Of a stretch of DNA of 35,660 nucleotides, positions 1-35,660 are shown piece after piece. This stretch comes from a virus. The translations under genes and the position numbers were made by a program. Under the pieces are notes generated by a model. It was not told where the DNA came from. It saw nothing but the letters and a program-made list of their open reading frames with translations, and did not search any database. The number at the start of each line of letters is the position of its first letter. The first letter of the stretch is position 1. The stretch is from IMG/VR virus record IMGVR_UViG_3300021960_007424, positions 1 to 35,660 of that record; one strand, written 5' to 3'.

Positions 1-42
1 AACTATGGACCAATCCGAAGATGCATCACTTTTCTCTAACAT
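1..42 (-). CDS. Start of a gene that runs off the left edge (partial)
   Basis: An ATG at 42 opens a frame that stays open to the window edge for 14 codons (MLEKSDASSDWSIV). A purine-rich AAAGGTGG lies about 5 bases upstream, and the gene follows the last one in the same direction. A 6-codon frame (ATG at 62, MSQRWL) ends with TAA overlapping this ATG and has its own GGAGAA. A short hairpin (AGCCA, loop AAGG, TGGCT at 58-45) would cover the ribosome site. Too little is visible to name a product. Confidence 0.35.
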   Translation of the reverse strand, partial: MLEKSDASSDWSIV

Positions 43-85
43 TAAAGCCACCTTTGGCTCATTTGTTCTCCAAAAAGATGCAGGA

Positions 86-430
86 CTATTCGGGTTTGGG
101 CTCAGTAGTGTCGATCCCTGTGGTATCCACAAGAGGTCCCCTTTCTGAAACATCATTCGCTCCCGCTTCTTGTTCTTGTTCTTTATAGTGGACATATCCT
201 TGTGCGATTGAAGATACGTCAACAATCCTGTTGTCCATCTCCGCCAAGGTTAATCTTAGTTTGTCCATAATCTCAATTGCTGACTCAAGTTCTGCTTCTT
301 CTAAAAGCTTCTCCGCGAGTTCTAATTGATTTTCAAATTTTAATTTCTTTTCATAAACGAAATCGAATAGTTGTTCGATCTCTGATGGTACATCTTCGAT
401 GTCTACACCATAACTAATTTTTACTCTCAC
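86..430 (-). CDS. Small phage protein of unknown function
   Basis: A protein of 114 aa is predicted from a GTG start at 430, chosen because GGAGG lies 5 bases upstream; the longer open frame would overlap the preceding gene with no ribosome site. The first 20 residues are mixed hydrophobic and acidic (VKISYGVDIEDVP), residues about 20-85 are strongly helical and charged with heptad-like leucines, and the tail is acidic and Ser/Thr/Pro-rich, probably disordered. No catalytic motif is visible. It lies 10 bases after the small membrane protein and should be co-transcribed with groEL. Function unknown; a soluble coiled-coil protein is the best description. Confidence 0.7.
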   Translation of the reverse strand: MRVKISYGVDIEDVPSEIEQLFDFVYEKKLKFENQLELAEKLLEEAELESAIEIMDKLRLTLAEMDNRIVDVSSIAQGYVHYKEQEQEAGANDVSERGPLVDTTGIDTTEPKPE

Positions 431-440
431 CTTTCCTCCA

Positions 441-716
441 TTACATAAGGTCATAAAAAGTCTTGGTGACAAGAGCAAGAATGCTCAAGGCACCAGACCA
501 CAATACTTTTGAGACATTTGCTTGCCATTGTTCAAGGTCTTTGACACGCGCATATAAACCACTTTCAGGATCGTAGACAGCTCTTTTCATTGATGTTAGA
601 TCATCTCTTGTTTCAGATTGCATCGCTGCAATGTTCTGAAGTATGTGCTCCATGCGCACCAATGTGTTTTCTATAGATCTTATTCTATCTTCTGATTGCT
701 GGTCCATTCCACTCAT
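441..716 (-). CDS. Small coiled-coil protein with C-terminal membrane anchor
   Basis: A 91-aa protein. Residues 1-45 form a predicted coiled coil, a short linker follows (DPESGLYARVKDLEQW), and the last 20 residues (KVLWSGALSILALVTKTFYD) are hydrophobic enough for one membrane span. The start at 716 has AGGAGG 8 bases upstream. The architecture of helix bundle plus C-terminal anchor is shared with the XhlA family of phage membrane proteins that assist lysis, but the match is by shape only. It follows groEL by about 20 bases, and the endolysin lies two genes further upstream. A role at the inner membrane is inferred; direct lysis function is unproven. Confidence 0.7.
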   Translation of the reverse strand: MSGMDQQSEDRIRSIENTLVRMEHILQNIAAMQSETRDDLTSMKRAVYDPESGLYARVKDLEQWQANVSKVLWSGALSILALVTKTFYDLM

Positions 717-736
717 GTCATTGCCTCCTATGCAAA

Positions 737-2323
737 CTACACTAAATAGTCTGAAACTTTAACAATAGCATGACTCGTCGTTAACAAAGTCCCTGCTGCT
801 GACGCAGCATTTTGTAAAGCGCAACGCGTCACTTTTTTAGGGTCGACAATCCCCCTCTCATACGTGCTAACCATGCATCGGTTAAGAAAATCATATCCTT
901 CATCTCCTTCGGCGTCTTGCACCATTTTAATTATAATATCCTCGGACTCTCCAGCGTTTCTTGCCATGGTCCTTAAGGGCGCCTCACATGCTCGTAAGAC
1001 GATTTTGGCTCCAAGCCCTTGCTCTTCATTGTCAATGGGCACAGAAAGGTTTGTGATGGCTCTCACGAGCGCTACACCACCGCCTGGAACAATACCTTCT
1101 TCCTGTGCTGAGCGGACGGCTTCCAAAGCATCATCGATACGATGCTTTTTCTCGATCATTTCGACCTCAGTAGCAGCACCAACTCTGATGACAGCAACAC
1201 CACTGGCAAGACGAGTAATTCTCTCTTGTAATCTCTCGCATTCTTGAAGATTTTCTGTTTGCTGGATTTCATTTTTGATTGAATCAATCCGCGTATCAAT
1301 CGCTTCAAAATCACCTTTACCTCCTACAACTGTTGTCCAGCCTTTTGTGATATTTACTGACTTAGCTTGACCTAAATCATTAAGTTTAACTTCTCGCAAT
1401 AACAAGCCTGCTTCACGAGATACAAATGTTGCACCAACTGATGCACATAAGTCCTTCAGAATGTTACGCCGTTCTTCTCCGTATCTTGGAGCTCTGACGG
1501 CTGCAACCTTCATTGTTCCTCGAACAGCGTTCGCAATGAGTGCCGCAAGTGCTTGACCTTCCACATCAGGTGCGACGACAAGTAAGGGTCTTTGATCCCT
1601 TGCAACGACTTGCAGGACAGGCATGATTTGCTCAACCGTTTCAATTTTTTCATCTGTAATAAGAATAAGCGGGTTATCATAATCTATCGTTCCATTTCGT
1701 TCGTTGTTTATAAATTGGCTGCTAAGGTAGCCAGAATCAAATCTGAAGCCCTCTATAAGATCTAGAGTGGTCTTCATGCTGCGGGCCTCTTCGACCAATA
1801 CAGAGCCATCCTTGCCCGCTTTATCAACGGCTGTGGCAATAAGAGTTCCAATCGTGGCATCGTTGTTTGCTGAGATCGTTGCAATATGCTTGATATCATC
1901 AACGGTTTCAATTGGTCTCGACAATTCGTCAAGGCGCTCTGTGATTGCTTCAACCGCTTTGTTGATTCCTCGTTGGAGTTCAACGGGTGAGACACCAGAA
2001 GTTAAGTAGCGTTGTCCTTCAGTCAAGATCGCTCTTGCTAATACGGTTGATGTGGTTGTGCCGTCGCCAGCAGTTTCCACGGTTTGTTTTGCGGCTTGCT
2101 TGATGACTTGTGCTCCAAAGTTTTGAAACGGCTCGTCTAGCTCAATGAACTCCGCAATTGTCACTCCATCCTTTGTGAGAACGGGAACATTTTGATCTTT
2201 GTGAAAAAGACCAACCGTTCGTCCTCGAGGACCAAGTGTGGCAGCAACATTGTCCGCCAAAATGTTGACCCCCTCAACAATCTCTTGATTGAGAGGGGAT
2301 CCTTGTTTATAATGTTTTTGCAT
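737..2323 (-). CDS. groEL: Phage-encoded chaperonin GroEL (Cpn60)
   Basis: A 528-aa chaperonin that folds proteins in an ATP-driven ring cavity. All three domains are present. The equatorial ATP site has the KDGVTIAEFIEL segment with D52, the GDGTTT loop at 86-91 and IDDAL with D397 (equivalent of E. coli D398). The GGGVAL turn at 413-418 closes the intermediate domain, and the apical segment includes GYLSSQFINN (198-207). Length is about 20 residues short of E. coli, and the flexible Gly-Gly-Met tail is missing (ends KVSDYLV). It has its own promoter at 2347-2375 and a GGAGG site. A GroES-like gene lies at 29669 and a J-domain gene at 24015, so the phage seems to bring its own folding set, perhaps for capsid proteins. 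Family assignment is certain; client specificity is not visible. Confidence 0.98.
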   Translation of the reverse strand: MQKHYKQGSPLNQEIVEGVNILADNVAATLGPRGRTVGLFHKDQNVPVLTKDGVTIAEFIELDEPFQNFGAQVIKQAAKQTVETAGDGTTTSTVLARAILTEGQRYLTSGVSPVELQRGINKAVEAITERLDELSRPIETVDDIKHIATISANNDATIGTLIATAVDKAGKDGSVLVEEARSMKTTLDLIEGFRFDSGYLSSQFINNERNGTIDYDNPLILITDEKIETVEQIMPVLQVVARDQRPLLVVAPDVEGQALAALIANAVRGTMKVAAVRAPRYGEERRNILKDLCASVGATFVSREAGLLLREVKLNDLGQAKSVNITKGWTTVVGGKGDFEAIDTRIDSIKNEIQQTENLQECERLQERITRLASGVAVIRVGAATEVEMIEKKHRIDDALEAVRSAQEEGIVPGGGVALVRAITNLSVPIDNEEQGLGAKIVLRACEAPLRTMARNAGESEDIIIKMVQDAEGDEGYDFLNRCMVSTYERGIVDPKKVTRCALQNAASAAGTLLTTSHAIVKVSDYLV

Positions 2324-2346
2324 TAAGCCTCCATTTGTTATACTAT

Positions 2347-2375
2347 AATATAACCGCTTTTGAAGGCTTTGTCAA
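2347..2375 (-). promoter_or_regulatory. Sigma70-type promoter for groEL
   Basis: TTGACA at 2375-2370, 17-base spacer, TATATT at 2352-2347. The -10 is preceded by GGT rather than the usual TGT. A GTTATA/TATAAC inverted repeat covers the -10. It sits 24 bases before the groEL start. Confidence 0.85.
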
Positions 2376-2376
2376 G

Positions 2377-4317
2377 TTATTTTTTAAAACTTTCTTTAAT
2401 TAATTTTTTTAAAAAGTTTGCGGTGATTTTTTGTTCAGCAAGGGCTGTCGCCTTTGTCGCCGTAACTCCAGAAGAGGATGCCTGAACGCCAGCTGTTACA
2501 CCGCTTTGCTGCGATGCTGCTCCGGTCGATGATTGTCCGTTAGGTGCGCCAAAAACTTTGTTTATAAGTTCATACATTGCTGCGTACCCTTCGACAGCTT
2601 TGTTAACGTCGTCAGCTTTCCCTCCGGTCAAATAGCCCTTCGTGCTTCTAGAAAATACTTCCATTTGATTTATAAGCTTGGGGATGTTTTGGTCCACTGC
2701 GTCCAAGGCAGCTTTTCCAAACTTATCAATTTCAGAAAGATCAGAGGCCAACTTTATTGTTCCAATTGGGTTTGAAACACTAGTGAACTTAATGCTACTA
2801 TCTACAGTATAGCTCGCGTTTGTCACTGTGAGATCGCCTTGTTTAATCCTTCCTTGGCCTTGGGTTCTTTCAATTTCGACAAAATATAACTCAACTTCAA
2901 CAATTTTATCTGAGGCGGCAGTACCAGATCCAGAGGAATCTTTTTTCAATCCCATAATGTAAACCATTTTTTTATTGCCCCAATTAACTGGTGTGGTTTG
3001 GTTTGTAGGTTTAATTAATTTTCCGTTGGCTGATGTATAGTCGAAATCATCCCAATCTGTTGAACCCGTTGCGGGAGCTGCGGCAAATCCGGGCATAACA
3101 TTTGACATTGTAGTAGTCGATTGAGAGAAAGAGTTGCTGCTCATGAGCTTTGCTGATCCTTTTGTATCCGGAGGAAGATTGTCGTCTGGACCGATGCCAA
3201 AAACAAAATCTGCTGCCCCCATCGCCGTTCCTTCTGTCGTTCCATTAACTAACTGAGCAAGAAAAGACTCAAATGCCCAACCTGCGGCTTTATCATCCAT
3301 GCGTTGTACAATTCTTGCCAAGCCATTAATTACGGCAATTGAACCCATGATCTCCCCGAGTTCCATGTTCGTCGTGTCTGGAGTGCTCTGCATGAGCCTA
3401 TCTGAATAACTATTGATAAATTTAATTCTTTCTTGTACTGAATTTGTTTGGCCGAGACCCATCGCATCAAAAGCCGCGACCACATAGGCAGGAACATTTT
3501 GTCTATTTGCGCCATATAAGTCTGACACATCAATTGATGGAGTAGAAGGCGTGACCTCTGCGGAGCTGGCAGCTGCTCTCTGGCTTAACATTGACTGAAG
3601 ATCTGCAGCATAAGGAGCGGTTGGGTCCGTGTTTGCAATTTGTCTAACTGCTTTAACTGCAGGTCTGAAAAGAGGGCTGGATCTATCCGATAGGATTGCT
3701 GCAAAATCTTCCCAGTCTAAGTTCGTTGTGTCTTCATTTAAAAGGTTCTCGGAAATTTTAGCCAAATCGCTAACGGCAGTTTGGGAGTTCAAATAAGATT
3801 GAAAGGTTCTTAGGATTGCCTTTTTAAGCTCATCTGGAATACTTTGCAAGTCAAAAGAAAATTGATTCTGAACTTGAGGCATGTTGGCCTTCTTGGGAAC
3901 CTTAACTTTATGTTGAGACTGACCAACTTGCACAGTTTTTCCATAGTTATTCGATCCAGTTGGAGGCTGCGTTGGTGGCTGTGTTGGAGGAATCGGAGGA
4001 GCAGGTGGAGGTCCTGAAGGTGGAGGTGGAGAGCCGAGGATATCCTTGAGATCGTCATCTAGATCATTCCCCAGTCTTACGTGATTAGAAATCGAGAGAT
4101 ATTCACCGAAATCTAATTTAAGACTCAACCTTGTTGCTTCTTTTTTAACAGCAGTGGCCAATTTATTTTTGTTTAAATTTTGATTACTATACTTGTCTTG
4201 TGCATAAGCAATAAGATCTTGCAATTGCTGCTTGGTTGGTCTTTTTTTGGCAGTAGCTTCACTCAACACTCCCTCAAGCAACTTTTTAAACTCATTTTTT
4301 CCAATTTTTTTAGTCAC
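2377..4317 (-). CDS. Large tagged protein with possible PD-(D/E)XK nuclease-like core
   Basis: A 646-aa protein with a GTG start at 4317, set by GGAGG 9 bases upstream; it overlaps the endolysin gene by 8 bases. The N-terminus (FKKLLEGVLSEA) carries the leader pattern shared by many proteins here, with two L-x-E sites, and the last 16 residues (ITANFLKKLIKESFKK) look like a second copy. Residues 96-120 are a Pro-rich linker. Residues 345-460 hold E350 in a helix (FESFLAQL), D370 at the end of AAD before a strand, D384-T-K386 and a later strand (MVYIMGLKK), an order that fits the PD-(D/E)XK fold. The C-terminal 50 residues before the tag are Ser/Gly/Ala-rich. The nuclease assignment is inference; a virion or head-internal protein is the likely role given tag and size. 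Confidence 0.8.
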   Translation of the reverse strand: MTKKIGKNEFKKLLEGVLSEATAKKRPTKQQLQDLIAYAQDKYSNQNLNKNKLATAVKKEATRLSLKLDFGEYLSISNHVRLGNDLDDDLKDILGSPPPPSGPPPAPPIPPTQPPTQPPTGSNNYGKTVQVGQSQHKVKVPKKANMPQVQNQFSFDLQSIPDELKKAILRTFQSYLNSQTAVSDLAKISENLLNEDTTNLDWEDFAAILSDRSSPLFRPAVKAVRQIANTDPTAPYAADLQSMLSQRAAASSAEVTPSTPSIDVSDLYGANRQNVPAYVVAAFDAMGLGQTNSVQERIKFINSYSDRLMQSTPDTTNMELGEIMGSIAVINGLARIVQRMDDKAAGWAFESFLAQLVNGTTEGTAMGAADFVFGIGPDDNLPPDTKGSAKLMSSNSFSQSTTTMSNVMPGFAAAPATGSTDWDDFDYTSANGKLIKPTNQTTPVNWGNKKMVYIMGLKKDSSGSGTAASDKIVEVELYFVEIERTQGQGRIKQGDLTVTNASYTVDSSIKFTSVSNPIGTIKLASDLSEIDKFGKAALDAVDQNIPKLINQMEVFSRSTKGYLTGGKADDVNKAVEGYAAMYELINKVFGAPNGQSSTGAASQQSGVTAGVQASSSGVTATKATALAEQKITANFLKKLIKESFKK

Positions 4318-5206
4318 CTTTCAATTCCTCCATGATGGCTTTAAGATCCAAATTTGCACAATCCGTCTTGGACTTCTTTAAATGATAATGGCTTATAAAG
4401 CCCTCAAATTTGCCGTCAGCGCATTTCTTGCTTACGGTAGTGTTTGTGTTGCCCGAACGATCTAAAGGCGCTTTAAGGGGTATTCCTGTCGCGTTATGAA
4501 CGGCTTTCATAAGAGCTTTAAGAGCCTCGTATTGCTCTGGGTAAAAATCTGTGAAGTCTTCCATTTTTCTTCCATGACAAACAGCGCCAGATACAACAGG
4601 CCTTTCTTCCAAGCCATGCTTTTTGTACCAACCTTGATGCTTAAGATAGTAGCCATTAGCGATCTCAACTCCGATTGACTTGTTGTTCCAAGTTTTTCCT
4701 CCGGCATGCCATGCGATGTCGTTCATATCCATGAACTGGTAGATCGTTCCGTCGTTGTCAATTGCAAAGTGAACCGAGATTCCTCTTTGCTCAAGAACTC
4801 TGTGGCACATCTTCGATGACAAACACACATCCCAATGACAAACAAAGAAAGACGGGTTGCGCTCACCTTCATGCTTCCTAAAGCCTTTGGTAAGTTTCAA
4901 TCCGTCTCCTTCAAAAAATAATTTGACCTTTGGCCAATCAATTGGAAAATAATCTCCGTTGCATATAATAAACTTCTCTCCGGCAGAAGCATCCGAAGGA
5001 CGAAAGTCCTCCAGATCTGCCATGCGATCATTATAAATTGATCGAAAGGTGCCGGGACCACAGAGTCCATCTGCGGCCATTCCGTTTTTCTTTTGATACT
5101 TGGCGATGGCTTCGACGAGATCATCATCGAACTCGTCGCAACCAAACCATTCTGGTTCCCAGCCTAATTTTGCTGAGGAACTTTCATTATAAAAATCTTT
5201 ATCCAT
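4310..5206 (-). CDS. Endolysin: N-acetylmuramoyl-L-alanine amidase with peptidoglycan-binding domain
   Basis: A 298-aa cell-wall hydrolase that should cut the amide bond between muramic acid and the peptide stem at lysis. Residues about 27-60 match a peptidoglycan-binding domain (VEAIAKYQKKNGMAADGLCG then GPGTF). Residues about 105-290 are an Amidase_2 (T7-lysozyme-like) domain: H124 in FFVCHWD, HFAID at 146-150, WHAGG at 166-170, SIGVEIANG at 177-185, and the terminal SHYHLKKSKTDC (272-283), which supplies the second His and the Cys zinc ligands. No signal peptide is seen, so a holin or similar would be needed for release. It overlaps clpP-like by 8 bases and the large tagged gene by 8 bases, so the three are translated from one message. 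Confidence 0.93.
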   Translation of the reverse strand: MDKDFYNESSSAKLGWEPEWFGCDEFDDDLVEAIAKYQKKNGMAADGLCGPGTFRSIYNDRMADLEDFRPSDASAGEKFIICNGDYFPIDWPKVKLFFEGDGLKLTKGFRKHEGERNPSFFVCHWDVCLSSKMCHRVLEQRGISVHFAIDNDGTIYQFMDMNDIAWHAGGKTWNNKSIGVEIANGYYLKHQGWYKKHGLEERPVVSGAVCHGRKMEDFTDFYPEQYEALKALMKAVHNATGIPLKAPLDRSGNTNTTVSKKCADGKFEGFISHYHLKKSKTDCANLDLKAIMEELKGD

Positions 5207-5858
5207 TCCAAACCTCGTCTGCTAAGCCTTTCTCAATTGCTTCTTCTGAATTAAGATAGACATTTACTTTCCTGTTAATTAGTGTCTGTATTTGTCTTTT
5301 TGTCATTTTTGTTTCCTCAGAAAGCGCTTGAATGTAGGAATCTTGAAGTGAAACTGTTTGTTCCAGCTCGTTCTGGAGATTGTGAAGATCTCCAATGTTT
5401 CCTCCATTGACTGAGTGAATCATTACTCGGCAATGCTTTCCTAGAAATCTCTTTCCTTCAGTGCCGGCTGCGAGAAGAAGAGTTCCTGCTGACATAACCT
5501 TTCCAAGGCCGATTGTTTGAATGTCACAATATTGCTTGCAGAAGTTGATGACGTCATAGATTCCAAACATTTCATCTGCGGATCCACCATAGGTTGAGAT
5601 ATACAGCTTGATGTCTTCTGCTCTTTCTTCGTCTTCGTCTTTTGTTTGAGACAAAACAAGCAAAGCGGAAATTAGATCGGCTGATTTCTCTTCTGTTACT
5701 TCTCCGACAAACATGATGCTTCGACCTTCAGGGCCAGCATCTGCTCCTCCAAGGAGATCGACGAGGGTTACTTGTCCCGCACCTTCTTCAGCGGTTGACT
5801 CTTCTTCGACTTCTTCCTTTTTGGTTTTCTTGTCCTTTTTTCCGAATTGTAGCATCAT
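5199..5858 (-). CDS. ClpP-like serine protease (S14 family), possible prohead or regulatory protease
   Basis: A 219-aa ClpP-fold protein. The nucleophile is S123 in GKVMSAGTLLLAAG and the base is H148 in CRVMIHSVNGG; the oxyanion strand glycines (YISTYGGSADEM, 87-98) are present. The position normally holding the third catalytic residue, Asp in the RDR(F/Y)LSA-like segment, reads VNVYLNSEEA, so Asp appears replaced by N199. The first 45 residues are an acidic/lysine extension not typical of host ClpP. Two adjacent ATGs (5858, 5855) follow AGGAGGTA; the second has the better spacing. The gene overlaps its upstream neighbour by TAATG. ClpP-fold enzymes serve as capsid-maturation proteases in some phages, and this one is a candidate for trimming the tagged proteins, though T4 uses an unrelated-family enzyme (gp21). 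Confidence 0.92.
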   Translation of the reverse strand: MMLQFGKKDKKTKKEEVEEESTAEEGAGQVTLVDLLGGADAGPEGRSIMFVGEVTEEKSADLISALLVLSQTKDEDEERAEDIKLYISTYGGSADEMFGIYDVINFCKQYCDIQTIGLGKVMSAGTLLLAAGTEGKRFLGKHCRVMIHSVNGGNIGDLHNLQNELEQTVSLQDSYIQALSEETKMTKRQIQTLINRKVNVYLNSEEAIEKGLADEVWNG

Positions 5859-6217
5859 TACCTCCTGTGCTTCTCTTCAATAAATTTCTTTAATTCTTCA
5901 AAGTCATCATAAGACACGATGTTCTTATGAGCCAATGGTATCAATTTGTTTACTTTATCAATCTTGATATTGATAAACTTAGAAAATTGTTTTTTGTATT
6001 CTCGACGAAGCTTGTTTGCTTCTCTTTGCGAGATTTGGTTTTTGATTATTGTTTTCTCCAGATCTTCGAGACCTGCTTGATATATTGTGGCAACCATTAC
6101 CGCAAATGTGTAAGTTGCATCTTGTAAGATTGATGCGGCTCGAACTGCTGAAGAAACAACTGTGATCAAATATGTAAAGCAGCATCCCATGAGAAATGCA
6201 ATTATAATATTCGTCAT
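5858..6217 (-). CDS. Small membrane protein of unknown function
   Basis: A 119-aa protein from an ATG at 6217, chosen over an upstream ATG because TTTGGAGGAACG directly precedes it and the longer version would run into the promoter. Residues about 3-25 (IIIAFLMGCCFTYLITVVSS) form a membrane span. A helical region follows, then a basic, coiled-coil-like cytoplasmic part (residues 50-119) ending EEKHRR. No family is recognised. It is the first gene of the operon that continues with the ClpP-like protease, endolysin and a tagged protein, so an envelope or lysis-linked role is possible. The membrane topology call is by hydropathy only. Confidence 0.75.
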   Translation of the reverse strand: MTNIIIAFLMGCCFTYLITVVSSAVRAASILQDATYTFAVMVATIYQAGLEDLEKTIIKNQISQREANKLRREYKKQFSKFINIKIDKVNKLIPLAHKNIVSYDDFEELKKFIEEKHRR

Positions 6218-6236
6218 CGTTCCTCCAAAGAAAAAA

Positions 6237-6258
6237 AGAGAGGCCACCAGACCTCTCT
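6237..6258 (-). terminator. Intrinsic terminator between the acidic-protein gene and the ClpP operon
   Basis: On the minus strand, AGAGAGGTC pairs with GGCCTCTCT (one T-G pair) around a TGGT loop, followed by a run of seven T. It lies after the acidic-protein gene, but downstream of the -10 of the next promoter, so the promoter's transcript would begin almost at the stem. Confidence 0.75.
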
Positions 6259-6261
6259 TAT

Positions 6262-6290
6262 AATATAACATGAAACTCAAAGGTTGTCAA
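6262..6290 (-). promoter_or_regulatory. Sigma70-type promoter for the ClpP/endolysin operon
   Basis: TTGACA at 6290-6285, 17-base spacer ending ATGT, TATATT at 6267-6262. The predicted transcript start falls at the first arm of the terminator hairpin at 6258. Confidence 0.87.
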
Positions 6291-6296
6291 GTATTT

Positions 6297-6785
6297 TTAT
6301 CGTCTTTTTCCTAAAGCGCGGTTCAATTTTGCTTCGTGCAATTTTGCTGCTTGCAAACGACGAGCAACTCTTTTAGCAACTTCGTTGACAACTTCGGTTC
6401 TTGAAGGAACATAAGAGATTCCACGAAGAGCTTCCATGATTGCTTCTTCTTCACCCATGTCTTCATCGCCTTTCATGTCCATTTCTGGCTCATCGCCCAT
6501 GTCCATGTCACCCATTGCTGCTTCAAGTTTTGCACCAAGATCGATGATCGCTTGAGCTTCATCGTCAGTAAGTTCGAGGTCTTTGTCTTCATCGCCCATT
6601 TCCATTGGCTCTTCCTCTGGCATGTCACCCATTGGTGCATCCGCAGCGGCGTCCATAGCTGGTTCTTCCTCTTCCTTCATAACTTCTTCTTCATCACGCT
6701 TGTGATACATTTCGTTAATTGGGGCAACATTCGCCAATCGTTGGAAGCGACGAACAACTGCCTCGTTCAAAGTTTTTTTAGCCAT
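6297..6785 (-). CDS. Highly acidic, Met-rich protein with leader-like N-terminus; possible prohead core or internal protein
   Basis: A 162-aa protein. The N-terminus (TLNEAVVRRFQRLANVAPINE, in two parts about residues 5-17 and 18-25) is amphipathic and contains L-N-E and I-N-E, matching the (I/L)-x-E pattern of the other leaders in a different sequence style. Residues 30-118 are extremely acidic with repeated MGDM, MDMGDE and EEEP segments. The last 40 residues are basic and helical (NEVAKRVARRLQAAKL). Acidic body plus basic tail is a pattern seen in prohead scaffold and core proteins; this is inference from composition. The start at 6785 has AAGGAGATTT upstream. No consensus promoter lies directly upstream, so it is probably the end of the operon that begins at 9506-9534. 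Confidence 0.8.
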   Translation of the reverse strand: MAKKTLNEAVVRRFQRLANVAPINEMYHKRDEEEVMKEEEEPAMDAAADAPMGDMPEEEPMEMGDEDKDLELTDDEAQAIIDLGAKLEAAMGDMDMGDEPEMDMKGDEDMGEEEAIMEALRGISYVPSRTEVVNEVAKRVARRLQAAKLHEAKLNRALGKRR

Positions 6786-6860
6786 AGCTTAAATCTCCTT
6801 AAGTTTAAAATCTAGATTGTATTATAAATAGATCATTTCAAAAGAAAAGTCCTTTTTGGG

Positions 6861-7187
6861 TCATATTTCGGGATGTTGATCTGCGATGATGTCAAATAGA
6901 TTTTGTATTTCATCGTCACCAATCCCGAAGTCCTCAAGGAGAGCTTCGCCTTTTGCTCGATCTTTCTTAATTATGTCATTGTTTCGCTTAGAGTGCTTTT
7001 CGCTGATTTCTTTATAGTGATCAATAAAATTATTCATCAAAGGATTATCATCAGCAACAGCATCGCAGCATGCACGAAGAAACTCAGACATGCTCATCTG
7101 GTGTTTGGTTAAGCCCGCCTTAAATCTTATGTGAGCATCATTTTTTATATAAAAGCGAACACGCTTTGCTTCTTCGTTATCTGACAT
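6861..7187 (-). CDS. Ribbon-helix-helix-like small protein
   Basis: A 108-aa protein from the ATG at 7187, which follows the dUTPase stop directly (TAACATG); a longer frame upstream would overlap dUTPase by 26 bases. Residues about 8-45 read as a strand (RVRFYIKNDAHIRFKAG) followed by two helices (HQMSMSEFLRACCDAVA), the layout of a ribbon-helix-helix DNA-binding domain. The C-terminal part is charged and helical. A regulatory or small nucleoid role is plausible. The fold is inferred from pattern; no named family is claimed. Confidence 0.75.
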   Translation of the reverse strand: MSDNEEAKRVRFYIKNDAHIRFKAGLTKHQMSMSEFLRACCDAVADDNPLMNNFIDHYKEISEKHSKRNNDIIKKDRAKGEALLEDFGIGDDEIQNLFDIIADQHPEI

Positions 7188-7188
7188 G

Positions 7189-7605
7189 TTATAATCCTGT
7201 GCTTCCGTAGCCACCTTCGCCTCGTTCGGTCTGAGTTAGCTCTAACTCTTCAACAAATTCGATCTCAGGATAAGGCATAATCATTAATTGACCAATTCTG
7301 TCTCCGATATCATAATCTGTTCCGTATGGCGATGGAGTAAACTTCATCATGATCTCTCCTCTATAGCCAGAGTCAATGACTCCAACGCAATTAGAAAGCG
7401 TCATCCCTGTTTTATAAATAGATGATCTCGGAAACAAAAGTCCGACATAACCCTCAGGAATCTCAATCGCAAGGCCGGTCTTGTATGTTAAGAATCCTTT
7501 GTCAGCAGCTACGTCTACTGCTGTCAAGTCCATCCCAGCATCGCCCGGCTTAGCATAGCGAGGGACGACAGCGTCTGGGTGTAATCTTTTAATTTTTACT
7601 TGCAT
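7189..7605 (-). CDS. dut: dUTPase (dUTP diphosphatase, trimeric type)
   Basis: A 138-aa enzyme hydrolysing dUTP to dUMP and pyrophosphate, which keeps uracil out of DNA and feeds thymidylate synthesis. All five motifs are in order: PGDAGMDL, PRSSIYKTG, GVIDSGYRGEI, GDRIGQLMIMP and the C-terminal RGEGGYGSTG arm. The ATG at 7605 was chosen because it overlaps the preceding stop as TAATG and has GAGGAC 6 bases upstream. With ThyX (27397) and class II reductase (30242) it completes a route to dTTP. Assignment is secure. Confidence 0.96.
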   Translation of the reverse strand: MQVKIKRLHPDAVVPRYAKPGDAGMDLTAVDVAADKGFLTYKTGLAIEIPEGYVGLLFPRSSIYKTGMTLSNCVGVIDSGYRGEIMMKFTPSPYGTDYDIGDRIGQLMIMPYPEIEFVEELELTQTERGEGGYGSTGL

Positions 7606-7871
7606 TAGTCCTCGTCCTCCCATTCGGATTCAATCTCCTCTTCCTCTCCTGAGATGGTTGGCATCTCATTGATGAGGCGGCTCAAGTTTTCAAATTTTGT
7701 GAAAGAAAGTCGAAGATTGTTCATCATTGTTTCGGTTTCTTCTTTTGTCATCTCGCCATAATCTTCTTTTTCGTATCCTTCAAGGATAAAATTATACAAC
7801 TCACTTATTGCATACGCAGCGATGCCGAAGTCGTTTGCAGTAATTCTGCTATTTTCTGTTATTTGACTCAT
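7605..7871 (-). CDS. Small acidic protein of unknown function
   Basis: An 88-aa protein starting at the ATG that overlaps the stop of the upstream tagged gene as TAATG, with GAGGAA just upstream. Residues 15-70 are helical (AISELYNFILEGYEK and a second helix with LRLSFTKFENLSRLINEM), and the tail is nearly all Glu/Asp (about 13 of the last 17). No motif is recognised. It is translationally linked to dUTPase on one side and a tagged protein on the other. Confidence 0.72.
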   Translation of the reverse strand: MSQITENSRITANDFGIAAYAISELYNFILEGYEKEDYGEMTKEETETMMNNLRLSFTKFENLSRLINEMPTISGEEEEIESEWEDED

Positions 7872-8728
7872 TAGTTTCCTCTTTTTCTTTTTAGGTCTTC
7901 TAGGGTTCCAACATGTCCCGTATCTGAAAAGATGTGACATGTTAGACCGGTGGATTCTATATCATCGATAAGATTTTCTAAAGAATTTGCTTGCTTTGCT
8001 GCACGGATCAAATCTAGTGTCACAAAGCATCCAACAATTTCCCAATTGTCCAACAAGGTTTCCCCAGACCAGTTTGCATCACTTCTTCCAATTCCTGCCG
8101 CCATTTCTTCCAAAGAGTGAATAGGAGTTTCCATATCTCCTCTTTTCGCTATTCCAGAGCTGGCTTGGTGCTTGATAAGACCTTGTGGTAAACTGCTAAG
8201 CGTTTGAGAAGATACTGATCGACCAGAGACAAGAACAGGATATCCTTTTAGCAAAAGACCAGAGCCACCAGTTATAGCTTCGTGATTGCTGAAGCCAGTA
8301 TATCCGGATGGGATATTACTTGGGGCTCCAATCCATGCAACAGTAGAAAGCTGATTATTGTTTAGTGACGCATAATTGTTGATCCATTTTGAAATGGACT
8401 TTCTGTTTGCATCTCCGCTGCCTCCCAAAGAAGACTCCGCATAGCTAATATAGCCGAGACCATGAGCAATGGTTACTCCGTTAGCTTGACGGAACGCTTG
8501 AATCATTTCTTTTCCTTCAGGAGTTGATTGAAGTTTCTTGTGATACTTCTGTAGATTCACTCTGTCCTGTTCATACTCATCCGATGTTTGAAGTCCCACT
8601 TGTCTTCTAAGCCACCAATCCTCTGGTTTGTCAATGCCTTTTTCTTTCATTGCTTGTTCGTCTTCTGGGCTTAGTTCATATTCTTTCAGAACTTCTAAAA
8701 TAAGTCGCTTTAGGGTTGAAACTTCCAT
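7871..8728 (-). CDS. Tagged protein of unknown enzymatic fold (candidate packaged protein)
   Basis: A 285-aa protein from the ATG at 8728, with AGGAG 9 bases upstream; a TTG two codons earlier is the alternative. Its N-terminus (EVSTLKRLILEVLKEYE) is the common leader, with I-L-E and L-K-E. The body (about residues 80-285) contains conserved-looking blocks: SKWINNY, KGYPVLVSGR, SSGIAKRGDM and LLDNWEIVGCFVTLDL, followed by a short C-terminal domain (TGLTCHIFSDTGHVGTLEDL). These blocks recall a family I have seen beside similar leaders in marine phages, but I know no function for it. An ADP-ribosyltransferase-like role, by analogy with T4 Alt, was considered; the R-S-E signature is not clear. 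Confidence 0.8.
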   Translation of the reverse strand: MEVSTLKRLILEVLKEYELSPEDEQAMKEKGIDKPEDWWLRRQVGLQTSDEYEQDRVNLQKYHKKLQSTPEGKEMIQAFRQANGVTIAHGLGYISYAESSLGGSGDANRKSISKWINNYASLNNNQLSTVAWIGAPSNIPSGYTGFSNHEAITGGSGLLLKGYPVLVSGRSVSSQTLSSLPQGLIKHQASSGIAKRGDMETPIHSLEEMAAGIGRSDANWSGETLLDNWEIVGCFVTLDLIRAAKQANSLENLIDDIESTGLTCHIFSDTGHVGTLEDLKRKRGN

Positions 8729-8787
8729 AATCAATATCTCCTATAGATTTTGATGTAATTAGTTCTTACGATGATAAGATTGCTTGT

Positions 8788-8958
8788 TTATTCTTCCTTT
8801 GACAGGTTTGCCATAATGATTGGCGAATAAACAAGCAAATTGGCTACGACAATGACTGCCGTTGAAATTGCCAAGTTTTTTAGTTTCTTGTGTGATTTTG
8901 GAGAAGCCATTTCTGGCTCCCCCGCAATCATTGCAGAAAGCATCATTGCTTTTAGCAC
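8788..8958 (-). CDS. Short single-span membrane protein
   Basis: A 56-aa protein from a GTG at 8958 that overlaps the upstream stop as TAGTG, with GGGGGTGG just before it. It reads MLKAMMLSAMIAGEPEMASP, a basic stretch (KSHKKLKN), then a hydrophobic span (LAISTAVIVVANLLVYSPII) and ends ANLSKEE. One membrane span with a basic N-side suggests the start of the protein is cytoplasmic. An overlapping 113-codon frame over the same bases has no such pattern and is taken as a shadow. Function unknown; a small holin-like or stress-type membrane peptide is possible. Confidence 0.65.
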   Translation of the reverse strand: MLKAMMLSAMIAGEPEMASPKSHKKLKNLAISTAVIVVANLLVYSPIIMANLSKEE

Positions 8959-9161
8959 TATGCCACCCCCAAACTTGCAGAAGTTGCACGCTGGATGTAA
9001 TCAATGGCATGCTGAGCGTCTGTGAATTTGGTATTGATAATTTTTCCACACACAAGACCAATGGTAACATGTGTTCCAGTATCTCCAACCCATGATACAT
9101 TATCAGGACTTATGTAAATTGCCTGTGGGTTGTGGGCTTGTTCGATCATAATCATTCTCAT
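8958..9161 (-). CDS. Small protein of unknown function
   Basis: A 67-aa protein whose ATG at 9161 overlaps the upstream TGA (ATGA), with AAAGGAG 8 bases upstream. It has alternating short strands (IYISPDNVSWVGDTG, HVTIGLVCGKIINTKF) and a C-terminal helix (AQHAIDYIQRA), consistent with a small alpha/beta fold. No family is recognised. Confidence 0.72.
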   Translation of the reverse strand: MRMIMIEQAHNPQAIYISPDNVSWVGDTGTHVTIGLVCGKIINTKFTDAQHAIDYIQRATSASLGVA

Positions 9162-9478
9162 TGACCAACTCCTTTGTCTTTTAGTGCCTCGACCATGTCA
9201 ATCAATGCGGACATGTCGGTGTCGTCTTTTGCGAGACGATAAGCTTTGACGGCAAGAGAGATCTCTCCCTTTGTCAACCAACCATTTTCAACATAGTTCG
9301 CTTTCAGTTCGCGCTTTTGCTCTTTGTATGGCTCCATAGCATCTTCAAGGGCTCGCATGCTCTCGATGTATTCAGCCATGTGCTCTTCGGTTGTTTTTGC
9401 GTCGTCCGCTTTTTGAACGATTGCGATCTCGTCCATTGGTGTGGTACCATCGATACCGGTTACAAATTCAAAACTCAT
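9158..9478 (-). CDS. Small helical protein of unknown function
   Basis: A 106-aa protein, first gene behind the promoter at 9506-9534, with GGAGGAATT before the ATG. Residues 30-106 are almost all helix: a charged coiled-coil segment (EYIESMRALEDAMEPYKEQK), then ENGWLTKGEISLAVKAYRLA and SALIDMVEALKDKG. No catalytic residues are evident. Leading a seven-gene downstream run suggests a binding or accessory role in DNA metabolism, but this is only positional. Confidence 0.75.
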   Translation of the reverse strand: MSFEFVTGIDGTTPMDEIAIVQKADDAKTTEEHMAEYIESMRALEDAMEPYKEQKRELKANYVENGWLTKGEISLAVKAYRLAKDDTDMSALIDMVEALKDKGVGQ

Positions 9479-9505
9479 AATTCCTCCGTGGTTTGAATAT
9501 AATAT

Positions 9506-9534
9506 ATTATAACATATTTCGTATTAGTTGTCAA
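9506..9534 (-). promoter_or_regulatory. Sigma70-type promoter for the 9.5-6.3 kb operon
   Basis: TTGACA at 9534-9529, 17-base spacer ending ATGT, perfect TATAAT at 9511-9506, followed by a TATAATATATTATA palindrome over the -10. Probably the strongest match to consensus in the window. Confidence 0.9.
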
Positions 9535-9541
9535 GTTAAAT

Positions 9542-10687
9542 TTAAAATAATTTGCCAATATCAATATAAAAGTTTGTCGAAGTATCCAATTGCTTGGATT
9601 TGGTGACTCTTCTCTCACCTTTCTTATAAAAGCGCTCATCCAACTTACACCAGCGGTCTTTATTGGCCCATGCTCCATTAATGTTGATTGTCAAAGGCAT
9701 TTTTGTACTGACAATGGTTTCTCCATTTGGAGCATCAAAAGAAAACTCGAGACCTTGACCACTCTTTGCAAATGACAAAGAGGATGAAGGATCATTCAAG
9801 AGCGCGACTCTATCATGGAACTTGGAGTTCCCAATCGAATTAAGAACCTGCACCGTGCCTTTGGTGTCGACAAAGCATGCTGCGACCATTTCTTTGCTAG
9901 TAGAGCCCGATAGTCCAAGTCGGCCGAGCAACCTTGTTCTCAGCTTTCCTGAAGAGTCGGATAGAGTCAGAAGATCGATAAAAGCGCTAATAGCTTGGCC
10001 TCCTATAGACTTTCTAATAGAGCTTATATTTGATGGCTTCACTGGTTCGTCTCTTAACTTGTGCGCTTCTTTTGTTAAGTCAATTACTCTGTTTAGATGT
10101 GTGCTTGTTTCTGCGCCATATTCTCGAGAAAAGTTGGAAAGAATTTTTTTAGAATCCGACTTTTTACTCGAGAACCTTTCGCCGGTGTTGCTCTCAAATA
10201 CTCCACGTCCAACAACGTCAAACCCCAAGCCGCAAAGAGTAGACAAGTAAGTACCAGACGCTACTTGAATGTTCATCGACCCTTTCTTGTTCCTGCCTAT
10301 GTAGAGTTTTAAAGAGATCTCTCTTACATCCTCTAATGTATTTTCGTTATACACCTCGATGTTGATGTCTGACTTTTGAGACACACCTTCCTTCAAGCCA
10401 AGTCTATTCATTGCTACAATCTTAAATGTGCGATTAGAATAATTTTGCTTTAAAGAATTTGCGATACTTTCTGCGGCTGCAATGCAGAGAGGTTCTCTTG
10501 TGGCGATCTCCGACATTACAAACTTAAGCTCTTTAGAGCCAAGTCCCAATGCTGAAATGTAATTAGCATAAGTTGACTCATAGAAGGACTGTGGCAGGAT
10601 AGACAGTGGCCCTAGGTCTTGAGCAATCAACTCCATTGTTTTATATTCACATGCGTTCTCAGCGTATTTAACAGTATTCTTAGACAT
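9542..10687 (-). CDS. Possible PD-(D/E)XK-type endonuclease next to a DNA methyltransferase
   Basis: A 381-aa protein with its own promoter and CGGAG before the ATG. The segment KSDINIEVY (residues 105-113) followed by REISLKLY (122-129) gives D107 and S125-x-K127 on two strands 20 residues apart, the arrangement of PD-(D/E)XK nucleases in which the acidic residue is replaced by Ser, as in the Cfr10I/NgoMIV group. A helical region (194-250) and a beta-rich end (FSFDAPNGETIV; TININGAW) follow. The neighbour upstream is an N6-adenine methyltransferase, so a restriction-modification pair is a reasonable hypothesis. No overall family match is recognised and no target can be predicted. A non-restriction phage nuclease remains possible. 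Confidence 0.75.
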   Translation of the reverse strand: MSKNTVKYAENACEYKTMELIAQDLGPLSILPQSFYESTYANYISALGLGSKELKFVMSEIATREPLCIAAAESIANSLKQNYSNRTFKIVAMNRLGLKEGVSQKSDINIEVYNENTLEDVREISLKLYIGRNKKGSMNIQVASGTYLSTLCGLGFDVVGRGVFESNTGERFSSKKSDSKKILSNFSREYGAETSTHLNRVIDLTKEAHKLRDEPVKPSNISSIRKSIGGQAISAFIDLLTLSDSSGKLRTRLLGRLGLSGSTSKEMVAACFVDTKGTVQVLNSIGNSKFHDRVALLNDPSSSLSFAKSGQGLEFSFDAPNGETIVSTKMPLTININGAWANKDRWCKLDERFYKKGERRVTKSKQLDTSTNFYIDIGKLF

Positions 10688-10719
10688 ATATTCTCCGTTG
10701 TTGTTTGTTTGATGTTAAT

Positions 10720-10748
10720 AACATAACACGCTATGGTTTGGTTGTCAA
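10720..10748 (-). promoter_or_regulatory. Sigma70-type promoter for the possible endonuclease gene
   Basis: TTGACA at 10748-10743, 17-base spacer ending GTGT, TATGTT at 10725-10720. The -35 starts 2 bases after the methyltransferase stop, so the two genes of the putative pair are independently transcribed. Confidence 0.85.
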
Positions 10749-10749
10749 G

Positions 10750-12201
10750 TTATTTATGAAAGATTTCTGACATTTTTTTCTCCAAAGAGTTTGACAAGAC
10801 AACATTTGATTTGATTGTCTCTTCGAAATCTTGAGGGTTGTGGCCGTGATCCTTAAGCGTATTAAACATTCGAATGTGGCACTCAACGATGTTGTCTGGC
10901 ATGATGTCTATCCCATAAAGGTTCTCGACAACTACTTCTGGGTCTACACCCAAAGCCAATCGGTAATCCAATATCTCAACAAGAAAGTTCCCATTTCCAC
11001 ATGCAGGATCGATAAAGGTCTCGCTTATGTCAAGCCATTCCGCCTTAGAAACTTGAGACATCATCTCTCTTATTAGTTCTGAAGGCGTGAACACCTCCCC
11101 ATATTGCTTGACTCGCTTCTCTGACTTTGTTTGCGTTGCGTCTTTCTTTTTTGATGACTTTCTTGTCTTTGGCGATAAGATGGACTGGATGTAAGCAATT
11201 TCCTTCATGGTTACTCCAAACATCTTATAGTAGTCTAGGTCTGAGTGATCCTTCGATAGGTCGATCTTGGGTATAGATGAGAATACAATCTCATTTCCAA
11301 AGCCTGACCACTTTGCCGTTTTGAAGATGTACGTCATTAGTTCAGAGTTGAGAAAGTGCTCCAGTCGCTTACCTTCCACGTCATTATCAACAAGAATGAA
11401 GTATCCCATATCAGTGCAGCCCAACTTGCCATCATCGTAGAAAGCCTTAACATATCCTGATCTCGACCACATGACTTTTTTCTTTGAAGCAATGCTCTGC
11501 TTGACAGAAGAATACCAAATCTTGTTGTTTGTATGGAAGATTGGGTATATATGTTCTGAGGTCTTAACCTCGGATACCGTTATCTCCACACTGTCTCTCT
11601 CCGAAATCAAAGAAAAGTATTTATCAATCATTTTGTCAACAGCTTCTCTCTTGGGGTCTTTGCTCATGAGCAATTTAGATATACCAAGAGAACATTTACT
11701 TATCTTTTTCTCATGAAGCTTCTTGGCATGTCGAATTACATTGTGACAAGTGACATAGTCATAGTTCAAAGTAAACTTATCTTTTGTGTCAAATATCACT
11801 TTCTTATGGACGCCCATAGAGTCCTTGCAAAAGTCATTTGGTATATACAGAGAGTCATTATCAATAGGAAAGCTAAATGATTTCCCATCTTTTGTGATGT
11901 TGGTGCTCCCAGTTGTAGGCTGTTTTACAAGTTTGTAGTTGCTGAAGGTGCTTCCAACTCCAGGAAAATGATGCCCAGTGTCGAAGTTGATCTCCTGTAG
12001 GTCATTTTCCTTTAGGATCTCAAATACTTTATTGCTCGGAGATCCCCAACTAGTTGGACTAATCCAAAGCAGAGATCCACCATCGACTAGCCACTCGTTG
12101 ACAGCCTTATCTGTAAAGATGGGCCAAAGCTTGTGCTGTGTCTTTTTCTTCGTTGTGTTGTCTTGGAATGGTGGGTTTCCAAATATTTTTGTAAATTTCA
12201 T
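10750..12201 (-). CDS. N6-adenine DNA methyltransferase with permuted motif order
   Basis: A 483-aa methyltransferase. The catalytic motif IV NPPF is at residues 9-12, at the very N-terminus, followed by LLWISPTSWGSPSNK and a target-recognition-like middle (about 110-350). The S-adenosylmethionine half comes last: motif X (YGEVFTPSELI, about 367-377), motif I (DPACGNGNFLVEIL, 398-411) and motif II (YGIDIMPDN, 429-437). Sequence style is that of the Eco57I/HsdM group, where the normal order is the reverse, so this looks like a circular permutation giving a beta-type order. It should methylate adenine N6 in phage DNA, for protection or regulation. It has its own promoter and GGGAGG site. The putative nuclease lies downstream. 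Chemistry is confident; the target is unknown. Confidence 0.92.
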   Translation of the reverse strand: MKFTKIFGNPPFQDNTTKKKTQHKLWPIFTDKAVNEWLVDGGSLLWISPTSWGSPSNKVFEILKENDLQEINFDTGHHFPGVGSTFSNYKLVKQPTTGSTNITKDGKSFSFPIDNDSLYIPNDFCKDSMGVHKKVIFDTKDKFTLNYDYVTCHNVIRHAKKLHEKKISKCSLGISKLLMSKDPKREAVDKMIDKYFSLISERDSVEITVSEVKTSEHIYPIFHTNNKIWYSSVKQSIASKKKVMWSRSGYVKAFYDDGKLGCTDMGYFILVDNDVEGKRLEHFLNSELMTYIFKTAKWSGFGNEIVFSSIPKIDLSKDHSDLDYYKMFGVTMKEIAYIQSILSPKTRKSSKKKDATQTKSEKRVKQYGEVFTPSELIREMMSQVSKAEWLDISETFIDPACGNGNFLVEILDYRLALGVDPEVVVENLYGIDIMPDNIVECHIRMFNTLKDHGHNPQDFEETIKSNVVLSNSLEKKMSEIFHK

Positions 12202-12219
12202 ATTTCCTCCCTTTTACAT

Positions 12220-12248
12220 AGTATAACATTTTCTCTATCATTTGTCAA
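12220..12248 (-). promoter_or_regulatory. Sigma70-type promoter for the methyltransferase gene
   Basis: TTGACA at 12248-12243, 17-base spacer ending ATGT, TATACT at 12225-12220. Confidence 0.87.
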
Positions 12249-12253
12249 GTGAA

Positions 12254-15200
12254 TTATCCTAATAATTTCCAATTTCTTGATAATCCCCCACGAGTCGAGA
12301 AACCCCATGTGGCATTGTGCTGAGGCCATTCAAGAACATATAGGCGATGAGTGTATATTATATCTCGAGATGGATCTACGCCCCAACAATTGATCTTCTG
12401 TGTTTCCATATTGGAGTCAATCACCGTTACTTGATAGTATGGCTTTCCACCTTTGGTTTTTCTCTCGACAACATCAGTTGGAATACACCATCCTTTACCA
12501 AGTTCTTTGTCATACTCAGATATCGGCATGATGCCTTGCATCTCAAAGAACTTGTATGCTTTGGTTGGAACAACCATGTTGATTGGATAAATTCCCGTCA
12601 ATGCTTGCAAGTGATTGATACGCTCTCCTTTGGTGAACTCACCTTCGTCTCGATACTTCTCAATGTTCTCTCCAAGACCCTTCTTGTTCTTTGGCTTGTC
12701 AACGACAACCGCAGACCAGAAGTGCTTGTCTCCGAAAAACCTGTCATCCATCAAGCATTCCATCGCTCCGGCTCGACACATGGCGTCTAAGGACTTCTTG
12801 TTGACTTTGCGGGCTACGACCCCTTTGTCGAACAAAAGATCCTCTACGGAGGCAAATGGACGCTTCTCGATGATCTCATCGATTGCAGCATCTCCGAGAC
12901 CCTTGATGGTTGTTAGAGGAGAAATCAATCTTCCATCGACAACTTCCCAACGCTTTCCTGACGTATTGATGTCCAATGGCTTTACTTTGTATCCAAACGA
13001 ACGAGCAATGTTGATTGCTGCTTCTTTACGTTTCTCGGGTTCATGATCCAAGAAAGAAGCAAGCCAAGCATCTTGATAGTAAGTTTGCAACCAAGCGCAT
13101 TGATACGAGATAATGCTGTAAGGAATTGCGTGATTCTTTGAGAAACCATAGCCGGAGAAGTATTCCATCTTGTCCCAGAGAACCTTAGCATCTTTGAAAG
13201 ACATGCCTTTGTTCTCGCAACCTTTGATGAAGCGTTCGTAAAGATCTTTCTTCTTTTTCATCTTGGTCTCGGACAAACCTTTCTTTGTCAACAACTTACG
13301 CAATACGTTTGCATCGGTCATTGTAATGTTGTCCCCGAGAACGTTCACCAAGTTCATGATATCCTCTTGGAATACAATCAAACCAAAGGTCTTACCAAGC
13401 ACTTGTTCAATCAAAGGATGATCATACTCGACGTCGTCTTCTCCGAACTTTGCTTTCACATACATTTTATCAACACCAGCAGACAAAGGACCGGGACGAA
13501 AGATTGCAGATACAGTAGCAATTTCTTCGATTGAGGACACTTTAGCTCCTTGGCCTAGTCGTTGCATACCCGAGTTCATAAACTGGAAAATACCGGCAAA
13601 TTTGCCCTCGTGAAACACATCTCTGTACACCTTTTGATCGCTCAAGTCAAGAACTGAAGGATGAAGGTTCTGATTGTACCAACGCTTGATGTCATCAAAT
13701 GTCGGATTAGCATTGCCTTCTGAGATCAAGATACGCTCAATTGCATCCTCGAACACTTTTAGAGTTTCGAGACCAAGGATGTCAAACTTGATAAAGCCAA
13801 GAGGTTCAAGGTGACGAACGTTCTGACCTTCCGACCATGGCGTCTGACGAATGCCCTTGGAGGTAATCAAAGGCATCTTTGCTGGAAGATAATCTCCAAT
13901 GATTGCACCAGCAGCATGACGACCAATTGATCTCGGTTGACCAATCAAACCAAATACTTGAGATTGGATATGAGGATAGTTGCTAAAAAATTCTTGGAGT
14001 GTCTCGGAGAACTCGCATACCTCGTCGAACGTCGGAGTGTAAACCCCTGCTTTGATTCCATGTCGCTTCTTCGCCAATGGAGTTGCTTCTGCAAGCATTG
14101 CCTTTGTCACTTTGTTTACCTCAGTGAAAGGAACTCCTTCTCGTTTGGAGATGTCCTTGATCAAGGATGACAATTGCAAGGTGTTGAAGTTGGAAATAAA
14201 AGCAACAGAGTCCTCGCCCCACTCCTCAACCATCTTGTCTTTGATAAGAGAGTTATCCGAGAAGTCGATATCAATATCCGGAAAGCCCGATGACCCGCGA
14301 GTAAGGAAGCGCTCAAAAGGAAGGTTCCACTTGATTGGATCAATCTGAGTAATCTTCAAAAGAAAAGACAGAAGAGAACCCGATGCAGAACCACGAGCAG
14401 GTCCAACAAAGCAATATTCCCAAGAGAAGTCAACGATGGCCTTTGTAGCAAGAAAATACTCAGAGAACTTTTGAGATGAGATAACATCTAATTCTTCTTC
14501 GAGTCGTCGAGAGTATTGCTGTTTGGTGGCTTTGCTTTCATTTCGCAAGTATAGACCCAAAGCTTTCTCAGCAAGATCTCGGAGAGCTTCATCAGCGCTC
14601 TTGTCGCTTGGAACCATAAAAGAAGGAAGCTGCACAGAAGTGTCAGGAAGAAAATCTTCAATCTGCTCGAAAGCGATAAAGGCTGTGTTGGTGATTGATT
14701 CCATAACGAGATCATCGCTATAAGACACATCGAAATCATTAGAGTATCGTTTATATGATTCCCACATTTCTTGAGCGTTCTTAGGATATAGTTCATAGCC
14801 GATCTCCTCGATGGACTCTGGAATATTGTCGTCCATCCAAGCAGGCATTTTTCCTAACCAACCAAGTCGCTTGTAAACCTCACGATCTCGCCAAGCATCT
14901 GGTCGAGGATAGTGAGAATCGCAAGTAGAGACCAACTTAAGATCAAGTTCACCTGCTACTTTAATTATGGCCTGATTTAACAAATGTTGCTCTGGAATGT
15001 TATTCCATTGCAATTCGCCATAGAAACGGTCACCGAGAAGATCTTTGAACTTTTTAAGGTTCTCGAGCATATCAGATGCAATTGCCTCAACGCCTTCCTC
15101 TTGATGCTTCCACATTGATTCAGCAGCGATGCCTCCTAGACACGCTGTAAGGACGATTACGCCCTCCTGATGTTCTCTAAGCATATCGAAGTCAATACGT

Positions 15201-15676
15201 GGCTTACGATAGAAATAATCGCCACTGAAGGACTTGGAAACCATCTGATAGATGTTCTCGAGACCCTTCTGATTCTGCGCGAGAAGAACGATATGGCGCT
15301 TGCGAGACAACGCTCGCTTGTCATTGCGTTGCTCATCCTCAACCACCATAGCAGAATCTCCAGATTCAACTTCTTTCGCACGCTTTTTGTCTGCTGCGAT
15401 CTCGTTGCGGAGATTCTGCCACTCATCCAAAGATTCGATATAATATGCTTCAACACCAAAGATTGGCTTGAAGTCCTTGCCTTCGGCTTTCATTTCTTTT
15501 GCTCGCAACAATTGATACGACAAGCCGTTCATGGTGCCGTGATCTGTGAGAGCAAGCGCCCGAGATCCATTCTCAAAGGCGAAGTTCATGTGCTCTTGCG
15601 GAAAGCCGAAACCGTCAAAGAGCGAGAAGCACGAGTGTCCGTGCAAGTTTACAAATTGTTCTTTTCTTAAATTCAT
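12254..15676 (-). CDS. dnaE: DNA polymerase III alpha subunit (DnaE-type replicase)
   Basis: An 1140-aa family C DNA polymerase, close to full bacterial length. An N-terminal PHP domain keeps its putative metal ligands: HGHS at 12-15, LTDHG at 43-47, FGVEAYY at 73-79, and TCDSHY at 251-256. The palm has VGPARGSASGSLLSF (424-438) and the catalytic PDIDIDFSD (466-474). The C-terminal part has an OB-like region (YYQVTVIDSNMETQKINCWG). No recognisable tau-binding tail or separate proofreading domain is seen, so the PHP site may supply 3'-5' exonuclease activity. With DnaB-like helicase and 5'-3' exonuclease in the window it is likely the phage replicase. Its leader (promoter to start codon) is shared nearly verbatim with two other genes. 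Confidence 0.97.
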   Translation of the reverse strand: MNLRKEQFVNLHGHSCFSLFDGFGFPQEHMNFAFENGSRALALTDHGTMNGLSYQLLRAKEMKAEGKDFKPIFGVEAYYIESLDEWQNLRNEIAADKKRAKEVESGDSAMVVEDEQRNDKRALSRKRHIVLLAQNQKGLENIYQMVSKSFSGDYFYRKPRIDFDMLREHQEGVIVLTACLGGIAAESMWKHQEEGVEAIASDMLENLKKFKDLLGDRFYGELQWNNIPEQHLLNQAIIKVAGELDLKLVSTCDSHYPRPDAWRDREVYKRLGWLGKMPAWMDDNIPESIEEIGYELYPKNAQEMWESYKRYSNDFDVSYSDDLVMESITNTAFIAFEQIEDFLPDTSVQLPSFMVPSDKSADEALRDLAEKALGLYLRNESKATKQQYSRRLEEELDVISSQKFSEYFLATKAIVDFSWEYCFVGPARGSASGSLLSFLLKITQIDPIKWNLPFERFLTRGSSGFPDIDIDFSDNSLIKDKMVEEWGEDSVAFISNFNTLQLSSLIKDISKREGVPFTEVNKVTKAMLAEATPLAKKRHGIKAGVYTPTFDEVCEFSETLQEFFSNYPHIQSQVFGLIGQPRSIGRHAAGAIIGDYLPAKMPLITSKGIRQTPWSEGQNVRHLEPLGFIKFDILGLETLKVFEDAIERILISEGNANPTFDDIKRWYNQNLHPSVLDLSDQKVYRDVFHEGKFAGIFQFMNSGMQRLGQGAKVSSIEEIATVSAIFRPGPLSAGVDKMYVKAKFGEDDVEYDHPLIEQVLGKTFGLIVFQEDIMNLVNVLGDNITMTDANVLRKLLTKKGLSETKMKKKKDLYERFIKGCENKGMSFKDAKVLWDKMEYFSGYGFSKNHAIPYSIISYQCAWLQTYYQDAWLASFLDHEPEKRKEAAINIARSFGYKVKPLDINTSGKRWEVVDGRLISPLTTIKGLGDAAIDEIIEKRPFASVEDLLFDKGVVARKVNKKSLDAMCRAGAMECLMDDRFFGDKHFWSAVVVDKPKNKKGLGENIEKYRDEGEFTKGERINHLQALTGIYPINMVVPTKAYKFFEMQGIMPISEYDKELGKGWCIPTDVVERKTKGGKPYYQVTVIDSNMETQKINCWGVDPSRDIIYTHRLYVLEWPQHNATWGFSTRGGLSRNWKLLG

Positions 15677-15707
15677 ATGTCCTCCGAATTATGTTTATAA
15701 TATAACA
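15669..15707 (-). repeat. Shared leader module, copy 1 (dnaE)
   Basis: These 39 bases, from the first codons through GGAGGACAT to the -10, are identical to those before the exported-protein gene at 17043-17081, and all but the start-codon side are shared with 33467-33500. Confidence 0.9.
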
Positions 15708-15727
15708 TGTTTTGTTGATGTTGTCAA
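15699..15727 (-). promoter_or_regulatory. Sigma70-type promoter for dnaE
   Basis: TTGACA at 15727-15722, 17-base spacer ending ATGT, TATATT at 15704-15699, then the leader ATAAACATAATTCGGAGG. Confidence 0.9.
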
Positions 15728-15733
15728 GTATTT

Positions 15734-17050
15734 TTACAAACATTCATAGCGATAATTGTCTCCATCAAAAGTGGACCAGCATAAAGGTGCTACACTATGG
15801 AAATTTTTTCCATTCATAAAAGGAACAATAATGGCCGCAGAAAATACAGCTATTGTCGGTAATGCCACTTTTATAATTGAGCCTTTAGGGATTGTCTTTC
15901 TAGTCTTTGTTTTAAAAATATTTTTTTCACGTTCTTCTGTGTATAAATTTTGTTTCACATACTCTTCCTTAAATAATTTTATGAATTCTTCTCTAGCTTT
16001 TCTGTCTAAGGTTAGGCGTATTAGTTTTTCATTAATGAAATCTTCATATTCACTAGCTGCCACTTTTCTATAAAGAATGCCATAAGTTGAATTGTTAGTG
16101 ATGCGATCATAATTTTTAACTATGATCATGGAATTGCTTATTGGATAATACTTTATTGCATCGTTATTTTTAGATATAAGCCGTCGATTTTCGAAGGCAA
16201 GTCTATCATTATACAATGAATAGTTTACATCATGGTAGTCTTGGTCTAAATTAAATCTTGTACCAGGCATGACCATATTTTTCCAGTCCCAACCAGAAAT
16301 ACATGTATCAGTTGTTATCTTTGGATCAATAGTCGGAACTCCAGAAGTTATGTCACAAGAAGACAAAGGGGCAGGTACTTCTTGAGCATCTAAATATTGG
16401 TTTTCTTCGATAGCGGTTCTAAAAACAATTTGAGGATATAAGTAATTTTCTCCGCTGGTCAAGCAGCTTTCCCAAATTTGATAAGCATGTTCCTTATCAT
16501 CATAAAAATTATGAGAATCCATTTTTAATTCAGAAAATATTTGATTTTTTTCTAAAGCGGATATTGACTGAATTGCTTTTAGATTCGAAACTACTTTTCC
16601 ATCGTAGGTGCCTTTGGGACTACTCTCTATTAGAAAAGATTCGCCTTGTCTTTTATAGATCCAATTGCCATCTATTGTGGTTTCAACGATTGGCTGACGA
16701 CCTGAAAGATCTATTAAGTATTCTAAAAAAGGTTCAATATTGCTATCTCCAGACACTAAGTCTTTGCAGATTTTATTTATTTCCCTAAATGACAAATTTA
16801 ATTGACATTCCACATATTCATCCTTAGTTGGATCAATATCAGAGCAAGGATCTGATCTTTCAATTTCATCGAATGTATTCAAAGAAGGTTTAATCATCTG
16901 ACCTTCTATGTGTAAGGTATCAAATATTATTTCTGAAGAATTAAGATTGTGGCAGTGGTATGGTTGCGAACCTGCATGACACCCATGTGTATCAGTATTG
17001 CCACTATGTGCCGAAATAGTATTTATTAAAATTAAAAACAAAAAATTCAT
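15734..17050 (-). CDS. Exported Cys/His-rich protein with C-terminal membrane span, probably acquired
   Basis: A 438-aa protein. Residues 1-14 (MNFLFLILINTISA) form a short signal peptide, followed at 15-34 by an HSGxTDxxGCH...YHCH motif that is known at the start of secreted bacterial proteins. The middle has eight or so cysteines that could form disulphides outside the cytoplasm. A hydrophobic segment near 393-412 (IIKVALPTIAVFSAAIIVPF) may anchor it, with a short Cys-containing tail (SVAPLCWSTFDGD). The gene is AT-rich, with many ATA/AGA-type codons unlike dnaE beside it. It is a one-gene unit between two copies of the same leader. A cell-surface role such as exclusion of other phages is possible but unproven. 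Export is inferred from sequence. Confidence 0.85.
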   Translation of the reverse strand: MNFLFLILINTISAHSGNTDTHGCHAGSQPYHCHNLNSSEIIFDTLHIEGQMIKPSLNTFDEIERSDPCSDIDPTKDEYVECQLNLSFREINKICKDLVSGDSNIEPFLEYLIDLSGRQPIVETTIDGNWIYKRQGESFLIESSPKGTYDGKVVSNLKAIQSISALEKNQIFSELKMDSHNFYDDKEHAYQIWESCLTSGENYLYPQIVFRTAIEENQYLDAQEVPAPLSSCDITSGVPTIDPKITTDTCISGWDWKNMVMPGTRFNLDQDYHDVNYSLYNDRLAFENRRLISKNNDAIKYYPISNSMIIVKNYDRITNNSTYGILYRKVAASEYEDFINEKLIRLTLDRKAREEFIKLFKEEYVKQNLYTEEREKNIFKTKTRKTIPKGSIIKVALPTIAVFSAAIIVPFMNGKNFHSVAPLCWSTFDGDNYRYECL

Positions 17051-17081
17051 ATGTCCTCCGAATTATGTTTATAATATAACA
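17043..17081 (-). repeat. Shared leader module, copy 2 (exported protein)
   Basis: Identical over 39 bases to 15669-15707. The 34 bases 17052-17085 are also identical to 33467-33500 before the dnaB-like gene. Confidence 0.9.
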
Positions 17082-17101
17082 CACTATAGATTGTTTGTCA
17101 A
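17073..17101 (-). promoter_or_regulatory. Sigma70-type promoter for the exported-protein gene
   Basis: TTGACA at 17101-17096, 17-base spacer ending GTGT, TATATT at 17078-17073. It overlaps the last codons of the small gene upstream. Confidence 0.9.
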
Positions 17102-17266
17102 GTCAGAATTGTAAAAAATTTCTATATCGTCTTTCTCGACAAAATAATCCTCCTCTGTGTCAAAGTGATAAACTCTGTATAGGGTTTCACCATGTTTGTT
17201 TTGATGTACTTTCAAGATCATGCATAGACCAAACATCCATTTGCACTCAACTAAATCTCCGATCAT
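17084..17266 (-). CDS. Small SH3-like barrel protein
   Basis: A 60-aa protein starting at the ATG at 17266, which overlaps the preceding TGA (ATGA) and follows GGAGGAAAA; the longer frame has no ribosome site. It is all short strands: GDLVECKWMFGLCMILKV, LYRVYHFDTEEDYFV, and DDIEIFY. The opening GDLV plus a later G-(I/M)-I pattern is shared with the next gene (17263) and with 27162, suggesting three diverged copies of one SH3-like family. No function is known. Confidence 0.72.
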   Translation of the reverse strand: MIGDLVECKWMFGLCMILKVHQNKHGETLYRVYHFDTEEDYFVEKDDIEIFYNSDLTNNL

Positions 17267-17484
17267 TTTTCCTCCAAGTGTTCGAGATAAAACTCCATAA
17301 GCCGCTCTTCTTGCTGCAGTGGAATCCAAAACACGCCTATTGCATCTTCTTTTGTACCATCATAAGATTGATACACATTTCTTTCAATTGTCAATATAAT
17401 GCCAAGTTTCTTTAGCGGATCATATCTTGACTTGACAATGCCGCCCGACTTGAAGACAACAAGGTCTCCGACATTAAACATCAT
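17263..17484 (-). CDS. Small SH3-like barrel protein, paralogue of neighbours
   Basis: A 73-aa protein with CTTGGAGGTGG before tandem ATGs at 17484 and 17481. VGDLVVFKSGGIVKSRY, KLGIILTIERN and IGVFWIPL form a beta pattern close to that at 27162; the C-terminal helix is FYLEHLEEK. It overlaps both neighbours, so translation is coupled. Function unknown. Confidence 0.72.
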   Translation of the reverse strand: MMFNVGDLVVFKSGGIVKSRYDPLKKLGIILTIERNVYQSYDGTKEDAIGVFWIPLQQEERLMEFYLEHLEEK

Positions 17485-17665
17485 CCACCTCCAAGTATAA
17501 TACTTGATTAGTAGAAGAAATTATGTTCCACTCAAAAGGACTGACGATTAGTGGCTGCACTCCAAGTTGTTCTAAGAATACCGCATTTCTTTCTCGCGCT
17601 TGGCAGAAAGAAGCAGCTCGAGGAACAAAATAGTTCTTACCTTTTATTACATATGCATATTTCAT
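17474..17665 (-). CDS. Small protein of unknown function
   Basis: A 63-aa protein whose ATG at 17665 overlaps the stop of the GIY-YIG gene (ATGA) with GGAGAACAA upstream. It opens with a strand (MKYAYVIKGKNYFVPR), continues with a helix (FCQARERNAVFLEQLGV) and ends with two strands. No known family. It overlaps the next gene by 11 bases. Confidence 0.65.
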   Translation of the reverse strand: MKYAYVIKGKNYFVPRAASFCQARERNAVFLEQLGVQPLIVSPFEWNIISSTNQVLYLEVDDV

Positions 17666-18648
17666 TTGTTCTCCGTTAACATTTTTAGTTGTTCTATCGT
17701 TAGAGCCAGATTATAAAGCTCGACTCCTTCGTCGATGTGTTGTTGAATGCTTCTTGCTTCTTCTAAAAGAAGATTGTTTTTGTCTTCGTCTTCGAACTCT
17801 TTTAGAACGTTCCACTCAAACGCGTCCTCTCCGTATTTATCAAAATCTTCTTGAAGAAGTTTGTTTGGGTGATAATTTCCTCGGAGGCCTGTGAGGTGTC
17901 CTTTCCACCTCAATTCTCCTCTTGTTGTTTCTCCAATGTAAACTTTGTTGTTTATTAGGTTTATTATTTGGTAAACGCAACTTGGTTGCTCTGCTTTTCT
18001 TTTTTCAAGATACCGAACTCTCTTTTCAGCTATCTTTTCTTTGTTTTCTTCATAATACTGGGCTTGTTGCTTTGCTATCTTTTCTTTGTTTTCTTCACGA
18101 TAATGGGCTTGTTGCTTTGCTATCTTTTCTTTGTTTTGAGCACGATACCGAGCGTTCTGCGCTGCTATCTTTTCTTTGTTTTCTTCATAATGCCGAGCTT
18201 TTTGTTCTGCTATCTTTTCTTTGTTTTCTTCACGATAATGGGCTTGTTGCTTTGCTATCTTTTCTTTGTTTTGAGCACGATACCGAGCGATCTTTTCTTT
18301 GTTTTCTTCACGATACCGAAAGGAGTATTCTGCTATCTTTTCTTTGTTTTCTTCATAATACCGAGCGTTTTTCTCTGCTATCTTTTCTTTGTTTTCGGAA
18401 CGATACCGAGCACCTTGCTTTGCTATCTTTTCTTTGTTTTGAGCACGATACCGAGCACCTTGCTTTGCTATCTTTTCTTTGTTTTCTTCATAATACCTAG
18501 CATTACGCTTTGCTATCTTTTCTTTGTTTTGAGCACGATATTGGGCTTTGCATGATTTGCATTGGCGGGTGTGGCCGTCTTTCGTACTCTTGTTTCTAGA
18601 GAACTCGACAAGTGGCTTTTGGATTCCGCATTTGCTACATTTTTTCAT
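17662..18648 (-). CDS. GIY-YIG nuclease with zinc finger and tandem-repeat linker
   Basis: A 328-aa protein in three parts. Residues 4-33 form a C-x2-C...C-x2-C zinc finger (C4, C7, C30, C33). Residues 41-216 are twelve copies of a 15-residue unit starting NKEKIA and rich in Lys, Glu, Arg and Tyr; the sixth copy is 4 residues short. Residues about 225-300 are a GIY-YIG nuclease domain: VYQI, then KVYIGETTRGELRWKGH and a closing KYGEDAFEWNVL segment. The layout resembles free-standing homing endonucleases with an extended linker between DNA-binding and cutting parts. It is embedded in an operon with gcvH, joined by ATGA overlaps. Cutting activity is inferred from motifs. Confidence 0.88.
   Translation of the reverse strand: MKKCSKCGIQKPLVEFSRNKSTKDGHTRQCKSCKAQYRAQNKEKIAKRNARYYEENKEKIAKQGARYRAQNKEKIAKQGARYRSENKEKIAEKNARYYEENKEKIAEYSFRYREENKEKIARYRAQNKEKIAKQQAHYREENKEKIAEQKARHYEENKEKIAAQNARYRAQNKEKIAKQQAHYREENKEKIAKQQAQYYEENKEKIAEKRVRYLEKRKAEQPSCVYQIINLINNKVYIGETTRGELRWKGHLTGLRGNYHPNKLLQEDFDKYGEDAFEWNVLKEFEDEDKNNLLLEEARSIQQHIDEGVELYNLALTIEQLKMLTENK
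18001..18528 (-). repeat. 45-bp tandem repeat array (12 units) inside the GIY-YIG gene
   Basis: Twelve in-frame units, eleven of 45 bp and one of 33 bp. Each contains a near-invariant AACAAAGAAAAGATAGC core (minus strand) encoding NKEKIA, with the rest more variable. Unit number is likely to vary between related phages. Confidence 0.92.
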
Positions 18649-19049
18649 TGTTCCTCCGTTATTTCGCAGCCCAAAAAGGCTTTGTACTCCGCTTCATCCA
18701 TCAGGTTGTCTAGGTCTGAAGCATTAGACACTTGTATCTTAATCAGCCATCCAGAATTGTATGGATCGACATTGACTGGATGTTCATCACCAGCGAAATC
18801 GACCAACTCTTCATTCACTTCCAGAACAGTTCCTGTTACTGGAGATTTCAAATCACTCACGGCTTTGTTAGATTCAATCTCGCCGAACTCTTCTCCTTGC
18901 TCAACATCCTCTTCCAGATCTGGAAAGCCAACATAGACAACATCACCTAGTTCACTCTGAGCAAAGTCTGTAATTCCAACTATAGCAACATCTCCTTCCA
19001 TTCGAACCCATTCATTGGATTCTGTAAACTTCAAACCAGCAGTAGACAT
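18645..19049 (-). CDS. gcvH: Glycine cleavage system H protein (lipoyl carrier)
   Basis: A 134-aa protein of normal GcvH length. In the host enzyme this small carrier bears lipoic acid and shuttles the aminomethyl group from glycine between the P, T and L proteins. The lipoylation site is clear: ESNKAVSDLKSPVTG with K62, and the surrounding fold blocks are present (HEWV-like NEWVRMEGD, VGITDFAQSELGDVVYV, NSGWLIKI). The start has AAGGAG; the stop overlaps the GIY-YIG start (ATGA). No P, T or L gene is in the window, so it would work with host partners or as a lipoyl acceptor. It is an auxiliary metabolic gene. Confidence 0.95.
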   Translation of the reverse strand: MSTAGLKFTESNEWVRMEGDVAIVGITDFAQSELGDVVYVGFPDLEEDVEQGEEFGEIESNKAVSDLKSPVTGTVLEVNEELVDFAGDEHPVNVDPYNSGWLIKIQVSNASDLDNLMDEAEYKAFLGCEITEEQ

Positions 19050-19111
19050 GACAACTCCTTTAAAACTGTTGGGTATTTTTCGTATAGTTTGTTTTGTAGT
19101 TCTGCTCTCAT
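19031..19111 (-). CDS. 26-aa open frame, probably a remnant of a larger phage gene
   Basis: It opens with ATG at 19111 overlapping the upstream TGA (ATGA) behind AAAGGAGAACAA, and ends within the gcvH start. The peptide begins MRAELQNKLYEKYPTVLKEL, which resembles the first residues of a common small phage protein family (LYDKYPxIF-type). The rest of such a protein is missing, replaced by gcvH in another frame. It may be a decayed gene or a coupling peptide. Confidence 0.45.
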   Translation of the reverse strand: MRAELQNKLYEKYPTVLKELSCLLLV

Positions 19112-19389
19112 TTGTTCTCCTTTAAGCTTCTTTCGCTCAACTCTTTGTTTATCTTGCCTATCTCGTGATCAATCTCTTTTATTTCTCTCACGAGATAGTC
19201 CTTCTTTGTTCTCAAAATGTTTAGTTGATCCACAAGGTCTTGTTCTTCTTGAAGGTGCTTTGGAGCATTTAGCCCCAGTCTTTCAAGTTCGGCCATGTTT
19301 GAGCGAGATTGTTGAGTTAAGACTTCATACTTGGAAGGCTCTCTCGGGTCTGTTTCGCTTAATACTTTTTTTATTTGATCTAATTTCAT
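19108..19389 (-). CDS. Small coiled-coil protein of unknown function
   Basis: A 93-aa protein with TGGAGAACAA before the ATG, 10 bases after uvsE. Two long helices, residues 22-55 (SRSNMAELERLGL, HLQEEQDLVDQLNILRTK) and 60-90 (YLVREIKEIDHEIGKINKEL), show heptad spacing. No catalytic or metal site. Function unknown. Confidence 0.72.
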   Translation of the reverse strand: MKLDQIKKVLSETDPREPSKYEVLTQQSRSNMAELERLGLNAPKHLQEEQDLVDQLNILRTKKDYLVREIKEIDHEIGKINKELSERSLKENK

Positions 19390-19399
19390 TTGTTCTCCA

Positions 19400-20344
19400 T
19401 TATTTCGCAGCCATGCAAGATGAGCCAGCCATCAACTCACGCATCTTGAACAATGCTTGTTCTTTAAATTTCGCCTCTAACATGATGTCCATGCGGTGAC
19501 CGTAGGTGTCGATAGGCGTCCAATAAGAGTCGCTGTGCGCTTGTGGCTTGATCTTGGGGTCATTATGCTCGACAGAGCGTGACTGGCTGTAATGAACGAC
19601 AGGGACAACGTCGCCCCATGTTTGAAGTGCCAACTCAACGGCATCCTGTTGCGACAAACCACCAGTGCACATTGTGTGGTGGTGATAGTCATGCACGATG
19701 GGGATGCCAATTTGTTTGAATATACCATCGTACAACTCTTTGGTTGAGTATAGCGATTCTTTGTCGTCGTTCTCCACAGTCAGTCGAGTTTTGACGGCGT
19801 CAGATAAACGCTCGAAGTTTTTGCAGAATGTCTGCATTGCGACTGATTTATCGTCGTAAGCCGCTCCGACGTGAATGTTGATCTTTGCCCAAGGAGAGCG
19901 AGGTTGACACAAAAGATCCATCATGCGACCATTGACTTCAAGGTCATTGATGGTGTTTTGCACAACCTGCTCATTTGGAGAACAAAGTTTGTTGAAGGGG
20001 CCGGGATGACATGTCAAGCGAATGTTGTTCTCGTTGGCAAACAGGCCGGCTTCGTAAAGGGCTTCTTCAATTGCGTCGAAGTCTTTGAGGTCTTCGAGGT
20101 TGTATTCCGAAGCCCATGGAAAAATCTCGGAGGACATGCGAAAGAAGTGGATGTCATGCTGTGCATTCCATTTGAGGATTGTGAGCAAGTCGGTGACGTT
20201 TTGAAGAATGACCTCGGACACATAGTCGAGACCTTTCTCTTGAAACGTTTTCTTTCGCATTGTGCGATTGGTTGATACCTTCACCTTGCGAGATGAAAGT
20301 TCGGTGTTGATGCAGGCATAGCCCAAGTTATAGTTGTTAATCAT
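19400..20344 (-). CDS. uvsE: UV damage endonuclease (UVDE/UvsE)
   Basis: A 314-aa TIM-barrel endonuclease that nicks DNA 5' of UV photoproducts and starts repair without glycosylase. Family blocks are clear: LGYACIN, RMSSEIFPW (69-77), CHPGPFN with H113, KINIHVG with H158, LTVENDD with E191, IVHDYHHH (216-223), HYSQS with H251, HSDSYW with H270 and MLEAK with E290, which supply the metal cluster. The lysine two residues before H251, reported as carboxylated in the Thermus enzyme, is V249 here. A promoter and CGGAGGACAA precede the ATG; it heads the operon that includes gcvH. Confidence 0.95.
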   Translation of the reverse strand: MINNYNLGYACINTELSSRKVKVSTNRTMRKKTFQEKGLDYVSEVILQNVTDLLTILKWNAQHDIHFFRMSSEIFPWASEYNLEDLKDFDAIEEALYEAGLFANENNIRLTCHPGPFNKLCSPNEQVVQNTINDLEVNGRMMDLLCQPRSPWAKINIHVGAAYDDKSVAMQTFCKNFERLSDAVKTRLTVENDDKESLYSTKELYDGIFKQIGIPIVHDYHHHTMCTGGLSQQDAVELALQTWGDVVPVVHYSQSRSVEHNDPKIKPQAHSDSYWTPIDTYGHRMDIMLEAKFKEQALFKMRELMAGSSCMAAK

Positions 20345-20370
20345 TTGTCCTCCGTGATTGTTATAATATT

Positions 20371-20399
20371 AATGTAACATATACAAGAAGGTTTGTCAA
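20371..20399 (-). promoter_or_regulatory. Sigma70-type promoter for the uvsE-gcvH operon
   Basis: TTGACA at 20399-20394, 17-base spacer ending ATGT, TACATT at 20376-20371. Confidence 0.85.
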
Positions 20400-20418
20400 G
20401 TAATTTTTGTAAGTTTTT

Positions 20419-20544
20419 TTAACAATCTTCTGGATTATCTGCTATCATAACGCAAGTATCGTAATAAGCGTCAATATTTTCCGTTGCTTGTTGAAAAAGG
20501 TCTGGCTCTACGGCACAGCATAAATAAGTTAGTATTAAAATCAT
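20419..20544 (-). CDS. 41-aa small protein with hydrophobic N-terminus
   Basis: An ATG at 20544 overlaps the stop of the tagged Tat gene (ATGA) with CCGGAGGACCA directly upstream. The peptide starts MILILTYLCCAVEPD, continues with an acidic helix (LFQQATENIDAYYDT) and ends CVMIADNPEDC. The short hydrophobic start with paired Cys could be a minimal signal or lipoprotein-like end, although no basic n-region is present. Its pairing with an exported-looking protein hints at a shared envelope location. Function unknown. Confidence 0.6.
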   Translation of the reverse strand: MILILTYLCCAVEPDLFQQATENIDAYYDTCVMIADNPEDC

Positions 20545-21350
20545 TGGTCCTCCGGTTTCCATGCTGGATTTGATACAATTGCGCCTCTGTCCATAGATGA
20601 CATGACTTTGTTGTATGCACTCAGCATTTCTTCATATTCTTGTTGTGTTATTTGTTCTCTTCTTAAAATTTGGTTTACTTCTTGTTGGCTTGTTGCTCCT
20701 CTAATATCTGCTTCTACTTGCAGCATCTGTTCCATCCAAACATCTAACGCTACAGTCCAAGCAAGTGGCAAGATTTTTACTTCGATATCTTGATCCCACC
20801 TGTTTTTCGAGCTAATTGTTGGAGCCATCTTCATGTTGTTTGGATCTGGGCTAATCTCTGTTCCCCAAAATGCTAACTGACCGAATACATGTTTGTAAGT
20901 CTGCTTCAGAGTCCAGTTGTCATAAAACGCTCTTGCTTCAGTTGGAGTATTCCCTAGAGTAAGAGATTCATCCATCTCGGCCCATAGTTCTCCGATATCA
21001 ACATAGGCATATGCTTGACCTGTTGCTGCGTCTGCTGCTGGTGCTATAGCATAATACTCTTTCCATGGAACATATCTCAAAGCATCCATGGCAGCTTTTG
21101 CATCTGCGGAGGGGACTGGTGGTTCTGTATTTTGAGCAGAAATCTCTTGATCTCTCGCAGAAGGTTGACCTAGACCTCCGATGGACACTCCCTGAAACTC
21201 ATCCGAATCCTCATCAGCATAGAGATCGCCAACTCTACCTGCTGCTGCAAGACCTGCGGCACCTGCCACGCCTTTCAAGAAGTCTCTTCTTGTAGCTTCT
21301 TCCATGACTTCTAGAATTAGTTTTTTAAGTTCAACGCTGTTAAGTTTCAT
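20541..21350 (-). CDS. Tagged protein whose leader runs directly into a Tat export signal
   Basis: A 269-aa protein. Residues 1-19 (MKLNSVELKKLILEVMEEA) are the common leader, with I-L-E cut-site pattern. Residues 20-40 (TRRDFLKGVAGAAGLAAAGR) match a twin-arginine signal: the TRRDFLK box, an Ala/Gly hydrophobic stretch, then a small-residue region. The rest is acidic and soluble: a linker (45-85), WKEYYAIAPAADAATGQAYAYVD (in two parts, 96-118), and helical segments (WTVALDVWMEQMLQVEADI; QEEYEEMLSAYNKVM-like end). No enzyme family is recognised. It has its own promoter. The arrangement suggests packaging, trimming to expose a Tat signal, and export in the new host; this is inference. Confidence 0.85.
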   Translation of the reverse strand: MKLNSVELKKLILEVMEEATRRDFLKGVAGAAGLAAAGRVGDLYADEDSDEFQGVSIGGLGQPSARDQEISAQNTEPPVPSADAKAAMDALRYVPWKEYYAIAPAADAATGQAYAYVDIGELWAEMDESLTLGNTPTEARAFYDNWTLKQTYKHVFGQLAFWGTEISPDPNNMKMAPTISSKNRWDQDIEVKILPLAWTVALDVWMEQMLQVEADIRGATSQQEVNQILRREQITQQEYEEMLSAYNKVMSSMDRGAIVSNPAWKPEDQ

Positions 21351-21368
21351 TTTTTTATCCTCAGTTAT

Positions 21369-21397
21369 AATATAACATGTTAATATTACATTGTCAA
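21369..21397 (-). promoter_or_regulatory. Sigma70-type promoter for the tagged Tat protein gene
   Basis: TTGACA at 21397-21392, 17-base spacer ending ATGT, TATATT at 21374-21369. GTTATA-T-TATAAC forms a perfect dyad over the -10. Confidence 0.88.
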
Positions 21398-21401
21398 GTT
21401 T

Positions 21402-21977
21402 TTATTTTGCTCTCAGAACAATTTCGCAAATATGCTCCAATCTTTCAATATGTTCAAATGCATCCCACGGATGCTTTCCTATGGCTGTTGCTCCATGGTT
21501 GGCTTGACCTACAACATCGCATATCAGTTTGCCTGATGGATCTGTCATGCTAAAAAACGTAGAGCTTGCAAGCTCCGGAGACACTGCTGGGAGCATTGGA
21601 ACGTTGTGACCTACCCTTGTGTACCTGTGAACCTCTGGGAACTCTTTAGCAAGCTCATGAAGGTCATAACCGGCATACATTGCGGCAACGATGTTTGTTG
21701 GATGAAGATGGAGAACGCAATTTGTCTTATCTTCTCTCTGAAGCATCCAATGCATTTCAAGTTCGCCACTTGGCTTTTTATCATTATGGACTAAGTTACC
21801 ATTGAAAATTGGCAACCTTACTACTGTTTCAGGTATGATAGTTGTCTTTCTAACACCAGATGGCGTTATGTAGAGTGTGTCTCGACCTCTTTGACGAAGA
21901 GAGCAGTTACCATCTCTTGTGGTAATCCATCCTCTCTTATATGCTTCTCGCATTACATCGCCAATGGCTGTTACCAT
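21402..21977 (-). CDS. Class II aldolase/adducin family enzyme
   Basis: A 191-aa metal-dependent enzyme of the family that includes L-fuculose-phosphate aldolase, ribulose-phosphate 4-epimerase and methylthioribulose-1-phosphate dehydratase. Seen: DGNCSLRQRGRDTLYITPSG (22-41), PSGELEMH with E72 and H76, the HLHP metal pair H90 and H92, and ANHGATAIG with H161. The zinc site is therefore complete. The substrate cannot be read from sequence. GGAG lies 9 bases before the ATG; it is the last gene of the long operon from 30.0 kb. It is a likely auxiliary metabolic gene acting on sugar phosphates. Confidence 0.93.
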   Translation of the reverse strand: MVTAIGDVMREAYKRGWITTRDGNCSLRQRGRDTLYITPSGVRKTTIIPETVVRLPIFNGNLVHNDKKPSGELEMHWMLQREDKTNCVLHLHPTNIVAAMYAGYDLHELAKEFPEVHRYTRVGHNVPMLPAVSPELASSTFFSMTDPSGKLICDVVGQANHGATAIGKHPWDAFEHIERLEHICEIVLRAK

Positions 21978-22387
21978 TTCTTACAGCTCCAGTATCTTGC
22001 TTTTGTCTTTGGTCCCGGATTATCACAATTGTGTCTTGCTCTGAAGGACTTGCGTCGCTTTGGGTTTGACTTTTTGATTCTCATGTTTGGGTCTCCAAAG
22101 TTTACCTTCTTGACATTTCCGGTCTTTGGATCCTTAACATATACCTTGAACTTCTTTACATCTCCGCGCATTGGCTTGTTGAGCTTTACCTTGCGTCCTT
22201 GATATTCGGCTTCTTGTTGAAGGTCAGGGCATCCACATGATGCTTCTTGAAGCATTTCAAACAAACATCCTTCGCATACCATGTCGCCCTCTTCCAAGGT
22301 TGCTCCATGAAAGTGCTCTAAGATTGAGTCATCGCCTTCAAATATTAATTCTTTTCTGCCATTTGATTCTGTGATTTTAAGTTTCAT
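21971..22387 (-). CDS. Cys-rich phage protein with RRKSFRARHNC...YWSCKKW module
   Basis: A 138-aa protein. Residues 36-55 hold a Cys cluster (VCEGCLFEML, CGCPDL). Residues 80-138 form a module with VKDPKTGNVKKVNFGDPNM, NPKRRKSFRARHNC and GPKTKARYWSCKKW; this module recurs in many large-phage proteins, to my knowledge without assigned function, and its Arg/Lys richness suggests nucleic-acid or virion contact. AAGGAGACAATAA precedes the ATG. It overlaps the aldolase start by 7 bases. Confidence 0.82.
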   Translation of the reverse strand: MKLKITESNGRKELIFEGDDSILEHFHGATLEEGDMVCEGCLFEMLQEASCGCPDLQQEAEYQGRKVKLNKPMRGDVKKFKVYVKDPKTGNVKKVNFGDPNMRIKKSNPKRRKSFRARHNCDNPGPKTKARYWSCKKW

Positions 22388-22401
22388 TTATTGTCTCCTT
22401 G

Positions 22402-23022
22402 TTATGGTAATGAAGTTTTTGGTAGATTATCTAAGCCTAAATCCATGTAAAGCGAGTTCATCAATTCGAAAAGATCTTCGGCTTGTAGCGTGTAATAGCT
22501 TAAGACTTCCGTTAAATTGTCCGCAAGGTTTTGCCCTTCGATTATCATTAGTTCGTCGACCTCCACTCCGGTAATCCCGGCAGATTTCATTACAAATGAA
22601 AAATGTCCTTCGCGAACAAGATTTAATTCCATGGTGATAATTTTGGGAGAAAATGTTTCTGCGAAAAGGTCTGACTTATACATCGGGAGGCTTTGCCTGA
22701 TCTTGCTGGTTGATTGAGATTCTCCTGTCAAAACAAGGAATCTCCAAGGTTTGGCAATTTCGTCTCCGAGTTGAACTTCGTTCCCGTCGAGTTGTTCAAA
22801 AGCATTTTCGATTGTAAAGTTCATCATCCAATGACCTCTGTCGTCATAAAAGGAAATTAGTTTCTCTAGCGTTTCAGGGTCGCTACTAACAAAAATGGTA
22901 TCGGAAAGTTTTTCCAAGTAATTTCCCACCCTATTCGATCTTTTTGTCTTTGATTTTTCGCTCAAAACATAAGAAAGCTCTTCTTGAATAATTCTTCGTA
23001 AATCTTGATTTGTAAGTTTCAC
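22402..23022 (-). CDS. Tagged protein of unknown function
   Basis: A 206-aa protein from a GTG at 23022 that overlaps the upstream TGA (GTGA) and follows AAAGGAAAGAAGAA; the open frame begins 27 codons earlier, but those residues are the upstream gene in another frame. The N-terminus (LTNQDLRRIIQEELSYVLSE) is a textbook copy of the leader, with I-Q-E and L-S-E. The remainder is alpha/beta with DRGHWMMNFTIENAF, AKPWRFLVLTGES and a helical end (ADNLTEVLSYYTLQAEDLFE). No known family is recognised. It sits immediately after another tagged gene. Confidence 0.8.
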   Translation of the reverse strand: MKLTNQDLRRIIQEELSYVLSEKSKTKRSNRVGNYLEKLSDTIFVSSDPETLEKLISFYDDRGHWMMNFTIENAFEQLDGNEVQLGDEIAKPWRFLVLTGESQSTSKIRQSLPMYKSDLFAETFSPKIITMELNLVREGHFSFVMKSAGITGVEVDELMIIEGQNLADNLTEVLSYYTLQAEDLFELMNSLYMDLGLDNLPKTSLP

Positions 23023-23972
23023 TTCTTCTTTCCTTTCTTTGCCTTCTTGCCCCAAGATGAGCCTTTGCCTCTCTCCTTGCACGCACCGGGTGTTGGGCGG
23101 CATGCAGGATACTTCTTTCTCTTTTCTCCATCAGAGCGGCCACATGATTTGTAGCCACCTTTGCCGTCAGGAGCATTGCAATCGACCCAGCCGCCTTTCT
23201 TTCCTTTGGCTCCTTTTCGCTTGAACCAATCTCGGAGATTGCCCTCTTTACTTGACTCAGTTCCCGCTTTCTTCTTTTTCTTTTTACGTTTTTTTTCGTC
23301 CAGCACAATGCGCTCTTTGCGAGAACCCTTTTGGATTGTCACAGTTGATACTTCGCTTATACTTGACAGACCATTTCTTTTTTTTTTCTCATCTAACTTT
23401 GGACCTTTGCACATTTCTTCAGCTTCTTTCTTGCTTAAACCTTTTGGTCTATCAGCTCCTTGTTCTGCTTTTGCGCACATAAATCTTCTTTGTTTGTCTG
23501 AATAAACTTCTTCTATACCTGCTAACTTATCATAATACTCTGGATCTTCATATACATGCTCCATTGCAATCTCGTGTGCAATTTCTTCGCTATCTGTATG
23601 TTCCATTTCAACCTTGATGCCTTTTGCAACTTGCTTTTCAATTTCATCAACAGATACATCGTGCATTTTTGCCAGTTGCTTATGTTGATCTTCCATTGAT
23701 CCTTTCAATTTATCTCCGAGACCACCTGGGATTAAATCTTCATTTGTCTTATTACCCCAGTTTTTGGCTCCAACTTTGCGACATTTCACGAGAGCACCAG
23801 AAGCATAAGCAGAAGGCCATACATCATAACGAGAACGAACCTTGTGGTAGCATGCGTCCTTCTTGCCTTTCTTCTTTTTCTTCTTCTTTTTTTTCTTTTT
23901 GCGTTTTTCATCAAGGACGGCGTTCAGCTCTTCCTTGATGATTTGTCGCAACTCCTCTTGTGTAATTTGCAT
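23019..23972 (-). CDS. Tagged, lysine-rich multi-domain protein (DUF5661-like and DUF5872-like parts)
   Basis: A 317-aa protein. Leader at 1-22 (LRQIIKEELNAVLDE, with I-K-E and L-D-E). A poly-Lys tract follows (23-39). Residues 41-73 hold CYHKVRSRYDVWPSAYASG and VKCRKVGAKNWG. Residues 82-150 resemble DUF5661 (VEMEHTDSEEIAHEIAMEH, YEDPEYYDKL). Residues 158-190 include SDKQRRFMCAKA and KKEAEEMC. A second Lys tract lies at 226-235. Residues 245-299 match DUF5872 (LRDWFKRKG, GGWVDCNAPDGKGG, YPACRPTPGAC). The very basic character suggests DNA contact in the head. Family names are by memory of motif patterns. Confidence 0.87.
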   Translation of the reverse strand: MQITQEELRQIIKEELNAVLDEKRKKKKKKKKKKKGKKDACYHKVRSRYDVWPSAYASGALVKCRKVGAKNWGNKTNEDLIPGGLGDKLKGSMEDQHKQLAKMHDVSVDEIEKQVAKGIKVEMEHTDSEEIAHEIAMEHVYEDPEYYDKLAGIEEVYSDKQRRFMCAKAEQGADRPKGLSKKEAEEMCKGPKLDEKKKRNGLSSISEVSTVTIQKGSRKERIVLDEKKRKKKKKKAGTESSKEGNLRDWFKRKGAKGKKGGWVDCNAPDGKGGYKSCGRSDGEKRKKYPACRPTPGACKERGKGSSWGKKAKKGKKK

Positions 23973-24014
23973 GTCGAAAGCCCCATTTTGTTACAATAAA
24001 TAGTAAGAAAATAG

Positions 24015-24608
24015 CTATTCTTTCCATCCAAACATCTGCAATAGAAAAGATTTGATTAGTCGGTCTTTGCATGGAATATCTTTGCATTCATAAAGCTTCC
24101 ATGAATATGATGATTTCTCTTTTGCTATTTGCGCTTTCTTTCTTTCTATATCCTCTTCCATGTCACTGCAAATGCTCTCATAGTCCTTTAGGTAAATGTC
24201 ATGCCTATCTGCTATCTCGAATAGTTTGCACCAGTTTTCCTCGGCCATGGCGGTTGTCGCGTCCTTGAAGTCCATGTGGTCTCTCCAGAACATTGGATCT
24301 TCCGATGTTAGTTTGTCTGGATGAATCTTTTTAGCAATCGATCTGTAAACACCTTTATGTTTGTCTTCTCGAACCTTCTCTTCTTTTATTGCCAAACCGG
24401 TTTCGTTGCTCTCGAATATCTTTTCAACTCTTTTCTGGTTGTTTTTGTTGAGAGTGTCCAAATCTATGTCTCTAACTGCGCACCACTGACGATAGAACGC
24501 TTCGAATTCTAGATGACCATCTTTGAGAATTTCCTTCACCATTTGCAGTTCATATTCGAGTGACTTATATTCGCTTAAGAGTTTTTTGAATTTAAGTTTC
24601 TCGATCAT
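24015..24608 (-). CDS. J-domain (DnaJ-like) protein
   Basis: A 197-aa protein from the ATG at 24608; the upstream ATG would lengthen the overlap with the previous gene. Residues 1-80 are a charged coiled coil. Residues about 90-150 hold a J-domain: YRSIAKKIHPDKLTSEDP with the HPD tripeptide, then FKDATTAMAEENWCKLFEIA as the last helix. J-domains stimulate Hsp70 ATPase, so this would recruit host DnaK. No Gly/Phe or zinc region follows, so it is not a full DnaJ. Weak ribosome site (GAAAT), probably coupled to the upstream gene, which it overlaps by 17 bases. Confidence 0.85.
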   Translation of the reverse strand: MIEKLKFKKLLSEYKSLEYELQMVKEILKDGHLEFEAFYRQWCAVRDIDLDTLNKNNQKRVEKIFESNETGLAIKEEKVREDKHKGVYRSIAKKIHPDKLTSEDPMFWRDHMDFKDATTAMAEENWCKLFEIADRHDIYLKDYESICSDMEEDIERKKAQIAKEKSSYSWKLYECKDIPCKDRLIKSFLLQMFGWKE

Positions 24609-25497
24609 ATTTCGATACCGGATTGAACTTAGTACCATACAGTATGGTTTTGGATGGCCTTTTGATGGTTATGGATCGAGAGGCATGCAAGAAGTCCCTG
24701 TATTCCTCCCAGTTCCTTATATTGAAATAGTTCTCGACTTGAATTTCTGTCGAGTTCCTGAGGTTGAGCGGCTCGAACACTTTGCTCAAAGGGAAAAATC
24801 TAGCTGACCATCTCTCCGAAGGATCGAGCAACAATTCATCGTCCGGATGAGAGCCGGGAACTCTTCTTCCTGTTCCTGTTCTGATAATTCTACGGAACTC
24901 AAGCCACTCGTCTTTCCCAAATGTGAACGACATGAAGTTATCATCCTTTACTGATTGACCATTGAACGAAATATATGTAGAATTAGAGTGAGCAATTTCT
25001 TTTCTGTAATCTCGAAGCTGCCATGCTGGGAAGAACCCATGAGGAAACGACACGTAATACTTTGTCGGAGTCATCCACTCCGAGACAAGCGCCATTGTCT
25101 TGAAAGCGGTCAAAGCGCCATGTATAACCGACCATGCGGTGCAATCCCTCTTGAAGCGATCTTTTGGATTTACATTGACATAGTAAATTGGTATTCTTCG
25201 TCTCGACATTCCCGGTACAGGGTCAAACTTGCGGTTGGCCCATACGGGATCCCCACACCAATCACCCAGAGTTTTGCGTATCAGAGGCCCAATATCGTCG
25301 TTTACGACGATCCAGATCGACTTGCACCCTGCCCATGCACACTCTACCACGGCGGCTTCTATCAAGCTATATGAAGGCCCTATGGGCATCATGCAATCTG
25401 GCCATGGTTGGTCGAAGTCGTAAGTGTCATGTCCTGCTATCGGAATTATTCCAACAAGATTATTTATCTTGTTCGCAAACTCTCTATCATCTTCCAT
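24592..25497 (-). CDS. Nucleotidyltransferase-like (GT-A-type) protein
   Basis: A 301-aa protein with AAGGAGAAGC before the ATG. The start, VGIIPIAGHDTYDFDQPWP then MMPIGPSYSLIEAAVVECA and AGCKSIWIVVNDDIGPLI, follows the pattern of sugar-1-phosphate nucleotidyltransferases (AxG loop, PI block, GxxxIxIVV). The usual Gly-rich triphosphate loop and activating Lys are altered, so catalysis is uncertain. FPHGFFPAW and a charged C-terminal third follow. It overlaps the next gene upstream (25464) by 34 bases. It may modify a sugar or DNA, but the substrate is not visible. Confidence 0.7.
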   Translation of the reverse strand: MEDDREFANKINNLVGIIPIAGHDTYDFDQPWPDCMMPIGPSYSLIEAAVVECAWAGCKSIWIVVNDDIGPLIRKTLGDWCGDPVWANRKFDPVPGMSRRRIPIYYVNVNPKDRFKRDCTAWSVIHGALTAFKTMALVSEWMTPTKYYVSFPHGFFPAWQLRDYRKEIAHSNSTYISFNGQSVKDDNFMSFTFGKDEWLEFRRIIRTGTGRRVPGSHPDDELLLDPSERWSARFFPLSKVFEPLNLRNSTEIQVENYFNIRNWEEYRDFLHASRSITIKRPSKTILYGTKFNPVSKYDRET

Positions 25498-26204
25498 GCT
25501 TCTCCTTCTTTCTGTTTCATATTGTATGCTTCTCCGAACGAGCAGTTACTCTCGAACAGAGGAGTGACGACCCTTTTATGGAACTCTATCTTTGGCTTTT
25601 TGTAATATCTCTTCCCTTTGTAGGTTCTCGAGAAAGGCCCAGTAAGCCCCTCATCTTCCATCATGCGGAGCGCTTTTAGCTTAGCTATGCCTTGACCCAA
25701 GTCAGGATCCAGAACCTCTTTTTGGGTCATTTTTGACGCCGCTAGGAGCCCTCTTGTTGGACCATTGAACGTATAAAAATCCAATTGACTTACAAAATCG
25801 CTGTTGTCCTCAATGCGAGTGACCGAATGTGGTTTGAGATGTTTGACGTCAAAGAAGTCGTAAACCCCGAACATGTTTTCTTCTTTATCAAACATTACGA
25901 CTTCATCAGGGTGAAATATGATTCTTCGATTTCCCTTTGTCATAATTGTCAAGTTGTCTTCCATACGAATTGTTTGTATATCATTCGGATACAACAGTAA
26001 AGAAGAAACCGACATTGCAAAACTAAGATTAGACCAAAGCTCTTTGACGTTTGTCGCGTTCATAAACGAGAAATCATATCCTGAGTATCTCTTGTCAAAT
26101 CTATAGATATATTCAGGGTCTTTTACAATACATCTAGTTTGCGTTCTCCATGCATACAGGAGACACGTAAGAGATCGGCCAACGATTATCTTGTCGGCAA
26201 TCAT
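25464..26204 (-). CDS. Phage protein of unknown function paired with the nucleotidyltransferase-like gene
   Basis: A 246-aa protein; ATG at 26204 overlaps the preceding TGA (ATGA) and follows TGGAGACAA. The first 30 residues (ADKIIVGRSLTCLLYAWRTQ) look like a strand-turn-helix of a Rossmann-type start, but no G-x-G-x-x-G is present. Middle: NVKELWSNLSFAMSVSSLLLYP. The C-terminal part is basic (YKGKRYYKKPKIEFHKR). I recall this protein beside nucleotidyltransferase-like genes in other large phages; no function is known. Confidence 0.75.
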   Translation of the reverse strand: MIADKIIVGRSLTCLLYAWRTQTRCIVKDPEYIYRFDKRYSGYDFSFMNATNVKELWSNLSFAMSVSSLLLYPNDIQTIRMEDNLTIMTKGNRRIIFHPDEVVMFDKEENMFGVYDFFDVKHLKPHSVTRIEDNSDFVSQLDFYTFNGPTRGLLAASKMTQKEVLDPDLGQGIAKLKALRMMEDEGLTGPFSRTYKGKRYYKKPKIEFHKRVVTPLFESNCSFGEAYNMKQKEGEAWKMIESLRTR

Positions 26205-27187
26205 TTGTCTCCAAAGAATGCACCAAATCTACTCATCATGTCTGCCATGCGGTCGCTTTGAGGAGGTGCAGGTGGTTCTGGTTCTGGTTCGGTGTCTGGC
26301 TGTGGAGGACGCAAGTTGATTTCTGGATCTGCTTTCAGTTTTGTCTCAACTGCTTGAGCAAACTCATGGAATCCTCCGCCACGACCAGCATTTGCAAAGA
26401 ACCAATCTTGTGGCGCTCCTGCTGCTACAATTTGTGGGGCATTTGATGGCTGGGCTTTTCCAGTTGACGTTTTCTGACCGAGCCATAGAGAAGTTGGGTT
26501 GACACCAACCATTTCGACCATCTTATCAAAAAACTTGTAAAAATTATCTTCGATAAACGAAACAAATTCAGGATTTTCCTTGATTCTCTCGATAAAGTAA
26601 TCTGATTTGAGATTTGCTAGTTTTTCTACGAGCACTTGGACATCATCTTTGATGCTTTCATCAGAAACGCCCAGCCCTTCTTTGAATTCTTTCCAGAATT
26701 CTACAACATAGAAAGACATTCCGTTAAGGGCATGTATATACTTATCGTTTATATCCTTCCTCTCTTTTATTTTCTTATCTATTCTCTTGAGTTCTTCTCG
26801 GTGAAAAGAACGTTCTTCTCGGAGCTGTTCCAAAAGGGCCTTTTGTTCATCGCTAAGTCGTTGTTCGGCACTAATCTCAGCTTCGATTTGGGCGAGCTGT
26901 TTGTTAATTTCCAAAATTAACATGTTAATTTTGTTCTTTTTTCTAATGTCTTCAGGTAATCTTTTCGTCTTTTCCATTCCTTGTTTCAAGAATTCGAGAA
27001 AGTCATCCCCTACGATGCCTTTGAATTCTTCATGACGGGCTCCTGTGGTTGACACATACTCGGTTCCAAGAGCGTCAACAAATGCTCTCATGAATCCATC
27101 GGGCTGTCCAAGTTGCAACAGGCCTTTATCTAGCGACTCTGCCAAAGTATATCTTCGCCATTCATTTAGAATCTTCTTCATCTTCAT
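26201..27187 (-). CDS. Tagged (variant leader) coiled-coil protein with Pro-rich tail
   Basis: A 328-aa protein. The N-terminus (MKMKKILNEWRRYTLAESLD) is a second style of leader with L-N-E and L-A-E. Residues 85-160 are a long coiled coil (INKQLAQIEAEISAEQRL, LLEQLREERSFHREELKRI). Residues 190-230 are helical. Near 230-285 is a small-residue region (QPSNAPQIVAAGAPQDWFFA), and residues 295-315 are Pro/Glu-rich. A possible site for the ribosome is GAGGGG. No enzyme motif is visible. A structural or head-internal role fits the leader and coiled coil. Confidence 0.78.
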   Translation of the reverse strand: MKMKKILNEWRRYTLAESLDKGLLQLGQPDGFMRAFVDALGTEYVSTTGARHEEFKGIVGDDFLEFLKQGMEKTKRLPEDIRKKNKINMLILEINKQLAQIEAEISAEQRLSDEQKALLEQLREERSFHREELKRIDKKIKERKDINDKYIHALNGMSFYVVEFWKEFKEGLGVSDESIKDDVQVLVEKLANLKSDYFIERIKENPEFVSFIEDNFYKFFDKMVEMVGVNPTSLWLGQKTSTGKAQPSNAPQIVAAGAPQDWFFANAGRGGGFHEFAQAVETKLKADPEINLRPPQPDTEPEPEPPAPPQSDRMADMMSRFGAFFGDK

Positions 27188-27416
27188 CTTTTAGCCCCTC
27201 AATCATCTGTTCTGGTATTTCTCTAATTAGTTGGTTTCTGATCATTATGTCGTAAACCCAATAATTGACTTTTGGATCTTCATATCCATTCCACTTGTTT
27301 ATAAAGTATAAAACAGGGTCAGAAACAATAATTCCGAGATCTCCATCATCATAGACGGAGTTGTCTCGGAACATAACTAGGTCTCCCTTTTGGAACCTAG
27401 GATTGTTTTGAATCAC
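27162..27416 (-). CDS. Small SH3-like barrel protein
   Basis: An 84-aa protein from a GTG at 27416 with GGGG 6 bases upstream, within the end of thyX; a TTG four codons earlier is an alternative. FQKGDLVMFRDN, GDLGIIVSDPV and VNYWVYDIMI form the beta pattern shared with 17084 and 17263. The acidic tail (LKDEDEEDSK) overlaps the next start by 26 bases. Function unknown. Confidence 0.72.
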   Translation of the reverse strand: MIQNNPRFQKGDLVMFRDNSVYDDGDLGIIVSDPVLYFINKWNGYEDPKVNYWVYDIMIRNQLIREIPEQMIEGLKDEDEEDSK

Positions 27417-28101
27417 GATAAGCCCCAATCGAAAAAGGCCATATTTCGTTTGCGATATCCAAACACGCTTCTGCGACTTTTTGAATCTCCCATTGAGCTC
27501 CCTCGTGGATTCTCAAATCAACAAACTTTATAAGGTTTGACAGATTCACCGTACCATAGTATCGAGTATAGAGATTTTGAGGAAGAACTCCTCTTGCTTG
27601 CTCTCGGCAAACTCCTTTGTCAATGAGTTCATTGAACAAGTCTAACGATGATTCGTGAAATTTTCTCACAGCGTCAGAGGCGCTCACATAAGAATCAACA
27701 AATCGTGGAGTTATGGTAGGGTCAACTAGCTCCTCAGCGTTTGAGGCCTGTCTGTTGCTCTTGTGCTGCGTTCTAAATGCACTTGGCTCATAGAACTTTA
27801 GGTCAACTTCTGTGTATCTTCTCGAGATCTCATTGTACGCCCAAGTTCTGTGTCTCATATGTTGTGCTCTCACGAACATTGGAACCTCAAACATAAATGT
27901 GATAGAGTTGTGTTCAAATGGCGAAGTGTGCTTGTGCGCAGCTAAATATTTGATTAGCTTTTTATCTCGCGGAGAAAGGTCTCCTTGGTTATCACCACCA
28001 AAAGAGACCCTTGCCGCATTTGCTACCATTTTGTCGTCTCCGACATGTTGAATATAGGATACTTTTCCAATCCCGTCTCCGTAGAGTTCAACTTCTTTCA
28101 T
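27397..28101 (-). CDS. thyX: Flavin-dependent thymidylate synthase (ThyX)
   Basis: A 234-aa enzyme that methylates dUMP to dTMP using methylene-tetrahydrofolate, FAD and NADPH. The signature RHR-x7-S is RHRTWAYNEIS at 83-93, followed by RRYTE. HTSPFEHNSITFMFEVPMFV (58-77), QARGVLPQNLYT and the Arg-containing LRIHEGAQWEIQ block complete the family. AGGAGGATAG precedes the ATG. Length is normal. It works downstream of dUTPase in dTTP supply. Confidence 0.97.
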   Translation of the reverse strand: MKEVELYGDGIGKVSYIQHVGDDKMVANAARVSFGGDNQGDLSPRDKKLIKYLAAHKHTSPFEHNSITFMFEVPMFVRAQHMRHRTWAYNEISRRYTEVDLKFYEPSAFRTQHKSNRQASNAEELVDPTITPRFVDSYVSASDAVRKFHESSLDLFNELIDKGVCREQARGVLPQNLYTRYYGTVNLSNLIKFVDLRIHEGAQWEIQKVAEACLDIANEIWPFSIGAYRDSKQS

Positions 28102-28109
28102 CTATCCTC

Positions 28110-28811
28110 CTAAGATCTTCTTTTTCTATATCCGGCAAATTCAGATGGAGACCCCATGCTATTGACAATGTCCTCAATCTCTTGATCTGACATAGGAATT
28201 TCTGGCTTGCCGTAAAGTGGGATCAGAATCTTTCCTTCTTCTCCCATGCCGGGAATGTATGAGTAGTTATCGTCCACACTTCTCAAATCATCAGAATCCA
28301 TTACGTCTGATGTTGCTGATGACCATTCATCTGAACCGAAGCCGTGATCTTCATCGTGATCCATTTTGTACATTTGGAATTCCATGGAGTGTTCTCCAGC
28401 AAGTCCGCCTTCGGGATCCATAGAAAGACCTCCTTCTGCATCGCGTGATGGATCAAACTGCTTACGTCCAAATACGAAGCCCCATTGCTTGTATTTTCTG
28501 TTTAGCTCGTCCATGTCTTCAAGGCGAGCGTTCTTGATGATGACTGACTTTTCCGTATGGCCCTCGAAGATCCCACCAATACGTTCAAATTGATAACCCA
28601 TCTGTCTCAAATCTGACTCAAGACCTGCTTGCAATTGATCATTGACACCTGCGCCGACTGCTGAAGCCATTGGGTTTTGTCCAGACATGATTGCAACGGT
28701 TTGAACCTGTGGATCTTGTCCTCGCAGCATTTTCATGATGCGCTCTTTCTTACCTTCTTCCTGAAGGACTTCGTTAATCAATTTTTTCAATTTAAGTGTT
28801 GTTAGTTTCAT
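28110..28811 (-). CDS. Tagged protein with DUF3293-like core
   Basis: A 233-aa protein. Leader MKLTTLKLKKLINEVLQEE has I-N-E and L-Q-E. Residues 60-115 (LESDLRQMGYQFERIGGIFE, KSVIIKN and NRKYKQWGFVFGRK) resemble DUF3293, a small domain common in phages. The centre is Gly/Met/Asp-rich, and the end (SPSEFAGYRKRRS) is basic. AAGGGATTATAAA precedes the ATG, immediately after the tagged kinase-like gene. Function unknown. Confidence 0.8.
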   Translation of the reverse strand: MKLTTLKLKKLINEVLQEEGKKERIMKMLRGQDPQVQTVAIMSGQNPMASAVGAGVNDQLQAGLESDLRQMGYQFERIGGIFEGHTEKSVIIKNARLEDMDELNRKYKQWGFVFGRKQFDPSRDAEGGLSMDPEGGLAGEHSMEFQMYKMDHDEDHGFGSDEWSSATSDVMDSDDLRSVDDNYSYIPGMGEEGKILIPLYGKPEIPMSDQEIEDIVNSMGSPSEFAGYRKRRS

Positions 28812-28812
28812 T

Positions 28813-29685
28813 TTATAATCCCTTAATGACTCTTAATGTCTCGTTACAATGGTCAAGAACTTTTACATGCCTTGACTCTAAGACACTTTTAATTTCTTCA
28901 ACTTCTCGATCCCATGCCGATGCTTCTTCGTTCAAGCCAGCATTTATCATTTCCTTCTTCGCTTCTTCATGAACTTCATCAATTCTAGCAGAAATTTGTG
29001 GCCAATCCACTGTTAGGAATTCAGAACATGCTTTTTGCATATTCATCTTTGACATAAGTCGACCCGCTCCTCTCTCGTTTGGATCTAACATTCTTGGAAT
29101 GTCTCCACCTCTCGGAGAGAATCTACGGCCTTTTCTTGCTCCCATGGCACGGAATGTCATGGAGCCACCGGGATCGATTCGAGTTGCTGTATTGTCGTCT
29201 GTATTGACAACAAAGTTGTCTAGATTTGCCACATCATGGTTTGCCAAAAAGACATCCACCATGGCTCCACCAGAAACAGATTCTGCCCAAGAACTTGGAG
29301 GATTAGAGTTTACAACATTTCCACCTGCGACGCCTGTGGCTGCTTGAGTAGCAAGGCCAAGTTGTCTATTGGCTGGATCAGACACTAGATGAACTTGGCT
29401 TGGTACCGCTGAATCAGGATAAAGTTGGTAAATTTTGTAAGCAAGATATTCTACTGCGATTTGTAGAGTTTTATCTTCCTTATTCTCGAAGTCCCAAGAA
29501 TCAGAAACCTTCAAGTAGAACTGGTCATCACCAATCATACACGTTCTCAAAAAGTGAGTAGATCCGAAGCATCTGTCAAGATTGGAGAGTTCTCCAATAT
29601 CCATTTCATCTAGCTGTTGGATTCGATCTGCTTCTTCTAAGACCTCTAAAATCAAGCTTCTCAGCTTATCACCCGTTAACCTCAT
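28813..29685 (-). CDS. Tagged HipA/PI-kinase-like protein (candidate packaged kinase)
   Basis: A 290-aa protein from the ATG at 29685, chosen because GGGAG lies 9 bases upstream and the leader (LTGDKLRSLILEVLEEA, with I-L-E and L-E-E) begins there; the open frame extends 17 codons further. The body looks like an atypical kinase: FYLKV with K59 as ATP lysine, AVEYLA with E79, the catalytic loop FLANHDVANLDNFVV with D151 and N154/N157, and a metal-binding IDPGGSM with D171. This is the pattern of HipA/phosphoinositide-kinase-like proteins. If packed and injected it could phosphorylate host proteins at the start of infection. Kinase fold is a motif-level call. Confidence 0.82.
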   Translation of the reverse strand: MRLTGDKLRSLILEVLEEADRIQQLDEMDIGELSNLDRCFGSTHFLRTCMIGDDQFYLKVSDSWDFENKEDKTLQIAVEYLAYKIYQLYPDSAVPSQVHLVSDPANRQLGLATQAATGVAGGNVVNSNPPSSWAESVSGGAMVDVFLANHDVANLDNFVVNTDDNTATRIDPGGSMTFRAMGARKGRRFSPRGGDIPRMLDPNERGAGRLMSKMNMQKACSEFLTVDWPQISARIDEVHEEAKKEMINAGLNEEASAWDREVEEIKSVLESRHVKVLDHCNETLRVIKGL

Positions 29686-29959
29686 CAACAATTCTCCCGT
29701 AGACATAGTTTTCTTGAACAAGGTAAATAGTGTCAAGATTCGCTTTTATGTCCTGTAGGGTTGTTCTATCAACAATGATTTTGTCTCCGACATCTAACGG
29801 AATTGAGCAATCACATGCCATAGCAAGGATTTTGCAAGTGACATAAGGTGATTGTGGTGGCCTGTATTCATCAGGCATAATAAAGAGAGGAGCATCCTCG
29901 GATGTCTCTTCTTCAATTAGTTCCACCCAAAGGTGGCGGTTGTGTGGTTCAAATTGCAT
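29669..29959 (-). CDS. GroES-like co-chaperonin
   Basis: A 96-aa protein of Cpn10 length. The core follows the fold: NRHLWVELIEEE at the start, a loop (TSEDAPLFIMPDEY) in the place of the GroEL-binding mobile loop, VTCKILAM, VGDKIIVDRT, and YLVQENYVYGRIVDE at the end. Sequence identity to host GroES looks low, as with T4 gp31, which also replaces GroES for capsid folding. GGAGGTAAT precedes the ATG. It heads the long operon, while groEL is 27 kb away in its own unit. Partnering with the phage GroEL is inferred. Confidence 0.72.
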   Translation of the reverse strand: MQFEPHNRHLWVELIEEETSEDAPLFIMPDEYRPPQSPYVTCKILAMACDCSIPLDVGDKIIVDRTTLQDIKANLDTIYLVQENYVYGRIVDEVNG

Positions 29960-29977
29960 ATTACCTCCATAATAAAA

Positions 29978-30010
29978 AAAACGTGTTACACATATAGTAT
30001 AACACGTTTT
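29978..30010 (-). terminator. Intrinsic terminator after the H1-like gene, overlapping the next promoter
   Basis: AAAACGTGTTA pairs with TAACACGTTTT (11 bp) around an 11-base loop, ending in a run of eight T on the minus strand. The -10 at 29996-30001 lies in the loop and first arm. Confidence 0.8.
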
Positions 30011-30024
30011 CGGGGGTTTGTCAA
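29996..30024 (-). promoter_or_regulatory. Sigma70-type promoter for the long 30.0-21.4 kb operon
   Basis: TTGACA at 30024-30019, 17-base spacer ending GTGT, TATACT at 30001-29996. The promoter is nested in a terminator hairpin. Confidence 0.87.
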
Positions 30025-30034
30025 GAGGAAAAGT

Positions 30035-30229
30035 TTACTTTTCTTCGTGCGCTTTCTTTTTTTCTTGAACTTCAGTTCTCAGATCTTTCAGACCCTTCGA
30101 TGCTTCCATCAAAGCTTTTCTTGCTCGAGGTGCTGCGGATTTGAATCCATAGCTTCCAGCTTCGACTTTATCAAGCTCAGCCAACACTTCTTGCAACTCT
30201 TTGATGATGCCTTCTAATTGTTCACGCAT
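30035..30229 (-). CDS. Small histone H1/Hc1-like protein
   Basis: A 64-aa protein. The segment YGFKSAAPRARKALMEASKG then LKDLRTEVQEKKK matches the pattern of bacterial histone H1-like Hc1 proteins (KxNKAAxxRARKAL...LRxEIQxxKK), with a helical N-terminus (LEGIIKELQEVLAELDKVEA). Such proteins bind DNA or accompany it. AAGGAGTTAAT precedes the ATG, and a terminator follows. It ends the dnaB-nrdJ operon. The link to Hc1 is pattern-level. Confidence 0.75.
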   Translation of the reverse strand: MREQLEGIIKELQEVLAELDKVEAGSYGFKSAAPRARKALMEASKGLKDLRTEVQEKKKAHEEK

Positions 30230-30241
30230 ATTAACTCCTTG

Positions 30242-32098
30242 TTAAAAAATTTCGCATGCTCCGCCGCCACAGGCGACTTCACCAGACAAATCTGTTTCAT
30301 CTGTTGTTTCAGTAATTAGATCTAAATCAACGTTTTTCAGCAATGAGAGCATATTTTCATAAGTTTCTTCATCACAATCTTCAAATGGAGCTTGAACATA
30401 TGTCCCTCCATCATAAGGTAAAACGCTTAGACCATTATAAACCTCTCGGTTCTCCCACATCCAATTTCCAACGGTTTCCCATTCATCATCTTTGATGGTG
30501 ATAGTGGCTGAAACATTGTGGGTGTTGTTTCCATCTTTATGACCGGACTTGATCCATTCATTAGAAACTTTCTTTACTCTCTCGAGCAAATCAAGTGCTG
30601 TTTCGTGGCGCGTAATTGCCCCTTCAGGAGCTTTTTGAGGCACGGATAGGATAGCAGTGTCATGTGGACGGAAACGGCAATCTTCGACCAATTCTGGAAG
30701 GTTATTCACTAGATATGAATAGATTGCCTCGTTCTTTCCAACTCTAAGTCGTCTGATATAGAAATCATTATGCCAAGCATGGATTCCACTTGACGTGCCA
30801 AGAGTAAGAGAAGTTGTTCCTGCTGGCTTAACGCAGGTTTGACGAGCGGCTTGTCTGATTCCAATTTGCATTGCAACTTGGCGATTTGTCTTTGACACTT
30901 CCAAAGAAGCTTTTGACATGTCAAGGTCAAGAACGTTTCCTGATGCAATACCCGTCATAGAAACGCCGATAAGGGCATCTCTTTCCGTTGTGCGTTGCCA
31001 GATAGGTCTCAGGTAGTGGAAGTCGGTGTAAGACGCCTGAAGGGTCGCTATGAAGCTCGCAGCGCGTGCTCTGGCTTCTAGGTCTTCTTGGTCTTCGACA
31101 TCTGATACATTGATCTCGACCAAGTTACAAAACTGGAAAGGTCGAAGCCCAATTTCACAACAAGGGTTGCATCCCCACTCTTTGTCGTTGGAGAAATAAA
31201 AGCCGGGCTCTCCAGAACGTGACTCCTCGACACGCTTCCAAAGATCCATGAACGTCGGCTCATCGATTTTGTGTCGCATAACAACTACAGAGTTGTTTGC
31301 CCTTCCTCGTTGTGGGTTGAGCTCCCACCATGCCCCAGCTTTTGCTCCGAGCATTTCCTCGTCATCAGCCGAGAACAAAGAAATGAGAGCGGCGCGGCGA
31401 ATACCGCCAGCCAGAACCGCATCCGCAATGTGGCAGATGATATCATGAACCTCAATGGGTGAAAGTTTGTCTCCGTTTTCTTTTGCATCTAAAATTCCCT
31501 CCACTTTTACCAGACACTCTCTCAATGGTTGAGGACCGGGAGCTTTACCGCCTGATGTAACCAGACGCGCACCTTTTGGTCGAATGTCCGAGAAGTCAAA
31601 GCGTAACTTTGATGTGCCTTTGAAATAAGACATGACCAATGCCTTGACGGCATCAGCCCAACCTTCGATTGAGTCACCAATCAAGAATCGACGAGTTCTC
31701 TTTGTTGATGGTTTGCGAATCTCTGGTAGGGAGTCAACGTGGTGCCTCTGTACAGAATAGCCAACGCCAGTTCCACCAAGAAGCAAGAACATGATCTCGC
31801 CAAACACTCGAGGATCGTCTGCTGGTGCAAATGCGCAGTTAAAGATGCGATTTGGAGAAACCTCGATTGGCTTGCCTCCGAACTGCATAGAGCGCATTGA
31901 AGGAAGAACCTTCTTGTCGTGAACAAACTCATATGCTTCCATAATCTTTTCCTCTAAACTGGGAAATTTTTTGATATGCATTTGCTTGTTTCTGGTAACT
32001 AATTCGTCCCAGTTTTCACGTCGCTGCTTATCTTCTAAGTATCTCGCATATTTCATATGCACGGTGATATCTGAAAGAATCTTTTTTTCTAAATCCAT
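30242..32098 (-). CDS. nrdJ: Class II (adenosylcobalamin-dependent) ribonucleotide reductase, monomeric type
   Basis: A 618-aa enzyme reducing ribonucleotides to deoxyribonucleotides. The redox Cys C88 is in IFNCAFAP, the thiyl-radical region is NPCCEIGLRPFQFCNL with C314, E315 and C324, and the phosphate-binding PAGTTSLTLGTSSG follows. The C-terminal pair C610 and C615 (ACGGGACEIF) re-reduces the active site, probably from the phage thioredoxin at 35224. Length and layout match the single-chain B12 type of Lactobacillus leichmannii rather than class I or III; no small subunit is in the window. It needs cobalamin from the host. GGAGAACCAAT precedes the ATG. Confidence 0.95.
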   Translation of the reverse strand: MDLEKKILSDITVHMKYARYLEDKQRRENWDELVTRNKQMHIKKFPSLEEKIMEAYEFVHDKKVLPSMRSMQFGGKPIEVSPNRIFNCAFAPADDPRVFGEIMFLLLGGTGVGYSVQRHHVDSLPEIRKPSTKRTRRFLIGDSIEGWADAVKALVMSYFKGTSKLRFDFSDIRPKGARLVTSGGKAPGPQPLRECLVKVEGILDAKENGDKLSPIEVHDIICHIADAVLAGGIRRAALISLFSADDEEMLGAKAGAWWELNPQRGRANNSVVVMRHKIDEPTFMDLWKRVEESRSGEPGFYFSNDKEWGCNPCCEIGLRPFQFCNLVEINVSDVEDQEDLEARARAASFIATLQASYTDFHYLRPIWQRTTERDALIGVSMTGIASGNVLDLDMSKASLEVSKTNRQVAMQIGIRQAARQTCVKPAGTTSLTLGTSSGIHAWHNDFYIRRLRVGKNEAIYSYLVNNLPELVEDCRFRPHDTAILSVPQKAPEGAITRHETALDLLERVKKVSNEWIKSGHKDGNNTHNVSATITIKDDEWETVGNWMWENREVYNGLSVLPYDGGTYVQAPFEDCDEETYENMLSLLKNVDLDLITETTDETDLSGEVACGGGACEIF

Positions 32099-32108
32099 AT
32101 TGGTTCTC

Positions 32109-33464
32109 CTATTTGCCTTTTAGTTCTGAATATTTTTCTTTTAATATTTGCATGTGTTCTGATGTTGACATCATGGGTTTGCTACCCTCGTCTCGATCAA
32201 GAATTCTAATTGAGACATCTGACCAATCGACGAAAGCATTGAATACTAATCCGTCAGGTCCATTTCTGTTTTTGGCTACGAATAGGCGGCCTTGATTTTG
32301 CTGTTTATCTTGTACCGTTCGAGACAGGGAAAAAATGAAGTCCGCTACGAAGCATTTGTTGAACGCTTCTGAGATTGCTTCCATCGTAATGACTTCCGCG
32401 TTGAGCCCCCCACGATTGGTTTGGGAAGCGGTCCAAATGGGAAACTCATAGGTTTGAGCAAGTCCTCGAAGGCCTTCGTAAGTTTCTTCCAATTCGTGTC
32501 GTTTTTCACCTGAACTCCTAACGGGACGCAAAAGGTCCGCGTAATCTACCAATACCATGTCAGGTTCGATTCCTCGCTTTCGCAACTTCTCAATGTGATT
32601 CTTGAGAGTTTGGACCGAAGCTGACTTTGTTGGATATTCTTTAATTATGAGTGTGCCCTCAATATCTTTAATTTTCTGAACAATTTCTTTTTGTCTCATT
32701 CTGTGCTCTTGCAAAGGAACGTCTGTGATGCAGCAATCAAATCTTTGGCCCACGACGGTGTCTTTAAGTTCGAGTGTATAATAGACCACAGTTTTCCCTT
32801 CGAGTAACGCACGAGACGCGAGATGAACCAGAACCATAGACTTACCAGCACCGGTGGGAGCAATAACAACTCCGAGCTCAGACTTGCCAAGACCTCCTTT
32901 ACAAACCTCATCCATGCGAGGCCATCCAGTTGACACTGGATCTCTACTAATAAGTTCAAAGCGTTTAAGCAAGTCTTTGCGAAAGTCATGGCCGAAGTTA
33001 TTGTCGGTTCCAAGAACTAGGGCCTCCTTGATCACTTTCTCGATCTCTTCAAATGATGATGACTGCAGCAAAGATGCTGACTTGATCATTGCGCCTTTCA
33101 GCACTTGTTTGCGACAAAAGTCAATTGCTTTGTCTTTGATGTATTCTGCCTCTTCGACTCCGTCTGATGTGTGGATACGAGCATAAAACTCTCGAACGGC
33201 TTGGGCCGTGGCCTTGTCGTGGTGATTTAGTTCTGTTCTCAACAACGACATCATAACTTCCGAATTTGGATGAGTGTTATATTTGTTTCTGTAATTTACT
33301 AAAGTTTGAGCGAAGATTTGAAGATACTTTTTGTCAAAAAAGTTAATATCTAAGACTTCCATAATCTGATCAAAGAATGGTCGATCCTCAAGCATTAGTT
33401 GTGCTAATTTTTCTTGGAAGTTTTTGCCAAATCTGACAAAACTTTCGTTTTCCTTTATATTCAT
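32109..33464 (-). CDS. DnaB/gp41-family replicative helicase
   Basis: A 451-aa hexameric helicase. The ATG at 33464 follows CGGAGGACAAT; an upstream ATG lies in the leader. Residues 1-150 form the helical N-terminal domain. The RecA-like core has Walker A APTGAGKS (202-209), YYTLELKD, Walker B MVLVDYADLL (303-312), TASQTNRGG and a late Arg-containing FVAKNRNGPDG. The compact size is closer to T4 gp41 than to host DnaB. It should unwind DNA ahead of the DnaE polymerase; a separate primase is not seen in the window. It carries copy 3 of the shared leader. Confidence 0.95.
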   Translation of the reverse strand: MNIKENESFVRFGKNFQEKLAQLMLEDRPFFDQIMEVLDINFFDKKYLQIFAQTLVNYRNKYNTHPNSEVMMSLLRTELNHHDKATAQAVREFYARIHTSDGVEEAEYIKDKAIDFCRKQVLKGAMIKSASLLQSSSFEEIEKVIKEALVLGTDNNFGHDFRKDLLKRFELISRDPVSTGWPRMDEVCKGGLGKSELGVVIAPTGAGKSMVLVHLASRALLEGKTVVYYTLELKDTVVGQRFDCCITDVPLQEHRMRQKEIVQKIKDIEGTLIIKEYPTKSASVQTLKNHIEKLRKRGIEPDMVLVDYADLLRPVRSSGEKRHELEETYEGLRGLAQTYEFPIWTASQTNRGGLNAEVITMEAISEAFNKCFVADFIFSLSRTVQDKQQNQGRLFVAKNRNGPDGLVFNAFVDWSDVSIRILDRDEGSKPMMSTSEHMQILKEKYSELKGK

Positions 33465-33466
33465 AT

Positions 33467-33500
33467 TGTCCTCCGAATTATGTTTATAATATAACACACT
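33467..33500 (-). repeat. Shared leader module, copy 3 (helicase)
   Basis: These 34 bases are identical to 17052-17085 and nearly so to the dnaE leader; they cover the -10, the untranslated leader and the ribosome site. Confidence 0.9.
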
Positions 33501-33516
33501 TTGATGTGGTTGTCAA
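33488..33516 (-). promoter_or_regulatory. Sigma70-type promoter for the helicase-nrdJ operon
   Basis: TTGACA at 33516-33511, 17-base spacer ending GTGT, TATATT at 33493-33488. Confidence 0.9.
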
Positions 33517-33524
33517 GTAATTTT

Positions 33525-34475
33525 TTATCTTTTTACGCTCCTCATGATTGCTTGTAGGGTTTCAAAGTTGAGATGACCGGCATCATCCTCGAAAAGCATT
33601 TGAGTAAATTTTATTTTATCAAAGAAAGGTTCAAAATCATTTACTGCCTTTGTGATCAACTCTCTATTCATTGGTCTGATATTTGGATAATACAATTGCA
33701 TGATCTTATAATTCTCTTTTAATAATTTTTCTTCTTTCTCGATGTTTTGGTGAATCTTGAGTTTCTTGCCTTGCATTGCACAATCTCTAACGAGATCAGA
33801 GACATCATACTCATCCTCACGAATAAGATAGGGAAAGCGTTTGGCGATTGTTTTCAGGCCAGCGCCTTTGATTCCCGGTAAATTGTCTGAAGGGTCTCCA
33901 GCAATTGCTCGAGCCAATGCAAAGTTCTTTGGATGAATCTTGAACTCTTCAATGATGGAGTCCAGCGTCATCGTCTTTTTTTGGATTGGTCTATAAATAG
34001 ACACGTCCTCACGACAAAGTTGAAAAAAATCTTTGTCAGAAGAGATAATTGTTTTATGCCAATCTTTATATCTACTGTGATTGATTACGTGTGCGATGAT
34101 ATCATCTGCCTCTGTAAAATCAGCAATAAGTTGTATTACGGGCATTTGGTTGAGATACTCCATCAACCTTACTTGTTGATATCCTTTGTTGGCTTCTTCC
34201 TTCTCTGGCTCTAATTCAATCATTCGCCTGTTGAATCTCACAGGTTTGCGGCCACCTTTGTAATCCTTGTTCATAGAACGTTTACGTTGAGAGCCCTCAT
34301 GGCCATCCCAAGCGACAATAACTTCGTTGGCGTTAAAGTCCCTAGCCACCTTCTGTAGTGACTTTAAAAAGCCAATTGTGCCGCCCACAGGGTTGCCTTT
34401 GCGGTCCATGTGTGGGCTAATCACATAAGAGCGCAGAAACATGTTCAGCGCGTCGATAATAATAACGTTTTTCAT
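33525..34475 (-). CDS. 5'-3' exonuclease / flap endonuclease (T4 RNase H-like)
   Basis: A 316-aa FEN-family nuclease that removes RNA primers and flaps. Acidic metal ligands are in place: D8 in IIDALN, D57 in VAWDGHEG, E122, D124 and D125 in TEADDIIA, D147 and D149 in SSDKDF, and the helix-hairpin-helix GDPSDNLPGIKGAGLKT (193-209) that binds DNA. CCGGAGGATAA precedes the ATG, which overlaps the previous stop (ATGA). It belongs to the replication set with helicase and DnaE. Confidence 0.95.
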   Translation of the reverse strand: MKNVIIIDALNMFLRSYVISPHMDRKGNPVGGTIGFLKSLQKVARDFNANEVIVAWDGHEGSQRKRSMNKDYKGGRKPVRFNRRMIELEPEKEEANKGYQQVRLMEYLNQMPVIQLIADFTEADDIIAHVINHSRYKDWHKTIISSDKDFFQLCREDVSIYRPIQKKTMTLDSIIEEFKIHPKNFALARAIAGDPSDNLPGIKGAGLKTIAKRFPYLIREDEYDVSDLVRDCAMQGKKLKIHQNIEKEEKLLKENYKIMQLYYPNIRPMNRELITKAVNDFEPFFDKIKFTQMLFEDDAGHLNFETLQAIMRSVKR

Positions 34476-35224
34476 TTATCCTCCGGTATAAAACCTAATT
34501 TTTTATCCTCTAAAAAAGCACAATTCTTACAATATGTTTTTACGTTTTTTAAGTGATGATAATCAATGGTTTGAGTAACCCACTCTTTTGTTGCATCATG
34601 CTTGATTAGTTTGTTAATTTCTTCGTTGATTTTTTTCTTTCTTTTGCCAAACTCGGTCATATTTTCAAGCCGGTGTATGATAATTGGTGTATCGAATTCT
34701 TCATGACATTTTTTTTTACTCAAAGAAATGAATTTTTCAGGAGCTTCATAACTGAATGATGGACCTTCTTCTCCAACTTTTATAATTTTTGTTACAGGAG
34801 CAGATCGATCTTTAAAAAACTCTGTTACTACCTTAAGATTACTATTGTAACACTTAAATTTTCCTGATTTTAGTTTTTTTATGTTACTTGAGTGACATCT
34901 AGGGCAAGAAGGACAATCGACATGAACTAATGATGTATTTTTCATAGAAGCATATTGATGACCTTGTGATTCTATGAGTTTTCTAGTTTTATTCCATAAC
35001 TTCGTGTATGATTCTGGCTTCCAGCCATGTTGTATCATAAGATTATCAGTTGATCCACAGCATTCACAACTATCTTTTAAGATTTTTGCGCGCCTTTCTT
35101 TCCATTCTTTTGTCTCCCATGGTTGATATTTACTTTGCCTTTCTTCTTTATCTTCATTGAATAAGTCCCAAAATGTATCTGCATCAATCTCGCCCGATAA
35201 GAAATTGTAGAAATATTCTTTCAT
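34472..35224 (-). CDS. HNH-like nuclease with zinc-ribbon insert, probably a selfish endonuclease
   Basis: A 250-aa protein. Residues 35-70 follow an HNH start (WKERRAKILKDSCECCGSTD, then LMIQHG). A zinc ribbon sits in the middle (CPSCPRCHSSNIKKL and a later FKCYNS). Near the end, YHHLKNVKTYCKNC (about 222-235) resembles the usual closing H...C-x2-C of an HNH domain, so the fold may be split by an insert. The gene is more AT-rich than thioredoxin and exonuclease on either side, which hints at transfer. It is tightly packed between them by overlaps. Homing endonuclease is the best guess. Confidence 0.75.
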   Translation of the reverse strand: MKEYFYNFLSGEIDADTFWDLFNEDKEERQSKYQPWETKEWKERRAKILKDSCECCGSTDNLMIQHGWKPESYTKLWNKTRKLIESQGHQYASMKNTSLVHVDCPSCPRCHSSNIKKLKSGKFKCYNSNLKVVTEFFKDRSAPVTKIIKVGEEGPSFSYEAPEKFISLSKKKCHEEFDTPIIIHRLENMTEFGKRKKKINEEINKLIKHDATKEWVTQTIDYHHLKNVKTYCKNCAFLEDKKLGFIPEDK

Positions 35225-35520
35225 TAGTCCTCCGTCACAAAACTGATAACGGCGTCTCGGGGCTTTGCGCCAGGTGCTTGTCGAACTTCCTCTCCGTCTT
35301 GAAACAAGACGAGCAAAGGAACGGATCGGACTCCAAATTGCATAGCCAACTCTCTTGACTGATCAACGTCGACTTTTGCAAACCCAACACCTTCCAAGTC
35401 AATACCTTCAATTGTCTTTGTAAGCATTTTGCATGGTCCGCACCAAGTTGCCGAGAATTGGACAACCTTACGACCAGTTGAAATGAATTCCGAAAATTCT
35501 TCTTTTGTAATAGTTTTCAT
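35224..35520 (-). CDS. trxA: Thioredoxin
   Basis: A 98-aa thioredoxin. The active site is FSATWCGPCKML with the redox pair C27 and C30; the cis-proline is in VRSVPLLVLF, and the fold strands (VGFAKVDVD, VVQF) are complete. It probably reduces the phage class II ribonucleotide reductase. AAACCTCCAT on the plus strand is its GGAGG ribosome site. It heads the exonuclease operon. Confidence 0.96.
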   Translation of the reverse strand: MKTITKEEFSEFISTGRKVVQFSATWCGPCKMLTKTIEGIDLEGVGFAKVDVDQSRELAMQFGVRSVPLLVLFQDGEEVRQAPGAKPRDAVISFVTED

Positions 35521-35542
35521 AAAACCTCCATGTTGTGTTTAC

Positions 35543-35571
35543 ATTATAGCACATTTTGAAGAGGTTGTCAA
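35543..35571 (-). promoter_or_regulatory. Sigma70-type promoter for the thioredoxin-exonuclease operon
   Basis: TTGACA at 35571-35566, 17-base spacer ending GTGC, perfect TATAAT at 35548-35543. Confidence 0.9.
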
Positions 35572-35587
35572 GTAGAAAGTACAAAAA

Positions 35588-35613
35588 AACCCCAAGACCG
35601 AAGTCAAGGGGTT
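35588..35613 (-). terminator. Intrinsic terminator of the gene beyond the right edge
   Basis: AACCCC and GGGGTT pair, then a TT/TT internal mismatch, then GAC/GTC closed by a TTCG loop; seven T follow on the minus strand. It lies about 20 bases after the stop at 35633. Confidence 0.85.
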
Positions 35614-35632
35614 ATTGAGAGTTCCTTCAGGA

Positions 35633-35659
35633 TTAACCTTCGTTGGACTCTTCGTCAAT
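35633..35659 (-). CDS. End of a gene entering from the right edge (partial)
   Basis: The frame reads IDEESNEG and stops with TAA at 35633, just before a strong terminator. The acidic end is typical of soluble proteins. Another frame is also open here, so the reading is tentative. Confidence 0.4.
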   Translation of the reverse strand: MDEESNEG

Positions 35660-35660
35660 T

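Follow-up and report, generated by a model that had tools for sequence, protein, structure and literature searches.

How phages gain single accessory genes without breaking essential operons, by random joining or by an exchange guided by boundary sequences, is a matter of debate, and the locus described here raises this question in a concrete form. In a viral stretch of 35,660 nucleotides (IMG/VR record IMGVR_UViG_3300021960_007424; hereafter, the window), a gene for a protein of 438 residues, g438 (15734–17050, minus strand), lies between its left-hand neighbour g81 (17084–17329, minus strand) and the right-hand core neighbour dnaE (12254–15676, minus strand), which encodes DNA polymerase III alpha (Pfam DNA_pol3_alpha, 9e-48, with PHP and finger domains). 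Since g438 and dnaE each start behind a copy of one repeated leader, it may be asked whether this repeat marks the route by which the gene arrived.

The inserted gene and its empty site

The gene is AT-rich, as the earlier note on this DNA had stated, and unlike its neighbours in base composition: its GC content is 0.326 against 0.413 for the window, and its GC3 of 0.25 is the lowest of the window, together with that of an HNH-like gene at 34472. This latter gene (34472–35224), also AT-rich (GC 0.32), is absent from all relatives examined, and the thioredoxin-like gene adjoining it is found among relatives only in G007.

The g438 protein holds a hydrophobic, signal-like N-terminus (mean Kyte–Doolittle value of 1.8 for residues 2–14), just after which sits a HSGNTDTHGCHAGSQPYHCH motif of the YHYH-like type, as well as ten cysteines and a single C-terminal membrane-like segment (residues 389–415, approximately). 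Its match to YHYH_alt (NCBIfam NF033223; residues 13–34) is weak, reaching 23.3 bits (E 5.9e-5) when the curated cut-off is 30 bits. The former description of this protein as secreted has the hydrophobic N-terminus and the C-terminal segment as its basis; the best guess is that the product would be an exported, membrane-anchored envelope protein, with a role, on pure speculation, such as superinfection exclusion. No relatives of g438 were found in 26 related records, IMG/VR, 50,697 phage records, plasmids, or 84,980 prokaryote species represented by one genome each, and nothing usable was returned by Pfam, PHROGs, PDB sequences, or viral and genome contigs. Residues 331–409 have a weak match in G018 (E 0.002, 25%), and the AlphaFold model is unusable (mean pLDDT of 32).

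Searches of IMG/VR retrieved eight loci with dnaE and 73 with uvsE, the records being partly overlapping. Seven of these relatives (G001, G002, G003, G004, G006, G007, and G009; loci L005, L006, L007, L008, L010, L011, and L024) exhibit the empty site, with a single leader, that had been predicted. Their gene order is uvsE, small genes, g63, g73, g81, one promoter, and dnaE, without g438, and this promoter comes right after the end of the g81 homologue or its positional equivalent (g73 is undetected by sequence in L011, and g81 is represented partly by positional equivalents). Their dnaE genes are 82–89% identical where covered, although only 43 residues are covered in L024, and the closest relative available over the length of dnaE reaches about 89%. 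The opposite outcome, in which all relatives would carry the gene behind diverged leaders, did not occur. As judged from this gene order, g438 is confirmed as a lineage-specific insertion between g81 and dnaE. Because seven sites are empty and no relative of g438 appeared anywhere searched, a gain in the lineage of the window is the simplest reading. It is very improbable that g438 was present in the ancestor and disappeared from every relative seen: recombination between the leaders could easily remove it, but independent losses would be needed in each relative found, and the slot of distant relatives contains unrelated cargo or none.

This cargo comprises a 454-aa gene in G012 (L034), a 411-aa gene in G014 (L036), three genes in G019 (L042), several in G020 (L046), and two lipoprotein-like genes in G008 (L012), and the uvsE–dnaE slot of G015 (L037) is empty. 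An ORF of 107 aa in this slot, at L046:7185–7508, is a candidate ClpS adaptor.

The surroundings of the slot also deserve mention. A GIY-YIG gene (17662–18648), patchy among relatives, bears an in-frame array of repeats of about 45 bp (NKEKIA..) in the middle of the protein, and the gene at 18645–19049, named gcvH by eye for its likeness to the glycine cleavage H-protein, has no counterpart in related records. The interval between dnaE and g9158 (9534–12248) is a second cargo slot, here with two genes on the minus strand: an N6-methyltransferase-like accessory gene (10750–12201, own promoter at 12248) and a second accessory gene (9542–10687, own promoter at 10748). The same interval holds methyltransferase-like and other genes in G002 and G003, is empty in G004, and its cassettes tend to have a promoter each. 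In L011 (7377–8687) and L012 (7374–7754), dnaE itself is interrupted before the PDIDIDF active-site motif in what reads, by eye, as a split intein, where a stop closes the N-part and the sequence resumes in another ORF, which opens with a segment resembling a C-intein (..NGLLVHN / ..EGVTVHN). Between both halves in L011 there is a LAGLIDADG-like endonuclease ORF (a "fractured gene", also by eye).

A leader shared by three genes

The identity of 39 bases reported in the earlier note is exact, and constitutes a maximal match between an upstream copy at 17043–17081 and a downstream copy at 15669–15707 (both on the minus strand). Read on that strand, the repeat is TGTTATATTATAAACATAATTCGGAGGACATATGAATTT, which comprises an extended -10 box, the UTR, the RBS, and the ATG plus the following codons of g438 and dnaE, respectively; the start region within it, ATGAATTT, is common to both genes, and the AAACATAATTCGGAGGACAT module belongs to the dnaE leader of the window. 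The window contains 12 promoters of the TTGACA..TGTTA type (CTTGACAA, about 13 nt, TGTTATATTAT), every one on the minus strand, so that a shared -10 core is to be expected, but a shared UTR and start are not. Only six of 24,033 between-record promoter pairs from 19 related records have at least 30 nt in common downstream of TGTTA, all six at orthologous sites as far as inspected, and the identity of 39 bp is far above what the promoter consensus of this phage family yields. A 25-mer spanning the UTR and the start had no match in IMG/VR.

Both copies are preceded by TTGACA at a spacing of 17 bp, and the promoters predicted from sequence are thus TTGACA / 17 / TATATT with a TG extension for g438 (17073–17101, minus strand) and TTGACA / 17 / TATATT for dnaE (15699–15727, minus strand). 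The spacers between -35 and -10 are, however, unlike (ACAATCTATAGTG versus CATCAACAAAACA), and therefore the whole promoter has not been duplicated. No terminator-like site was detected on the minus strand from the g438 stop to the dnaE promoter. Excising one repeat period (1374 bp) would leave the dnaE promoter intact, in line with the earlier claim that removal of the segment would restore it.

Short-k assemblers err at repeats flanking atypical segments, and this one has repeats at both ends, which would fit a metagenome misassembly joining two genomes at the 39-bp repeat. Such an artefact is nevertheless highly unlikely, as ordinary reads are longer than 39 bp, paired reads span such a repeat, and g438 has a promoter of the kind seen in this phage family.

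A third copy of the leader, covering 30 bp of the repeat, is found at 33467–33496 (minus strand). It had been proposed as another cargo boundary, and this was ruled out: the gene that follows encodes a DnaB-like helicase that 14 of 18 relatives possess, and a leader preceding such a core gene is no cargo boundary. Seven close relatives, all on contigs without dnaE, have the helicase leader in identical form. As a separate observation, an extra membrane-like ORF of about 70 aa precedes the helicase promoter in L014 (3018–3270), L018 (2142–2394), and L019 (1251–1503), where it overlaps the end of an exonuclease-like gene; absent from the window and from L013 and L015, it has been inserted without a second copy of leader or promoter.

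The g438 leader matches the copy at 33467 over 34 bp, and this exact 34-mer is absent from all other fetched loci. Its upstream part (GTGTG) agrees with the helicase copy and its downstream part (CATATGAATTT) with the dnaE copy, so in sequence terms it reads as an intermediate between both.

The three carriers might alternatively be under common control through a regulatory 5' UTR, with selection keeping the leader identical and the repeat being no trace of an insertion. Two of them are replication genes, and the conservation of the helicase leader in seven close relatives would also be in agreement with this. On the other hand, in relatives with 82–89% dnaE identity the UTRs of dnaE and the helicase are unlike, which argues against any long-term constraint on the leader sequence and makes common control improbable.

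On balance, the explanation leaned towards is that g438 is a cassette gained by recombination within promoter/leader sequence that it had in common with the resident dnaE promoter. A unit consisting of promoter, leader, and one gene would have entered between g81 and dnaE in this way, through an exchange between phages or through a circle or tandem copy that reinserted. The outcome would be a promoter on each side, allowing both the cargo and dnaE to stay expressed, and the same route could lead to loss, with the 1374-bp segment as the excision product. The product would be exported or membrane-anchored, and made from the same promoter type as DnaE and the helicase.

The position of the joint is less straightforward. 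The -35 and spacer of the dnaE promoter in the window resemble those of the empty-site promoter of G007 (L011), both having an 18-bp stretch, TACTTGACAACATCAACA, and 11 of 13 spacer nt in common, whereas the UTRs are unlike. As the dnaE copy keeps TACTTGACAACATCAACA, the joint may lie outside the 39-bp leader, at the -35 itself or upstream of it, a hint that the resident -35 and spacer stayed with dnaE. The donor cassette could have brought the identity of 39 bp with it, or homogenisation could have produced it later.

The G007-like -35 and spacer are also what would be found if g438 had entered by an illegitimate, moron-style insertion between g81 and an intact dnaE promoter, the leader playing no part and becoming identical later through gene conversion. 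The occurrence of the UTR module at the helicase gene, in the window and in seven close relatives, fits this course of events as well. However, the shared part begins exactly at the -10 and carries the dnaE-native start context CATATGAATTT instead of that of the helicase, and homogenising short leaders by gene conversion is itself recombination between leaders. Illegitimate insertion is consequently regarded as a possible but rather unlikely origin.

Promoters as possible cassette boundaries in the phage family

Other sites of the family also bear on recombination at promoter/leader sequence. In the uvsE–dnaE slot, two promoters flank the cargo of G012, G014, and G019, and no other promoter pair in the records of G012 and G019 is as alike as this one. 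The -35 and spacer of the single promoter in the empty G015 recur in the left promoter of G014, and the UTR of that G015 promoter recurs in the right promoter of G012, a distribution that would be expected if the joints fall at the -10 box. An independent case with its joints at the -10 box is G026, where a cassette of 284- and 357-aa genes precedes uvsE: its left promoter retains the native spacer (12 of 13 nt with G001 and G023) and its right promoter the native UTR and start. The shared core is here only about 8 bp, and extended homology is thus not needed.

Longer repeats occur as well. In G009, a promoter is doubled as a 41-bp repeat around a small ORF and is found as a single copy in four relatives, and in G015 a 56-bp repeat flanks a 168-aa gene. 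Within records, the three longest repeats, all of at least 39 bp, lie between neighbouring promoters, although the significance of this adjacency is threshold-dependent (p=0.008 at 20 bp, 0.10 at 22 bp). The 5' promoter half AATACTTGACAAGGTATCAAAACTATG, which occurs in five records, was considered as a recombination joint and discarded, as the same downstream gene follows it in all five; after its exclusion, only the double copy of G009 was left standing.

Among 13 close relatives, promoter boundaries are filled more often (14/25) than all others (21/113, p=0.0003) and than gapped boundaries (6/30, p=0.01), tight boundaries being filled in 15 of 83 cases. With all 19 records, the difference is retained against all other boundaries (p=0.017), but not against gapped ones (p=0.17), and in a cruder test of synteny breakpoints promoters were not enriched (0.451 versus 0.432, p=0.33). 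The enrichment among close relatives could also reflect tolerance of insertions at operon borders instead of recombination there. Furthermore, 100 of 150 empty/filled insertion calls involve no promoter, whereas in 22 the insertion is upstream of a promoter that was kept, and in only 8 is it flanked by promoters on both sides. The calls are not independent of one another, since a single insertion may enter the count through several gene pairs. Leader recombination as the general route by which this phage acquires cargo, as formerly suggested, would hence account for a minority of insertions. Overall, the proposed homologous recombination at leaders is partly supported: the more frequent filling of promoter boundaries and the joints of G026 speak for it, and the small number of calls with promoters on both sides, the position of the third leader before a core helicase, and the differing spacers of the window, with that of dnaE being G007-like, speak against it.

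A broader and rather doubtful extension is that the -10 core of the repeated promoter acts as the standard cassette joint across the family. A cassette would then run from one -10 box to the next -35 and spacer, which in some members would double as a terminator hairpin, and cassettes would be gained, lost, and swapped by recombination at these joints, making up a PeSL-like system outside the T4 group.

Comparison with morons, PeSLs, and other boundary sequences

In a phage moron, an extra gene has been placed between two neighbours that adjoin each other in relatives (PMC3029335). Like morons, g438 lies between genes contiguous in seven relatives, has its own predicted promoter and an atypical composition, and is of unknown function; unlike in morons, no terminator was found after it, and its leader is an exact copy of that of the downstream gene.

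Promoter early stem-loops (PeSLs) of T4-like phages were reportedly described by Arbiol et al. in 2010 and Comeau et al. in 2014. According to a later account, they are strong promoters of sigma-70 type that recur along the genome, cassettes being inserted between copies (PMC4503421). The window resembles them in its strong sigma-70-like promoters, by consensus match only, and differs in that no stem-loop is fused to the promoter: the two slot promoters have fold z values of +0.2 and +1.1, and none of the 11 window promoters tested fell below p 0.05. PeSL cassettes exchange genes by recombination between copies, which for nearby copies also yields minicircles; what bears on such exchange here are the empty/filled pairs and the joints at the -10, together with mixed results for overall enrichment. 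PeSLs are known from T4-like phages, and the DnaE-encoding phages considered here have no established T4 kinship. Because no terminator or stem-loop was found in the window, g438 is assigned to neither class.

Some relatives come closer to the PeSLs than the promoters of the window: in G012, G014, G019, G002, G004, and G026, a GC-rich hairpin spans the -35 box (z as low as -7) in a composite terminator–promoter form. Such promoters were noted at L034:2135 and 3535, L036:4322 and 5661, L037:6939, L042:6952 and 8924, the region downstream of L008:5946 (G004:52495), G002:35176, and G026:46431, where a long GC-rich hairpin contains the -35 and the -10 comes immediately after it, giving the appearance of a terminator superimposed on a promoter.

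Other short repeats offer further parallels. The SAS of Cluster K mycobacteriophages is a 13-bp repeat of the GGGATAGGAGCCC type, present in 11–19 copies and devoid of a -10 box (PMC3203893). SAS/ESAS and the window leader are both short repeats at the starts of non-structural genes that cover the RBS, but TGTTATATTATAAACATAATTCGGAGGACATATGAATTT has two full copies and one partial copy, and includes the promoter core. Lambdoid conserved boundary sequences, for their part, are short shared sequences at module joints (as cited in PMC3029335). The window leader is likewise a short shared sequence that could guide homologous recombination, with the differences that its boundary is a promoter/leader and that its role in recombination is putative.

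By analogy, the g438 slot may work as phage morons do and also in the manner of the PeSL shuffling of T4. Its empty state, its different cargoes, and the promoter copies that flank it provide concrete, testable junctions, and suggest that promoter-bounded shuffling of the T4-like kind also takes place in an uncultured phage family.

What the first reader, a model, noticed from the sequence alone, without database searches (positions are those of the whole stretch)
28813..29685. Candidate head-packaged protein kinase
After the leader, the protein shows K59 (FYLKV), E79, an ANHDVANLDN catalytic loop and IDPGGSM, the pattern of HipA/phosphoinositide-kinase-like enzymes. T4 Alt is a packed and injected ADP-ribosyltransferase; this would be an injected kinase that could modify host proteins before any phage gene is expressed.
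Basis: partly seen in the sequence, partly recalled or inferred. Interest (0 to 1): 0.8.

Follow-up and report, generated by a model that had tools for sequence, protein, structure and literature searches.

The report
Phage kinase with capsid-targeting-like leader
A T4-related phage encodes a small kinase of the CtkA/PI4K/HipA fold whose start carries a tag shared with other proteins of the same phage, so it is probably packed into the virus head and delivered into the bacterium with the DNA to modify host proteins, although neither packing nor activity has been shown by experiment.

Summary
In detail: 28813-29685(-) encodes 290 aa with K59, E79, NHD151..N157 and D171PGG. All five catalytic positions are conserved across a 70-member family. 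The AlphaFold model (pLDDT 91, pTM 0.86) is a complete kinase fold, closest to Helicobacter CtkA (Z 16.5, 225 residues), then PI4KII and HipA. dN/dS is about 0.06, so an active enzyme is likely.

Packaging has good indirect support. (1) Most relatives are domains of giant phage proteins, several fused to the MuF head protein and/or an ADP-ribosyltransferase; one is annotated particle-associated. (2) Stand-alone orthologues (273-300 aa) begin with short leaders shared by other proteins of their own phage. All four large contigs encode T4-type gp23 and prohead protease gp21, and the leaders contain the (L/I)xE type of site. (3) Other proteins with such leaders are ART-PolyVal, ART+GNAT and zeta-toxin-like enzymes.

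Against: the gene sits among nucleotide-metabolism genes behind a sigma70-like promoter, no late promoter is visible, and there is no virion proteomics.

Verdict: a stand-alone variant of a known kind (polyvalent-protein-type injected effector). Packaging about 0.65, active kinase about 0.8, substrate unknown.

The parts
28813..29685 (-). Kinase gene, 290 aa, ATG start at 29685
   Evidence: ORF; AF2 model pLDDT 91.1, pTM 0.86; CtkA Z 16.5; dN/dS 0.05-0.07
29632..29685 (-). Leader MRLTGDKLRSLILEVLEE (residues 1-18; helix 5-26 in the model); candidate capsid-targeting propeptide with (L/I)xE sites at ILE14 and LEE18
   Evidence: Shared with other window proteins and with orthologues
29557..29565 (-). 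GST (residues 41-43), glycine-rich-loop position; GS(N/T) in the family
   Evidence: G41, S42 at least 90% conserved; low model confidence at 39-43
29509..29511 (-). K59, ATP-binding lysine on strand 54-60
   Evidence: At least 90% conserved; lies in the stretch aligned with the HipA N-lobe
29449..29451 (-). E79 on helix 71-86 (alpha-C)
   Evidence: At least 90% conserved
29215..29241 (-). Catalytic loop NHDVANLDN (residues 149-157): D151 and N157
   Evidence: N149, D151, N157 invariant
29164..29175 (-). D171-P-G-G174, DFG-equivalent metal-binding site
   Evidence: D171, G173, G174 invariant
28110..28811 (-). Downstream DUF3293 gene, also with the leader (MKLTTLKLKKLINEVLQE)
   Evidence: PF11697 E 2.7e-8; leader; neighbour kept in G001
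29669..29959 (-). Upstream GroES-like gene, overlaps the kinase start by 17 bases
   Evidence: phrog_3188 E 3.5e-4
29996..30024 (-). Sigma70-like promoter match in front of the GroES-like gene and kinase (11 of 12; inside a 15-bp stem-loop)
   Evidence: Consensus scan only
7871..8734 (-). Leader-bearing protein of unknown function (MEVSTLKRLILEVLKE, ATG at 8728)
   Evidence: no family
20541..21350 (-). Leader-bearing protein (MKLNSVELKKLILEVMEE) followed by a Tat-like signal
   Evidence: PF10518 E 0.0018, below cut-off
22402..23103 (-). Leader-bearing protein (VKLTNQDLRRIIQEEL, about 28 residues into the called ORF)
23019..23972 (-). Leader-bearing protein (MQITQEELRQIIKEEL), DUF5661

Best explanation
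The gene encodes an active protein kinase of the CtkA/PI4KII/HipA fold that T4-like phages carry as stand-alone, head-packaged cargo. Proposed course: (a) the ~18-residue leader recruits the protein to the prohead core, as capsid-targeting sequences do in T4; (b) a gp21-type prohead protease removes the leader after an (L/I)xE site (ILE14 or LEE18); (c) the mature kinase of about 272-276 aa stays in the head and is ejected with the DNA; (d) in the cell it phosphorylates host proteins, most likely on Ser/Thr, to favour take-over or blunt defence, as Alt does by ADP-ribosylation. Shown here: fold (predicted), conserved catalytic residues, purifying selection, shared leaders, gp21 and gp23 in the four large relatives, fusion of relatives to MuF and ART. 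Inferred: steps a-d and kinase activity itself.
For: Kinase: AF2 pLDDT 91, pTM 0.86, kinase order of elements; CtkA Z 16.5/225 aligned, PI4KII 13.7, HipA 11.9; K, E, D, N, D conserved in 70 sequences; HipA profile aligns with the N-lobe, E 6.8e-6; 27 of 70 members weakly match HipA_C; dN/dS 0.05-0.07. Packaging: relatives fused to MuF and/or ART, next to portal or capsid protease, one annotated 'phage particle associated protein'; leader on 16/278 N-termini against 0/1097 internal stretches; the kinase leader resembles N-termini of its own phage; gp23 and gp21 in G001, G003, G004, G005; leader protein directly upstream of gp21 in G001; leaders on ART-PolyVal/GNAT and zeta-toxin-like proteins; T4 precedent for leader, gp21 cleavage and Alt ejection.
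Against: No virion proteomics for any leader protein here. The kinase lies with GroES-like, DUF3293 and ThyX genes, behind a sigma70-like promoter; no T4-type late promoter precedes a window ORF. The window record has no gp23 or gp21 of its own (it is a fragment). PWM seeds were taken from the hits, and the LKxLIxE leaders are not strictly phage-specific. Substrate and activity untested; the PI4KII likeness allows a non-protein substrate.
Confidence: 0.5

Rival explanations
1. A kinase made after infection and not packaged: expressed with the GroES-like gene from a host-type promoter and acting on host proteins like T7 gp0.7; the leader has some other role, such as docking to a phage or host partner.
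For: Gene order GroES-like/kinase/DUF3293/ThyX kept in G001; sigma70-like promoter upstream; no late promoter seen.
Against: Leaders differ between phages yet match the other leader proteins of the same phage; leader-bearing set includes ART-PolyVal, ART-GNAT and zeta-like effectors; relatives sit in head proteins. T4 ipI also lies outside the head gene cluster.
Confidence: 0.25
2. A packaged enzyme of this fold that is not a protein kinase: it phosphorylates a lipid or small molecule, transfers AMP, or is a pseudokinase.
For: PI4KII is the second-best solved match, Z 13.7; phage relatives are annotated PI3/4-kinase-like; folds do not give substrates.
Against: All catalytic residues kept, against a pseudokinase; CtkA and HipA, both protein kinases, are among the closest folds (CtkA per PMC5536186).
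Confidence: 0.2
3. A HipA-type toxin or superinfection-immunity kinase acting in cis in the infected cell.
For: HipA-like fold; Gratiaviridae carry a HipA-family kinase between portal and capsid genes, proposed to serve immunity (PMC8008677).
Against: No HipB-like partner or HTH gene adjacent; no N-terminal HipA domain; leader and cargo-type relatives instead.
Confidence: 0.05

Closest known systems
CtkA (JHP940), Helicobacter pylori cell-translocating Ser/Thr kinase
   Same: Closest solved fold: Z 16.5, rmsd 3.2, 225 aligned; a delivered kinase encoded on a mobile element (PMC5536186)
   Different: 13% identity; acts on human cells and depends on a type IV secretion system; no phage leader
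HipA kinases (PF07804)
   Same: Fold (Z 11.9) and N-lobe profile match, E 6.8e-6
   Different: No HipB partner and no HipA N-terminal domain; C-lobe does not align by sequence; window protein has no Pfam hit
Kinase domains in phage polyvalent/MuF proteins
   Same: Same domain family by sequence
   Different: There it is one module of proteins that mostly exceed 500 aa (95 of 101); here it stands alone with its own leader
T4 Alt and internal proteins IPI-III
   Same: Works like: leader-directed, gp21-processed head proteins ejected with DNA; T4 IPI begins MKTFKEFT, similar to G005 MISFKxFLxE
   Different: Alt is an ADP-ribosyltransferase; the window's leader sequence differs from T4's; packaging not shown here
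Gratiaviridae HipA-family kinase
   Same: Phage HipA-like kinase between portal and capsid genes (PMC8008677)
   Different: Proposed for superinfection immunity; not compared by sequence here
T7 gp0.7 protein kinase
   Same: Works like: phage kinase that modifies host proteins early (literature)
   Different: Made after infection rather than packaged; not compared here

Membership tests
Kinase fold, CtkA/PI4KII/HipA branch | Two-lobed kinase fold | tested here: met
   AF2 pTM 0.86; Z 16.5 to CtkA over 225 residues, others lower
Kinase fold, CtkA/PI4KII/HipA branch | Conserved Lys, Glu, catalytic Asp, Asn and metal-binding Asp | tested here: met
   K59, E79, D151, N157, D171 at least 90% conserved or invariant
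Kinase fold, CtkA/PI4KII/HipA branch | Phosphotransfer activity | not testable with these tools
   Needs a kinase assay
HipA toxin family (type II TA) | HipA sequence profile match | tested here: inconclusive
   N-lobe only, E 6.8e-6; HipA_C weak in 27 of 70 relatives, none for the window protein
HipA toxin family (type II TA) | Adjacent HipB antitoxin and N-terminal HipA domain | tested here: not met
   Neighbours are GroES-like and DUF3293; no such domain in the protein
Polyvalent-protein kinase group of Iyer et al. 2017 | Insert between conserved catalytic His and Asp; loss of the C-terminal subdomain | tested here: inconclusive
   The position before D151 is His here but Trp in nearly all relatives; C-terminal helices are present; their alignment was not available
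Polyvalent proteins | Two or more unlike domains in one polypeptide | tested here: not met
   Leader plus one kinase domain only
Head-packaged cargo with capsid-targeting leader (T4 IP/Alt type) | N-terminal leader shared with other proteins of the phage | tested here: met
Head-packaged cargo with capsid-targeting leader (T4 IP/Alt type) | gp21-type prohead protease in the phage | tested here: met
   Four large relatives have gp21 and gp23; the window itself is a fragment without them
Head-packaged cargo with capsid-targeting leader (T4 IP/Alt type) | Presence in virions and cleavage after (L/I)xE | not testable with these tools
   Needs virion mass spectrometry
Head-packaged cargo with capsid-targeting leader (T4 IP/Alt type) | Late expression | tested here: inconclusive
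   No T4-type late promoter, sigma70-like promoter upstream; consensus scans only

The most novel reading that the evidence does not exclude
In large T4-like phages, N-terminal leaders mark an arsenal of head-packaged effectors (CtkA-like kinase, ART-PolyVal and ART-GNAT enzymes, zeta-toxin-like kinase, a protein whose Tat-like signal would be exposed by leader cleavage). Enzymes that other phages fuse into giant polyvalent proteins are here separate cargoes, each with its own capsid ticket. The kinase would be a stand-alone injected phage kinase, and the leaders would let the injected proteome be read from sequence.
Probability: 0.5. Interest if true: 0.8.

Novelty: new variant of a known kind. 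Interest (0 to 1): 0.6.

Why it matters
The best-known packaged modifier, T4 Alt, uses ADP-ribosylation. A packaged kinase would add phosphorylation to what a phage can do to its host before any of its genes is expressed. If the leaders are targeting signals, the proteins that large uncultured phages inject could be listed from sequence alone, and most of those proteins have no known function.

Tried and rejected
No Pfam, NCBIfam or meaningful PHROG hit for the window protein and no PDB sequence match for protein or profile. A single HipA sequence against the family profile was weak; a 13-sequence HipA profile gave an N-lobe match, and the C-lobe still did not align. A residue-by-residue comparison with CtkA was not made: that effector's sequence was neither fetched nor typed. 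T4 late promoters (TATAAATA) were sought and not found in front of window ORFs. The leader alone found one weak hit in annotated phages. Homologues of the leader protein 7871-8728 were not found in viral contigs, so the second structure job was not used. No paper on phage fHe-Yen8-01 was found, so its particle-associated label rests on the GenBank note. The plasmid search gave two weak matches. A chance motif match is rejected by the conservation and the fold. Membership in the kinase group of Iyer et al. was not adopted because its stated features were not seen.

Full report
Observation. The ORF at 28813-29685 on the minus strand is real. It starts at ATG 29685 and gives 290 residues. The window is a 35,660-base virus record with genes of a large phage: DNA polymerase III alpha, ribonucleotide reductase, ThyX, DnaB-like helicase, 5'-3' exonuclease, thioredoxin, GroEL.

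Relatives. Pfam, NCBIfam and PDB sequences gave nothing for the protein itself, and PHROGs only a meaningless match. tblastn against annotated phages found the domain in 17 records, mostly inside very large proteins. Examples are a 2146-aa protein of Yersinia phage fHe-Yen8-01 annotated 'ADP-ribosyltransferase toxin' and 'phage particle associated protein', proteins directly after the portal gene in Gordonia phages, and a protein two genes before a capsid maturation protease. An alignment of these recovered 386 relatives among viral contigs and 44 in genome contigs. Of 101 distinct ORFs extracted, 95 have 500 residues or more. Of eight examined with Pfam, six have a MuF head-protein domain above the curated cut-off, one has a weaker MuF match, and three have an ART domain. 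Those eight were chosen partly because they looked MuF-like; a motif count over the 101 finds the MuF signature in only seven, so MuF fusion is a recurrent minority arrangement.

Kinase. In 70 aligned sequences D151, N157 and D171 are invariant and K59 and E79 at least 90% conserved. The AlphaFold2 model is confident (mean pLDDT 91.1, pTM 0.86) and has the kinase order of elements. The closest solved structures are CtkA (Z 16.5, rmsd 3.2, 225 aligned), then PI4KII (13.7) and HipA (11.9), with ordinary eukaryotic kinases near 9. Phage proteins top the viral library, among them a portal-annotated protein and ADP-ribosyltransferases. Twenty-seven of 70 members weakly match Pfam HipA_C. A HipA profile aligns with the N-lobe at E 6.8e-6 for the single comparison. 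dN/dS between close pairs is 0.05-0.07. CtkA is a Ser/Thr and Tyr kinase (PMC5536186), which makes protein phosphorylation the best guess; the PI4KII likeness leaves room for other substrates.

Leader. The close orthologues (48-55% identical) are stand-alone proteins of about 290-300 aa that carry M(R/K)LT...LK(S/T/G)LI(L/M)E at or near the start. A motif model built from 14 such N-termini scores 16 of 278 N-termini and 0 of 1097 internal stretches in the window and in G001, the 184-kb contig of relative L013. The seeds are among the 16, so the count is not an unbiased estimate, but the contrast is large. The more distant stand-alone relatives carry other leaders. In G005 the kinase begins MKSFKSYLMEM, and about 14 further proteins begin with the MISFKxFLxE pattern, close in style to T4 IPI, MKTFKEFT. 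In G003 and G004 the kinase leader resembles other N-termini of the same phage (13/347 and 12/346, against 3/537 and 1/547 internal stretches). G001, G003, G004 and G005 all encode gp23 and a gp21-type protease. In G001 a leader protein lies directly upstream of gp21, where T4 has gp67 and gp68. In T4 the first ten residues of an internal protein suffice for packaging and are removed by gp21; gp21-type proteases cut after glutamate in a short motif (PMC9026906, PMC9958956, PMC5694885). Leader-bearing proteins in the relatives include an ART-PolyVal fused to a GNAT, another ART-PolyVal and a zeta-toxin-like kinase. ART and GNAT domains are known classes in polyvalent proteins (PMC5512222).

Counter-evidence. 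The kinase gene overlaps a GroES-like gene and is followed by DUF3293 and ThyX, an order kept in G001. A sigma70-like promoter match lies upstream, and no T4-type late promoter precedes any window ORF. T4 ipI is likewise outside the head cluster, so position does not decide. Leader similarity is not strictly phage-specific: the window and G001 leaders also match N-termini in G003 and G004. Nothing here was observed in a virion except the depositors' note on the Yersinia phage protein.

Judgement. The kinase fold is close to certain (0.95), activity likely (0.8), packaging more likely than not (0.65), and host-protein phosphorylation plausible (0.55). It is a stand-alone variant of the injected-effector theme of polyvalent proteins and T4 Alt. 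A HipA-family kinase in phages has been reported before (PMC8008677), so the kinase alone is not unprecedented; the leader and the cargo set are the newer part.

Noticed in passing
20541-21350 (-): Leader MKLNSVELKKLILEVMEE is followed directly by a Tat-like signal (ATRRDFLKGVAGAAGLAAAG; PF10518 E 0.0018, below cut-off). Removal of the leader would expose it, which would suggest a packaged protein exported by the host.
   Followed up: partly
2377-4317 (-): Leader-like stretches at both ends (KIGKNEFKKLLEGVLSE and C-terminal KITANFLKKLIKESFKK), reminiscent of T4 Alt, which is cut at both ends; no family hit.
   Followed up: partly
L163:1668-2720 and L163:5190-6008 (G005): Proteins with the MISFKxFLxE leader carry ART-PolyVal domains, one fused to a GNAT acetyltransferase.
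   Followed up: partly
L180:9095-10360 and L180:10357-11475 (G003): Tandem paralogues beside the kinase with leader MTHLLRSLIRE and a VYHGT...GKGLY pattern that looks ART-like by eye; Pfam finds no ART.
   Followed up: partly
L190 (G004:136501-156500): At least seven neighbouring proteins begin MKLxxILFE or similar, another leader type with an LxE ending.
   Followed up: no
29669-29959 (-): GroES-like protein (phrog_3188) in the same record as a GroEL (737-2323).
   Followed up: no
17662-18648 (-): Protein with many near-identical RAQNKEKIAK..ARYYEENKEKIA repeats followed by a stretch that looks GIY-YIG-like (VYQIINLINNKVYIGE).
   Followed up: no
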